Shown: piece by piece, positions 1 through 51,637 of the stretch
Layout of the letters: each line of letters begins with the position of its first letter
Numbering within the stretch: position 1 is the stretch's first letter
From: Clostridia bacterium
GTDB taxonomy: Bacteria; Bacillota; Clostridia; JAQVDB01
DNA length: 51,637 nucleotides
Reading direction: 5' to 3'
NCBI GenBank assembly: GCA_028698525.1
Contig: JAQVDB010000004.1
Coordinates: 1-51,637, forward strand
The notes under the pieces: model-generated
Told to the model about the DNA's origin: nothing
Seen by the model: only the letters and a program-made list of their open reading frames with translations
Databases searched by the model: none
Position numbers and translations under genes: made by a program

Positions 1-504
1 TAATTCCCCATTTAAATTGGTGCCGATTTCTAAAGTATAAGGCACTAATTTAGATGTTACTTGATCCACATCAGGAAAATCCAACGGTCGATATCCCCCT
101 GGCATATCAACAAATCGCTTTACAAAAGCGTTCTCTGCCGCATATACATCCGGCAAATCTCCTGACCTTGAAGCTGATTGTACTTTTGTCTGATAGTTTC
201 CATCCGTATCTGCCGTAATTTGGTCTTTTACGGTAACGCCGGGATAGGCCTTCTCAAATGCCCTTGCTAATGCAGGACCTTCATCTGAATTAAAGTGCCA
301 AAAAGTAAGTGTACCTGTCAGTTCTTTATTTCCGTCGCTTTCATCTGGATCAGTCTCCTGCTCCGCTTGGTCCGTATCTATTTGCTGGTCTGTTTCACTT
401 TGCTGTGCATCATCGGTAGTTTCTGTTTGGCCACAAGCTGTAAACAATGCAAACATCAGACTCAAACATATAAATGAAGCTAAAATCCTTTTGAAAGACT
501 TCAT
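1..504 (-). CDS. Sugar ABC transporter substrate-binding lipoprotein (N-terminal part only)
   Basis: The gene starts at an ATG behind a GGAGGAGTG ribosome site and runs off the left edge, so only the first 168 residues are visible. It opens with a lipoprotein signal peptide: a Lys/Arg start, a hydrophobic core, then LFTAC with the lipidated Cys at about residue 24. A long acidic Gln/Asp/Glu/Thr linker follows, typical of Gram-positive solute-binding lipoproteins. The mature start, LTGTLTFWHF, with downstream YPGVTV and DLPDVYAAE, matches family-1 extracellular solute-binding proteins that deliver oligosaccharides to ABC permeases. It lies downstream of, and on the same strand as, a LacI-type regulator, and the two promoters share an operator motif, so sugar-inducible expression is likely. 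The actual sugar cannot be read from the sequence. Confidence 0.85.
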   Translation of the reverse strand, partial: MKSFKRILASFICLSLMFALFTACGQTETTDDAQQSETDQQIDTDQAEQETDPDESDGNKELTGTLTFWHFNSDEGPALARAFEKAYPGVTVKDQITADTDGNYQTKVQSASRSGDLPDVYAAENAFVKRFVDMPGGYRPLDFPDVDQVTSKLVPYTLEIGTNLNGEL

Positions 505-602
505 AAAAAACACTCCTCCTTTTATTTATTTTAAAGGTAAACCCTCATGCTAAATTTTTGTCATAAAATCGTATATGCTCATGTGAAAATTTTAAGAGAA
601 TT

Positions 603-619
603 TGTAAACGCGCGTTCAT
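603..619 (-). promoter_or_regulatory. Putative LacI-family operator before the substrate-binding gene
   Basis: Read on the minus strand this is atgaacgcgcgtttaca, built around the perfect dyad AACGCGCGTT. It lies about 100 bases upstream of the lipoprotein start codon. It matches the site upstream of the regulator gene (1793-1809) at 15 of 17 positions. A CG-centred palindrome is what LacI-family proteins usually bind. The assignment is by inference. Confidence 0.6.
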
Positions 620-653
620 AGAATTAAAAAAACAAAGACCTAGGAATTAAATT

Positions 654-1691
654 TTAAAGTAAACTTTTGCAAGATTGACGAACTATTAATTCTACTGGTA
701 CATTGTAAGATGTGTAATAACTGACTTCTTGATCAACTGCTTTGATAAGACTGTTTGTTGCAATAGATGCCATCTTCAATAAAGGCACTCGCACAGTTGT
801 CAATGATGGGTTAAGATATTTAGATACTTCAATATCATCGAAACCTATAACAGAAATGTCATCGGGTATCTTAAAACCGGCATTGCGAATTTCTTCATAT
901 ACACCTAAAGCCATACTATCATTTGCTATAAAAATAGCGGTAGGCTTTGCTTTTTTTAATAATTTTTTGGTGGCTTCACAACCACTTTCTTCAGTATAGT
1001 TCCCTTTTACTATCATGCTCTCTTGTATAGAAATACCTGCATCCTCTAAAGCCTTCCGATATCCCTGAATTTTGCATATGGCAGTCCATTGCCTTTCATC
1101 CCCACTGATATGGGCTATAGATCTATGTCCTAATTGAATGAGATACTTGGTAGCATCATAAGCTCCGCCATAGCTGTCGCTATTAACTACAATAGCTTTG
1201 GTAAATTCGCTGATTCCGTTCTCTTGCTCTAGCACCACTACTTTGTATCCATCCTGAATTATGTCCTTGATTTTCTTTTCATTGTTGTTACTTCCGATAA
1301 ATATTCCCCCGGAAATTGTTCCGTTATCAAAAAGATCACTAGCTCCTTTAAACTCATCATGATTGTTGATTATAGCAATCAATACTTTATAACCTTTTTT
1401 GCTAGCCTCATCAATAACACCATTAGAAAATGGAGAAAAGTAGGAACTGGTTGTCATTTTATTGCTTTGTTTTTTTGTATCCACAATAAACAATCCTATT
1501 ATTTTGCTTGTTTTTCCTGCCAACATCTGAGCAGAGAAATGCGGCACATAGTTATATTCCTGGATTGCCTTTATCACTTTTTTTCTAGTTTCTTCTGTAA
1601 CGTTTCCATAATTATTAATTACTCTTGATACAGTACTTCTGGAAACACCTGCTATCTTAGCGATGTCGGATGCATTTATCTTTTTTTTCAA
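654..1691 (-). CDS. LacI-family transcriptional regulator
   Basis: The N-terminus carries the LacI helix-turn-helix and hinge: NASDIAKIAGVSRSTVSRVI, then NVTEETRKKV. A periplasmic-binding-protein-like sugar domain follows, with family landmarks such as IIGLFIVD, AIFIANDSMALGVYEEI and DISVIGFDDIEVSKYLNPSLT. At about 345 residues it has normal family length. I chose the TTG at 1691, which gives an MKKKINASD start and follows GGGGTGGGG; a GTG three codons earlier is also open. The gene precedes a sugar ABC lipoprotein on the same strand, and near-identical palindromes precede both. It therefore probably represses the transporter and itself until a sugar binds. Confidence 0.9.
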   Translation of the reverse strand: MKKKINASDIAKIAGVSRSTVSRVINNYGNVTEETRKKVIKAIQEYNYVPHFSAQMLAGKTSKIIGLFIVDTKKQSNKMTTSSYFSPFSNGVIDEASKKGYKVLIAIINNHDEFKGASDLFDNGTISGGIFIGSNNNEKKIKDIIQDGYKVVVLEQENGISEFTKAIVVNSDSYGGAYDATKYLIQLGHRSIAHISGDERQWTAICKIQGYRKALEDAGISIQESMIVKGNYTEESGCEATKKLLKKAKPTAIFIANDSMALGVYEEIRNAGFKIPDDISVIGFDDIEVSKYLNPSLTTVRVPLLKMASIATNSLIKAVDQEVSYYTSYNVPVELIVRQSCKSLL

Positions 1692-1792
1692 GGTCCCCAC
1701 CCCAATTATTTTGTCCCATCACCGGTTTTGATCAATCTGAATCTATGGAAAGTAGTATCTTGCTATATCCGAAATGTTCTGTTGAATATTTT

Positions 1793-1809
1793 ATGAATGC
1801 GCGTTTATA
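1793..1809 (+). promoter_or_regulatory. Putative LacI-family operator before the regulator gene
   Basis: The site reads atgaatgcgcgtttata and lies about 100 bases upstream of the lacI-type start. It is the second copy of the palindrome at 603-619, with two differences. Its place suggests autoregulation. Confidence 0.55.
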
Positions 1810-1930
1810 CATTTATTTTACAGTCTTTACATAAATATTGCAAGTGTTTTTTTAAATTTATATATATTTTCTGATAATATTTCTAAAACCATGCACAGAG
1901 CTGCTACGCTGTTTTTCAAATAGATCCGGT

Positions 1931-2836
1931 TCAACCTTTATTACCTATAATAACAGTAAAATCAGCCGTTATATCATTTATTTTCATATTCAAGGCCTGT
2001 TCTATTTTTGAATCTGTAGCTGACCACGATAAGGGAGTCATCTTTATAAAGTGTGTAAAGTCTTTTTTGTCTATCTTTTTGTTATATGATACTTGTATAA
2101 CATCCAATATATTGAAATGTTTGCTATAATGTCTTATAACTTTTTTATTTGAATATATATTTTTGTTTAATTTATCATAAAATACGTCTCTTAATTCTTT
2201 TAGATAATTGCTCCCCGGAACAACTTTAATGAGTATTCCATCGTCCTTTAGGACTCTACCAAATTCTCCATAATTAGCAGGGGAAAGAATGTTAAAAATA
2301 ATGCTGAATTGTCTGCTCCTAAAGGGAATTCTAGCCAAATCCCCTACACACCAAATAATATCAAAATAGCTTTTAGACGCCATCAATATCCCTTCTTTAG
2401 ATATGTCAATCCCTGCACCTAATACGTTGCTATCAGTCCTGTTATATAATCTGCTTACAACTTGTCCTAGATGAAAACCTTGTCCACACCCTGCATCTAA
2501 TATTTTTATATCCTTAACATTGTCTTTCTCTGATACACCTATTATAAAATCGCTTATACAATTCAGCATCGGATCGAAAAAACCGCTTTCACACACTGTA
2601 TTCCTAGAATGGAACATTTCCTCATCATATTCTGTTTTAACAGGTCTTGATAAAAAGTTTACATACCCTTTTCTAGCTATGTTAAAACAATGCCCATTCA
2701 AACAAACCATATCTTTTAAATCCCGGATATCAATTTTTGCTTTACATATAGGACACCTAAATATGTATATATTCTCTTTGAATTTGCTCTTTCGGATAGA
2801 ACCATTTTTCATAAGTTCACCACTTTTTTTGTGCAC
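1931..2836 (-). CDS. RlmA-family 23S rRNA guanine-N1 methyltransferase
   Basis: The N-terminus has the zinc ribbon of RlmA/TlrB proteins: FRCPICKAKI, then a second half containing CLNGHCFNIARKGYVNFL. After it come HSRNTVCESGFFDPML and the SAM-binding motif ILDAGCGQGFHLG, then GAGIDISKEGI and the later motif FNILSPANYGEFGRVLK. The family methylates N1 of a guanine in hairpin 35 of 23S rRNA, using S-adenosylmethionine. The GTG at 2836 is preferred because GGAGGT lies eight bases before it; the longer ATG frame would place that ribosome site inside the coding region. Some relatives give macrolide resistance, but nothing here shows that. The gene seems to stand alone. Confidence 0.8.
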   Translation of the reverse strand: MHKKSGELMKNGSIRKSKFKENIYIFRCPICKAKIDIRDLKDMVCLNGHCFNIARKGYVNFLSRPVKTEYDEEMFHSRNTVCESGFFDPMLNCISDFIIGVSEKDNVKDIKILDAGCGQGFHLGQVVSRLYNRTDSNVLGAGIDISKEGILMASKSYFDIIWCVGDLARIPFRSRQFSIIFNILSPANYGEFGRVLKDDGILIKVVPGSNYLKELRDVFYDKLNKNIYSNKKVIRHYSKHFNILDVIQVSYNKKIDKKDFTHFIKMTPLSWSATDSKIEQALNMKINDITADFTVIIGNKG

Positions 2837-2870
2837 ATAAATAACCTCCATCTAACATAAAAATAGAGTA

Positions 2871-3422
2871 TTAAATTTTTTTAATTATTTTACAAGGATT
2901 TCCCGCAGCAACTACGTTATCAGGTATATTTTTAGTTACAACACTGCCTGCACCGATGGTTACATTGCTACCTATTCCCACTCCTGGGCATATTATCGCC
3001 CCACCACCAATCCAGACATTATCTCCTATAGTAATTGGCTTGGCGAATTCCTTACCAGCAATCCTTTCTGTAGCATCAATAGGGTGGGCAGCAGTATATA
3101 TTTGAACATTGGGCGCTAAAAGCACATTATCTCCAATCTTGACTTTATTCACATCAAGTATAACACATCCAAAATTAGCATAAAAATTTTTCCCAACTTC
3201 TATATTGTATCCGTAATCACAATAAAATGGCGATTCAACATGAAAAGTACCTTTAAAAACAATCAATCGCTTTAAAATTTTCTGTCTTTTCCCTTTTTCA
3301 CTGGGTCTTGTTTGATTGAGTTCAAAAGTTAAATCTCTTGCCCGTTCTCTTTCTTTTACCAACTCTTCATCATCTGCGCTATAATATTCTCCTGCCAGCA
3401 TCTTTTCTTTTTCACTTCTCAT
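2871..3422 (-). CDS. maa: Maltose/galactoside O-acetyltransferase family protein
   Basis: This 183-residue protein is full length for the Maa/LacA family. The N-terminal Mac domain is seen as EKMLAGEYYSADDEELVKER. It is followed by left-handed beta-helix hexapeptide repeats (IEVGKNF, VKIGDNV, ITIGDNVWIGGGAIICPGVG, VTIGAGSVVTKNIP). The catalytic histidine is in TAAHP, about residue 113. These trimeric cytoplasmic enzymes move an acetyl group from acetyl-CoA to sugars such as maltose or thiogalactosides; the substrate here is not known. The start is an ATG behind AAGGAG. No operon partner is evident. Confidence 0.85.
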   Translation of the reverse strand: MRSEKEKMLAGEYYSADDEELVKERERARDLTFELNQTRPSEKGKRQKILKRLIVFKGTFHVESPFYCDYGYNIEVGKNFYANFGCVILDVNKVKIGDNVLLAPNVQIYTAAHPIDATERIAGKEFAKPITIGDNVWIGGGAIICPGVGIGSNVTIGAGSVVTKNIPDNVVAAGNPCKIIKKI

Positions 3423-3645
3423 AATAGCTTTCTCCTTTCCATCTTATTCTTGATAGATCACATTAGCCCAACTACATAAGTCAATTTCTATAATTTTTCT
3501 CCACATTTCTTCATAAAATTCATTACTGCAGCTGTTAATATAATAGATACCACAAGCAATCCGATAATATATAATATCCAAAATATTGGGATAAATATTA
3601 GGATAAAAAAATGTAGCTGCAATACCAATTCTATATGTTTCCGCT

Positions 3646-4437
3646 CTATACTATATTTCGTGAAAAATCATCCATATCTTTACATGATTTTAATTCTGAA
3701 CACAACAATTTCTGTGCAAAAAGATTAATTCCAATTGCCCCTAATGGTGCTGTAATCAATATTGATAATACTGCAACAGCTAACATAAGGTCTCCTGATT
3801 CTACCCCTAGAGATAATGGAACTGCTCCCATTGCCGCTTGCACAGTAGCCTTTGGTATATAAGAAATAACACAAAATAATCTTTCCTTCCAATTTAAATC
3901 TGTGCCCAATACAGAAATAATAACTCCTATACTTCTTCCTAATAACCCAATTAATATAATTATAATACCCATTCCTCCTGCATTAATAGCTACCTTGATA
4001 TTTACTTGGGCTCCTACCAATACAAATAGTAATATCTCTGCAAAAACCCATATTTTATTAAATTTTACCGCTAATCGTTCTCCTACATTAGGCATTTTTT
4101 CTACTATGATAAAACCTATGGTCATAACTCCCAATAGAGATGCTATTTGTATTTTTGTTTTTAATAAATTTTCTAACTCAGTAAGTAAAACTGATAAACC
4201 AAGTATAAGTAAAACCTTTTTAGTATCCCGTATATGATATGTTTTAAAAATTTTCACCAATATAATTCCAATAATGATACCGGTTATAATGCCCAACAAT
4301 ATCGATATTGGTATACTCAACACTTGTATGCCAATATTCACATGCGAACTGCTATATAGACCTAGAAAAACGCTGAATACAGTAATAGCAAAAACATCAT
4401 CAATAGATGACCCTGCTAGTATGCTGCAATACTTATG
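3646..4437 (-). pseudogene. Cation/proton antiporter, N-terminally truncated remnant
   Basis: The open frame begins right after an in-frame stop at 4438-4440 and reads directly into a mid-protein segment, ILAGSSIDDVFAITVFSVF, which carries the paired acidic residues of a CPA-type sodium/proton antiporter membrane helix. The rest gives several more membrane segments ending in LSILITAPLGAIGINLFAQ. Members of this family are usually about 390 residues, so roughly the first third, with the translation start, is missing. Internal ATG/GTG codons exist (the frame from 4341 would give 231 residues), but such a product would lack the first half of the transporter core. The neighbours are an ACT-domain gene and a REP-type transposase, so rearrangement is a likely cause. 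Confidence 0.7.
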
Positions 4438-4463
4438 TCAACAAACTGCTATTTAAAATAGTT

Positions 4464-4856
4464 CTATGCATTTATAATCTCATATTTTTCAGCAGTCAAT
4501 GCATCTATAGCATTCTCCACCTCATGGTCTTTAACCAAAATATAATCTGTATCATACGTTGAAACAACAAATATGCTTATTTTTTCCTGTGCCAGAATTG
4601 CACTGATTGACGAAAGGACTCCAATCAATGAAAATTCCAAAGGCCCTTCAATCTTTAACACTCTCCAGTCTCTTTCGCACCTTACATCCCTCGGAATATT
4701 GTCTTGTAGACATACAATTGATAGTTCATCCCATGTTTTTGTTATAGAATAAAAATCGCAATTCTGTATCCAATCAGGAATTAATTCATCATTATTTAGC
4801 CTACAAATCCCAAACCTTTTATTAAACAACCTCATTTTAAATCTTTTTGCTGACAT
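4464..4856 (-). CDS. ACT-domain protein
   Basis: The product is about 130 residues and resembles small stand-alone proteins with paired ACT domains (ACT_7/CASTOR-like). Recognisable pieces are FGICRLNNDELIPDWI near the start, DWRVLKIEGPLEFSLIGVLS in the middle, and the closing ISIFVVSTYDTDYILVKD. ACT domains bind small ligands, often amino acids, so a sensing role is plausible but unproven. The frame is open upstream to 4919, but those 21 extra codons are encoded largely by the repeat at 4891-4940. I therefore start at the ATG at 4856; a further ATG six codons later aligns even better with typical N-termini. Confidence 0.7.
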   Translation of the reverse strand: MSAKRFKMRLFNKRFGICRLNNDELIPDWIQNCDFYSITKTWDELSIVCLQDNIPRDVRCERDWRVLKIEGPLEFSLIGVLSSISAILAQEKISIFVVSTYDTDYILVKDHEVENAIDALTAEKYEIINA

Positions 4857-4890
4857 GCTCCCGGTTCCAACCTCTCTCTTGATCTTTTTT

Positions 4891-4940
4891 GTGTCACGGG
4901 GACGTTTTTTGTGTGTCACGGGGACGTTTCGTTCGTCACG
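4891..4940 (+). repeat. REP-like repeat, two units (left side of transposase gene)
   Basis: Two tandem copies of GTGTCACGGGGACGTTT occur at 4891-4907 and 4913-4929. The second extends through TTCGTTCGTCACG to form a 27-base unit with imperfectly complementary ends. The same unit occurs in inverted orientation at 5734-5761 and again at 8803-8885. The transposase stop codon lies at its edge. Confidence 0.8.
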
Positions 4941-5694
4941 TTTTCCTCACTGCCCTTTGAATAATTCCACGCCCTATTCCTAACACTCTACTCAGTTGCC
5001 TTATACTCGCTCCAGTGTACTGTTTGATATTATAAATTAATTTATCTCTCTGCCTTTTTGGCATTTTATTCATTGCATCTATTCTATATCTAGTTTTTAT
5101 CTTACGTTTTAATTCATAGTCCGAATATTTTTCTTTTTCTTCATATTCGAGACACTTATCATCATTTAACTCATTCATATATTTCTCAAAACTATTTTTA
5201 TGTTCAAAATAACCAACCACTATATCAGTATCAATATCTACTTTTTTTCCATTATATCTTTGTATATATTGGTAATAACTGCTCCATCTATATTCTTCAA
5301 TTTTATCCGTTATCTTTGCTTTTATAGGATTTTGGTGTATATATCGTGTTACTACAATCAAATAGGGCTCGTTTTCTACAGGCTCACTTCTAAATCTATT
5401 TTGAAACAAGTGCCCCTCTCTCGCATATTTATCGTTATACCATTGCACATAGCTAACTGCAATTCTCTTTATAATTTTACCTATTTCTTCACTCTCTTTT
5501 ATTAATAGATGTACGTGATTAGACATTAAACAGTATGCATATATAAAAAACTGGCTCTTTTGTCTTGCCTTAAAAACAGCTTGTATAAATTTTTCTCTAT
5601 CCTCATCGTCTCCAAATATTTTAGATCTGTCTATCCCCCTTAACATAACATGATAAATCCCGGTTTTACTTCTCTTTCTCCTTTGCCTAGGCAT
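4936..5694 (-). CDS. REP-associated tyrosine transposase (Y1/IS200-like, RAYT)
   Basis: This is a Y1_Tnp domain protein. It starts RQRRKRSKTGIYHVMLRGID and has the HUH metal motif in CLMSNHVHLLIKE. The candidate nucleophile tyrosine is in AVSYVQWYNDKYAREGHLFQ, followed by RYIHQNPIKAKI and WSSYYQYI. The C-terminal 60 residues hold a helix-turn-helix, SIRQLSRVLGIGRGIIQRAV, as in longer RAYT proteins. Such enzymes cut and move single-stranded REP hairpins. Its gene is bracketed by inverted copies of one 27-base repeat (4913-4939 and 5734-5760), and further copies lie 3 kb away. The ATG at 5694 is preferred because AGGTGA lies just before it. The protein looks intact. Confidence 0.88.
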   Translation of the reverse strand: MPRQRRKRSKTGIYHVMLRGIDRSKIFGDDEDREKFIQAVFKARQKSQFFIYAYCLMSNHVHLLIKESEEIGKIIKRIAVSYVQWYNDKYAREGHLFQNRFRSEPVENEPYLIVVTRYIHQNPIKAKITDKIEEYRWSSYYQYIQRYNGKKVDIDTDIVVGYFEHKNSFEKYMNELNDDKCLEYEEKEKYSDYELKRKIKTRYRIDAMNKMPKRQRDKLIYNIKQYTGASIRQLSRVLGIGRGIIQRAVRKT

Positions 5695-5727
5695 TTTTAT
5701 CACCTAACTTTGATTTAACATCTATCG

Positions 5728-6282
5728 CTATCTGTGTCGAGCGAAACGTCCCCTTGACACGTAATCTACTAATGGCTGTATAGTTTTTATATCAGTGAAA
5801 TCAACTATATCTCCATATGTATCTAACATCATTTTGTCATCATCCGATAAGTCTTGTGGATTTTTATTAGATATCATTTTCTTGAGCATTGCCATCATAA
5901 TTTTATGTATAAAGTTTAATCTTTTGTAATCAATTGCCCCTCGTAAGTGAAAGAACTTCATATTGCTCCTCATCTCTGATGTGAAGTTTTTCTCAATAAT
6001 TGGTTGGAAAATGCTTTTATCATCAGTAGAAGCAAGTCCCACTGTAAAAACAATGATATTTTTATCTCTTATTTTTTTGAAATTTTTTGTAATAAAAGAT
6101 ATCCCATTAATCCCGCTGGCGTAAAGACCCCCTCCGTAAATTATTGTATTATATGATGATAGAGCTTGTGCATTTATCTGTGAACACTCAAACAGATCAG
6201 AATCTATTTCCTTTGCTATCCATTCTGCATATTTTTTTGTACTACCGTATTTTGATCTGTATATCACTGCTGCTTTCTCCAC
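5728..6282 (-). CDS. Flavodoxin-like protein (HemG-like flavodoxin domain)
   Basis: The first residues, AVIYRSKYGSTKKYAEWIA, form the FMN phosphate-binding loop of flavodoxins. Later motifs, YNTIIYGGGLYASGINGI and NIIVFTVGLAS, fit the flavodoxin_5 group that includes menaquinone-dependent protoporphyrinogen oxidase (HemG)-like proteins. A role as a small electron carrier or oxidoreductase is likely. The GTG start follows AGGGAGGAA. The last ten or so residues (VSRGRFARHR) are encoded by the REP-like unit at 5734-5761, and the stop codon comes just beyond it, so the natural C-terminus appears to have been replaced by repeat-derived sequence. Confidence 0.78.
   Translation of the reverse strand: MEKAAVIYRSKYGSTKKYAEWIAKEIDSDLFECSQINAQALSSYNTIIYGGGLYASGINGISFITKNFKKIRDKNIIVFTVGLASTDDKSIFQPIIEKNFTSEMRSNMKFFHLRGAIDYKRLNFIHKIMMAMLKKMISNKNPQDLSDDDKMMLDTYGDIVDFTDIKTIQPLVDYVSRGRFARHR
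5734..5761 (-). repeat. REP-like repeat unit (right side of transposase gene)
   Basis: This single 27-base unit begins GTGTCGAGCGAAACGTCCCC and ends TTGACAC on the plus strand. It is inverted relative to the copies at 4891-4940. It overlaps the 3' end of the flavodoxin gene, where it is translated. Confidence 0.8.
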
Positions 6283-6354
6283 ATTATATTCCTCCCTAAA
6301 ATCTATTTAGCCGTACCTAACCTTGAATTTTTAAAATCAAGTAAAATTATATAT

Positions 6355-6672
6355 TTATCTTTTAAAACGATTTCCGGTATTCATATAAACTACTCCCCCT
6401 ATAATAACCGATGTAAATAATAACCATGATATGCTTATGGCATATTGGGCTATGCCCTCATTCAAAGATAAACTACCACCAATTAAAAGGATTACTGCTG
6501 AGGCAATCAATAAATTGCCTACAAATTTCGTCAATTTTTGTTCATCATATTTTTTCTTTTCTTCTTTCGACATAGTATTATATCCTGCAATGAGACTGCT
6601 TGCCTTTGTAATCCTGATTATCAAACCGATGAAAAGCATTGTAAATCCGCCTAAAATATTAGCAATCCACAC
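6355..6672 (-). CDS. DUF3784-type small membrane protein
   Basis: This 105-residue protein has three hydrophobic segments (about residues 5-20, 50-68 and 78-97). The loop LIAGYNTMSKEEKKKYDEQK is the hallmark of the DUF3784 family, found widely in Clostridia and with no known function. A GTG start follows GGCGGGTG. It is separated by about 70 bases from the flavodoxin gene on the same strand, so cotranscription is possible but not shown. Confidence 0.75.
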   Translation of the reverse strand: MWIANILGGFTMLFIGLIIRITKASSLIAGYNTMSKEEKKKYDEQKLTKFVGNLLIASAVILLIGGSLSLNEGIAQYAISISWLLFTSVIIGGVVYMNTGNRFKR

Positions 6673-6863
6673 AATAAAGCACCCGCCATATGATATTTAT
6701 TTCTATCTTATTATTTTATAATATATGCCCTTATAAGTCACCCATATATTTACACATTCTCATTTTTTATCTAAATTAATCGGATACTTTTCTAATCTAT
6801 CTCATACAAAAAAATCCCATACCATAATATCCAGGTACAGGATAAAATTTATGCTATACCGCT

Positions 6864-8135
6864 TTATTTATTTCCCTCTTTAATATAAACACTGATCCCA
6901 TCCATATTATCTTCATTTTTTGCCTGTTCCAACAAATTTATAAGTTGACCACTTTCAATATCTCTGGGAGTAACATTATCCACCATTATCAGCATATCGT
7001 TATTTTCTGCATATAATCCGTATTTGCTGAAGTTGCAACCATTATCGATAAAGACTCTATGGGCATTGGTCAAAATTTTAGCAATGCTTTCAATAGAATT
7101 ATCAGGTAAGTCAAGACGTATTGTAACTTCTGATTTAAGGGGTAGTGATCTATCAAAGGGCATGCCCAGCTTTAAGATTTCTTCTGCATGCCCATATTCA
7201 TCCTTATCATACATGACCATTGTAGAGTTGTTTTTAAAACCCAGTTTATTTGCAATAAGCGCTCGCGCAAGATTAGAATATTCCTCCGATAGTCTCTGCA
7301 ATGTATTGAACATGCCTAACACATAGCTATCATAATCATCTCTTTGCACCTTACCTTCTCTATAATATATGTTGAAGTGAATGTCTATATTAGTTTTTGA
7401 CTTTGCTTTTGCTACATATGAGATATTTTTGAAGTTGTATCTGGATTTCTCTACTTCCAGATTCAAAAACGGATATTCATTCTCAACATATCTCTTGATT
7501 GCGTTATCGGCTATCTTAGCAGTGATTGGATTCCCTACAAATGCGTTAGTAACAAACAAAATAATCCCGATCAGTAAGAAAGCTACTATACCTGCAGCCG
7601 CTCTTAATATTTTTTTGTTTTTATTAAAAGCAAAACCCAACAATTTAGCGATCACTACTCCAAGAAATACCACAAAAGTATAAATGCCGCTTAAATAGAT
7701 TGAATAATGAAATACCTCTATTGCAAAACCATCCTGCACAATACCGCTGGTAACAAGCCATACATAAGACAATCCAAACATTCCAACAAGCGCAAAATAC
7801 CATTTTGTTTTCAATATCAAATATCCCAATACACCTATAACAGGCATAATGATAAAATTATAAAACATGCTAGATGAATTAGATAATGCCACTCCTATCA
7901 TAGAACCAATAGCCAATAAAATCAGTCCCATGATAAATATATTCTTTTTTATGGATGATATTATTTTTCGGTCATCTATTTTATTCAGAGCATTTGGATT
8001 GTAATTTTCAAACTCCTCTTTACAACTTTGGCAGATCTCTACATGATGCAGCACCAAATCCCTGCTGTCCTGGCTGGCTACACCATCCTTTACAAGAGGT
8101 ATCAAGTCCAATATTACATCACAAGAGCACTTCAA
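6864..8135 (-). CDS. Membrane anti-sigma factor with zinc-finger domain
   Basis: The N-terminus has a zinc-binding anti-sigma pattern: cysteines in KCSCD, then HHVEICQSC (HxxxCxxC, residues 31-38). It is followed by about five membrane helices (roughly residues 65-200) and a 220-residue C-terminal domain I do not recognise, probably outside the cell. The TTG start at 8135 overlaps the sigma-factor stop as TTGA and sits seven bases after GGAGGGG, which implies translational coupling. By analogy with other ECF systems it should hold the neighbouring sigma factor inactive at the membrane. The signal it senses is unknown. Confidence 0.85.
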   Translation of the reverse strand: MKCSCDVILDLIPLVKDGVASQDSRDLVLHHVEICQSCKEEFENYNPNALNKIDDRKIISSIKKNIFIMGLILLAIGSMIGVALSNSSSMFYNFIIMPVIGVLGYLILKTKWYFALVGMFGLSYVWLVTSGIVQDGFAIEVFHYSIYLSGIYTFVVFLGVVIAKLLGFAFNKNKKILRAAAGIVAFLLIGIILFVTNAFVGNPITAKIADNAIKRYVENEYPFLNLEVEKSRYNFKNISYVAKAKSKTNIDIHFNIYYREGKVQRDDYDSYVLGMFNTLQRLSEEYSNLARALIANKLGFKNNSTMVMYDKDEYGHAEEILKLGMPFDRSLPLKSEVTIRLDLPDNSIESIAKILTNAHRVFIDNGCNFSKYGLYAENNDMLIMVDNVTPRDIESGQLINLLEQAKNEDNMDGISVYIKEGNK

Positions 8136-8620
8136 ATCAACCCCTCCTTTTTTAATACAGATTTTAGCCATCTTTTTGTTCTAAAATTGATAACTCTGGC
8201 AGAATTCTCCGAAATACCTATTTTATCTGATATTTCACTGTAGCTTGCTCCTATTACCCGCATGCGAATCACCTTTTGAGTTAACTCATCTTTCTCCGAT
8301 AATAGCAAAATAATTCTATCTACTTTTAGTTTTGTAATGACGCTATCCTCTAAAGAATCGTGAACGTACAGCTGCAACAAATCATTATACTCCAACTCAG
8401 GTTTCTTCCGCCTCAAAGACTGCAACCATAAATGCCGTGCGATGCTAAACAGCCAAGTTTTAACTGAAGAGTTACCTTTAAAGTTACCAATGGACGAAAT
8501 ACACTTTACAAAGGTTTCCTGCAATAAATCCTCTGAAAGGATAGGATTATTTGTAAGATGCAGTAAATAGATATATACATCTTGTTTATACTCTATATAT
8601 AACTTTTCTATTTGCTTCAC
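8132..8620 (-). CDS. ECF-type RNA polymerase sigma factor
   Basis: At 162 residues the protein has the two-domain ECF layout. Region 2 includes NPILSEDLLQETFVKCISSI and VKTWLFSIARHLWLQSLRRK; region 4 is the helix-turn-helix VIGASYSEISDKIGISENSA. The gene is coupled by a four-base overlap to a membrane anti-sigma gene, the usual genetic arrangement. The ATG start follows a run of GGGGGA. Such pairs usually activate their own promoter, but I could not find a convincing ECF-type promoter upstream. The regulon is unknown. Confidence 0.92.
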   Translation of the reverse strand: MKQIEKLYIEYKQDVYIYLLHLTNNPILSEDLLQETFVKCISSIGNFKGNSSVKTWLFSIARHLWLQSLRRKKPELEYNDLLQLYVHDSLEDSVITKLKVDRIILLLSEKDELTQKVIRMRVIGASYSEISDKIGISENSARVINFRTKRWLKSVLKKEGLI

Positions 8621-8700
8621 CTAAATCCCCCTTTCATTTATTAGTCTCATTTTAACACCTAATATTACACTCTAAAAACAAAATAAATATAATAAAGAAA

Positions 8701-8750
8701 GAGACTGGTTATTGCCTCTAGCTTTACAGACTAATAAAGCAACCAGTCCC
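8701..8750 (-). terminator. Probable terminator after hsp20 region
   Basis: Complementary arms GACTGGTT (8703-8710) and AACCAGTC (8741-8748) enclose a 30-base loop. The minus strand continues CTCTTTCTTTATTA. It lies between hsp20 and the sigma gene. The plus strand is actually more T-rich after the hairpin, so direction is uncertain. Confidence 0.45.
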
Positions 8751-8802
8751 TTTTCTTTTTAAGTTCACGCTACGGGGCACGGCATGTCATCGTGTGTCTT
8801 TT

Positions 8803-8885
8803 ATGTCAAACGAGACGTCCCTATGCCACCCGTTATGTGTCAAACGAAACGTCCCCGTGGCACGTTTAAAACGTCCCCGTGGCAC
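8803..8885 (+). repeat. REP-like repeat cluster, three units
   Basis: A degenerate unit lies at 8803-8829, a good 27-base unit at 8837-8863 (starting GTGTCAAACGAAACGTCCCC), and a partial unit at 8868-8885. All share the core AAACGTCCCCGTGGCAC with the repeats around the transposase gene at 4.9-5.7 kb. The cluster ends two bases before the hsp20 stop codon. Confidence 0.8.
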
Positions 8886-8887
8886 GT

Positions 8888-9313
8888 TTATTGGATGTCA
8901 ATTTTTCTTGCTTTGGCTTTTGAAGGTTCAACCTTGGGAACTGTAATAGATAAGATGCCGTCTTTATATTCAGCCTTGGCCTGTTCTGATTTCACCTCTA
9001 CAGGAAGGGGTATCGTCCTCGAAAAATTACCGTAATATCGTTCCATCCTATATGCATTTTCATCCTTAAACTCATTTTCTCTTTTGGTCTGTCCCGAAAA
9101 TTTTACCGAATTTTCATCAATATATAAGTTTAAATCTTCCTTGGAAACTCCAGGTATTTCAGCCTTGATTATCACATCATTCTCTGTTTGATATACATCC
9201 ACCCTAGGGGAAGAAATTCCCCCAAACAGTTTTGACGGTATATCAAATAAATTGTTCATTTCTCTGCCGATATTATCCATGTCTCTAAAAGGATTCCATG
9301 GCATAAGGCTCAT
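8888..9313 (-). CDS. Hsp20-family small heat-shock protein
   Basis: This 141-residue protein begins MSLMPWNPFRDMDNIGREMN, the standard bacterial Hsp20 start, and contains the alpha-crystallin domain (RVDVYQTENDVIIKAEIPGV, then NFSRTIPLPVEV and AEYKDGILSITVPK). It would hold unfolding proteins in a refoldable state, in the cytoplasm, as an oligomer. The start follows GGAGGGA. No CIRCE element was found upstream. The REP-like repeats begin immediately after the stop codon. Confidence 0.93.
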   Translation of the reverse strand: MSLMPWNPFRDMDNIGREMNNLFDIPSKLFGGISSPRVDVYQTENDVIIKAEIPGVSKEDLNLYIDENSVKFSGQTKRENEFKDENAYRMERYYGNFSRTIPLPVEVKSEQAKAEYKDGILSITVPKVEPSKAKARKIDIQ

Positions 9314-9397
9314 TTTTATCCCTCCTTCATATTTTACTCAATGATAGTTTTTGCTTTTATGATATTTTTATGAGTATATTTGAAAGAGGAAGCCCTC

Positions 9398-10045
9398 CTA
9401 ATCTAATAATTGACAAAAATCATAGATGAAATAATCCGCATGTTTTTTTATATCCTTTTTTTCATGTCGGGAATACCTGTCATAGACTCCGACTGTCTTC
9501 ATGCCGGCTTTTTTAGCGCTAAGTACTCCGGGAAGAATATCCTCAAACACAATACAATGCTTTGGATTTAGCTGGAGCCGCCTAGCAGTTAATATATATA
9601 TATCCGGAAAATTTTTGTCCCTATCCACCTCATCAATGGTAGAGATAACATCAAAATACTCAAGGACATCATTGTTTTTCAATACCGGTTGGATAAGCTC
9701 CATACAATTGCTAGTAGCCAACCCAGCTTTAATACCTTTTGACTTTAACATTGAAAGATATTCCCCTGCTCCCGGCTTAAGTCTCACATTGTTAGCATAC
9801 TCATGATAGGCCATTTGATTCCACTCGTCCATTATATCCTGTATATCATCAGGTAATTGGAATCTTTGTTTGAAATATACAGCTGTCTCTTGAAAAGTCA
9901 TATTTTTAATGATACTGCTCACATCCTCCGGCACAGGAATATTCCTCTTATTTAAAAAATCAAAATCTACTTTTTCCCATACTCCCATAGAGTCAATGAT
10001 AGTCCCGTCAAGATCGAATATTGCCCCTTTAATCTCTTTGATCAT
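9398..10045 (-). CDS. HAD-superfamily phosphatase in the thiamine operon
   Basis: All four HAD motifs are visible: DLDGTIIDS (nucleophile Asp), LATSN, the lysine in RDKNFPD, and VFEDILPG. The helical cap in between is of the beta-phosphoglucomutase-like subclass C1. The gene follows thiE after only 15 bases and closes the riboswitch-controlled thiamine operon. Related phosphatases act on sugar phosphates, but the position suggests a job on thiamine intermediates, for example releasing free thiamine or HMP from a monophosphate. That is an inference from context. The 215-residue length is normal. Confidence 0.85.
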   Translation of the reverse strand: MIKEIKGAIFDLDGTIIDSMGVWEKVDFDFLNKRNIPVPEDVSSIIKNMTFQETAVYFKQRFQLPDDIQDIMDEWNQMAYHEYANNVRLKPGAGEYLSMLKSKGIKAGLATSNCMELIQPVLKNNDVLEYFDVISTIDEVDRDKNFPDIYILTARRLQLNPKHCIVFEDILPGVLSAKKAGMKTVGVYDRYSRHEKKDIKKHADYFIYDFCQLLD

Positions 10046-10060
10046 AATCTATCTCCCAAT

Positions 10061-10699
10061 TCATTCTATAAATATCAATTTGTCCTTAATATGCTGTGCT
10101 GCCTTTTTTATGTCCTGTTTCCCCATTATGGCAGAAACAACAGCAACACCTTGAATACCGCTGCCATCCAGTTCTACTATATTATACTCATTTATACCTC
10201 CAATAGCAACAACTGGAATATCCAACTTTCTGCATATATTCTTCAATTCATTCTTGCTCACATAGCCTGCATCCTTTTTGGTGCCGGTAGCAAACACAGC
10301 ACCTGCACCGATATAATCAGCACCCTCTTTTTGGGCTTTTAACGCCTCTGATAATGTTGTGGCCGATACTCCCAAAATTTTGTCTTGTCCCAGTAAAGAA
10401 CGGGCAATAGATACCGGCAGATCACTCTGTCCCACATGAAGTCCTGCTGCATCCACTGCTAATGCAATATCCAGCCTATCATTTATTATTAAAGGCACAC
10501 CATATTTGTCAGTAACCTGCTTTATCCTTATGGCAACATGATAAAACTCCATGGTAGATATATCTTTTTCCCTCAACTGTACCAGCGTTGCCCCTCCTGA
10601 TATAGCCTGTTCCACAGCTTGCTCTAGGCTGATATTGTCTAGTAAATTTCTATCAGTGACCAGATAAAGTTTATAGTCTACTCTGTTTTTATTCTTCAT
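10061..10699 (-). CDS. thiE: Thiamine-phosphate synthase
   Basis: This is a TIM-barrel enzyme joining HMP pyrophosphate with thiazole phosphate to make thiamine monophosphate. Signature segments are LYLVTDRNL, GGATLVQLREKDIST, PLIINDRLDIALAVDAAGLH, VGQSDLP, GVSATTLSEA and the phosphate-binding end VVAIGGINEYNI. At 212 residues it is complete. Its start overlaps the end of thiM by 11 bases, indicating coupled translation, and an HAD phosphatase follows closely. Confidence 0.96.
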   Translation of the reverse strand: MKNKNRVDYKLYLVTDRNLLDNISLEQAVEQAISGGATLVQLREKDISTMEFYHVAIRIKQVTDKYGVPLIINDRLDIALAVDAAGLHVGQSDLPVSIARSLLGQDKILGVSATTLSEALKAQKEGADYIGAGAVFATGTKKDAGYVSKNELKNICRKLDIPVVAIGGINEYNIVELDGSGIQGVAVVSAIMGKQDIKKAAQHIKDKLIFIE

Positions 10700-11525
10700 T
10701 TATCTTACCTCTTTTCATTATATCATCTGCCGAAAGTCTATATATGCTATCCATCAACTTTATCCTAAAACCCCCGCTACCCTCTTCGTTTTTTATTAAC
10801 TTGTGATAGGCAATCTCTCCAGCTATCCCCATAGAAGAAACCCCTGCAGTAGCAGCAGAAAGATAATCATCGGTTACAGCAGAATATACACCTATGAGCG
10901 AGGTGCACATGCATCCTGTGCCTGTTATACTGGAAAGCATAGGATGACCATTGTCTATAAAAAACGCTTTTTTACCATCAGAGATAATATCAGTAGCTCC
11001 GGTTATGGCAACAACACAATTCAAGTTATTTGATAGTTTCCGCGCAATATTGCTTGCGTGCTCTAAATCTTTAGCCTGAACAATATCCCGTTCAGAGACA
11101 TCCACCCCTTTGGTCTTTGACTCTAATCCACTTATTGATTTTATTTCCGACATATTACCCCGAATTACCGCCAGCTCAACCTCATTTATCATCATCTGGG
11201 CAGTCCTGTTTCTTAAATCACTTGCTCCGGCACCTACAGGGTCAAATATAACGGGGACACCTAATGCATTCGCCTTTTTCCCAGCTGTCAGCATAGATTT
11301 GATAGTTCTCTCATTGAGGGTCCCCATATTAACCACCAAGGCAGAGGATAGACCAACTATATCTTCCACCTCTCCTATATCATCTGCCATTATAGGGGAA
11401 CCGCCTATCGCCAATGCTACATTTGCACAATCATTTACTGTGACATAATTGGTAATATGATGTACCAAAGGTTTTTTTGCTTTTATATTTTGCAACAAAT
11501 TACATATTTTATTTTTTATATTCAT
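10689..11525 (-). CDS. thiM: Hydroxyethylthiazole kinase
   Basis: The protein phosphorylates the thiazole alcohol so that ThiE can use it, and thus serves thiazole salvage. Family motifs are PLVHHITNYVTVNDCANV, GGSPIMADDIGEVEDIV, VPVIFDPVGAGAS, VIRGNMSEI and the catalytic loop SITGTGCMCTSLIG. The ATG at 11525 is chosen because AAGGTG precedes it; four upstream in-frame codons from a GTG are unlikely to be used. No thiG, thiS or thiH is seen in this window. Confidence 0.95.
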   Translation of the reverse strand: MNIKNKICNLLQNIKAKKPLVHHITNYVTVNDCANVALAIGGSPIMADDIGEVEDIVGLSSALVVNMGTLNERTIKSMLTAGKKANALGVPVIFDPVGAGASDLRNRTAQMMINEVELAVIRGNMSEIKSISGLESKTKGVDVSERDIVQAKDLEHASNIARKLSNNLNCVVAITGATDIISDGKKAFFIDNGHPMLSSITGTGCMCTSLIGVYSAVTDDYLSAATAGVSSMGIAGEIAYHKLIKNEEGSGGFRIKLMDSIYRLSADDIMKRGKINEE

Positions 11526-11558
11526 TTTAAAATACACCTTCTATTCTAAATTTTGTTT

Positions 11559-12365
11559 TTATTCCGTTGGAATACCCGCTTTTGTATAAAGCTCATAAAA
11601 ATGATTGGTAGGTCCTGCCCCATTGCCTATTGCTAAAGAATGCTTTATAGCCACAGTGATATACTCTTTAGCTCTCTTTACGGCAGTCATAACATCCATT
11701 CCCAATGCCAAATTAGCTGCTATGGCTGAAGAAAGGGTGCATCCTGTGCCGTGTGTATTTTTTGTTTTAACCCTTTTTTGTTCTAAATAGATTACATCTT
11801 CACCATCGTACAAAACATCTATAGAATCCCCTGATAAATGTCCCCCCTTTACCAGTACATTTTTCGGACCCATTTGGCGAATGATCTTGGCTGCCCTTTC
11901 CATTTGTTCCAATGTGCTTATTTTTCTATCTATAATCTTCTCTGCCTCTGGAATGTTGGGAGTTACAATCCACGCTAAAGGTAATAATTCCTTAATTAAA
12001 GTATCTGTAGCCTGAGGATTGAGCAGTGAATATCCGCTCTTGGACACCATAACAGGATCCAGAACAATATTGTTTGGTTTGTATCTTTTTAATCTATCTG
12101 CTATCACTTTTATGCTGTCTATTTGAGATACCATACCTATCTTTACCCCATCAACTTCAATGTCTTGAAAAATAGCGTCTATCTGTTTTCCGATAATGTC
12201 CGGCTTTATATCCTGCACATCCACTACTTTTTGAGTGTTTTGAGCGGTTACCGCAACTATCACACTCATTCCAAATACTCCATGAGCTGAAAAGGTTTTC
12301 AAGTCAGCCTGGATCCCGGCTCCACCGCTAGAATCCGAGCCTGCAATAGTAAGTACTTTTTTCAT
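11559..12365 (-). CDS. thiD: Hydroxymethylpyrimidine (phosphate) kinase
   Basis: ThiD makes HMP pyrophosphate from HMP or HMP phosphate in two ATP-dependent steps. The ribokinase-fold signatures are clear: LTIAGSDSSGGAGIQADLKT at the start, VTAQNT, VLDPVMVSKSG, and the anion-hole region NTHGTGCTLSSAIAANLA. It has 268 residues, full length. It lies between thiC (38-base gap) and thiM (33-base gap) and shares their riboswitch. Confidence 0.96.
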   Translation of the reverse strand: MKKVLTIAGSDSSGGAGIQADLKTFSAHGVFGMSVIVAVTAQNTQKVVDVQDIKPDIIGKQIDAIFQDIEVDGVKIGMVSQIDSIKVIADRLKRYKPNNIVLDPVMVSKSGYSLLNPQATDTLIKELLPLAWIVTPNIPEAEKIIDRKISTLEQMERAAKIIRQMGPKNVLVKGGHLSGDSIDVLYDGEDVIYLEQKRVKTKNTHGTGCTLSSAIAANLALGMDVMTAVKRAKEYITVAIKHSLAIGNGAGPTNHFYELYTKAGIPTE

Positions 12366-12403
12366 AAACCATCACCCTCTTTTGTATATTTCTCATCACA
12401 TAC

Positions 12404-13705
12404 TCATTTGATTTGAACATCCTTACCACCAATCACTTTATTCATGTTTCTAACCGCACACATTTTTCCGCACATTGTACAGGAATCCTTTTCTTGGGGT
12501 AAGGATTCAGTCCTATATTTTCTGGCTTTTTCAGGATCAATGGCTAATGAGAACATAGCATCCCAATCCAAATGCTGTCTTGCCCTGCTCATTTGATAAT
12601 CCCATTTTTCTGATCCGTATATCCCTTTAGCTAAATCCCCAGAATGTGCTGCGATCTTGGTAGCAATTATTCCCTCCGTCATATCCTCAAGGGTAGGCAG
12701 CCTTAAATGTTCCGCAGGAGTTACATAACATAGAAAATCTGCTCCATTTGCTGCCGCAATAGCACCGCCGATAGCACTGGTTATATGGTCGTATCCAGGT
12801 GCTATATCTGTAACTATAGGACCTAATACATAAAAGGGAGCTCCTCCGCACAGCTTTTTCTCCAGTAAAACATTGGCAGCTATTTCATTTAATCGCATAT
12901 GCCCCGGTCCTTCTATGATAATCTGTACATTTTTATTCCATGCCCTTCTGGTAAGCTCACCTAAAACTATAAGCTCTTTAATCTGACTTGCATCAGTAGA
13001 ATCTTCAATGCTGCCGGGCCTGCATGCATCCCCCAGGCTCAAAGTAACATCATATTCAGCACATATCTCTAATATCTCATCGAATCTTTCATAAAAGGGA
13101 TTTTCCCGATTATTGATCTCCATCCAGCTATAGATCAAGGAGCCACCTCTTGAAACAATATTCATAAGTCTTTTATTTCTCTTGAAAATCTGTGCTGTCT
13201 CCTTATTTATTCCTGCATGAATGGTCATAAAATCCACCCCGTCTTGGGCATGTTTTTCAATAACCCTTATAAATTCATCTGAAGTTATATCCTTTAAGTC
13301 CTTATCATAGAAACCTACCGCATCGTACACCGGCACAGTCCCTATCATGGCAGAAGACATCTCTATCAATCCCCTTCTAAATTCTTCAGTCTTTCCATAA
13401 GAACTTAAATCCATAATAGCCTCTGCCTGCATTTGAATAGCTTTTTCTGCTTTCTTTAATTCCTGTTCAACACTGCAGCAATCTTTAGAAACACCTAGAT
13501 TCACATTTATTTTAGTTTTTAAACCTTGCCCCACCCCTTCAGGGCTCAATGATTTATGGTTTTTATTTGCAGGTATAGCTACCTTTCCCTGGGCTACAAG
13601 TTTTATCAAGTGTTGTACATCAATATTCTCCTTTTCAGACACCGTTTTTATTTCTTTGGTTGCTATACCCTTTCGAGCAGCATCCATTTGAGTTGTGTAA
13701 TCCAT
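12404..13705 (-). CDS. thiC: Phosphomethylpyrimidine synthase
   Basis: ThiC is a radical-SAM enzyme that rearranges aminoimidazole ribotide into HMP phosphate, the pyrimidine half of thiamine. Visible features include the N-terminal [63 protein letters not shown] and the C-terminal cluster motif CTMCGKMC. At 433 residues it is the short form lacking the N-terminal extension of the E. coli enzyme. It is the first gene after the TPP riboswitch. Confidence 0.97.
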
Positions 13706-13735
13706 AATCCATCTTCCTCTCTAATTTTTAGATAT

Positions 13736-13767
13736 AAAAAATGCTTACCCGTAAGGTAAGCATTTTA
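13736..13767 (-). terminator. Expression-platform terminator of the TPP riboswitch
   Basis: Read on the minus strand, ATGCTTACC and GGTAAGCAT form a tight stem followed by a T run. It lies between the aptamer and the thiC ribosome site, so it can switch transcription off when TPP is bound. Confidence 0.85.
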
Positions 13768-13790
13768 TATCTGACACCGCAATCGACATT

Positions 13791-13877
13791 CTTTGCTTCC
13801 CTACGGTAGTATTAACTACATCAGGTTCAAAGGGTCAGGTTTTAACCTTCTCAACCATAACGGTTCCCCTGCAAAAC
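13791..13877 (-). promoter_or_regulatory. TPP riboswitch (THI element) controlling thiC operon
   Basis: On the minus strand the conserved parts appear in order: GGGGAACC near the 5' end, then the pyrimidine-sensor helix arm ending CCTGACCC, followed by CTTTGAACCTGATGTAGTTA and ATACTACCGTAGGGAAGC. The closing helix P1 can form between TTTGC (13871-13876) and GCAAA (13792-13796). High TPP should favour the downstream terminator and shut off thiC-thiD-thiM-thiE and the phosphatase gene. It accounts for most of the gap between thiC and queT; the rest of that gap shows nothing clear. Confidence 0.95.
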
Positions 13878-14038
13878 AAGATTTCTAATATTAAATTATT
13901 ATCATTATACAGTTAACATATAGTTTTGTAAAGCAAGATTAGATATATAATGTTTAAATTCTAGATTTTGCTTGTATATATTTGATGTTTAATTTAAAAT
14001 ATATAGATGTATCTATTTTAAGTTATGGGGTGATTATT

Positions 14039-14506
14039 ATGAAAACTAATTACATAGTGAAAGCTGGTATAATCGCAGCCATATATGTGGTGCTCACAAT
14101 TCTACTAGGAGAACTTTCATATGGTCCCATCCAATTCAGAATATCTGAGGCATTGGTTCTTCTTCCCTTGGTAGAGAATGCAGCCATACCCGGGGTTTTC
14201 ATAGGATGTATGTTGGCCAACATATTTGGTGGATTAGGGCCACTGGATATATTTGGAGGAAGCCTTATCACTTTGATAGCTGCATATTTAACTTCAAAGG
14301 TAAAGAACAGATATGTCGGGATGGTACCTCCAATACTCCTCAATGCAATGGGTGTCCCTTTAATACTCCTGTTTACTTTACCTAAGGAAGCCATAAAATA
14401 TGGGTATTGGGGAACAGCATTATCTATAGCGTTCAGCGAAGCAGTAGTGCTGACTATCTTCGGTCTGCCTATTCTGTATCTGTACCAAAAATTTAATAAA
14501 AAATAG
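14039..14506 (+). CDS. queT: QueT-family transporter (queuosine precursor uptake)
   Basis: This integral membrane protein of 155 residues has about five hydrophobic helices. Motifs of the QueT (formerly DUF988) group are ELSYGPIQFRISEALVLLPL and PGVFIGCMLANIFGGLGPLD. These are substrate-binding components of ECF-type vitamin transporters, predicted to take up queuosine precursors such as preQ0 or preQ1. The ATG at 14039 follows GGGGTGAT; the longer frame from a TTG is not credible. Its 3' end overlaps the convergent YitT gene by 14 bases. No preQ1 riboswitch was recognised upstream. Confidence 0.85.
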   Translation: MKTNYIVKAGIIAAIYVVLTILLGELSYGPIQFRISEALVLLPLVENAAIPGVFIGCMLANIFGGLGPLDIFGGSLITLIAAYLTSKVKNRYVGMVPPILLNAMGVPLILLFTLPKEAIKYGYWGTALSIAFSEAVVLTIFGLPILYLYQKFNKK

Positions 14507-15332
14507 TATTATCAAATCCTTCTCCCATAACCTCCTTGGCGTCGCTGATTGTTACAAAAGCAGACACATCAATTTCACTTATAGCATCACGAAGTTTACC
14601 TACTTCCATCCTGGTTACTACACATAAAAGAACATCTTTTTCTTCCTCGGTAAACATGCCTTTGCCTTTTAACGATGTCACTCCCCTATCCAGTTTAGTT
14701 ATTATGTTCTCAGCTATTTTCTGCCCTTGGGATGAAATTATTATAAATACCTTTGCATCATTAAAGCCTTCCAACACCAAATCTATCGCTTTAGTACTTA
14801 TAAACAAGGATATGATGGCATACAAAGCCCTATAAATATCAAATATTATCCCTGCTGCAACAACTATACAAAAATCAATAACAAACAATATCCATCCAAT
14901 ACTTAAAAAAGGAACAAATCTATGTATTATTCTTGCTGCAAGATCTGTACCTCCGGTGGTAGCATTGCTTCTAAACACCAGACCCAAACCTAATCCTACA
15001 AAGATCCCTCCATATATTGAGGAAAGAAAAATATCATCGGTAATAGGAGGGACTTTTAAAACATCTATTGAAATAGATAGAAGTAACGTTGCAATGATAG
15101 TTTTAATACCGAAATGTTTACCTAATATTCTAATCCCTATGATAAACAAAGGAATATTTAATAAAATCATGGTAACCCCTACAGGAAAACCGGATATATG
15201 ATAGATTATAGTACCTATTCCACCTACGCCTCCTGCTGCTATTTTGTTCGGTATCAAAAATAAATTAAAGGAAAGAGCTGTTATAATAGTGCCTATTATC
15301 AGTCTAAAATAATCCGTTATATATCTTTTCAT
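14493..15332 (-). CDS. YitT-family membrane protein
   Basis: The first 190 residues form five or so membrane helices with family motifs LFLIPNKIAAGGVGGIGTII, GLGLVFRSNATTGGTDLAAR and FSIDV-like segments. The C-terminal soluble part (KVFIIISSQGQKIAENIITK, then DRGVTSLKGKGMFTEEEKDV) is the DUF2179 domain usual in YitT proteins. Function is unknown; relatives are thought to be transporters. The start is ATG behind GGGAG. It converges on, and slightly overlaps, queT. Confidence 0.88.
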   Translation of the reverse strand: MKRYITDYFRLIIGTIITALSFNLFLIPNKIAAGGVGGIGTIIYHISGFPVGVTMILLNIPLFIIGIRILGKHFGIKTIIATLLLSISIDVLKVPPITDDIFLSSIYGGIFVGLGLGLVFRSNATTGGTDLAARIIHRFVPFLSIGWILFVIDFCIVVAAGIIFDIYRALYAIISLFISTKAIDLVLEGFNDAKVFIIISSQGQKIAENIITKLDRGVTSLKGKGMFTEEEKDVLLCVVTRMEVGKLRDAISEIDVSAFVTISDAKEVMGEGFDNTIFY

Positions 15333-15410
15333 GGTATTTCTCCCTATTTAAATAAATGTTTTTCTTATGTTCTTATTTATTCCATAAACATAAAAAAATA
15401 TTAAAAATAA

Positions 15411-15432
15411 AAAAGACAGGAAACTGTCTTTT
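15411..15432 (-). terminator. Terminator after ndoA
   Basis: AAAAGACAG and CTGTCTTTT pair around a four-base loop. The minus strand ends in a T run. It lies directly after the ndoA stop codon. Confidence 0.9.
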
Positions 15433-15433
15433 A

Positions 15434-15784
15434 TCATATATCTATAAGTCCAAAGCTTATTCTTATAGCTTCGTCCACTTTCTTCATCATCTCTGAACTC
15501 AAATATCCTATTTTCTCTTTAAGTCTCTTTTTATCTATAGTCCTTATCTGCTCAAGCAATATAACAGAGTCCTTTGGAAGACCGTATTCTGCAGAACTGA
15601 TCTCAATATGGGTAGGAAGTTTGGCCTTATTTATTTGAGAAGTAATAGCTGCAATTATTATGGTAGGACTATACTTGTTTCCAATATCATTCTGAACAAC
15701 CAGCACAGGCCTTACCCCACCTTGTTCAGATCCAATAACAGGGCTCAAATCAGCATAATAAATATCGCCTCTCCTAGTTAACAT
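15434..15784 (-). CDS. ndoA: MazF-family mRNA interferase EndoA
   Basis: This is a close relative of the Bacillus subtilis toxin NdoA, a ribonuclease that cuts single-stranded RNA at a specific short sequence. Diagnostic stretches are [46 protein letters not shown] and [14 protein letters not shown]. The ATG at 15784 matches the usual start; an in-frame GTG four codons earlier would make it overlap ndoAI. It is held inactive by the antitoxin gene just upstream, and the two form the end of the acpS operon region. Confidence 0.95.
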
Positions 15785-15788
15785 AATA

Positions 15789-16064
15789 TTACTCACACTC
15801 CGCTAATAGCGCTTCGTAGGCTTCGTATAGCTTTTCGTCAATGCCCATATCTGATTCGGCTAATTCAGAATTTATCTTAGACATCTCTTGGTAACCCTTT
15901 TTCATCTTTTCCCTTATCTGAACCTTTCGCCTTTCACGCAGATACAATTTCATAGCTTCTCTCACAAATTCACTACGGTTTCTTTTTTCCATCGCTACTA
16001 TCTCATCTACTTCCCTGAGCAAACTGTCAGGCAAACTTACTAATATCTTTTTCAACTCTGCCAA
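15789..16064 (-). CDS. ndoAI: NdoAI-type antitoxin (ribbon-helix-helix)
   Basis: The N-terminus, [20 protein letters not shown], then [19 protein letters not shown], is a ribbon-helix-helix DNA-binding dimer as in MetJ/Arc-type proteins. The acidic C-terminus ([20 protein letters not shown]) should wrap the toxin NdoA. The TTG start follows GGAGGTG. The antitoxin precedes the toxin, as usual for this pair, and probably represses its own promoter in the AT-rich 100 bases upstream. Confidence 0.92.
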
Positions 16065-16165
16065 TTACGGCACCTCCTATATTGATAATATCAGGTGCAT
16101 TAATATAATAAGATATATAAACATATATCTTATTATATATCATCCTTCAAATATTAGTCAATTAT

Positions 16166-17176
16166 TTATCGCATTGATTCAACTATTTTAGATAAATCAT
16201 TTATTTCTTTTTCCGACTTAACTTCAATTGTAACACCGTTGGAGTTCCACTTATGCAAAACATCCCACCTGCTTCCATCATCAACTGCAATCGCAGGCAA
16301 TACATTTTGTTTGTATTGAACTATGCTAAACAATGTTTTTCTATCCTTACCATAATTTATTATGACAATATTTCTATTATTTACTCCAGCTATGCAATTA
16401 ATACTTTGCATATAAAATCCTTGGGGCAAATACCTAGGTATAGCAATCTCGAATCCGACAATCCTTTCTGCTTCTCTCACAGAGATATCATCTTTTTGAA
16501 CAGGCTCATCATATTGGAGTTTATAATGATTAATATCAAACAACTCATCATTCATTTCTATATTTACCTGTATCTGATTATATATTATGGTAATAGAAGG
16601 CTGATCTTCATTATCAATAATCTCTAACTTGCTAGGCACATCCTTTTGCAGATCAAACCATAATCTCTGGCTGCTAAAGTTTTTATCCTGTCCCGGTATG
16701 GTACATCGTAAAACCATGTACTCACTCTGATTGGACTCAGTCAACTCCATATCCACTTGTTCAGTATCCATAAAATGCTGGGCAAAATTCCCTAAGAAAA
16801 GCCTCTCATTTTCATGCCCTCTTTGATAATCTATAAGATATTCTTCATCTATATAAGGATGATATATCAATATCCGGTTTCCGTCACATATCGTCAATTT
16901 ACCTTTAAGCACTTCCGGCTGTATTATTTCTATCCTGTATTTATCAGGAAAATAGTACCACTGTTTCATCTTATATCTATCAACGCTAACTTTTCTCCTA
17001 TATATTACATCAACTTCACAATAATAATTTTCCACATCATTTATATACTTTTGTACATCCAACATTATTTCCTGGGGCGTAGGCTCACTGCATGATGTCA
17101 ACCCAAATATTAATAAACCGGTAACTATAATAATATACTTTTTAATGTTCAAGCAGTAAGCACACTCCTTAATCAT
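16166..17176 (-). CDS. LolA/YdcC/GerS-like outer-surface lipoprotein
   Basis: A lipoprotein signal peptide ends at GLTSC (Cys at about residue 29). The mature part has a LolA/YdcC-like beta fold (VENYYCEVDVIYRRKV, KMKQWYYFPDKYRIEI, PSKLEIIDNED) plus a C-terminal domain starting ISVREAERIVGFEIAIP that resembles DUF4367. Its place between nnrD and ndoAI matches ydcC in Bacillus and recalls gerS of Clostridioides, whose product is needed for spore germination. That role here is inference. The start overlaps the nnrD stop by eight bases; a TTG at 17152 gives a more typical signal peptide. Confidence 0.75.
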   Translation of the reverse strand: MIKECAYCLNIKKYIIIVTGLLIFGLTSCSEPTPQEIMLDVQKYINDVENYYCEVDVIYRRKVSVDRYKMKQWYYFPDKYRIEIIQPEVLKGKLTICDGNRILIYHPYIDEEYLIDYQRGHENERLFLGNFAQHFMDTEQVDMELTESNQSEYMVLRCTIPGQDKNFSSQRLWFDLQKDVPSKLEIIDNEDQPSITIIYNQIQVNIEMNDELFDINHYKLQYDEPVQKDDISVREAERIVGFEIAIPRYLPQGFYMQSINCIAGVNNRNIVIINYGKDRKTLFSIVQYKQNVLPAIAVDDGSRWDVLHKWNSNGVTIEVKSEKEINDLSKIVESMR

Positions 17177-18716
17177 TAATGCATAAAATTGCTTTAGGCA
17201 ACATACCTATTACATCACTAGCAATGAGTCCAAATTCTCCTTTAACTTTTGAAGCTTGATCCCCGGACACTCCATGTATAAAAACCCCTGAGTAACAAGC
17301 ATCATACAATGGTATCCCCTGCGCAATAAAAGATGCAATTATCCCGGCCAGCACATCTCCCATCCCTGCAGTTGACATTCCAGGGTTACCTGTATTATTT
17401 ATAGCTAGCTTCCCTTCGGGAGAAGCAATTACAGTAGAGGCCCCTTTCAGTATTGTTATAACATTATATGTTTTGGACAACTCTTCTGCAATATTGAGCC
17501 TATGGCTTTGAACCTCTTTGATAGATACTCCTTTCAATCTTGCCATCTCCCCGGGATGAGGAGTGATAACTAAAGGGCAGTTTGCCTTTTTCAAACAATC
17601 CAAGTTTCCTGCTAATACATTAAGGCCATCAGCATCAATTATCACAGGCACATCCGAATATCTTATAATTTTACCAATAATATTGTAATTAACCTCATTT
17701 GTTCCGATACCTGGACCGAATACAATTGCATCGCTTTGATCTATCAAAGGTTTCAGCTGGCTTATGCATTCAATTGAAAGAACACCCCTTTTTTGCTCTT
17801 TAAGAGGGACTGTCATACCTTCGGTCAGCTTGTTCTCCAAAATATCCACTAACGATTCCCCTACCGCTACTTTCACCAGTCCACATCCGCTTCTCAACGC
17901 AGCCTGTGCTGTCATAGTCGGTGCTCCTGTCATTCCTGTAGAACCACCGATCACAAGCACCCTTCCATAGCTTCCTTTGTGAGTATCATTACTCCGCTTG
18001 CCAAAATACCTTTTTATATGTTCTTTTGTTATCATTTCTCGCTTTGCGCCATCATTTTCAAATGCCTGGGGTGGTATCCCAATATCCGCAATAATCAATT
18101 CTCCTGTATAGTCTCTTCCCGGATACACCAGGTGTCCTATCTTAGGCAGTTGGAATGTTACGGTAATATCAGCCTTTATGGATGTACCGCATATTCTACC
18201 CGTTCCACCATCAATTCCTGAGGGTATATCTACTGCAATAGTATATTTGCTATATTTGTTTATTGCCTCTATAACTTGCTGTATATTCCTTCTTACTTCT
18301 CCTTTTAGTCCAGTTCCTAATATTGCATCTACTACTACATGAGAACGCATTATATTTTTTATTATATCCTCTGTTATATTTGTATTAATTTTTTCAACTA
18401 ATATTCCTATTTTTTTTACTATATGATAATTTACTAACGCATCTCCCTTAATTTTAGAATCATCACCTACAATATAAACAATCACATTGAACTTTTTATT
18501 ATGTAATTGTCTGGCAACTGCAAATCCGTCACCCCCATTATTACCCGTTCCGACAAATACGACTACATTTCTGCCATTTTGTTTACCTAAATGACGGATT
18601 ATTTGATCAGTGACACGATAGGCTGCATTTTCCATCAATACAACTCCAGGTATTCCTATCTCCCTTATAGTATACCCATCAATCTCCGACATCTCCTGTG
18701 GCGTTACCACCCTCAT
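17169..18716 (-). CDS. nnrD: Bifunctional NAD(P)H-hydrate epimerase / ADP-dependent dehydratase
   Basis: The enzyme repairs hydrated NADH and NADPH. The N-terminal YjeF_N epimerase part shows VVFVGTGNNGGDGFAVARQL and VDAILGTGLKGEVR. The C-terminal carbohydrate-kinase-like dehydratase part shows RVLVIGGSTGMTGAPTMTA, AIVFGPGIGTN, LVITPHPGEMARL and GNPGMSTAGMGDVLAGIIA. At about 515 residues it is the normal fusion. The ATG at 18716 lies behind GAGGAGGGG; the longer frame would read through that site. It overlaps acpS by 38 bases, so the two are cotranscribed. Confidence 0.95.
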   Translation of the reverse strand: MRVVTPQEMSEIDGYTIREIGIPGVVLMENAAYRVTDQIIRHLGKQNGRNVVVFVGTGNNGGDGFAVARQLHNKKFNVIVYIVGDDSKIKGDALVNYHIVKKIGILVEKINTNITEDIIKNIMRSHVVVDAILGTGLKGEVRRNIQQVIEAINKYSKYTIAVDIPSGIDGGTGRICGTSIKADITVTFQLPKIGHLVYPGRDYTGELIIADIGIPPQAFENDGAKREMITKEHIKRYFGKRSNDTHKGSYGRVLVIGGSTGMTGAPTMTAQAALRSGCGLVKVAVGESLVDILENKLTEGMTVPLKEQKRGVLSIECISQLKPLIDQSDAIVFGPGIGTNEVNYNIIGKIIRYSDVPVIIDADGLNVLAGNLDCLKKANCPLVITPHPGEMARLKGVSIKEVQSHRLNIAEELSKTYNVITILKGASTVIASPEGKLAINNTGNPGMSTAGMGDVLAGIIASFIAQGIPLYDACYSGVFIHGVSGDQASKVKGEFGLIASDVIGMLPKAILCIND

Positions 18717-19104
18717 TATACCCCTCCTCGTATATAGCAATCGCATGGGCAACTGCATAATATCTGCTATGCGAAATAGATATTAAAATATCATCTATTT
18801 TTTTGTCCTTACAATACTTATATAAGTTATTGAACAACCTTATGCAAGGTTTACCTGCACCATTTTTATATATCTCTATATCCTTCCATTTAAAGCCTGC
18901 AAGGCCTGTTCCTACTGCCTTCAAAACCGCTTCTTTAGCTGTAAAATAACCTGCTATGGTATCTATATTATATTTTCTCTCTTCAAAGTATCGTATCTCA
19001 CTAGGAGTAAAAACTCTCGATATAATTTTTCTATTTCTATCAATCGCTTCTTTTATCCTATCTATTTCAATTATATCTATACCGGTACCATATACCAAAT
19101 CCAT
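18679..19104 (-). CDS. acpS: Holo-[acyl-carrier-protein] synthase
   Basis: AcpS transfers 4'-phosphopantetheine from CoA to acyl carrier protein. The signatures are complete: YGTGIDIIEIDRI, RVFTPSEIRYFEERK, YFTAKEAVLKAVGTGLAGFK and ISISHSRYYAVAHAIA. The length of 141 residues includes a short Gly/Asn-rich tail that overlaps the nnrD start. The acpS-nnrD-lipoprotein-ndoAI-ndoA order is close to that of Bacillus subtilis, but alr is missing here. Confidence 0.96.
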   Translation of the reverse strand: MDLVYGTGIDIIEIDRIKEAIDRNRKIISRVFTPSEIRYFEERKYNIDTIAGYFTAKEAVLKAVGTGLAGFKWKDIEIYKNGAGKPCIRLFNNLYKYCKDKKIDDILISISHSRYYAVAHAIAIYEEGYNEGGNATGDVGD

Positions 19105-19278
19105 ACTCTCCTATCTCTTTAGTTATATAAACTATACAGCAAACCCCTATTAGATAGTTTAACCTAAACCTTTCCGAACATATATACACTACCTACGGAG
19201 ATAGCTTAATATATCACACTATATATAACAGTATAATTTATAATCCATATATACTATTATAGTGAATTCTAAACAAAT

Positions 19279-19316
19279 AAAAAGGCTTTCTCTTAAAATT
19301 AAGGGAAAGCCTTTTT
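19279..19316 (-). terminator. Terminator after cheX
   Basis: On the minus strand AAAAAGGCTTTCCCTT pairs with AAGAGAAAGCCTTTTT and a T-rich tail follows. It begins at the cheX stop codon. Confidence 0.9.
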
Positions 19317-19317
19317 A

Positions 19318-19782
19318 TTATTTCTCCTCTGCTGCAATTCCAATTTCTATATTACCTATATCTCCAAGCTTTATAGGAATACATAACGTATTAATTTTGT
19401 TGGATACCTCCATACTATCACCGGTCAATATTGATGGAGGTGTTATGTCTATATTGATAGCTCTGTTATAAAGCAAAGTACTGGTGTTCCCCATTATCAT
19501 ATTTCCCAATTCAGAAATAGCGCTTAACGCCATCTGGTCCAAAGTTTCTACCTCCATACCTCCCATCATTGAAGAAGCAATTTTCATTGCAGTCTCTTTG
19601 TCCATATTAAACTGCACCTGACCGTTCAACTTGCCTGTAAGGCCTATAATGATTATTATTTGGTTGCCTCTATAAAGTGAATTTTTAAGATATATCTTTC
19701 CAATCTCTGAATCAACTCCGCAAACTTTTTTCAATACAGATGTGCTGGCTTCGATAAATGGGTTTATAAATTCAGCTTTCAC
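19318..19782 (-). CDS. cheX: CheX-type chemotaxis phosphatase
   Basis: This 154-residue CheC/CheX-family protein carries the single active-site helix ALSAISELGNMIMGNTS with the conserved Glu and Asn that attack the acyl-phosphate of CheY-P. Further family segments are INPFIEASTSVLKKVCGV and GLTGKLNGQVQFNMDKETA. It would dephosphorylate a CheY-like receiver. No chemotaxis or flagellar gene lies nearby, so it may act on another response regulator. A GTG start follows AAGGGGG. Confidence 0.88.
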   Translation of the reverse strand: MKAEFINPFIEASTSVLKKVCGVDSEIGKIYLKNSLYRGNQIIIIIGLTGKLNGQVQFNMDKETAMKIASSMMGGMEVETLDQMALSAISELGNMIMGNTSTLLYNRAINIDITPPSILTGDSMEVSNKINTLCIPIKLGDIGNIEIGIAAEEK

Positions 19783-19948
19783 TAGATTGCCCCCTTGTAT
19801 ATGATTAAAAAAACAGATATACGAAGATAATACTACCTTATGCCTTCTATTTCAATAAATATAACAACAGAGCAGTGCAATTGATACTTTGGTCTCATTT
19901 TTTTTAGTATAAAAGGATTATATATTCCCTTTGGATGGTCCTCCCGGT

Positions 19949-20503
19949 TCATATGTTTTTAATTTTACTTTCAAGTACAGTTCTATAAATATTATAATCA
20001 TTTTCTGTAAAAAGAATAAATTTGATAGTTTCCAATCCTCTGTTCTGATTTTCTATATAATCCATCACCGTTTGGATAGCCAATTGTGCTGCATGTTTTA
20101 TAGGAAATCGATAAACACCCGTACTTATAGAAGGAAATGCTATTGATTTTATATCATATTCATCTGCCAGCTTTAACGAATTATTATAGGCATTTGTTAA
20201 CAATGTATCCTCCCCCTTATTCCCTCCTCCCCATATAGGTCCTACAGTATGTATCACAAATTTGCACTTAAGCTTCCCTGCATTGGTTATCACTGCTTGT
20301 CCTGTAGGGCATCCTCCTTTTGTTTCCCTTATTTTTTTACACTCCTCCATAATCTGGGGACCACCTGCCCTATGTATGGCACCGTCTACTCCTCCACCAC
20401 CTAGCAATCCAGAGTTAGCTGCATTTACTATAGCATCAGTATCTTCTAAAGTTATATCACCTTTTTTAAGCAACAGTTCAACATTTTTTATATGTGCCTT
20501 CAT
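19949..20503 (-). CDS. Macrodomain protein (ADP-ribose deacylase type)
   Basis: This is a stand-alone macrodomain of 184 residues. The ligand-binding motifs are DAIVNAANSGLLGGGGVDGA, IHRAGGP, GQAVITNAGKLKCKFVIHTV, GPIWGGG, and the phosphate loop FPSISTGVYRFPIKHAA. It belongs to the YmdB/MacroD group, which hydrolyses O-acetyl-ADP-ribose or removes ADP-ribose from proteins. There is no operon partner. The start follows GGAGGAAAG. Confidence 0.92.
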   Translation of the reverse strand: MKAHIKNVELLLKKGDITLEDTDAIVNAANSGLLGGGGVDGAIHRAGGPQIMEECKKIRETKGGCPTGQAVITNAGKLKCKFVIHTVGPIWGGGNKGEDTLLTNAYNNSLKLADEYDIKSIAFPSISTGVYRFPIKHAAQLAIQTVMDYIENQNRGLETIKFILFTENDYNIYRTVLESKIKNI

Positions 20504-20658
20504 TGAAAACTTTCCTCCTTCTTTAAAATAATCCTATATATTGATTATATTAAACTTTTGCTGCCAAATAAAATTTTTAAAGCTTTATTTTGATTATGCA
20601 TATATAATTGCCCCAAAATTACGAAATACTATATTAAAAAGGAAAGGATGATATAAAA

Positions 20659-21966
20659 ATGTCTTTAATGCAAAATTTTTATAGCAGAATAACTGATAAC
20701 CTTTTAGATAAGCTTACAGATATGAAGATGGTAAAAGCACCTATGTTGGTGGATAACTACAGCTTTATTAAATTGATGGGAATAGCTGAAAGAGCGAAAA
20801 CAGGAAAACCACTCTCTCAACCCCTAGGCTCAACAAATGATTTCAAAGACTTCCAAGAATTAATGCTAATCCCCAACTTATTTCCTTTAGAAGACAATAA
20901 TGATATAGACACTCAAGTTGTGATAGGAAACCAAGCCCAAAAACCGATGACACTTCCTGTTCCTTTTATGGTTGCAGGTATGGCTTATGGCGCTTCCATA
21001 AGCATGAAAGCTAAAATAGCTTTAGCAAAAGCAGCCGCTTCCATTCAAACAGCTACAAATTCAGGAGAAGCAGGTTATATCCAACAAGAACGGGAAATTT
21101 CTTGTCTATACGTTGTGCAGTATAATCGTGCACAATGGGGGAACAGTGAGGAAGAATTAAAGAAAGCAGACATGATTGAAATAAAGATGGGGCAGGGTGC
21201 TAGCGCTGGTGATGGTTTTAAGGTTCCTTATCAAATGATAGATCAAGACTTTAGGGAGCATATAAAAATTGATAAAGAACAAGATGCAGTAATGCCTGCC
21301 CGTTTTCCTGATATAAACACAGCTGATGATTTAAAAAATAAAGTGGATTATTTAAGACAAATATCTGAAGGTGTACCTATAGCCGTTAAAATAGCGGCCG
21401 GCAATATCGAAGCTGATATAGATATTTTACTTTATGCGGGAGTTGACGCAATAGTAATAGATGGAGCACAAGGAGAAACAGCCAACAGTGCTGAAATAAC
21501 TATAAATAATTTCGGTATTCCAACTTTACATGCATTGATAAGAGCAGATGAATATCTAAATCAGAAAAATGCTCGAGACAAAGTATCGCTAATAATAACA
21601 GGAGGAATAAGGGATAGTGGTGACATGCTTAAAGCAATGGCTATGGGGGCAGATGCCTTCTATATAGGATATCCCTTAACTATAGCCTCGATATATACCC
21701 AGCTGGCAAATCTTCCTGCCGGAAGCAGCCCGGTAGATATTTATCTCTATGAGGGTAAGCACAAAAACTTGTTGGATGTGGAAGAAGCTGCAAACTGTAC
21801 TGCCAACTATCTAAAAGCCCTTAAAGAGGAAATAAACATCGGCCTTAGATGTTTAGGTAAAAATTCAATAGCAAATCTAAATAAAAATGATTTGGTTGCA
21901 CTAACAAAAGATATGGCAGAAATCACCGGGGTTAAATTGGCTTACAATATGCATAAAATAAATTGA
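20659..21966 (+). CDS. FMN-binding glutamate synthase-like protein
   Basis: The central part matches the FMN/central TIM-barrel domain of glutamate synthase: VAGMAYGASISMKAKIALAK, TATNSGEAGY, EIKMGQGASAGDGFKVP, DAIVIDGAQGETANSAEI, IITGGIRDSGDMLKAMAMGA and DAFYIG. Neither an amidotransferase domain nor the CxxxxxC iron-sulfur motif of true GltB is present, so it cannot be a complete glutamate synthase. Similar stand-alone enzymes of about 435-500 residues are common in Clostridia with unknown substrates. The gene is single and starts after AAGGAAAGGATG. Confidence 0.8.
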   Translation: MSLMQNFYSRITDNLLDKLTDMKMVKAPMLVDNYSFIKLMGIAERAKTGKPLSQPLGSTNDFKDFQELMLIPNLFPLEDNNDIDTQVVIGNQAQKPMTLPVPFMVAGMAYGASISMKAKIALAKAAASIQTATNSGEAGYIQQEREISCLYVVQYNRAQWGNSEEELKKADMIEIKMGQGASAGDGFKVPYQMIDQDFREHIKIDKEQDAVMPARFPDINTADDLKNKVDYLRQISEGVPIAVKIAAGNIEADIDILLYAGVDAIVIDGAQGETANSAEITINNFGIPTLHALIRADEYLNQKNARDKVSLIITGGIRDSGDMLKAMAMGADAFYIGYPLTIASIYTQLANLPAGSSPVDIYLYEGKHKNLLDVEEAANCTANYLKALKEEINIGLRCLGKNSIANLNKNDLVALTKDMAEITGVKLAYNMHKIN

Positions 21967-22046
21967 TACATTTATTATCACAAAAATTGTGGGGTGTTCA
22001 TAGTATATATTATAAAGTAATAATTAATTAAAGGTGAGGTGAAATT

Positions 22047-22154
22047 ATGGGTTACGGTTGTGGAACTGGCAAAGGCAGTGAATTATTATTCTTCTTCCTT
22101 CTCCTTGTAATCCTATTCTGCGGATGCGGATTTGGAGGAATACTTGAAGAATAA
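22047..22154 (+). CDS. YjcZ-like small glycine/cysteine-rich sporulation-type protein
   Basis: This 35-residue peptide starts MGYGCGTGKGSE, followed by a hydrophobic core LLFFFLLLVILF and a CGCGFGG end. This Gly-rich plus single-helix layout is that of YjcZ/YrzI-type small proteins found in spores or the spore coat. The ATG follows AAGGTGAGGTGAA. A strong terminator follows, and a related gene lies 190 bases further on. Confidence 0.72.
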   Translation: MGYGCGTGKGSELLFFFLLLVILFCGCGFGGILEE

Positions 22155-22185
22155 GACTTATTAAGGTAACCTGACAGTACATTTT

Positions 22186-22229
22186 AGAAAGGATAGATGA
22201 GTCATGCTTTTCATCTATCCTTTCTTTAT
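22186..22229 (+). terminator. Terminator after first small YjcZ-like gene
   Basis: AGAAAGGATAGATGA (22186-22200) and TCATCTATCCTTTCT (22211-22225) are perfectly complementary, with a ten-base loop and a T-rich end. Confidence 0.9.
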
Positions 22230-22344
22230 TATTTAAAGGTTTATCAAATATTTCATTTAAATGTAACACAACAACTTCAATATACATATATATAGAGTAA
22301 CTAAAAAATATATAAATCAGTATATATAGTCGGGAGGTGAATCC

Positions 22345-22476
22345 ATGGGCTTTGGCGGAAAAGGCGGCTGCGGTTTTGGTGGTGATGGTTCCAGCTTATT
22401 ATTTTTCTTCCTACTTTTAGTTATAATATTCTGCAACTGCGGCGGATTAGGATTTGGATTGGAAAAAACAGAATAA
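22345..22476 (+). CDS. Second YjcZ-like small glycine/cysteine-rich protein
   Basis: This 43-residue paralogue of the gene at 22047 begins MGFGGKGGCGFGGDGSS, then LLFFFLLLVIIF, then CNCGGLGFG. Its ribosome site is GGGAGGTGA. It has its own terminator, so the two genes are separate transcription units. Both may be made during sporulation, which I infer from family membership only. Confidence 0.72.
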   Translation: MGFGGKGGCGFGGDGSSLLFFFLLLVIIFCNCGGLGFGLEKTE

Positions 22477-22482
22477 ATAGAA

Positions 22483-22522
22483 AAACGCCACTTTGTTTGC
22501 AGCAAATTAAAGTGGCGTTTCT
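22483..22522. terminator. Bidirectional terminator
   Basis: AAACGCCACTTT and AAAGTGGCGTTT form a 12-bp stem flanked by A and T runs. It serves the YjcZ-like gene on the plus strand and the DUF3006 gene on the minus strand. Confidence 0.88.
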
Positions 22523-22544
22523 TTATAATAGAGTTATAAAAATT

Positions 22545-22748
22545 TCAATCCTCCCATACGTCATCCATCAACTTTTCTATTTCATTTTTACTTTTTTGCG
22601 TTGCTTCTCTATCTATTTTTATGCAAAGTACATCTCCTGGCTGTGCTTTTTCAGGAATTACTTCCAACGGAATATCAATGGTATTATTGCTGCCCTCGAC
22701 TTCAACTACTGCAAAATTACCCTCAAACCTGTCTATAATTATTTTCAT
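22545..22748 (-). CDS. DUF3006 small protein
   Basis: This 67-residue protein, KIIIDRFEGNFAVVEVEGSN through EVIPEKAQPGDVL, is a typical DUF3006 member. These small beta-rich proteins are often encoded next to ComEC-like metallo-hydrolases, as here, where the MBL gene ends 25 bases upstream. The function is unknown. The ATG at 22748 follows AAAAGGAGGATAT; the longer frame from 22802 is rejected because that ribosome site would be internal. Confidence 0.85.
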   Translation of the reverse strand: MKIIIDRFEGNFAVVEVEGSNNTIDIPLEVIPEKAQPGDVLCIKIDREATQKSKNEIEKLMDDVWED

Positions 22749-22773
22749 AGATATCCTCCTTTTGACTTTTAAA

Positions 22774-23646
22774 TCATGGACTAAAATATAATTGTTGACC
22801 ATCTCCTGCCACTATTATATCTCCTAGTTCATCTGTCCTATATATATCACAGCCAATATCTTTCAAAGATTCTATAGTTTCTTGATGAGGATGACCATAT
22901 TTGTTATCTGCTCCCAAACATATAACAGCATACTTGGGGGATATCTGACTTAAAAACTCCGGTGTGCTGGAACTTGAGCTACCATGATGTCCCACCTTTA
23001 AAACATCTGCTTCTAGGTCATAACCCCTATCCAACAGCTCTCTCTCCACCTGGTTTTCAGCATCACCCATAAATAAAAATCTATTATCCTCATAGGTCAC
23101 CTTTATGACGGCGGAATAATTGTTCAAATCATCATATGATTCGCTTACCGGCGAGAGCATCTCCACTCTGACCGAATCATCCAAATCAAAAGCAATTCCC
23201 GCTTTAGCGGATTTTATCTTTACACCCCTGCTTTTTGCCGCTTTAAGCACATCTTCAAAGGTCTTTGTGTTATGCGCCACCTTGGGCATATAGAAACTTT
23301 CTATTTCAAAGTCATGTATCACATCATCCAGCCCTCCTATGTGGTCGCTGTGAGGATGTGTTCCCACAAGGCAATTAATCTTATCAATACCTAGATTTTT
23401 TAGATAATCTACTACTTGCTCTCCCTTATTGTTGTCTCCTGCGTCTATCAGCATAGTTTTTCCTGCTTTAGTCTGTATCAATATAGAATCCCCTTGCCCA
23501 ACATCTATAAAATGCACTAATATATCTCCATCTATATCCCTTTGCACAGTAGAATATGAACATGCAGATAAGACTAAAATTATTGCTGTTATAATTACTA
23601 TATACTTTACTTTGTTTGTATTCATCCTTATTTTTCCCTCTCCCAT
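22774..23646 (-). CDS. ComEC-like metallo-beta-lactamase-fold lipoprotein
   Basis: A lipoprotein signal (IVIITAIILVLSACS) precedes a metallo-beta-lactamase domain like the C-terminal part of ComEC. Metal-binding motifs are VHFIDVGQGDSILIQT, IDAGDN, GTHPHSDHIGGLDDVI (HxHxDH), LFMGDAENQVE and KVGHHGSSSSST. It would face the outside of the cell as a membrane-anchored hydrolase, perhaps a nuclease or phosphodiesterase, since the ComEC domain is thought to degrade DNA. No membrane channel part is attached. An ATG at 23625 is an alternative start with a shorter n-region. Confidence 0.85.
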   Translation of the reverse strand: MGEGKIRMNTNKVKYIVIITAIILVLSACSYSTVQRDIDGDILVHFIDVGQGDSILIQTKAGKTMLIDAGDNNKGEQVVDYLKNLGIDKINCLVGTHPHSDHIGGLDDVIHDFEIESFYMPKVAHNTKTFEDVLKAAKSRGVKIKSAKAGIAFDLDDSVRVEMLSPVSESYDDLNNYSAVIKVTYEDNRFLFMGDAENQVERELLDRGYDLEADVLKVGHHGSSSSSTPEFLSQISPKYAVICLGADNKYGHPHQETIESLKDIGCDIYRTDELGDIIVAGDGQQLYFSP

Positions 23647-23669
23647 AATTTCCTATATTTTTAAAATAT

Positions 23670-23704
23670 CCCGATAGTGTATCCGCAATCTATCGCACTA
23701 CGGG
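23670..23704. other. Inverted repeat upstream of MBL gene
   Basis: CCCGATAGTG and CACTACGGG pair with one bulge over a 16-base loop. It is about 25-60 bases before the MBL lipoprotein start. It could be an attenuator or a terminator from either direction. Nothing more can be said from the sequence. Confidence 0.35.
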
Positions 23705-23831
23705 CATCATATATCCCCTGAACACAGCCTAATTTTGTTTAACTGATACAGTGTAACCAAGAACTTGTCTGCAAGGATAATACCATAAAACACCCCTTCT
23801 GGGCAAACAATTTTTTTATTATTAATCTTGA

Positions 23832-23860
23832 TTGACTGGCAATTTAAGAAGTGTTATACT
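23832..23860 (+). promoter_or_regulatory. Vegetative-type promoter of the sensory hydrogenase operon
   Basis: TTGACT (23832-23837) and TATACT (23855-23860) are separated by exactly 17 bases, a near-consensus housekeeping sigma promoter. It lies about 40 bases upstream of the first gene, with a palindrome at the expected transcription start. Confidence 0.8.
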
Positions 23861-23867
23861 TTATTTA

Positions 23868-23885
23868 GTGTTAAAATTTTAACAA
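23868..23885 (+). promoter_or_regulatory. Candidate Rex operator
   Basis: The sequence GTGTTAAAATTTTAACAA matches the clostridial Rex consensus TTGTTAANNNNTTAACAA at 13 of its 14 fixed positions and contains a perfect 16-base palindrome. It covers the predicted transcription start, an ideal place for repression. Rex releases DNA when the NADH/NAD+ ratio is high. Confidence 0.65.
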
Positions 23886-23901
23886 TGTTGGAGGATATAC
23901 T

Positions 23902-24162
23902 ATGCTGGATATATATATTTGTGTAGGCAGTTCATGTCATTTGAAAGGCTCTTATGAAGTAATAAAAATTTTCCAACATCTTATAAAGGATAATGGCCTG
24001 GAACAAGCTGTCAGTTTAAATGCATCATTTTGTCTTGGGAATTGCACAGAGGGTGTAGCAGCAATAATAGCAGGAGAAAATGTTAATAATTTAACAGCAA
24101 GCAATGCAAAAGAAATATTTAATGAAAAAGTGCTTGGGAGGATTAAATATGAGCGTGATTAA
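23902..24162 (+). CDS. Thioredoxin-like [2Fe-2S] ferredoxin
   Basis: This 86-residue protein has the four-cysteine pattern of NuoE-type thioredoxin-fold ferredoxins: CVGSSCHLKGS near the start and SFCLGNCTEGV in the middle. It lacks the N-terminal helical part of true NuoE. It would carry one [2Fe-2S] cluster and pass electrons to or from the neighbouring hydrogenase. Its last 14 bases overlap the hydrogenase gene, so the two are translated together. It starts after TTGGAGGAT. Confidence 0.88.
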   Translation: MLDIYICVGSSCHLKGSYEVIKIFQHLIKDNGLEQAVSLNASFCLGNCTEGVAAIIAGENVNNLTASNAKEIFNEKVLGRIKYERD

Positions 24163-25867
24163 TTATAAAAAGGCAAACTGTGTAAATTGTTATAGGTGTA
24201 TCAGAGAATGTCCTGTCAAAGCTATACGGATGAAAGATGAACAAGCAGAAATTATTGAGGACGCTTGTATCTCTTGTGGAATATGTCTCAAATCCTGCCC
24301 ACAAAATGCCAAGAGCATAAGAAACGACGTAGGAATAGTTAAAGAATTGATAGAAAATAAACAAGATATTTATGTAAGCTTGGCGCCTTCTTTTATGGCG
24401 GCTTTTGATGTGGATCACCCTGGTAAAATAATATCGGGTCTGAATGCACTGGGACTAAAAAAAGTACAGGAAACCTCTTTGGGAGCTCTGTTGGTTTCTA
24501 AAGAATATAAAAGATTGTTTGATAAAAACGACCAAAGTTGTTTTATAACCACAGCATGCCCTACAGTAAATTCACTTGTACAGCAATATTATCCTGATGT
24601 AGTAGATTGCCTGGCACCTGTTGTTTCTCCCATGCTTGCCCATGCAAAACTCCTCAAGCAAAAATACGGACAAAATATAAGGGTTGTTTTTATAGGCCCC
24701 TGTGTGGCGAAAAAACAAGAAGTAAAGGAATTTCAAAATGACCAGTTGGTGGACGCAGTCCTTACCTTTAAGGAGTTGCAAGAATGGTTTGATCAGGAAA
24801 ACATCAGTTTGAATGATCTTCCTGAAAAAGATTTTCTGAATGATGATACAGGCAATGCAAAATTTTATCCTGTGCCAGGTGGTGTAATTAAAACTGTTTT
24901 TAACTCAGAAAAATCCTTTGACTTTAATGTACTTTCAATAAGCGGTATAGAAGAGTGCATGGAGGTTTTTGAGCTGATCGAAAAAGGTGAATTGAACAAC
25001 ATGTTTATTGAAGCAAACGCATGTGCTGGAGGCTGTCTCAATGGTCCTGCCCTCCCTGCAAACACAGCCCGTTATCACAAAGTCAGAAAAAAGTTATTGG
25101 GTTATGCTTATGCTGATGGGCAATTATCCGATTTTACGGATTTAGATTTAGAAAACTTAAACCTGAAAAAAATATTTTTTGCAAAACCGAACAATTATAA
25201 AGTTCCTAGCGAGGATGAGATAAAGGAAATACTTGCTATGATAGGTAAAGTAAATCCGACTGATGAATTGAATTGTGGAGCCTGCGGATACAACACATGC
25301 AGAGAAAAGGCTATAGCAGTTTATCAAGGTAAGGCTGAATTATATATGTGTATGCCATATATGCGGGAACGGGCGGAATCCATATCCAATATAATTATTC
25401 GTTCTACTCCCAACGGCATAATCGCAGTAGATCAAAATATGCAGGTTCAAGAATTTAACTGTACAGCTGAACAGATGTTTAATGTGCAGAGACAGTATAT
25501 AGTAGGTAAAAATATTATAGAAATTATTGACGATACCTTTTTTAGAGAAACCCTCGATACAGGCAAAAATATTTTCAACAAAAAAGTAACATATCCCGAA
25601 TATGATATAACTACTTCCCAGTCTTATATCTATATAAAGGAACACAATATTGTAATAGCTCTGATCAAAGATATTACTAGAGAAGAAAAACAACAACAGC
25701 ACATATATAAATTAAGGGAAGAAACTATAGATATGGCACAAAGAGTGATCGATAACCAGATGATAGTTGCCCAGCAAATAGCCAGTTTGCTGGGGGAGAC
25801 CACTGCAGAAACCAAGGTTACACTCACGAAACTTAAAGACTCTGTATTAAAAAAAGAAGGTGAATAA
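24149..25867 (+). CDS. Sensory-type [FeFe]-hydrogenase with PAS domain (HydS-like)
   Basis: The order is: two [4Fe-4S] ferredoxin motifs (CVNCYRCIRECP at residues 11-22 and CISCGICLKSCP at 40-51), the H-cluster domain, a [4Fe-4S] module with cysteines in LNCGACGYNTCREKA and YMCMP (residues 375-402), then a PAS domain (about 412-520) and a coiled-coil tail. H-cluster motifs are atypical: L1 reads TTACP (Ala where catalytic enzymes have the proton-transfer Cys), L2 GPCVAKKQE, L3 FIEANACAGGCLNGP. These changes and the PAS domain place it with putative H2-sensing group C enzymes, not with bulk H2 producers. The ATG at 24149 has GGGAGG before it. The next gene encodes a SpoIIE phosphatase. Confidence 0.9.
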   Translation: MSVINYKKANCVNCYRCIRECPVKAIRMKDEQAEIIEDACISCGICLKSCPQNAKSIRNDVGIVKELIENKQDIYVSLAPSFMAAFDVDHPGKIISGLNALGLKKVQETSLGALLVSKEYKRLFDKNDQSCFITTACPTVNSLVQQYYPDVVDCLAPVVSPMLAHAKLLKQKYGQNIRVVFIGPCVAKKQEVKEFQNDQLVDAVLTFKELQEWFDQENISLNDLPEKDFLNDDTGNAKFYPVPGGVIKTVFNSEKSFDFNVLSISGIEECMEVFELIEKGELNNMFIEANACAGGCLNGPALPANTARYHKVRKKLLGYAYADGQLSDFTDLDLENLNLKKIFFAKPNNYKVPSEDEIKEILAMIGKVNPTDELNCGACGYNTCREKAIAVYQGKAELYMCMPYMRERAESISNIIIRSTPNGIIAVDQNMQVQEFNCTAEQMFNVQRQYIVGKNIIEIIDDTFFRETLDTGKNIFNKKVTYPEYDITTSQSYIYIKEHNIVIALIKDITREEKQQQHIYKLREETIDMAQRVIDNQMIVAQQIASLLGETTAETKVTLTKLKDSVLKKEGE

Positions 25868-25869
25868 AG

Positions 25870-27042
25870 TTGGAACTGTATGTAGAAGTAGATAATGAAT
25901 CCTTAAATAAATATAACGAAGAATTATGTGGTGATACTGTATCCATCCAAAGAAATAAAGATTCTGTAATAATAGTGCTTGCTGATGGACTGGGAAGCGG
26001 GGTAAAAGCAAATATTTTATCCACCCTTACAAGTACAATAATATCTACAATGTTAAGAGATGGGAGTACCCTAGAAGATGCAGTTGATACTATAACCCAC
26101 ACACTTCCGGTCTGCAAGGTACGAAAGCTTGCATATTCAACTTTCACAATACTACAGATATTCAATGATGCTTCCGCATATCTGGTTGAATTTGATAGTC
26201 CACCTTTATTTTTTATAAGAGATGGGAAATCCCACTCTATAGAAAGAAATACTAGAATACTAAATGGAAAAACCATTAAGGAGGCTCATTTTAATGTACA
26301 AGCAGATGATTGTTTTGTCATGGTAAGCGATGGGGTGATTCATGCAGGTGTAGGAGGAATACTCAACTTGGGATGGCAATGGAGGAATGTGGAAAACTAT
26401 CTTGAAAAGATATGCAAAAAGGGAAAAAATGCCATAAGTATATCCAAATTATTGATAACTGCCTGTAACGGTCTATATATGGATAAACCGGGAGATGATA
26501 CAACAGCAGTCACTGTAAAGCTAAGAGAGCCATGTCATGTTGTGATGTTGACAGGACCACCACAAAACCCTGAAATGGATAAATTAGTGGTTGATGAATT
26601 CATAAACCATAAAGGTAAAAAAATAGCATGTGGAGGCACCACTGCTAATATGATAGCTAGAGAAACAGGAAGAAAGATGGTATTAAATTTAGACTATCCT
26701 GACAAAAATATTCCTCCTACTGCTCATATCCAAGGTATAGACTTGGTTACCGAAGGAATTATTACACTGACAAAAACGGTAGAAAAAATCAAAAGATGTG
26801 CTTTGAAAAAAGAAAGCTATAAAGGACTGCTATCTTTAAATCAGGATGATGGAGCCTCACAGCTTTCTTCGATTTTATTGGAAGATTGTACCCATTTAAA
26901 AATACTTGTAGGTAAAGCAGTTAATCCGGCTCATCAAAACCCCAATCTGCCCATAAATTTCAGTGTTAAACTCAAGTTGATAGAAGAACTGGTAAAATAT
27001 CTAAAATCCATGGGCAAAATTGTAGAAGTGGAATATTACTAA
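25870..27042 (+). CDS. SpoIIE/PP2C-type serine phosphatase with extra C-terminal domain
   Basis: The N-terminal 215 residues form a SpoIIE-like PP2C domain with metal-binding acidic motifs: CGDTV (Asp22), VLADGLGSGVKAN (Asp39), VMVSDGVIHAG (Asp154) and KPGDDTTAVTVKL (Asp209/210). The remaining 175 residues, beginning VVMLTGPPQNPEMDKLVVDE, form a domain I recognise only from similar hydrogenase-linked phosphatases. The TTG start lies two bases after the hydrogenase stop, behind GAAGGTGA. It probably dephosphorylates a serine/threonine-phosphorylated regulator in response to hydrogenase redox state. The target is not encoded next to it. Confidence 0.85.
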   Translation: MELYVEVDNESLNKYNEELCGDTVSIQRNKDSVIIVLADGLGSGVKANILSTLTSTIISTMLRDGSTLEDAVDTITHTLPVCKVRKLAYSTFTILQIFNDASAYLVEFDSPPLFFIRDGKSHSIERNTRILNGKTIKEAHFNVQADDCFVMVSDGVIHAGVGGILNLGWQWRNVENYLEKICKKGKNAISISKLLITACNGLYMDKPGDDTTAVTVKLREPCHVVMLTGPPQNPEMDKLVVDEFINHKGKKIACGGTTANMIARETGRKMVLNLDYPDKNIPPTAHIQGIDLVTEGIITLTKTVEKIKRCALKKESYKGLLSLNQDDGASQLSSILLEDCTHLKILVGKAVNPAHQNPNLPINFSVKLKLIEELVKYLKSMGKIVEVEYY

Positions 27043-27050
27043 TTATATAT

Positions 27051-29150
27051 CTAACTTTTTAATATTCTCAAAGAATTGAGCACCGCTATCAATGATACCC
27101 CAACATCTGCAAACACCGCTTCCCACATTTGAGCCATCCCTGCCGCACCTAATATTAAAACGATAACTTTAACGCCCAATGCGAATACGATGTTTTGCAA
27201 CACAATCTTTTTGGTCTTCTTAGAGATGTTGATAGCACTTATTATTTTGGATGGCTCATCGTTCATTATTACTATATCCGCAGCCTCTATTGCAGCATCC
27301 GAACCTAAAGCCCCCATCGCAATGCCTATATCCGCCCTTGCCAGCACAGGTGCATCGTTGAGCCCATCCCCTACAAAGGCAATTTTCCCTTTTGTGTTCT
27401 TATCCTCAAAAATCTCCTCTATTTTTTCAACTTTTTGGTGAGGAAGCATTTCAGCATATACCTCATCAATTCCCAATTCAACTGCAACCTTTTTTCCTAT
27501 GGATTCAGAATCCCCGGTAAGCATAACCGTTCTGTTTATGCCTGTTGATTTTATTTCCCTTATAGCAGCCCTAGAATCATCCTTTATTTCATCGGAAATA
27601 ACTATATATCCCATATATCTATTATCCACCGAGATGTACACAACAGTACCTAAAGCTGATACAATCTCATAGGATATGCGCTCTTTCTCCATCATCTTCT
27701 TATTTCCTGCCACTATCACGTGCTCTTTCGTAATAACCTTAACTCCGTAACCATCCATCTCTTGAAAGCTCTTGATGATAGATTTGTCTATCTGCTGCCC
27801 ATATTCTTTTAAAATAGACGATGCTATGGGGTGATTAGAATAACTTTCAGCAATAGCTGCATATCTCAATATTTCCCCACTACTCACTCCTTCTACAGGA
27901 ACAATTCTGACTACATCAAATACTCCTTTTGTCAGCGTACCCGTTTTGTCAAAAACTATAGTATCAATCTTATTCAGGGCCTCCAGATAGTTCCCGCCCT
28001 TTACTAACACTCCTTCTTTAGATGCAGCACCTATCCCTCCGAAGAATCCCAAAGGTATTGACAACACTAATGCACAGGGGCATGAAATCACCAGAAAAAT
28101 TAATGCCCTATATATCCAGTCTGAAAAAACCGCATCCCTTATCACGAGGGGAGGAATGACTGCTAAAAATAAAGCTGTAATTACAACAACAGGAGTATAG
28201 AATCGCGCAAATCTGGTAATAAAATCTTCTGTAGGTGCCTTGTTGGATGACGCTTTTTCTACCAGATTTAATACCTTGCTGGCAGTGGATTCTTCAAATT
28301 CTTTAGTCACTCTAACCGTGAGCAAACCATTTTTATTGATAAATCCACTTAGCACCTGGCCACCAACTCCTACCTTTCTAGGAACTGATTCCCCGGTAAG
28401 TGCTGATGTGTCTACCATTGAGCTGCCTTGTTCTATTATGCCGTCTAAAGGAATTTTTTCTCCGGGCTTTACAAGAATCAAATCGTCCACCTTTGCTAGT
28501 TCAGGTGACACCTTTTTAATTCCACCATCTATTTTAAGATTTGCATAATCCGGTCTTATATTCATTAGCTCCTTTATAGATCTTCTGGATCGGTCTACCG
28601 CTTTATCCTGCAATAATTCACCCGTTCTATAAAAGAGCATTACTGCCGCCCCTTCAGGAAACTGTCCCACTGCAAAAGCACCTATTGTTGCTATGCCCAT
28701 AAGAAAATTCTCATCAAATATCTTGCCCCTTACTATGTTGGTAGTTGCATTTTTTAATACTTTCCATCCTGCCAACATATAACTTGTAAAAAATAATAAA
28801 AATTTTATAATATCATCAACTTTTAATATCAGTCCTGCTACAAAAATCACACTACTTGCTAAAAAAAGCAACATTTCTCTCTTTATATCTTGCCGTTCCT
28901 GTTCTGCTTCATTTTGTGAATATAATATTTTAACATCCGGTTCTATATCCTTTACTACGCCAATTACTTTATCAAACACCTCATCCAATGGTTGTTTTTC
29001 TTGGGCTTCTATATACAACTTGTTTGTCATCATGTTGACTGATGCATGTTTGACCCCATCTATTTTATTTATCTCACATTCTATCTTAGCTGCACAATTA
29101 ACACAGGTCAATCCGTCTATTACAGCCTCTCTAGTCTTTATCGACCCCAA
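27051..29150 (-). CDS. cadA: Cadmium/zinc-exporting P1B-type ATPase
   Basis: One N-terminal heavy-metal-associated domain holds the metal-binding GLTCVNCAAKIE. The P-type ATPase core follows: phosphatase motif TGESVPR, intramembrane ISCPCALVLSIPLG, phosphorylation site FDKTGTLTKG, SNHPIASSI, and hinge GDGLNDAPVLARADIGIAMG. The CPC motif and the final helix carrying VFADVGVSLIAVLNSLR indicate Zn/Cd/Pb specificity, not copper. The protein is 699 residues, full length, in the cell membrane. A TTG start follows GGGGGATAA. It lies 20 bases after an ArsR/CadC-type regulator. Confidence 0.92.
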   Translation of the reverse strand: MGSIKTREAVIDGLTCVNCAAKIECEINKIDGVKHASVNMMTNKLYIEAQEKQPLDEVFDKVIGVVKDIEPDVKILYSQNEAEQERQDIKREMLLFLASSVIFVAGLILKVDDIIKFLLFFTSYMLAGWKVLKNATTNIVRGKIFDENFLMGIATIGAFAVGQFPEGAAVMLFYRTGELLQDKAVDRSRRSIKELMNIRPDYANLKIDGGIKKVSPELAKVDDLILVKPGEKIPLDGIIEQGSSMVDTSALTGESVPRKVGVGGQVLSGFINKNGLLTVRVTKEFEESTASKVLNLVEKASSNKAPTEDFITRFARFYTPVVVITALFLAVIPPLVIRDAVFSDWIYRALIFLVISCPCALVLSIPLGFFGGIGAASKEGVLVKGGNYLEALNKIDTIVFDKTGTLTKGVFDVVRIVPVEGVSSGEILRYAAIAESYSNHPIASSILKEYGQQIDKSIIKSFQEMDGYGVKVITKEHVIVAGNKKMMEKERISYEIVSALGTVVYISVDNRYMGYIVISDEIKDDSRAAIREIKSTGINRTVMLTGDSESIGKKVAVELGIDEVYAEMLPHQKVEKIEEIFEDKNTKGKIAFVGDGLNDAPVLARADIGIAMGALGSDAAIEAADIVIMNDEPSKIISAINISKKTKKIVLQNIVFALGVKVIVLILGAAGMAQMWEAVFADVGVSLIAVLNSLRILKS

Positions 29151-29170
29151 TACATTATCCCCCTTCTAAT

Positions 29171-29524
29171 CTATTTTTCTTTTATATGATTTAAGCCTTG
29201 GTCAAAAATATGTTTTATATGATCATCATCCAAAGAATAATAAACTACCTTGCCTTCCCTTCTATATTTTACAAGCCTAGCCTGCTTTAATATGCGAAGC
29301 TGATGGGATACCGCCGACTGACTCACTCCAAGCAACGCTGCCATATCACAAACACACATTTCAGCTTGGAACAAGGCATATAAAATTTTGATCCTGGTTG
29401 TATCACCGAATACCTTAAAAAAATCTGCCATATCATATAATATTTCCTCATCCGGCATAGCTTTCTTTACTTGATTTACCACATCCTGATGGATTACATT
29501 GATGCTACATCTTTCAATTTCCAA
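29171..29524 (-). CDS. ArsR/SmtB-family metal-responsive repressor (CadC-like)
   Basis: A winged helix-turn-helix of 117 residues: FFKVFGDTTRIKILYALFQ, then the metal-site helix EMCVCDMAALLGVSQSAVSH, then YRREGKVVYYSLDDDHIKHI. Cys6 near the N-terminus with the CVCD cysteines fits the CadC alpha-3N site, and the C-terminal DDDH and LNHIKE residues fit the SmtB/CzrA alpha-5 site. Metal binding should release it from DNA and switch on the ATPase gene just downstream. The start is a TTG behind GGGGGAT. Confidence 0.9.
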   Translation of the reverse strand: MEIERCSINVIHQDVVNQVKKAMPDEEILYDMADFFKVFGDTTRIKILYALFQAEMCVCDMAALLGVSQSAVSHQLRILKQARLVKYRREGKVVYYSLDDDHIKHIFDQGLNHIKEK

Positions 29525-29551
29525 AGAGAATATCCCCCTTTTTGTATTGTA

Positions 29552-29573
29552 TGTTCATTTGATCATCTGTTCA
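29552..29573 (-). promoter_or_regulatory. Possible operator of the metal repressor
   Basis: Two TGTTCA motifs (29552-29557 and 29568-29573) flank a TGATCA centre, about 30-50 bases upstream of the repressor start. TGAACA half-sites are common in SmtB/CadC operators. Dyad symmetry is weak. Confidence 0.4.
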
Positions 29574-29680
29574 CATGTTAATTCGTATTTTACCCTTTTT
29601 TAAAAGAATAGTCAAGTGGATAAATATATCCTTTATATTTTTATTTATTAATATTGCTCATAGGTATATCTACTGCTGTA

Positions 29681-30484
29681 TCAAGTGAATAGCAAAAGGC
29701 TTATGGCCATAAATGCCATTCCGCCTATCAAACCATAGATGGATAAATGATGTTCTCCATACTTTTCCGACGCAGGAAGCAGTTCATCAAAAGAAATAAA
29801 CACCATTATCCCGGCAACTATTCCGAATATTATTCCAAAAACAACATCATTAAAAAATCTATATAAAAACAGATAAGCTACTAAGGCTCCAAGAGGTTCA
29901 GACAATCCGGACAGAAAAGAAAGCACAAACGCTTTTTTTCTATCACCTGTAGCATAATATAAGGGAATTGCAACTGCTATTCCCTCGGGAACATTGTGTA
30001 TTGCAATGGCTGCCGCTATGGGAAGTCCTAGATTTACATCCTTGACAGAAGCTGCAAAAGTGGCAATGCCTTCCGGAAAGTTATGTACAGTTATAGCAAT
30101 GGCTGACATAATGCCCATTCTCATCAGTTCTCCGTCACTCTGGATTTCATCCATATCTTCTACACTTTTCATAGAATGAGGGTTCTCAAAAGATGGAACT
30201 AATTTATCTATTATGGCTATCAATAATATGCCACAAAAAAAAGATATGACTGTCAACCATGAGCCTTTTACTGATCCTAATTCCTGTATAAGGGATTCCC
30301 TTGCACTAAAAAATATCTCCACAAAAGATACATAAATCATTACGCCGGCTGAAAAACCCAATGCTATGGATAAAAATTTGGTATTAGTCCTTTTAGTAAA
30401 AAACGCCAGTATACTTCCTATCCCTGTAGCCAATCCTGCAATAATAGTCAATCCAAATGCGATTAACACAGAACTAGTATCCAT
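29681..30484 (-). CDS. zupT: ZIP-family zinc transporter ZupT
   Basis: Eight predicted membrane helices with the two metal-coordinating helix motifs of ZIP proteins: ITVHNFPEGIATFAASV and IAIHNVPEGIAVAIPLYYA. The gap between them and the loop after helix 3 (FENPHSMKSVEDMDEI) fit ZupT. It imports zinc and related divalent metals. The ATG at 30484 is used because GGAGGAT lies eight bases upstream. It sits on the same strand as, and upstream of, the metal repressor and exporter, separated by about 150 bases. Confidence 0.92.
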   Translation of the reverse strand: MDTSSVLIAFGLTIIAGLATGIGSILAFFTKRTNTKFLSIALGFSAGVMIYVSFVEIFFSARESLIQELGSVKGSWLTVISFFCGILLIAIIDKLVPSFENPHSMKSVEDMDEIQSDGELMRMGIMSAIAITVHNFPEGIATFAASVKDVNLGLPIAAAIAIHNVPEGIAVAIPLYYATGDRKKAFVLSFLSGLSEPLGALVAYLFLYRFFNDVVFGIIFGIVAGIMVFISFDELLPASEKYGEHHLSIYGLIGGMAFMAISLLLFT

Positions 30485-30549
30485 TGCATAATCCTCCATT
30501 TCTATTAGAAATGATGATCTTACAATATTTTAAGCTTAATATTCCTTAT

Positions 30550-30846
30550 CTATACAATATTGCATATGAATACACCTAATATAGCTGCAAACACCACAAC
30601 AGTAATATTCATTCGCAAAAAAGCACATGTTATAGCTATTATTACCCCTACTAATGCCGAAATAACATTATTTGTAGAATATAACACCTGCGGGAATATA
30701 AGTGCACTTAATATAGCAAATGGAACCAGCCTTAAAAATCTATTCCAAAAGGGAGGTAATTTTTTATTCCTCAAAACAGTTAAAGGGATTAGTCTGGGTA
30801 TGTAAGTCACCAAAGCCATCAAAAGTATTATTATAAAATATTGCAT
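30550..30846 (-). CDS. azlD: AzlD-family branched-chain amino acid exporter subunit
   Basis: This 98-residue protein with three to four hydrophobic helices carries the AzlD hallmark YIPRLIPLTVLRNKKLPPFW, followed by LVPFAILSALIFP. AzlD is the small subunit that works with AzlC to export branched-chain amino acids. It begins three bases after the azlC stop, so the two are cotranscribed. Confidence 0.92.
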   Translation of the reverse strand: MQYFIIILLMALVTYIPRLIPLTVLRNKKLPPFWNRFLRLVPFAILSALIFPQVLYSTNNVISALVGVIIAITCAFLRMNITVVVFAAILGVFICNIV

Positions 30847-30849
30847 ATA

Positions 30850-31599
30850 TCACACCTCTTCCGTGAAAATTGCCGCACCTAGCAGGGCCGATATTACGGT
30901 AGAAATTATTATCTTCCATCCCATGGATACACCCAAAAACATGGGCATCCAATACAATGCAGAATTAATGACCAGGGAAATAATTGATACAAACCAGACA
31001 GGCTTGGAATCTTTTAATGAAGGTACAAGCAGCGCTATATACATGGCATATAAAGCAATACCTAAACTATCCTTTAATATCACCGGAAGGGCATCACCTA
31101 AAAAAATCCCTACACATGTACCAAAATTCCATGAGATAAACGCAGCAAAGTTCAATCCCAGCATAAACCAAGGATTTATATTGCCCTGTTCCAGTGATGC
31201 AATAGCAAAGGTTTCATCCGTTACTCCGAAAGCTAACAGACTTAGCATCCTTTTTGAGACATCCCGATCAAACCTTTGGGATAAGGCGGAAGACATGAGA
31301 AAGTGTCTGAAATTTACAATAAAAGTAGTCATCACTATTTCTAACAAATGGGCTCCCATAGAAATCAAATTTACCGCTATAAACTGACTGGAACCGGCAA
31401 AAACAAATAACGACATGAGAACTGCCACTATATTAGGTAACCCAGAAGATTGTACAATAAGACTAAAAGTGGCGGCGATGGGAATAAATCCTATAGCTAT
31501 AGGTATACCTGCCCTGAATCCTCGACTTATATGATGAAATTTTTCTCTATTGATTATAGAATTAAAAGAATTCACTTTCTTTATTAGACTGATCTTCAT
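30850..31599 (-). CDS. azlC: AzlC-family branched-chain amino acid exporter subunit
   Basis: This 249-residue membrane protein has the AzlC signature FRAGIPIAIGFIPIAATFSL, then FVFAGSSQFIAVNLISMGA, NFRHFLMSSAL and AFGVTDETFAIAS. With AzlD it forms an amino-acid exporter. The ATG at 31599 follows GGAGGATAGGCAGGATA; the 24 upstream in-frame codons are AT-rich and lie in the promoter region. A divergent helix-turn-helix/cupin regulator gene begins 105 bases away. Confidence 0.93.
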   Translation of the reverse strand: MKISLIKKVNSFNSIINREKFHHISRGFRAGIPIAIGFIPIAATFSLIVQSSGLPNIVAVLMSLFVFAGSSQFIAVNLISMGAHLLEIVMTTFIVNFRHFLMSSALSQRFDRDVSKRMLSLLAFGVTDETFAIASLEQGNINPWFMLGLNFAAFISWNFGTCVGIFLGDALPVILKDSLGIALYAMYIALLVPSLKDSKPVWFVSIISLVINSALYWMPMFLGVSMGWKIIISTVISALLGAAIFTEEV

Positions 31600-31703
31600 T
31601 ATCCTGCCTATCCTCCTGTTTAGAAAAATGTTATAATAAATATAGTTTGATATATTGTACCATATGTACACTATATTGCACAGTCTTTTTTAGGAGGCTT
31701 GAT

Positions 31704-32255
31704 ATGCAAGATTTGAACAAAACTATAGCTGAAAATCTTTTAACTTTGAGAAAACAAAAGGGGCTAAGTCTTTCAGGACTTTCTGAAGCCACAGGAGTGA
31801 GCAAGAGCATGCTGGGACAAATTGAAAGGGCAGAATCCAACCCTACTGTTACTACTTTATGGAAAATAGCAAAAGGGCTAAATATTTCCTTCTCCTCTTT
31901 AGTTGAACATGAAAAAAAACCTTTCAAGGTAGTAAGACAAAAAAATATCATCCCCATAATCGGAGATGAACAAGAATATAAAGTTTATACTATATTTCCA
32001 TTCGATGAACAAAGAAAAATAGAAGTATTCGATGTTCATTTTTCCCCAGGCTGCATACTCAAATCTGAATCCCATATAAATGAAGTATTTGAATATGTAC
32101 TGGTATACAAAGGCAGTTTAGAAATAACAATAGAAGATAAATCCATCAAACTTCAAACCAATGATGCAATTAAATTTTATGCTGATAAATCCCATATATA
32201 TAAAAATATATCAAAAGGCACTACAAAAATGCACAATATTATTTTTTACGGCTGA
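31704..32255 (+). CDS. XRE-family regulator with cupin domain
   Basis: Residues 10-62 form a helix-turn-helix (LRKQKGLSLSGLSEATGVSK, then ESNPTVTTLWKIAKGLNISF). Residues 105-180 form a small beta-barrel cupin (EVFEYVLVYKGSLEITIEDK, then AIKFYADKSHIYKN). The gene is divergent from azlCD, and such regulators commonly control AzlCD exporters. The intervening DNA contains TTGTACCATATGTACA-like dyad sequence. The ATG at 31704 follows AGGAGGCTT. The 3' end overlaps the convergent ferredoxin-type gene by ten bases. Confidence 0.88.
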   Translation: MQDLNKTIAENLLTLRKQKGLSLSGLSEATGVSKSMLGQIERAESNPTVTTLWKIAKGLNISFSSLVEHEKKPFKVVRQKNIIPIIGDEQEYKVYTIFPFDEQRKIEVFDVHFSPGCILKSESHINEVFEYVLVYKGSLEITIEDKSIKLQTNDAIKFYADKSHIYKNISKGTTKMHNIIFYG

Positions 32256-32971
32256 ATACTGCCATCTACTCCTATAACAATTTCACTATAGGGCACTATC
32301 AACTCAGCATCTAGCATAGCTCTTTTTACTGCTGCAACTATACCGTTGCAGCAAGGTACTGTCATCCTCACAACGGTAATGCTCTTTATCCTATGCTTTT
32401 TTAATATATCAGCTATCTTCTGTTGGTAATAGTTGTTATCATCTAATTTAGGACAACCTATCAATGTTATCCTTCCCTTTATAAAATCCTTGTGAAAATT
32501 TCCATATGCATATGCAGTACAGTCTGCAGCTATCAATATATCAGCATCATCAAAATATGCGGCATCGGTATTCACCAAGTTCAACTGCACAGGCCATTGA
32601 TTTAATTCAGATGCAACATCGGCTTTATCGGAAGATACGCTAGTTGTCCCCTGTTGCCCTGTCTTCTTTTTTATAGTTTTTGTCATACTGCCCGGACATG
32701 TTCCTTGACAGAACGATTCGGATTTTCGCTTTTTTTGTTCCAATCTCTTTTTGACTGCTTGTTCATCATAAGGTTTGCTTTCCCTCTCCACTATTCGTAT
32801 CGCCCCTGTGGGACATTCGGGTAAACAATCACCCAGCCCGTCACAATATTCTTCCGATACTAATTTAGCCTTGCCATCCACCATCTCAATAGCCCCTTCA
32901 TGACATGCTTGAGCACAAAGACCGCATCCGTTGCACTTTTCCTCATCTATATGGATAATTTTCCTCTTCAT
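32246..32971 (-). CDS. 4Fe-4S ferredoxin-domain protein
   Basis: Two cluster motifs are at the N-terminus: CNGCGLCAQACHEGAI and YCDGLGDCLPECPTGAI. A Lys-rich linker with CQGTCPGS follows, then a 130-residue domain containing DILIAADCTAYAYGNFH, ITLIGCPKLDD and MTVPCCNGIVAAVKRAM. Similar proteins occur widely in anaerobes, often near hcp or Crp-type regulators, and are of unknown role; electron transfer coupled to a metal or sulfur chemistry is plausible. It is a single gene; the start follows GGGGGTGAA. Confidence 0.82.
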   Translation of the reverse strand: MKRKIIHIDEEKCNGCGLCAQACHEGAIEMVDGKAKLVSEEYCDGLGDCLPECPTGAIRIVERESKPYDEQAVKKRLEQKKRKSESFCQGTCPGSMTKTIKKKTGQQGTTSVSSDKADVASELNQWPVQLNLVNTDAAYFDDADILIAADCTAYAYGNFHKDFIKGRITLIGCPKLDDNNYYQQKIADILKKHRIKSITVVRMTVPCCNGIVAAVKRAMLDAELIVPYSEIVIGVDGSIQP

Positions 32972-33143
32972 TCAAATTTCACCCCCATCATTTATAGTTG
33001 ACTTCATTATAACAAAATTATTTCTAATACTCAGTAACAATTGTTACAGGATAATACGTATATCTTATTAAAAAATTATATTGTACTTTATGATATAATA
33101 ATGATTTGATTATCACCTATCAGATATTTTGGAGGAGGAAGAT

Positions 33144-33644
33144 ATGGAAAACTTTAAAGAAATCTGGGATATATATCAATATTCATTCCCTAAAGATGAA
33201 CGCCGAACACTGGATTTGCAAAAAAACATATTACAAAACCCGATGTATAATCTAAAATCTATCTACTCACATAACGATTTGATAGGCTTTATCGCTATGT
33301 GGGACCTCCCTAACTTTTTGTTTTTTGAACACTTTGCAATAAAAAAAGAATGCAGAGGAAAAGGATATGGGACCAAAGTATTAAAAGATTTGCTAGAATC
33401 TGTTTCCAAAAATATAATACTTGAGGTTGAAAGACCCACCGATAACATATCTAAAAAAAGGATTTCATTCTATCAAAGATTAGGTTTCTGTTTAAATGAT
33501 TACGCTTATTTTCAACCTGCATACACCCAGGATAAACAGGCTGTGCCTCTGCTATTGATGTCTTATCCCTCTGGGCTGAAGGATAGTGAATTCAATATGG
33601 TGAAAAAAACACTGTATCAAACGGTATATAAAACCCAATTTTAA
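33144..33644 (+). CDS. GNAT-family N-acetyltransferase
   Basis: This 166-residue protein has the acetyl-CoA-binding motif IKKECRGKGYGTKVLKDLLE, preceded by LIGFIAMWDLPNFLFFEHFA and followed by RISFYQRLGFCLNDY. The substrate is unknown. The ATG at 33144 sits directly after GGAGGAGGAAG; the TTG five codons earlier is inside that site. A strong terminator follows. Confidence 0.88.
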   Translation: MENFKEIWDIYQYSFPKDERRTLDLQKNILQNPMYNLKSIYSHNDLIGFIAMWDLPNFLFFEHFAIKKECRGKGYGTKVLKDLLESVSKNIILEVERPTDNISKKRISFYQRLGFCLNDYAYFQPAYTQDKQAVPLLLMSYPSGLKDSEFNMVKKTLYQTVYKTQF

Positions 33645-33728
33645 AAAATCTTATATAAAGTTATTTTATTTATCGAAATTTGAAAAAATTTGTTACATCT
33701 TTGTGAAAAAGGGCACAAGATAAACAAG

Positions 33729-33766
33729 AAACACAAACAAATTAGCATAATCTGTTTGTGTTTTAA
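33729..33766 (+). terminator. Terminator after GNAT gene
   Basis: AAACACAAACA (33729-33739) and TGTTTGTGTTT (33753-33763) pair around a 13-base loop and are followed by a T-rich stretch. Confidence 0.85.
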
Positions 33767-33836
33767 TTATATTTAAGAGAGCTAATTGATTAAATCATAT
33801 TAAATTAGGTTAGCTGCTTTTTCAGTTTGTTTTATA

Positions 33837-33883
33837 CGAATAAAGAATCTGTGATTGATATACTATTGCAGATTCTTTATTCG
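33837..33883 (-). terminator. Perfect 15-bp inverted repeat at the end of comFB
   Basis: CGAATAAAGAATCTG (33837-33851) and CAGATTCTTTATTCG (33869-33883) are perfectly complementary with a 17-base loop. The comFB stop codon lies inside one arm. No clear T run follows on the minus strand, so termination or mRNA protection are both possible. Confidence 0.6.
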
Positions 33884-34140
33884 TGTTTAGGATTCTGGGA
33901 TACTATTTTGATTGCTTTTACCAGTTCTTTTAATACATTCGCTCTAAACTGTAGTTCCAGCTCATTGACTTTAGAATATACGCTACCTTTATCAGTAACT
34001 ATATACATAGGCTTTAAATTATTTAAAGTAATAGCTTTTATATCCTCTATGCATTTATCACATCTACATATATCTTCATGCTGATATAGTACTTCAGGTA
34101 GCAACCTATCCACAACATGTTCCATATAATTCTTTAACAT
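33877..34140 (-). CDS. comFB: ComFB-family late competence / c-di-GMP-binding protein
   Basis: This 87-residue protein starts KNYMEHVVDRLLPEVLYQHE, then has the cysteine motif CRCDKCIEDIKAITLNNLKP and YIVTDKGSVYSKVNELELQF. This matches ComFB, encoded in the comF locus of Bacillus and described in recent work as a c-di-GMP receptor family. There is no comFA or comFC beside it, so a signalling role is more likely here than DNA uptake. The ATG follows GGAGGGAG. Confidence 0.88.
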   Translation of the reverse strand: MLKNYMEHVVDRLLPEVLYQHEDICRCDKCIEDIKAITLNNLKPMYIVTDKGSVYSKVNELELQFRANVLKELVKAIKIVSQNPKHE

Positions 34141-34324
34141 ACTATAAACTCCCTCCTATTAGATTACACCTGTTCCTTCATTATATATTATACCAGAATA
34201 TATAATAAAGGATGCTTGCTCCCTTGTGAAATACAATTTATTTAAAATATACTGCTCTATATTTTAACCGATACAACCCTCACTTCATATATTTATATCA
34301 ACGCACTAAAAGGAGGGAAATCCC

Positions 34325-34933
34325 GTGACCACAACATTATTGTTAGCTTTGTCAATAACCTTGGATAGTCTATGGGTAGGAATAAGCTATGGTATGAAAA
34401 AAATAAAGCTTACATTGATATCAGTAATAATTATGATAAGTATTTCAGGGGCAACCCTTTCCGCCACTTGGATGGCAGGACAAATAATTCTACAATATAT
34501 CCCTGTCAATATGGCTAAAACCTTTGGATCTATAATGTTGATTTTAACAGGATGTATATTTATAATTCAAGCATTATTGGATAATGAAAAACAAGGTAAC
34601 AAGATGAAAAAGACTGATTTTTTATCAAAGATTTTAAATATATTCATCCATCCTTCTTCAGGGGATCTGGATAATTCAGGTATAATAGAGGCCAATGAAG
34701 CACTGCTTTTAGCAATTGCACTTTCAGTAGATGCATTCTCAATAGGGTTTACCCTTGCTGCATATGGAATCAATCTATTTCTGTTTTTATTGTTAACATC
34801 TTCAGTGAATATAATTATGCTCAAAGGAGGAGAAAATTTAGGCAAAAAAATAAGTGCTTTAATTCCGGAAAAGGCATCCAAATTTATCTCCGGAATCACT
34901 ATAATAATGATGGGAATTATAAAGCTGATATAA
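34325..34933 (+). CDS. ytaF: YtaF-type sporulation membrane protein (MntP-like)
   Basis: Six membrane segments in two similar halves, each with an acidic residue motif: ALSITLDSLWVGISYGMKK and ALSVDAFSIGFTLAAYGIN. This is the YtaF subgroup of MntP-like manganese-efflux proteins, annotated as a sporulation membrane protein. A metal ion is the likely substrate. The GTG start follows GGAGGGAAA. The stop codon abuts the stop codon of the convergent exchanger gene. Confidence 0.88.
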   Translation: MTTTLLLALSITLDSLWVGISYGMKKIKLTLISVIIMISISGATLSATWMAGQIILQYIPVNMAKTFGSIMLILTGCIFIIQALLDNEKQGNKMKKTDFLSKILNIFIHPSSGDLDNSGIIEANEALLLAIALSVDAFSIGFTLAAYGINLFLFLLLTSSVNIIMLKGGENLGKKISALIPEKASKFISGITIIMMGIIKLI

Positions 34934-35881
34934 TTACCATATACAAAAGAGCATGATTATATATGCAAAATAACCTGTTAGCAATAAAGCCGACTGTATT
35001 CTGTTTATCCTCTTTGTAAATATAGTAGGTACCACAAGAATAAAATTTAAAGCAAAGGCAACCGGGATATCTAAATAATAGGTTTGAGCCGGTACTGATA
35101 ATGCCCTAAAACAACCGGATAGACCTATCACCATGGTGACATTCAATATGTTTGCACCTAAAATATTGCCTATCCCTATAGACACATGCCCCTTTGTAAG
35201 AGAAGAAATAGCGGTTATAAGTTCAGGCAGCGAAGTACCAAACGATATCAAAGTAAGGCTTATGACGGCTTCAGGCACTCCCCATTCTTTCGCAATTACG
35301 ACCCCATATTTCAATAATAAGTTGCTGCCCAATAATATTAAAACTGCTCCAAATATAAATTGGATTAAAAAAGTTAAGTAACACCTCTTAATGAATATAG
35401 AAGGCGCTACGCTTGTTTTGTGGGATTTTTTATATCCTGCTATCATTAAATTGAATATCATATATATGAACAACAATAAAATCAGTATGGAAACCGAAAG
35501 GGGTCCTATCACTTTATTCTTTGATAGAAACCAGATTACAACCATATAGAACAATAAAAGTAATCCCTTAAAGTAAAAAATCCTCGTGTTGATTCTGGTC
35601 GGCTTTATTAAGCAATACAATCCCAATATCAGACCGGTATTACATATAATTGAGCCAATAGCATTTCCTATAGCCATTGACGGCTGATTGTTGATAGAAG
35701 AGAGTATAGATACTGTTGTTTCAGGGATGGTGGTAGCTAAACTGACAATTGTTGCCCCGATAAATACTTCAGGCAATCCGGTAGTCTGTGCCACCCATGT
35801 AGCAGCATCTACAAATAGGTCTCCCCCCTTTATAATAAATACCAATCCTGCCAAAAACAATATATATGGTACAGCATCCAT
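34934..35881 (-). CDS. Calcium/sodium antiporter (CaCA family)
   Basis: This 315-residue protein has about ten helices and both alpha repeats of the CaCA family: GATIVSLATTIPETTVSILS and LTLISFGTSLPELITAISS. The family, including YrbG, exchanges Ca2+ for Na+ or H+. The first repeat has TTIPE where GTSLPE is usual, as is common in prokaryotic members. The ATG follows AAGGAAGGACTGG. It stands alone and converges on ytaF with no spacer. Confidence 0.9.
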   Translation of the reverse strand: MDAVPYILFLAGLVFIIKGGDLFVDAATWVAQTTGLPEVFIGATIVSLATTIPETTVSILSSINNQPSMAIGNAIGSIICNTGLILGLYCLIKPTRINTRIFYFKGLLLLFYMVVIWFLSKNKVIGPLSVSILILLLFIYMIFNLMIAGYKKSHKTSVAPSIFIKRCYLTFLIQFIFGAVLILLGSNLLLKYGVVIAKEWGVPEAVISLTLISFGTSLPELITAISSLTKGHVSIGIGNILGANILNVTMVIGLSGCFRALSVPAQTYYLDIPVAFALNFILVVPTIFTKRINRIQSALLLTGYFAYIIMLFCIW

Positions 35882-36008
35882 AATCTCCAGTCCTTCCTTT
35901 ATCTTTCCAATCTAATTAAATGTTTTAGTCTATTTAACTTATATTTTAATTTATAAAATTTTATTCCTTTATTCATTTAGGATTAGAAATATAGGATGCT
36001 ATACCTTT

Positions 36009-36344
36009 TTAAAAATCAAATATCTTTTTGTTCTCTTTGATATGGTAAAGACCAAATAAATTATCAATATCTATTGTAAAAATTATGCCTGCTCCAGGCT
36101 TATCCAATCTCCCCGCTTTTATTATGGCATCAACTATTGATTTAAGTTTTTCCTCCTCCGTTAATATGAGTATTATCTCTTTTGAAGACTCTATATGTAA
36201 ATCAAAAAATTTCTTGAATTCTTTATGCCCAGTCCCTCTTCCATACATTATTGTGGCTCCATCAGCTCCTGCCTTTTTTGCTTTTTGAACAATAAAATCT
36301 GCCTTTCCACGTTCTACTATTACAAAAATTGCTTTTACATCCAT
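36009..36344 (-). CDS. PII-like signalling protein partner of DUF1538
   Basis: This 111-residue protein has the ferredoxin-like fold of GlnB proteins: VKAIFVIVERGKADFIVQKA, the T-loop region with TIMYGRGTGHKEFKKFFDLH, and GRLDKPGAGIIFTIDI. The T-loop tyrosine that is uridylylated in true GlnB is not apparent, so it should be regarded as PII-like. It begins 12 bases after the DUF1538 membrane-protein gene and probably gates or senses for that protein. No glutamine or ammonium genes are near. Confidence 0.85.
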   Translation of the reverse strand: MDVKAIFVIVERGKADFIVQKAKKAGADGATIMYGRGTGHKEFKKFFDLHIESSKEIILILTEEEKLKSIVDAIIKAGRLDKPGAGIIFTIDIDNLFGLYHIKENKKIFDF

Positions 36345-36356
36345 ACAAAATCCCTC

Positions 36357-37052
36357 CTATCTCATAAATATCCCAAGTGAAAGTACTGTCAAAACAGTTC
36401 CCATGGAAGTAAGTCCTATAATGCCAAACCCATTCAGCAGCGGATCTACCTCCCCTAGTATCTTTGCCAGCCCCATGGCAAGAGCCATGTTTATAGGAAT
36501 ATTTACAGGACCTGTGGTAGCACTGGCTGAATCAAACGCTATTCCTACAAATTCATCCGGCGCAAAATATGTGAGTATTAAAGTTATGACTAAAAGAGGA
36601 ATTAAAATTTTCTTGGTAGGTATATTGTTCAATATTTTAGCAATACCTATGGATAATCCAATACCAAATCCTACAGCAACTGTGTTGATAAGCACTTTTT
36701 CAGGGATAGCACCTATCGATATCTCTTCTACTTCCAACGCAAGCGCTTTTAACGCAGGTTCAACAAGTGTAGATGCATATCCCAGCATAAAAGCAAAGAC
36801 AACGATCAAATATTTTCTTTCCAGTTGGATAAGACCTCTTCCTACTCCTTCTCCCAATGGAATGAGAGCTGTTGTTACTCCTTTTAAAAATAAATGGAGG
36901 CCCAAAATACTGAATATACAACCTAAAATGAATACTTTTATATCACTTATTTCCTTTCTCATCACTACAGTCTGCAGAGTTATAAGCACTACTATTATTG
37001 GAACGACATTTCTAGCAGTTTCCCATAAATCCTTTATAAATCTAATTAACAT
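36357..37052 (-). CDS. DUF1538 membrane protein
   Basis: This 231-residue polytopic protein has about seven helices. DUF1538 landmarks are FLKGVTTALIPLGEGVG, VFAFMLGYASTLVEPALKAL, VGFGIGLSIGIAKI and FDSASATTGPVNIPINMALA. The repeated polar-glycine motifs suggest a transporter, but no substrate is known. DUF1538 proteins commonly sit beside PII-like genes, as here. Many genomes have two DUF1538 copies together; this one has a single copy. The ATG follows AAGGAGGAG. Its promoter region mirrors that of the divergent fetAB genes. Confidence 0.82.
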   Translation of the reverse strand: MLIRFIKDLWETARNVVPIIVVLITLQTVVMRKEISDIKVFILGCIFSILGLHLFLKGVTTALIPLGEGVGRGLIQLERKYLIVVFAFMLGYASTLVEPALKALALEVEEISIGAIPEKVLINTVAVGFGIGLSIGIAKILNNIPTKKILIPLLVITLILTYFAPDEFVGIAFDSASATTGPVNIPINMALAMGLAKILGEVDPLLNGFGIIGLTSMGTVLTVLSLGIFMR

Positions 37053-37082
37053 ACAGCTTCTCCTCCTTAATATACGTCGCTA

Positions 37083-37114
37083 ATATTGACATATATTGAT
37101 TATGTCAATATACT
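37083..37114. promoter_or_regulatory. Symmetrical divergent promoters with an inverted repeat
   Basis: ATATTGACATA (37083-37093) and TATGTCAATAT (37101-37111) are perfect inverted repeats. On the plus strand TTGACA and TATACT are 17 bases apart (37086-37114), pointing to fetA. On the minus strand TTGACA-N17-TATTAG points to the DUF1538 gene. A regulator bound here could control both directions. Confidence 0.65.
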
Positions 37115-37281
37115 CAATCATTGTCAACTAAATCAATTGCCTATAAAAATCACTGTTTATATGATTGACAATAGCTAGTATTGGTGGGAAAATATTATCT
37201 AAACGCTGTACTAGAATTTTTTATTTGGATTGATAGATGATCAAATTTATAAATAAAAGTAATTTGAAAGGGGAAAACTCT

Positions 37282-37908
37282 TTGTTTAGATTAGAAAATG
37301 TTAAATACAAAGAAATTTTAGACATCAAGCAGTTGACAATCCCTTCCAACAAAATAACATGCATAGTAGGCAAAAGCGGAAGCGGGAAAACCACTCTTTT
37401 AAAGCTGCTCAATAAAATGATAAGTTATACAGAAGGGGAAATATACTATAAAAATCGTCCTATCAGCAAAATAAATTCCGTAGAATTAAGACGCCAAATA
37501 GTTATGCTTCCACAAAACCCTATTATTTTTCCAGGCACAATTAAAGATAATTTGATGATAGGATTAAAATTCTCTGAAAAACCACTGGTGGATGATTCTC
37601 AACTGTTTTATGCCTTAAAAACAGTTGAGTTGGACAAACCTTTAGATGAAGATGCAGACAAATTATCAGGAGGGGAAAGTCAAAGGCTAGCACTTGGAAG
37701 AATCATATTGATGAAACCTGATGTGGTTTTGTTAGATGAGCCCTCGTCAGCACTGGATCAAAATACAGAACATATGGTTATAGGCAACATGATCGATTTT
37801 ATAAAGAGAAATAATAAAACTCTGGTGATGGTCACACATTCAAACGATATATCACAAGCTTACGCAGATATCACTATTCCCATTGAAAAAGGAAAAATTT
37901 CAGAGTAA
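37282..37908 (+). CDS. fetA: ABC transporter ATP-binding protein, FetA-like
   Basis: This 208-residue ATPase has Walker A GKSGSGKTTLLKLL, the Q-loop MLPQNPIIFPGTI, signature LSGGESQRLALGRIILMKPD, Walker B VVLLDEPSSALD and the H-loop MVTHSN. It pairs with the FetB permease encoded 14 bases downstream. The E. coli pair exports iron and protects against oxidative stress, so iron export is the best guess. The TTG at 37282 is chosen because GAAAGGGGAAAA precedes it; the longer frame from 37237 lacks a site. Confidence 0.88.
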   Translation: MFRLENVKYKEILDIKQLTIPSNKITCIVGKSGSGKTTLLKLLNKMISYTEGEIYYKNRPISKINSVELRRQIVMLPQNPIIFPGTIKDNLMIGLKFSEKPLVDDSQLFYALKTVELDKPLDEDADKLSGGESQRLALGRIILMKPDVVLLDEPSSALDQNTEHMVIGNMIDFIKRNNKTLVMVTHSNDISQAYADITIPIEKGKISE

Positions 37909-37922
37909 AGGAGAACTTGCTA

Positions 37923-38732
37923 ATGGATAATGTTATCGACCTTTCGTTTTGGCAAATGATGGCCGCGTATATATTTTTAATATTATTGATAATTATAGTA
38001 AAGTTAAGACATATACCTAGGGAAAAAGAAATCCTGATTTCATCGGTTAGAATGACTTTACAATTGATCATGACAGGTTATATACTTACATACTTTTTCC
38101 AAAATAGCCATCCCATATACACCCTCTTATTACTAACTGTAATGGAAACATTCGCAGTATATAACATATTCAAAAGAGTAAAATTGAATCTGTCTATAAA
38201 GATAAAAAAAATAATTGCCCTATCCATGGTCTCAGGAACACTCATCAGCCTTATATACTTTATTTTGGTTGTAATCAACCTGCTCCCTTGGTATGAGCCT
38301 AGGTACTTTATCCCAATAGCCGGGATGTTGATTGGAAATTCCATGACAGGAATATCCTTAGGAGTAAACAAACTGATAGATGGGATGGTAAATCAAAAAG
38401 ATATGATAGAATCAGCACTCATGCTGGGTGCAACCCCAAAAACAGCTTCCAAACACATAATAAATAATTCATTCGATTCTGCCATTTTACCCACCATCAA
38501 TTCAATGGTGGGCATGGGAATAGTATTCTTACCGGGAATGATGACAGGCCAAATTCTATCAGGGATATCTCCGCTAATCGCAATAAAATACCAGATAGCC
38601 ATTATGCTCACCATACTAGGCAGCGTATCCCTCACAGTGATTATATTTTTAAATATGAGCTATAAGATATTCTTCAATGAGCATGATCAACTTGACCTTG
38701 ACAGTTATTTAGAGAACGCTAAACCAAAATAA
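37923..38732 (+). CDS. fetB: FetB-like ABC permease (UPF0014 family)
   Basis: This permease of about 269 residues has six to seven helices and the family pattern RHIPREKEILISSVRMTLQL, FIPIAGMLIGNSMTGISLG, MLGATPKTASKHIINNSFDS and FLPGMMTGQILSGISPLIAI. Together with FetA it should form a metal exporter. The ATG follows AAGGAGAAC. The stop codon lies within a bidirectional terminator. Confidence 0.9.
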   Translation: MDNVIDLSFWQMMAAYIFLILLIIIVKLRHIPREKEILISSVRMTLQLIMTGYILTYFFQNSHPIYTLLLLTVMETFAVYNIFKRVKLNLSIKIKKIIALSMVSGTLISLIYFILVVINLLPWYEPRYFIPIAGMLIGNSMTGISLGVNKLIDGMVNQKDMIESALMLGATPKTASKHIINNSFDSAILPTINSMVGMGIVFLPGMMTGQILSGISPLIAIKYQIAIMLTILGSVSLTVIIFLNMSYKIFFNEHDQLDLDSYLENAKPK

Positions 38733-38760
38733 AGGATATCTACCTTTTCAGATATCCTTT
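38731..38760. terminator. Bidirectional terminator between fetB and HD-domain gene
   Basis: AAAGGATATCT and AGATATCCTTT form a perfect stem with an eight-base loop. The ends of both convergent genes lie in it. Confidence 0.8.
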
Positions 38761-39333
38761 ATCGATAAATTCTTCTATTCTTGAATTTACATATTCCCAG
38801 AGCACAGGTGCATTTTGCTCCAAGACCCCTACTCTTTTCAAAAGCTTTCGACTGTTCACCCCGGGTTTTTGCCAAGTATGTCCTTCTGTTCTGGAATTCA
38901 ATATAAATGGCTGGAATCTATCCATACAAGCTGCAAAACGTGCTTCAGGGGTCTTCATCTCTTCAAATTCTCTCCAAAGCTTCCATAACTCATCGGCTTG
39001 GTCTTCAGGCAATATATTAAATATCCTTTGTGCTGCTTTATTTTCTCTTTCAGCTTTGTCCTGATTTCCTTTCTCGTCATAACAAAATGTATCCCCTGCA
39101 TCTATTTCTACTAAATCATGTACCAATACCATTTTTATAACCTTTAAAATATCTACATCCTGATCTATGAAATATTCCTTAAGCAGGACAACCATAACCG
39201 CCATATGCCATGAATGCTCCGCATCATTTTCTCTCTCCAGACTGTTGATTTTAACATTCTGTCTGTATATCTCTTTTAATTTATCGATTTCCGCTATAAA
39301 CTCTATTTGTCTTAAAAATCTAGAAAATTCCAC
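38740..39333 (-). CDS. HD-domain phosphohydrolase (YfbR-like)
   Basis: This 197-residue HD_3-type protein contains the metal-binding residues in ENDAEHSWHMAVMVVLLKEY, HDLVEIDAGDTFCYD and AACMDRFQPFI. Relatives include YfbR, a 5'-nucleotidase for deoxyribonucleoside monophosphates. The GTG at 39333 is chosen because GGGAGGTG lies eight bases upstream. The 29 additional residues possible upstream look non-coding. Single gene, converging on fetB. Confidence 0.87.
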   Translation of the reverse strand: MEFSRFLRQIEFIAEIDKLKEIYRQNVKINSLERENDAEHSWHMAVMVVLLKEYFIDQDVDILKVIKMVLVHDLVEIDAGDTFCYDEKGNQDKAERENKAAQRIFNILPEDQADELWKLWREFEEMKTPEARFAACMDRFQPFILNSRTEGHTWQKPGVNSRKLLKRVGVLEQNAPVLWEYVNSRIEEFIDKGYLKR

Positions 39334-39420
39334 CACAAACACCTCCCAGCACGGAGACATTATAACATATATAGCATCATCAGACAATGAACCGATCCTG
39401 ATCGGAGATTGAACAGACAT

Positions 39421-39450
39421 AAAAAAGCTGAGAGGATATCTCTCTCAGCT
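39421..39450 (-). terminator. Terminator of the SipW/TasA cluster
   Basis: AGCTGAGAG and CTCTCAGCT pair with a short loop, and a T run follows on the minus strand. It begins at the stop codon of the last gene of the cluster. Confidence 0.9.
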
Positions 39451-40144
39451 AGTTTTTACTTTTAACTGCCATCTTGGTTCCTATCAAAGCCAATATAAAT
39501 CCCATTGCATATATTAATATAGATGTTTTATCACCTGTTTTGGGGATACCTTTTTTATCTGCTCCTTCCTGGCTTTCGGGAAACTTTATTCCTCCAATAG
39601 GCACTTCTTCATCTTCAATATCCACTATTTCATCTGGAGAAGTGAGGGATTGAGCGGTGAATATCCACCTTACATCAACGGTTTTCCCTTGGAACTCATT
39701 CCCTGTTTCACGGCCTGGCAGATATACTTCAGCTAAAAGATGCTTGTGGTCATTTTTGTTTATTCTACCTAAACTTATATTAGATCGTGCAAAATCTGTC
39801 ATGGAGCCATCAAAAATTAAGGTTCCATCATAATTCACTTTAAGTTTAAGTTGATTAAAAAGATCATATTCCTGTTCTTCCCCTACTCTTTCTGCCCTCA
39901 TATATAAATCAAATGGATCTCGATATACACTTTTTATGCTTAACATAGCTGTCTTGGTGTCCCCGGGATTTAAATTGTTTAAATCGAAAAATTTCTCACC
40001 TTGCGGTTTTACTGCAATACCGTCTTGACTACCTATAATCTCTAAATCTGATGCATTTGCTTTCTGAAAGTTGATGGGTAGCAGTACAATTAAAAAAGAC
40101 AATATAAATATAGTTGCTCCTAAACATAAACCCCTTTTTATCAT
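39449..40144 (-). CDS. Secreted TasA-like protein with sortase-type anchor
   Basis: A signal peptide (RGLCLGATIFILSFLIVLLP, cleavage near ANAS) precedes a beta-rich domain (FFDLNNLNPGDTKTAMLSIK) with the N-x-x-P-G-D motif of camelysin/TasA-like proteins. The C-terminus has an IPKTG sortase-like signal, a hydrophobic helix and a positive tail (AVKSKN). It is probably linked to the cell wall. Its gene is the last in the cluster after tasA-like and sipW. No sortase gene is in the window. Confidence 0.8.
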   Translation of the reverse strand: MIKRGLCLGATIFILSFLIVLLPINFQKANASDLEIIGSQDGIAVKPQGEKFFDLNNLNPGDTKTAMLSIKSVYRDPFDLYMRAERVGEEQEYDLFNQLKLKVNYDGTLIFDGSMTDFARSNISLGRINKNDHKHLLAEVYLPGRETGNEFQGKTVDVRWIFTAQSLTSPDEIVDIEDEEVPIGGIKFPESQEGADKKGIPKTGDKTSILIYAMGFILALIGTKMAVKSKN

Positions 40145-40184
40145 AATATTTCCCCTCCTTTATTAAAGGGGTAACATCCAGAGT

Positions 40185-40766
40185 TTAATGGGCTGTACCA
40201 AATTGTTCCACACCTGTCGGTAAAACTTCTAAATCCCATACATCCTTATATGCATCGTTAGACGCCTGTACAGCTTGGGCATCCACCTTAATTGTCAAGG
40301 TAGCATCTTGATAATCATTGCCTGTAGCATCCCCTATGAGCTCAACCTTAGTCAAAAGATTATTTGTCTCATCACCTTGATTTAAGATATCTTTATAATA
40401 GTAATATCCATCGTCAGGCAATCCATCTTGGTCTTCATCAAAGAATAACCAGTCTTGTGTGTTAAGGTATAATTTAACATTGTCTACTGATTCATCATTG
40501 CTCCAAGTAGGTGTAAGGGCGACCCTAACATATGTAGCTTTTGAACCATTGCTTATAACGCTCACCTCTTTATCGGTCACATCACCGGGATTCCAGTTTT
40601 CTATATCCTGGAAATCGTGTTCATTTACTTCCACCTTGACACTACCTGCGGTAAATTTATTAAATACTGGATCAGGGATATTGGTGAACCACGCCATGGT
40701 ACCTCCTATCACCAACAAGGATGCCAATGCAACCAATGAAATTATCAAAACTATTCTCTTTTTCAT
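40185..40766 (-). CDS. TasA/camelysin-like protein with SipW-type signal peptide
   Basis: The N-terminus, IISLVALASLLVIGGTMAWF, ends with the GTxAxF pattern of SipW-dependent signal peptides. The mature part has FTAGSVKVEVNEHDFQDIEN, then WNPGDVTDKEVSVISNGSKA and ATYVRVALTP, a jelly-roll-like fold as in TasA matrix fibre subunits. It probably forms extracellular fibres or a matrix. It lies between the SipW gene and a sortase-anchored relative, 41 bases from the latter. Confidence 0.85.
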   Translation of the reverse strand: MKKRIVLIISLVALASLLVIGGTMAWFTNIPDPVFNKFTAGSVKVEVNEHDFQDIENWNPGDVTDKEVSVISNGSKATYVRVALTPTWSNDESVDNVKLYLNTQDWLFFDEDQDGLPDDGYYYYKDILNQGDETNNLLTKVELIGDATGNDYQDATLTIKVDAQAVQASNDAYKDVWDLEVLPTGVEQFGTAH

Positions 40767-40785
40767 ATAAACATCTCCTTTAATC

Positions 40786-41319
40786 TTATTTTTTTATATT
40801 CCTAAACTTTATAAATAAATCTGGCAATACAATTATCGCAAGCATGATGATGGTTAGTGCGACAAAACCTATCTTGGTTTTTAAAAAATCAAAAATTCTA
40901 CCTATGTAGGGTATACAAAATACTACCTTACCCAACAATCGGTTGGATTCTACCTGTAAAGGGTCTGGTGTATCATTGGCATCTCCTTTTGTTGTAAAGC
41001 TTATCCCAGTGTGATTTTCAATCCCTACCACTCTGTGAGTTACAGCCTCTGAACTTTTTCCGGAATATGTTATTATGTCTCCCTCTTTAATGTTGTTATA
41101 GTGTACGCCTTTAACCAAGATAAGACTTCCAACCCTTATAGTAGGGCTCATGCTCCCGCTTTTCACCACATACATTCTATAGTCATTTAACGATAGGATT
41201 TTATTCGGATCAAATTCCTTTATCAGATAGAAACCAACTATCAAGCCAATAATTATAAGCGCTAGAAACGCCAATTTACTCACTACTGGAAATATTCTGT
41301 TTTTGCATCTATCAAGCAT
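40786..41319 (-). CDS. sipW: Signal peptidase I, SipW (ER) type
   Basis: This 177-residue membrane protease has the catalytic Ser in YVVKSGSMSPTIRVGSLILV and the His in AVTHRVVGIENHTGISFTTK, which replaces the Lys of ordinary type I peptidases. The TKGDANDTPDP motif and two membrane helices (residues 13-30 and 150-170) are typical. It should cut the SipW-type signal peptides of the neighbouring TasA-like proteins. Its start follows 16 bases after the vWA gene. Confidence 0.92.
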   Translation of the reverse strand: MLDRCKNRIFPVVSKLAFLALIIIGLIVGFYLIKEFDPNKILSLNDYRMYVVKSGSMSPTIRVGSLILVKGVHYNNIKEGDIITYSGKSSEAVTHRVVGIENHTGISFTTKGDANDTPDPLQVESNRLLGKVVFCIPYIGRIFDFLKTKIGFVALTIIMLAIIVLPDLFIKFRNIKK

Positions 41320-41335
41320 TTCATCGCCCCGTGTC

Positions 41336-43627
41336 TCAATTTAAAAGCCTTACATTGAATCTATTAATTACTTCATCTTCGTCATAGAACCATTTATCAT
41401 TGACTTTCTTATTCGTTATAGTCATACTTACATCCAAATTCTCCCTGGTTATAACAACTATATCCTGATCTTCACCTAGTTTTTGGAAATTCATAGGCAC
41501 AACCTCTTTTATTGTATAGCTGCCGGGTTTCAGGTTATTTATTGTAGCCGTTTCTCCATTTTGCAATAGCACTGCCCACTTTCTATCTTGAGGACCGTAA
41601 ATCCAAATGGAAAACTTCCTGTCAGTGTTCTCATTTTGGACAGTTTTGGTTATGGTCAAGCTACCTTTTTTCACTTTAACAAGAACTGTATCCTGCTTTG
41701 TGCATCCGTATTGATCTGTAACTGTTATTGTATAAGTTGTATCTTTATCCGGGTTTACTGAGGGATTTTGTCCTGTGGATTCCCATTCCGGGTCGGTATC
41801 ACAGGTCCATTTGTAATTGTATGGAGGATATCCCCATGTTACCTGGAGGTTATCTCCTATTCCGATAGTATCTCCCCATATTATCTCTCTGTCCGGCCCA
41901 GCATCTACATTGAGAGGAGACTGAACATCCACTTTAGGTATTGGGAAATCCTTAGTCTGCCCTTGGTTGTCATTCACATCAGTATAATTCAGTCTTGCCC
42001 AATCATTGGTAGGCACATCTTCTCCACCTGGAAAAGTCCTTTTAGCCTTTATACTATAAGTTAAATTAGCCTCATTGATTATAGTCCCCGGAGCCCATGT
42101 AATGGTGCGTGTGCTTTCGTCATACTCTACTGCAGATTGCGGATCAGTTTGAAAACTGTCCTGCACTAAATCAAAATGTTCACTTATGACATCTGTCACA
42201 ACTGCATCTTTAGCAGAATGACCAAGCTGTTCCGATATATCATCGTATATATCAGAAAGGTCGGCGGCAGAAAATGTCTCATAATAACCAGCGTTTTGTG
42301 CCCGTCGAAGGGTATCTCTAGCAACTGCCAAACTCACCTGAGGAACCTCGTTTAAAAGTCCTACCGTAAACACCCTAGCTATATCAAAACAGCTCTGCCC
42401 TGCTTTATAAGCAGCCTCGGTATGATCATTATGCTGGGCAGGTTCATTAGGCCCATAGTAATTGCCTATACTTGAAGTGGGAACGCCGTCAGTCAACATC
42501 ACTATAACTTTATTTGCATCTGACCTTCCATCAGCAGTCATTAGATTCCTTGCCCGTACAAAACCTGCCTCTGTATTCGTTCCGCCATCCGGGACTATAT
42601 TGTCTATAGCATTCTCCACATCATTTATATTGTTTTCAAAACCACAATTAATTGTAGTATCTTTACCTAAATCTCCTACAAAACCTGGAGGCCACCACGC
42701 CCACTTCCCCTCATAAGCATAACTCACCACCGCCACCCTGTTATTAGGATTTTCCAACACCTTTTGTACAAAACTTCTGGCAGCCTGTTTAGCATAATAC
42801 ATGGCTGAAGGGCTGCCTGAATTCATGCTTCCTGATCTGTCTAAAACCAGTATTACATCAATAGGTTTGGGAGGAGGGGTCCCTGTTATGTTCAGATTTA
42901 CCTCATAGGTTCTGCATCCCGGTATAGCATGGGCTTCTTTGTCCACTTGGATTGTATCTGGATATTGAACACTGTCTAATTGAACGCTTTTAGTCTTAAC
43001 CGAATTTGCTTCCGTGCTATCAGTAGCTATCGGGCCTTTGCTGTTAATTGTTGATTCATCTTCTTCAATAAACCAGTTAGGACATACTTTGGTTATAACC
43101 TCGTCTTTTCCATCTACTCTTCGTCCTAAATATCGTCCACTGGCTAAAACTCTATTTGAAATAGATTTTCCTCGATAAATTGACGGTATGCTATATGCTA
43201 TCTCAAACTTGTGCTCTGCTTCTACAGTCAATGTCTCAATTTTCTTTTCCATGCCTATAAGCGTGTCCTTTATTACTACATCCTCTAGATCGACATTCCC
43301 ATCGTTTATAATCTTTATTGAATATTTTGCTGTATCCCCTGCACGGTATAAATCCTGTTTTGCAACAATATTTATCTTAAAAGAAGGATTTGGTTGCTCG
43401 GGCTCTTGTTCTTGTTCACATTGCTGTTCCTGCTTATCATCGTCCTTTTGAGCTAACTCTTCCGTTTGAGATAACTGCCCATCCGGTTCTGTTGTTTCTA
43501 GGCTCAACAATTGTTCTGATGATAACTCCGGACTTGATTCGCTACCATAAGAAACTATGGGAAACCCTATCGATCCGATCAAAACTGTTAATATTAAATA
43601 GACCAACGATACTTTTATTTTCCTCAT
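41336..43627 (-). CDS. Large secreted von Willebrand factor A-domain protein
   Basis: This 763-residue protein has a signal peptide, then an acidic Gln-rich low-complexity stretch (residues 35-80), a DUF11-like repeat (RAGDTAKYSIKIINDGNVDL, EDVVIKDTLIG) and a vWA domain from about residue 255 with the MIDAS motif VLDRSGSMNSGS and MLTDGVP. After it come a second DUF11-like domain, a PKD/SprB-like segment (WGYPPYNYKWTCDTDPEWES) and a SpaA-like domain (GSLTITKTVQNENTDRKF). No LPXTG is seen at the C-terminus. It could be an adhesin exposed on the surface. The ATG at 43627 follows GGAGGTGATACC. Confidence 0.85.
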   Translation of the reverse strand: MRKIKVSLVYLILTVLIGSIGFPIVSYGSESSPELSSEQLLSLETTEPDGQLSQTEELAQKDDDKQEQQCEQEQEPEQPNPSFKINIVAKQDLYRAGDTAKYSIKIINDGNVDLEDVVIKDTLIGMEKKIETLTVEAEHKFEIAYSIPSIYRGKSISNRVLASGRYLGRRVDGKDEVITKVCPNWFIEEDESTINSKGPIATDSTEANSVKTKSVQLDSVQYPDTIQVDKEAHAIPGCRTYEVNLNITGTPPPKPIDVILVLDRSGSMNSGSPSAMYYAKQAARSFVQKVLENPNNRVAVVSYAYEGKWAWWPPGFVGDLGKDTTINCGFENNINDVENAIDNIVPDGGTNTEAGFVRARNLMTADGRSDANKVIVMLTDGVPTSSIGNYYGPNEPAQHNDHTEAAYKAGQSCFDIARVFTVGLLNEVPQVSLAVARDTLRRAQNAGYYETFSAADLSDIYDDISEQLGHSAKDAVVTDVISEHFDLVQDSFQTDPQSAVEYDESTRTITWAPGTIINEANLTYSIKAKRTFPGGEDVPTNDWARLNYTDVNDNQGQTKDFPIPKVDVQSPLNVDAGPDREIIWGDTIGIGDNLQVTWGYPPYNYKWTCDTDPEWESTGQNPSVNPDKDTTYTITVTDQYGCTKQDTVLVKVKKGSLTITKTVQNENTDRKFSIWIYGPQDRKWAVLLQNGETATINNLKPGSYTIKEVVPMNFQKLGEDQDIVVITRENLDVSMTITNKKVNDKWFYDEDEVINRFNVRLLN

Positions 43628-43784
43628 AAACGGTATCACCTCCATTCATCCTCAAATTTAGTGTTTTTAAGCCCTGAAAAATGCAGTCAATTGCTCGTTC
43701 TACCCTATATGCCATGCTTGATTAGATGATAACATTCTGTCGTTTCAAGTCTCGCTCAAATAGACTTCAACCTAATTAAAAAAA

Positions 43785-43821
43785 AATCAATTTGTAATTT
43801 TAAACCAATTACAAATTGATT
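43785..43821. promoter_or_regulatory. 15-bp inverted repeat before the vWA-SipW-TasA operon
   Basis: AATCAATTTGTAATT (43785-43799) and AATTACAAATTGATT (43807-43821) are perfectly complementary with a seven-base spacer. The site is about 160 bases upstream of the vWA start and five bases from the regulator's terminator. It could be an operator or a second hairpin. Confidence 0.5.
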
Positions 43822-43825
43822 ACAG

Positions 43826-43852
43826 AAAAAATCCCGGTAAAACCGGGATTTT
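43826..43852 (-). terminator. Terminator after the BTAD regulator
   Basis: AAAATCCCGGT and ACCGGGATTTT pair with a very short loop and a T run on the minus strand. It lies at the end of the regulator remnant. Confidence 0.9.
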
Positions 43853-45086
43853 AAGCAAACTTTTTTGTGGATATTATCGATCGAAATTTAAATTGTAAAA
43901 CAAACAAATGATCTTTTACCTTATCTTTAAAGCTCTTCTCAATTCTTTTGCTTATCATGGTTAAATTATCTCGTTCAATCTCTGATAGAATAGCGATCAC
44001 TTGGCTTTGGTTCCAAAAAGAAAAAACATCTCCTTTTCTCAATCGAAAGAGCAATACCTGTTTTAATTTATCCATCGCCCAATTTAGCTTGTCAGAGGGT
44101 GGATCTATATTATCCGAACAAGAAATTGTTATTAAGCATAAACAGGAATTGGCTCCGTACCGTATGCCTCTTCTTCTTTCTAGATTATACAGAAATTTAA
44201 AGTAATCTATGTCGCAAAACAATGCTCCTTCCCATTCTTCCAGCTGTTCCACCAGTCTTTTTTCAATAAAAAACAAATCGCTGATTTCTTTTTCCTCATT
44301 TTCTGTTTGTATCTTTTTATATATCCTTTCCATGGAATGAGAAGGTTTTATATCTAGTTCTTTATACAACTTATATGTAATATATTCATAATGGCTCATT
44401 GCTTGTTTGGTTTGACCTGTTTTCAATAGAGCTTCCATATAAAAAATATTCAATACTTCCTCATACGGTTCAATCATCAGAACTTCTTCGCAAATTTCTA
44501 TAATATCATTATCTCTATTATAAGATTTTAAATTTTCTATAAATTTTATTATAGACTTAATATATATTCAATTATATCGATTTCTTATAGGTATAATCCA
44601 GTCACCACAATTACGCCCCTCCATATATTCTCCTCTATACAAGAATATAGCCTGTCTATATCCTTTTGCGTCCAAATAACCTGATTCACGGTTTTTATCC
44701 GCTTTATCAATAATCATTTCAAATATTTCATAGTCTATTATGCACTTTTTCCCTACATTAAATATATAATATCCATTGGAAAAATAAATATCGAATAAAA
44801 CCTCCGATATTCCAGTTTTGCGTTGGAGATGCTCTAACATTTTTCTAAGTCTAAAAATATGCGTCCTAAGAACATTTTTAGGATCATTAAAATCTTCTTG
44901 CTCCCAAAGGTCATTCATAATAGTATCGGGCAATAATTTTCTACCTTTAAAAGAAACAAAATATTTCAATAAATCTAGAATCCTGTATGAGCGGCCCATG
45001 TCATCCAATAGAGAACTGCCATTATATCGGATATCAAAGCCTCCAAAGGTTAATATTTCTACTACCCCTTGTTTTGTCGTCTTCAT
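43851..45086 (-). pseudogene. BTAD/SARP-type activator interrupted by one in-frame TGA
   Basis: The 5' part (45086 to 44568) encodes a winged-helix domain (VEILTFGGFDIRYNGSSLLD, RKLLPDTIMNDLWEQEDFND, NVLRTHIFRLRKML) and the start of the BTAD domain, ending WIIPIRNRYN at a TGA at 44568-44570. The following 30 codons stay open in the same frame (IYIKSIIKFIENLKSYNRDN), joining the second part from 44477 (EALLKTGQTKQAMSHYEYIT, YKELDIKPSHSMERIYKKI). Reading across the TGA gives one complete BTAD domain with no frameshift, plus a 110-residue tail. A C-to-T change of an Arg CGA codon would explain it. It sits just upstream of the SipW cluster, which it probably once activated or still does. Confidence 0.75.
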
Positions 45087-45290
45087 TCTCCTCTCATCCC
45101 TTCGCATATTTTTCCGTTTACACCAAACATCAACGCAAAGTACTACATTACACACCACTTGTAAAAATATTCATAATCAGGGTTTTTATCTATATATTTG
45201 CTTTATAGGTATATTATATCAAATTTGGGAACTATAATAAAATCTGTTCATCCATATTTATAAATAATATCAATACTCCTGGATAAAGCA

Positions 45291-45322
45291 TAATAACCGG
45301 AAGAACTAGTCAACCGGTTATT
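45291..45322 (-). terminator. Terminator of the ferritin-like gene
   Basis: TAATAACCGG and CCGGTTATTA form a perfect ten-base stem, with the stop codon region in the loop. The tail is only modestly T-rich. Confidence 0.65.
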
Positions 45323-45801
45323 ATATCAGCCATCAGCTTCTTTATATCTTTTATATGTGTTTTCTCTTCTGCTACCAAGGCTTCAAAGGCTTGTCTGGCA
45401 TCTTTGTCTTTAGTATAATGAGCCATCTCCTCATAAAAGGATATGGAATCTTTTTCTGCCCGTATCGAAATAGCAAATACATCCATAACATTATTTATGC
45501 TCTTGAGCTTATCCTCTAAAGAGCCTTGTCCAAAAAATATATTAGTTTTTGCAAGGGATTCAAAATAAGGAGCATATTCAGGATCAAATAAATAATTATC
45601 ATCAAAATTTGAAAACTTTTCATATAGATCTGTAAAGATCCTAACATGATTTTTCTCCTCTTCTATCAACTTTTCTAGGAGTTCCTTTGCTTTATCATCA
45701 TTTACTTTGTCCAAAGCTTGCTGATAAAATTTAATTCCTCCCCTTTCAGTATTTATTGCAAGCTTTAAAGCCTCTAACTCATTAAAGTTTTTAAAATCCA
45801 T
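45310..45801 (-). CDS. Ferritin-like / rubrerythrin-family diiron protein
   Basis: This 163-residue four-helix bundle has two sets of iron-binding residues: LKLAINTERGGIKFYQQAL with LIEEEKNHVRIF, and ISIRAEKDSISFYEEMAHYT with ALVAEEKTHIKDI. The rubredoxin domain of full rubrerythrin is missing. It is likely a peroxidase or iron-storage protein that protects against oxygen in this anaerobe. The ATG follows GGGGGAACG. It is 33 bases after a zinc-ribbon gene. Confidence 0.88.
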   Translation of the reverse strand: MDFKNFNELEALKLAINTERGGIKFYQQALDKVNDDKAKELLEKLIEEEKNHVRIFTDLYEKFSNFDDNYLFDPEYAPYFESLAKTNIFFGQGSLEDKLKSINNVMDVFAISIRAEKDSISFYEEMAHYTKDKDARQAFEALVAEEKTHIKDIKKLMADIITG

Positions 45802-45834
45802 TATAACGTTCCCCCTTATCTATATTTAATTTAT

Positions 45835-46068
45835 TTACATTTCAACCATGCTGACTTCTATCCTCTTGTCATAGCCACAGTTTGAACAATGTATCAAATG
45901 AATACATCTATAATCGGGCAAATCCTGATAAAACTCTTTTCCCATATAAGGGCTGTATGGTCCGTAAAAATCTTGAATTGCACCTGCAGTCTTCATCTTA
46001 TTTCCACATTTAGGACAGTATTCTTCTAACTCATAAAGACCATTACATATAGGACATATCTTTTCCAT
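45835..46068 (-). CDS. Small zinc-ribbon protein
   Basis: This 77-residue protein has three cysteine pairs: CPICNGLYEL, YCPKCGNKM and HCSNCGYDK, with a Tyr-rich middle (FYGPYSPYMGKEFYQDLPDY). It probably binds one or two zinc ions. I do not recognise a function. It lies between the HD-GYP gene and the ferritin-like gene, all on the minus strand with short gaps, so an operon is likely. Confidence 0.7.
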   Translation of the reverse strand: MEKICPICNGLYELEEYCPKCGNKMKTAGAIQDFYGPYSPYMGKEFYQDLPDYRCIHLIHCSNCGYDKRIEVSMVEM

Positions 46069-46113
46069 AGCACATCTCCAGTTTTTAATTAGTGTGTGCT
46101 CATTATATATATT

Positions 46114-47310
46114 TTAAACAACTTCTCTCAAAGCATTATATATTTTAGAACTCAAAAGACCATCTTTTACCATATGTTCAATTATATCTAATGCTTCTGC
46201 TTTGTCAAAAGAGTCTCTATAGGGTCTTCTCTGAATAAGAGCTTGATAAATATCTGATACCGCAATTATCTGATCCATATCCGTTAAATTCTCATTGTTC
46301 AACCTTCTTGGATAGCCTTGGCCATTCAGTTTTTCATGGTGATTTGCAGCCCATTCCGATATATCTTCAATACCCTCAATTTCATCCAATATAAGCTTTG
46401 TATAGTATGGATGAGACTTTATGATGGTAAACTCCTCCTGGTTCAATTTGCCCTTCTTATCCAGTATATCATTTGGAATTGCCAATTTGCCTAAATCATG
46501 TAAATTAGCAGCTATCTTTATCTTTTTAGCAGTAAAATCGCTATATCCCATATGTTTTGCTATTCTACCACTTATATGGGATAATTCTGCTGAATGCTGA
46601 AATGTAAAATTGCTCTTATTGTCAACGATGACACCAAAGGCATTAGAAATCTTTTCTAACTGCTCTATATTTATTATGGCATTCTGTTCAGGTTCTATAT
46701 TGTAAAGTATATGCTTTAACTCATGTGAATTTAAATCCAACCAAAAACTATCCTTTTCCATTATGTATAATAAAATATCAACATATTCCGGATTGAACAG
46801 CTTTGACCTGTTACTGTCCAGCCACTCCTTTAGTTTTAACTTTTTTTGGAATAAACTCATTTGTTTAACAGTACAAAAGGCAATGTCAAATCTATCTGCA
46901 ATAAATATCAGCTGGGATCCTATAGGGATTTGGTCTCCTTGCAACCTATCTGCTCCCTTTCCATCCCATCTTTCATGGTGATAAAGAATATACTGACCAA
47001 ATTCCTCGTCAAATGGAAGTTGTTTTGCAATCTCATAACCTAATTCACAATGGAGTTCTAAAAACTTGGGGTTGTCATGGAAATTATTTATATGCACATA
47101 GGACAAAGCACCTGCCATCCCAATATCATGTAGTAATGCAGAATAATATATCTTGGCTTTCAGACTGTCTTTTAAGTCCAAAGCTTGTAAAATATTTAAA
47201 ACAATGTAAGCAGTTCTTCTGCCATGTTCATATACCCTATTTTCAGCAAGGTCTAATGACAAAGAAAGCGCTGATACCAACTGATTCAATTTAATATTTA
47301 TTTCACCCAT
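46114..47310 (-). CDS. Tandem HD/HD-GYP domain protein
   Basis: The N-terminal HD domain (YEHGRRTAYIVLNILQ, YYSALLHDIGMAG, YHHERWDGKGADRLQGDQIP) is followed by a second one (QHSAELSHISGRIAKHMGY, AANLHDLGKLAIPNDIL, NHHEKLNGQGYP, DIYQALIQRRPYRDSFDKAE). Both retain HHE and a GxGYP-like motif, as in HD-GYP c-di-GMP phosphodiesterases, although the first has GKGAD in place of GxGYP. It has no sensor domain. The ATG at 47310 follows GGGTG. c-di-GMP turnover is the likely role; ComFB at 33.9 kb could be a receptor. Confidence 0.82.
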   Translation of the reverse strand: MGEINIKLNQLVSALSLSLDLAENRVYEHGRRTAYIVLNILQALDLKDSLKAKIYYSALLHDIGMAGALSYVHINNFHDNPKFLELHCELGYEIAKQLPFDEEFGQYILYHHERWDGKGADRLQGDQIPIGSQLIFIADRFDIAFCTVKQMSLFQKKLKLKEWLDSNRSKLFNPEYVDILLYIMEKDSFWLDLNSHELKHILYNIEPEQNAIINIEQLEKISNAFGVIVDNKSNFTFQHSAELSHISGRIAKHMGYSDFTAKKIKIAANLHDLGKLAIPNDILDKKGKLNQEEFTIIKSHPYYTKLILDEIEGIEDISEWAANHHEKLNGQGYPRRLNNENLTDMDQIIAVSDIYQALIQRRPYRDSFDKAEALDIIEHMVKDGLLSSKIYNALREVV

Positions 47311-47394
47311 AAGTAGCACCCGTATTTTCATTATTTAATCAAAAATATTCTATCCAATAATATTATAACTTGAAATAACAGTTTAGTGAATTAT

Positions 47395-47426
47395 AAAAAC
47401 CCTCATATTTAAATATGAGGGTTTTT
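47395..47426 (-). terminator. Terminator of the 6S-like RNA
   Basis: AAAAACCCTCATATTT and AAATATGAGGGTTTTT form a perfect 16-base palindrome ending in T runs on both strands. On the minus strand it follows directly after the rod-shaped RNA; on the plus strand nothing nearby is transcribed towards it. Confidence 0.9.
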
Positions 47427-47612
47427 AATTGTCCCGCGATGCCGAATCCTGCATATTTCATACCCGCTTCTCTCGCAGGTGGGTGCTCTGCTCCCTACTT
47501 CTGTCGTCCTCTCTCAAGGCAGGACATCCATAGACAAACCCGAGCTCCCATATTATCAATGTCGGTTGAAATTTGCAGGAATTTCGCACATCCCAGGATA
47601 AACTCATCTTTT
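47395..47612 (-). ncRNA. ssrS: Rod-shaped small RNA, probably 6S RNA
   Basis: No open frame fits this stretch, yet the ends are strongly complementary. Near the 5' end (47600-47560, minus strand) lie TCCTGGGATGTGCGAA and ATTCCTGCAAATTTCA; near the 3' end (47470-47430) lie TGAAATATGCAGGAT and TCGGCATCGCGGGA. Pairing these gives a long closing stem. The middle has an internal open region and an apical stem (GTCCT with AGGAC around GAGAG). This closing stem, bubble and apical stem plan, with a length of about 185 bases before the terminator, is that of 6S RNA, which binds housekeeping RNA polymerase. It lies in the 503-base gap between ftsH and the HD-GYP gene; 47648-47813 shows nothing clear. 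Confidence 0.68.
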
Positions 47613-47619
47613 ATTTATT

Positions 47620-47647
47620 ATTATATAACAGTATACTTTCCTTGAAA
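47620..47647 (-). promoter_or_regulatory. Promoter of the 6S-like RNA
   Basis: On the minus strand TTTCAA (47642-47647) and TATAAT (47620-47625) are 16 bases apart, and the expected start at about 47612 is the 5' end of the predicted RNA. Confidence 0.6.
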
Positions 47648-47813
47648 AGAAGTATATTTTTCCACCTATCAATCCTCTTAATTATAATATAGATAACTCT
47701 GTGGATCTGTGTATTATAAATTATAACTTTTAAAAAATTTATTGTCAAATATACTTTTATATTTCAGCATGAATTTCTTTGACTTGTGTTCTACAATAGA
47801 TAGTATATATTCC

Positions 47814-49580
47814 TCAAGCACTCTTTTTTGTTTGGCTTAAGATCTCATTTAATTCTTTTTCGTTTATCGTTTCCTTCGCCAATAGCTTTTCGGCGATTTT
47901 ATCAAGAACATGGATGTTTTTATTCAAAAGGGCTTTTACCTGAGTATAAAAACTTTGCATCCTTTCCTTACAATATTTAACTATATCCCCATCTATATTA
48001 ACATGCAGACTATTCTTATACATAATATCATAATTCAAAAGACCTGTATCCCGATACATCCCAAATCTTTTCACCATATTCATCAATATATCGGTAGCTT
48101 TTTCAATATCATTGTATGCCCCTGATGTGATGTTTTGCTCGCCAAATACAATCTCTTCGGCAGCCCTTCCAGCGATAGATATTTTAATATTGTTTTCCAT
48201 CTCAGATTTAGTGCTGTACATTCTGTCCGGGGGTATGTTCATGCTGAATCCTCCTGCACCTTTTGTACTGGGAATTATCGTTATCTTAGAGACTGTATTG
48301 TCAGGAGCAATAATCTTTGTAACAAGGGCATGTCCGGCCTCGTGATAAGCAGTGATCTTTCTATCCTGCATATCTATCGTACTCCTGTCCTTTTTTTCAT
48401 CTCCCGCTACCACTTTATAAAAGGCCTTATCCAAATCAACCATATCTATTTCATGGCTTTCTCTTTCAGCAGCTACGATTGCAGCCTCATTCAACATATT
48501 TTCCAGTTGTGCACCGCTAAAATACACAGTCTGTTTGGCGATTTCCTTTAAATCCACTTTATCCGATAACGGCTTGTTTGCTGAATGTAGTTTGAGCACC
48601 TCAAGACGCTCATTTACATCAGGTAGCCTTATTTCCACATGCCTATCGAATCTTCCCGGTCTTAAAAGAGCCTCATCCAAAGTATCGAGACGGTTTGTAG
48701 CGGCGACAACCACTATTCCTTCGTTTTCATTAAAACCGGACATTTCTGTGAGCAATGCATTCAATGTCTGGTCCTTTTCGTCACCGGCACCATCTGTACC
48801 GCTGCCCCTCTTTTTGCCTAATGCATCTATTTCGTCTATGAAAATAACACATTTGCCAGCCTGTCGCGCTTTTTTGAAAAGATTTCTTATTCTGGCTGCT
48901 CCTACCCCTACATATACCTGCACAAAATCAGAACCCGACACTGCATAAAAGGGAACTCCCGCTTCCCCGGCCAAGGCCTTGGCAAGTAAAGTCTTTCCAT
49001 TGCCCGGTGGCCCGTAAAGTATTATGCCTCTGGGTAGTCTGGCGCCATACACTGAATATTTATCAGGATTTTTGATAAAATCTATCAACTCTCTGATGCT
49101 CTGTTTTGCCTCATAATTTCCTGCAACATCCTCAAACTTTATCTGAACATTGTCCTGAACTGTCTTTTCTGCCGATGACATCTTTAAAATATTGTTAGAA
49201 GCCATCCCGCCTGACCTTTTGGAAAGATAATACATCAAAAAAACAATCGTACCGATAAAAAACACAGTTCCTAATATAGATTGAATTTGGAACTCATAAC
49301 CCTTCTCCTGTACTGCCACTCCTTTCAAAAGCAGCATTTCTTTAAAGTCTTGCTTTCTAGGATTGTCAGTGATAAATAGAGTCCCATCTTTATCTAGCAC
49401 CTTTATCTTATCGCCCTCTGAAAGATATACTTTATCTATTTTTTGCTTGCCCAACTGGCTGATAAATTCATTATATGTTATATATTCATGTTGATTATTA
49501 TATATATTATAAACAAACATAATACTCGCCACTACTACAACCAACACCACCATGAGCAAAATCTTCTTTTTTTTATTCAT
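47814..49580 (-). CDS. ftsH: FtsH-family ATP-dependent zinc metalloprotease
   Basis: This 588-residue protein has two membrane helices (residues 7-26 and 103-120), a small extracytoplasmic domain, an AAA module with Walker A GPPGNGKTLLAK (190-201), Walker B FIDEIDALGKKRG and the SRH ATNRLDTLDEALLRPGRFDR, then a peptidase domain with HEAGH (413-417). The pore loop reads FVQVYVGVGAARIRNLF instead of the usual FVEMFVGVG, and the spacing in the C-terminal half is compact, so it may be a second, diverged FtsH and not the main housekeeping copy. It degrades membrane and short-lived proteins. The start follows GGAGGTATTTG. Confidence 0.9.
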   Translation of the reverse strand: MNKKKKILLMVVLVVVVASIMFVYNIYNNQHEYITYNEFISQLGKQKIDKVYLSEGDKIKVLDKDGTLFITDNPRKQDFKEMLLLKGVAVQEKGYEFQIQSILGTVFFIGTIVFLMYYLSKRSGGMASNNILKMSSAEKTVQDNVQIKFEDVAGNYEAKQSIRELIDFIKNPDKYSVYGARLPRGIILYGPPGNGKTLLAKALAGEAGVPFYAVSGSDFVQVYVGVGAARIRNLFKKARQAGKCVIFIDEIDALGKKRGSGTDGAGDEKDQTLNALLTEMSGFNENEGIVVVAATNRLDTLDEALLRPGRFDRHVEIRLPDVNERLEVLKLHSANKPLSDKVDLKEIAKQTVYFSGAQLENMLNEAAIVAAERESHEIDMVDLDKAFYKVVAGDEKKDRSTIDMQDRKITAYHEAGHALVTKIIAPDNTVSKITIIPSTKGAGGFSMNIPPDRMYSTKSEMENNIKISIAGRAAEEIVFGEQNITSGAYNDIEKATDILMNMVKRFGMYRDTGLLNYDIMYKNSLHVNIDGDIVKYCKERMQSFYTQVKALLNKNIHVLDKIAEKLLAKETINEKELNEILSQTKKSA

Positions 49581-49690
49581 TTAGCAAATACCTCCTCTCT
49601 ACGACGTCAAAAAGCATTACACCATCCCATAGGTTTACATAATATATTATAGCTGAAATTATATTCATTTTCTAGTTGTAAAAATTTCTA

Positions 49691-49711
49691 AAAAAAAGAG
49701 GCTATAGCCTC
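49691..49711 (-). terminator. Terminator after the hydrogenase gene
   Basis: GAGGC and GCCTC (49698-49711) close a four-base loop, followed by seven Ts on the minus strand. It begins two bases beyond the hydA stop codon. Confidence 0.85.
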
Positions 49712-49712
49712 T

Positions 49713-51437
49713 CTAAAACCTGCTCCTTTGACAGTAAGTGGTATGCAGCAGCTTATGGGACATTACACCCAGGGGTCTGCCCAGATAGTTGCTGTACAGC
49801 TCCTTTATGGCAGGATTTTCGTGAGATTTCCTTATAGGCAATGTTTTATCAATCTGATAAATTGCCCTCATTCTCTTTTCTTTTATATTTTTATCATTTG
49901 AGATAGGCTGCCCTCCGCCCCCTAAACATCCTCCAGGACAACACATTATCTCTACAAAATGATACTGTTCTCCTTTGCTTACCGCTTCCAATATCTTCTT
50001 TGCATTACTCAGTCCGTTTATTACCGCAACCTTTAATTGCCTTTCACCTATATTTATAGTACTTTGCTTTATCCCCTCCATGCCCCTTATTTGATCAAAA
50101 TCTAGTTTGTTTAACTTTTCCCCGGTCAGCAATTCATAGGCAGTTCTAACAGCAGCCTCCATGACACCCCCCGAACTTCCAAATATTGCACCTGCGCCTG
50201 TGCCTTGACTGAAGGGAAGGTCAAAAGAATGGTCTTGTAACTTACTGAAGTCTATTCCGGCTTCTTTTATCATTTTGGCCAATTCCCTTGTTGTAAGCAC
50301 TGCATCTACATCCTTATGCCCGCTGGAATTCATCTCCGGACGTTCACACTCATATTTCTTTGCAGTACATGGCATTATTGAAACAGTATAAATATCTTTA
50401 GGAGGGATGTTGAACTTTTGAGCATAATAAGTCTTTATTATCGTTCCGAACATCTGCTGTGGAGATTTACATGTTGAAAGATGGGATGTCATTTGAGGAT
50501 AGAAATGTTCTAAATACTTTATCCAGCCCGGGCTACAGGAAGTAATCAGGGGCAAAGGCTGATCTGTCTCCATCCTTTCTATCAGCTCGTGACCTTCTTC
50601 CATTATAGTCAAGTCAGCGCTGAAGTTGGTATCGAATACTCTATCAAACCCCATCCTCTTAAGGGCAGAAACAGTTTTACCGGTCACTATAGAGCCTGGC
50701 AGCATGCCAAACTCCTCTCCCAATGCCACTCGCACAGCGGGAGCAATCTGCACAACCACATGTTTATCAGCATCCTCTAAATTTGCCCAGACTTGGTCTA
50801 TATAACTTTTTTCGGTGATCGCTCCTGTAGGACACGCCAGCGTACACTGTCCGCACTGGACACATGATACATCCATCAAGCTATGCAATCCTTCCGGTGC
50901 AACTACTGTATCAAAACCCCTTTTGAGAATTGTAATGGAATGCACCCCCTGTACCTGGCTGCATTGGGTTATACATCTCCTGCATAAAATACATTTCCCG
51001 GAATCCCTTATAATAGCAGGACTGCTATCATCATACACTTTTTTGCTTTTTTCACCCTTGTACCGGTCCCTATCTACACCCATCTCTTCACACAATTTTT
51101 GCAGCTCACACTTTCCGCTCTTGGAACAGGTAAGACAGTCACCTTCATGATTTGAAAGCATCAACTCAAGTATTGTCCTCCTAGCATTTCTTACTCTGGC
51201 AGTTCCGGTTTTTACCTTCATTCCTTCACATACATTAGTAATACAAGCGGGCATTAAAGTTTTGGCGCCTTCTATCTCTACAACACAAATACGACAAGCT
51301 CCTATACCCCCAGTTTCTTCCATATGACATAATGTGGGTATGTTATTTCCCACCTTTTTTGCAGCTTCCAATACAGTACTTTGTTCCGGCACAGTTATGC
51401 TTTCACCATCTATCTGTAAAGTGATATTTTCTATCAT
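49713..51437 (-). CDS. hydA: NAD(P)-linked [FeFe]-hydrogenase catalytic subunit (HndD/HydA type)
   Basis: This 574-residue enzyme has, in order: a [2Fe-2S] domain (Cys 37, 48, 51, 65), a His-Cys3 [4Fe-4S] motif (His97, Cys 101, 104, 110), two ferredoxin clusters (CILCRRCITQCS, CVQCGQCTLACP) and the H-cluster domain. L1 reads ITSCSPGWIKYLE, with Ser at the second of the usual tandem cysteines; L2 is IMPCTAKKYE; L3 is FVEIMCCPGGCLGGGGQP. It makes or uses H2, likely with NAD(P)H and ferredoxin as in electron-bifurcating complexes. The ATG follows AAAGGGGTGAAA. The oxidoreductase gene that ends 15 bases upstream is probably its partner. Confidence 0.92.
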   Translation of the reverse strand: MIENITLQIDGESITVPEQSTVLEAAKKVGNNIPTLCHMEETGGIGACRICVVEIEGAKTLMPACITNVCEGMKVKTGTARVRNARRTILELMLSNHEGDCLTCSKSGKCELQKLCEEMGVDRDRYKGEKSKKVYDDSSPAIIRDSGKCILCRRCITQCSQVQGVHSITILKRGFDTVVAPEGLHSLMDVSCVQCGQCTLACPTGAITEKSYIDQVWANLEDADKHVVVQIAPAVRVALGEEFGMLPGSIVTGKTVSALKRMGFDRVFDTNFSADLTIMEEGHELIERMETDQPLPLITSCSPGWIKYLEHFYPQMTSHLSTCKSPQQMFGTIIKTYYAQKFNIPPKDIYTVSIMPCTAKKYECERPEMNSSGHKDVDAVLTTRELAKMIKEAGIDFSKLQDHSFDLPFSQGTGAGAIFGSSGGVMEAAVRTAYELLTGEKLNKLDFDQIRGMEGIKQSTINIGERQLKVAVINGLSNAKKILEAVSKGEQYHFVEIMCCPGGCLGGGGQPISNDKNIKEKRMRAIYQIDKTLPIRKSHENPAIKELYSNYLGRPLGVMSHKLLHTTYCQRSRF

Positions 51438-51452
51438 GCTGTTTCACCCCTT

Positions 51453-51637
51453 TCATTGTTTTACATCACAACGCATACATCGCAATGCTTCATCCACTGC
51501 TTCCTTTTGGGAAAGAGAAAGTTCTACTTCTTTAAAATTATTTTGACGCTGTTTTATATCCATCGACTTTTCATCAACCCTTTTTGTCTGTCTTTCTATC
51601 AAGGGAGCAAAATACTTTCTATCGTACCTTTGTAACT
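51453..51637 (-). CDS. C-terminal end of an upstream redox-complex gene (partial)
   Basis: The gene enters from the right edge and its last 61 codons are visible, ending at a TGA at 51453-51455. The tail reads RYDRKYFAPLIERQTKRVDE, then VELSLSQKEAVDEALRCMRC and DVKQ. An EAxRCxRCD end is typical of GltD-like FAD/NAD(P)-binding oxidoreductases and related subunits encoded before HndD-type hydrogenases. Only the tail is present, so the identification is tentative. It is 15 bases from the hydrogenase gene, so they share an operon. Confidence 0.6.
   Translation of the reverse strand, partial: LQRYDRKYFAPLIERQTKRVDEKSMDIKQRQNNFKEVELSLSQKEAVDEALRCMRCDVKQ

Follow-up and report, generated by a model that had tools for sequence, protein, structure and literature searches.

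An in-frame TGA in a SARP/EmbR-like regulator gene beside a SipW/TasA cluster of a Clostridia bacterium

Introduction

Two open frames that follow one another upstream of a SipW/TasA gene cluster raise the question of whether they are one regulator gene cut by a stop codon and, if so, how the cut arose and what it would mean for the cluster. They lie in a window of 51,637 nucleotides, the whole stretch of DNA that we analyzed, which is taken from a draft genome of a Clostridia bacterium (assembly GCA_028698525.1, contig JAQVDB010000004.1). A sequence-only reading had described the frames as an activator gene split by a single TGA, and had offered a recent nonsense mutation, a phase-variation-like event, low-level readthrough, or a sequencing error as possible causes.

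A single frame with a single internal stop

The regulator gene is coded on the minus strand, from ATG 45086 to TAA 43851, and its sole break is the TGA at 44570-44568, codon 173 of the 411 in the joined frame (Table 1). The two ORFs (45158/45086..44568 and 44477..43851, minus strand, with GTG 45158 as an alternative start of the pre-stop ORF) had been said to share one frame and to be parted by 30 codons and one TGA. Their coordinates verify this, since 44567-44477 equals 90 nucleotides, or 30 codons. The frame is free of stops from 44567 to TAA 43851, the ATG of the second ORF (44477) coming 30 codons after the TGA, and at the base composition of this part the chance of 238 stop-free codons is about 1e-10.

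The window holds three same-frame neighbor pairs in which both open stretches reach at least 100 codons, the regulator pair included. One other pair consists of two genuine separate genes (DUF1538 / P-II), so that the evidence lies in the span of a domain across the stop and not in the adjacency of the frames. In the joined frame, a single BTAD match crosses the stop (residues 118-260, profile positions 2-146 of 146, E 9.6e-16). When the halves were searched separately, only Trans_reg_C was recovered from the first and profile positions 68-146 of the BTAD from the second. Because the open stretch is improbable and the BTAD match spans the stop, the split-gene observation is correct and goes beyond chance. 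The claim that a single TGA interrupts what was ancestrally one gene is sustained by this match and by the uninterrupted genes of relatives described below.

Table 1. Features of the regulator gene and the adjoining cluster (window positions, or residues of the joined protein where stated).
Feature	Position	Strand	Basis
Regulator gene, one ancestral frame, 411 codons + TAA	43851..45086	-	domain matches, predicted fold
Regulator domains (residues)	OmpR-type winged helix ~9-111; BTAD 118-260; degenerate GGDEF ~290-403		
In-frame TGA, codon 173, inside helix 162-188 of the model	44568..44570	-	sequence, alignment, predicted structure
Pre-stop frame of 172 codons, with the winged helix and the start of the BTAD	44571..45086	-	ORFs, domain matches
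Post-stop frame, 238 codons + TAA: remaining BTAD (TPR-like helices) and degenerate GGDEF	43851..44567	-	
Pair of strong hairpins with a T run after each, at the regulator end (tandem terminators)	43785..43855	-	
769-aa surface protein, first cluster gene: VWA, GBS104-like tip-pilin Ig domain, DUF11	41336..43645	-	
SipW-type signal peptidase	40786..41319	-	TIGR02228 over cut-off
TasA/BsaA-type SipW-dependent matrix protein	40185..40766	-	TIGR04090, PF12389
231-aa secreted LPXTG-like protein, C-terminal PKTGD and membrane segment	39449..40144	-	motif by eye; NCBIfam below cut-off

Elsewhere in the window, a Na+/H+ exchanger frame (3646-4341, minus strand) matches only positions 175-371 of a 375-position profile and is missing its N-terminal half. 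An ACT-domain gene occupies the place of the missing half, and a transposase-like ORF (4936-5703, labeled by eye) lies beyond.

Identity and domain organization of the regulator

Judged by its domain matches and modeled fold, the joined protein is a regulator of the SARP/AfsR/EmbR type, in which an OmpR-like winged helix and a BTAD are followed by a C-terminal degenerate GGDEF. The N-terminal winged helix (PF00486) scored 32.1 bits against a cut-off of 26.2. The BTAD directly after it (PF03704), the domain that the stop interrupts, reached 58.9 bits in the joined frame only. A structure model of the joined frame, with the stop replaced by an arbitrary residue, was confident (mean pLDDT 88.1, pTM 0.61) and showed the winged helix, the helices of the BTAD, and an alpha/beta domain at the C-terminal end. 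In this predicted structure, residue 173 (the stop) falls within one long BTAD helix, 162-188. Among solved structures, the best matches were AfsR and EmbR for residues up to 260 and diguanylate cyclases for the C-terminal domain, and Foldseek ranks 1-6 were all held by SARP-type structures of AfsR and EmbR.

A scan of 26 family members found the BTAD in all 26, Trans_reg_C in 25, and GGDEF (PF00990) in 20 at E<=1, the best of these at 2.7e-06; example homologs of this three-domain family are L126:5995-7233 and L064:5858-7102. The window's own regulator did not reach a PF00990 match at E<=1. The GG(D/E)EF signature by which an active diguanylate cyclase would be recognized is missing from all 26 members, and we infer that the C-terminal domain is inactive, possibly nucleotide-sensing, and presumably a sensor. 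The winged-helix/BTAD type assigned by the sequence-only reading is therefore supported, with the addition of a degenerate GGDEF that it had missed. No other BTAD gene was found in the genome.

Homologs and the codon at the stop

Regulator homologs (E<=1e-20) occur in 34 of 391 genomes of the class, the genome of the window included. None of the 33 found among the 390 other genomes searched has an internal stop, which disposes of the possibility that relatives all carry two separate proteins here. We aligned 27 of the 33; of the other six, two (L006 and L007) are partial matches and four lack a locus. One truncated homolog (L048) was excluded from the stop-column count, so that 26 homologs cover the column. 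All 26 have a sense codon (Arg 11, Ser 5, Lys 3, Thr 3, Asn 2, Met 1, Asp 1). A second collection of 17 named loci, among them Lutispora, Alkaliphilus, Tepidanaerobacter, Clostridium sp. Cult2, and Caproiciproducens, of which at least 6 are probably identical to records of the class survey, gave a sense codon in each of the 16 relatives that cover the column (Arg 14, Met 1, Lys 1). The position is thus permissive, admitting Ser, Thr, Lys, Asn, Met, and Asp besides Arg, the most frequent residue. Arg is encoded by several codons, and CGA, the codon that had been predicted, is used by none of the 26 aligned homologs and one of the 16 named relatives.

Since relatives have a sense codon and the alignment shows no gap beside the stop column, a single substitution accounts for the stop. 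A frameshift pair was considered and rejected, there being no indel relative to the homologs. The closest of these are only about 42-45% identical to the window's regulator, and the genome is the sole member of its order in the collection compared, so that the comparison spans distant relatives only.

One homolog (genome G355, L048:1450-2043, minus strand) is truncated at nearly the same place. Its open frame of 197 aa is 46% identical to the window's over residues 9-169 and ends in a tail of unrelated sequence; a search of the surrounding 16 kb did not recover the second half of the regulator, and the contig carries no SipW gene. Given the unrelated tail and the contig without SipW, this homolog looks like a relic, and its independent lack of a second half indicates that the regulator gene can be lost. 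A further genome (G321) has a 275-aa form near a contig end.

Constraint after the stop

A branch-length test on a fixed tree comprising the window and 25 homologs (L048 and L053 were left out, as they were from a second alignment of this size) revealed no faster evolution of the second half. The window's terminal branch measured 0.898 before the stop and 0.583 after it, a ratio of 0.65 that ranks 18 of 26. Columns conserved at 80% among the other sequences were kept in 23 of 26 cases before the stop and 20 of 23 after it, the near-conserved residues changed after the stop being 202, 213, and 245, with an equal number changed before it. Furthermore, the second half contains no stop, with about 6% of its possible substitutions being of the kind that would create one. 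Relaxed constraint, which is expected only of an old pseudogene, was not seen. The absence of decay leaves three readings of the TGA, as recent, as an error, or as tolerated, which these results do not tell apart; the intact second half is equally expected from a sequencing error or from functional readthrough or a functional split.

Decoding of UGA

UGA is read as a normal stop by the known machinery of this organism, to judge from its gene content. RF2 was found over cut-off, all SelB matches were below cut-off, and the one tRNA-Sec match over the gathering score was identified as tRNA-Ser by ARAGORN, on which grounds selenocysteine was rejected. A suppressor tRNA was also rejected: the anticodon TCA occurs in none of the 47 tRNAs read from this assembly, rated 97% complete. 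With RF2 present, no SelB over cut-off, and no UGA-reading tRNA, neither selenocysteine insertion nor reassignment of UGA is indicated. The readthrough proposed earlier consequently finds no support in a suppressor tRNA or a selenocysteine system over cut-off, though a low basal leakiness may exist. The predicted RNA structure downstream of the stop is not unusual (z -0.99).

At ATG 44477 the anti-SD duplex energy is -1.9, compared with a random-position median of -1.5 and values of -5 to -14 for most neighboring genes (one neighbor is at +0.6). No ribosome site is thus apparent at this ATG by duplex energy, and re-initiation without one may still occur. Phase variation finds no support: positions 43600-45300 contain no tandem repeats, the inverted repeat found sits in the terminator, and the difference from relatives is a single substitution.

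The adjoining SipW/TasA cluster

The cluster begins about 0.2 kb downstream of the regulator on the same strand. The tandem hairpins that close the regulator gene have a z of -7.6 together, one of them being a perfect 15-bp inverted repeat, and because of these terminators the cluster probably has its own promoter. The adjacency pointed out by the sequence-only reading is present here and is kept in several relatives. Eighteen other genomes carry the regulator together with a SipW over cut-off. In five of them (G156, G192, G148, G384, and G048) SipW lies on the regulator's strand no more than 5 kb downstream, and in the remaining 13 it is farther off, upstream, or on other contigs. Since the intact gene adjoins SipW/TasA clusters in several relatives, the role of cluster activator may reasonably be proposed for it, and on this gene-order evidence the regulator is likely to switch on the adjoining cluster.

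Origin of the stop

We consider a recent nonsense substitution at codon 173 of a single SARP/EmbR-like regulator gene to be the probable explanation: relatives carry a single frame and the stop is unique to the window's genome, the pattern of a pseudogene made by nonsense mutation. The stop looks like an ordinary kind of recent loss-of-function mutation or a single-base assembly error. The latter is the main rival, a consensus base error or mixed-strain artefact that would leave the true gene uninterrupted, and we hold it to be possible though rather unlikely. It agrees with a draft assembly of 136 contigs, with a second half that is intact and not accelerated, and with a single substitution whose stop recurs in no relative. 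Against it, the few genes of the same genome that were inspected (SipW, TasA, RF2) have no other internal stop, and in short-read assemblies a substituted consensus base is less common than a genuine nonsense mutation.

An open and conserved second half with an ATG 30 codons past the stop would also suit two cooperating polypeptides, a 172-residue DNA-binding part and a remainder re-initiated near 44477. This is improbable given that the cut falls within a helix of the predicted BTAD fold, that the anti-SD energy at the ATG is near the random median, and that no relative is split likewise. Low-level UGA readthrough, which would yield a little full-length activator and keep the cluster off in most cells, fits the intact second half, and bimodal expression is reported for the related sipW-bsaA operon of Clostridium perfringens, under another regulator (PMC7395162). 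We think it quite improbable: the genome has neither a suppressor tRNA nor a SelB match over cut-off, the sequence downstream of the stop is without significant structure, and the stop is shared by no relative. A similarly slender chance attaches to the idea that the TGA is a fixed control point, at which rare readthrough or re-initiation gives the whole SARP-GGDEF activator in a few cells; the SipW/TasA fiber cluster would then have bet-hedged expression. Finally, the short N-terminal product of a real stop could be the working form, a small SARP, as might be read from the open N-terminal frame that G355 keeps without a second half. The G355 contig lacks SipW and the BTAD is severed mid-helix, which makes this the least credible proposal, with hardly any weight.

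Should the stop be the nonsense substitution that we favor, translation would end in the middle of the BTAD, and the 172-residue remnant, without the remaining BTAD and the GGDEF-like domain, would not work as a full activator. No paralog would be available to replace it, and the adjoining cluster would be deprived of its dedicated regulation. The stop may in this way silence the SipW/TasA cluster.

Comparison with known systems

AfsR (8hvr, 8k60; profile match over query 23-259) and EmbR (2fez, 2ff4; over query 10-261) have a winged helix followed by a BTAD, as here. At the C-terminal end EmbR has an FHA domain and AfsR an NB-ARC/TPR part; the family of the window's regulator, unlike both, ends in a degenerate GGDEF. 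Foldseek links this part to the diguanylate cyclases of the GGDEF family (PF00990), whose signature motif is absent here. SARP proteins with such a terminal domain beside SipW/TasA clusters in several Clostridia are the more useful by-product of the analysis, and with them the control of SipW/TasA fibers by a cyclic-nucleotide-like signal becomes a testable idea. In the open-access literature we found no paper on this regulator family or on control of SipW clusters by a BTAD protein, which is no claim of absence from print.

In Tepidanaerobacter sp. GT38 and G156 the gene order is nearly that of the window, on one strand as here: regulator, surface protein, SipW, SipW-dependent proteins, and LPXTG-like protein. 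Their regulators are uninterrupted, unlike the window's, and their first surface protein is acidic and of about 500 aa (family assigned by eye), whereas the window's is the 769-aa VWA protein. In G156 a sortase-like ORF (labeled by eye) comes next after the LPXTG-like protein; in the window, a different ORF follows 39449-40144, the protein with the PKTGD-type sortase-like tail.

The sipW-bsaABCRSD operon of C. perfringens resembles the window's cluster in combining SipW, a BsaA-type matrix protein, and a linked regulator, which there is the two-component pair BsaR/BsaS instead of a SARP (PMC7395162). Strain SM101 is reported to have insertion sequences within its sipW operon, and to make much less BsaA (PMC7395162). 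If the stop in the window is real, it would add to the natural cases in which a biofilm matrix loses its dedicated regulator, and would be comparable to the insertions in the SM101 operon.
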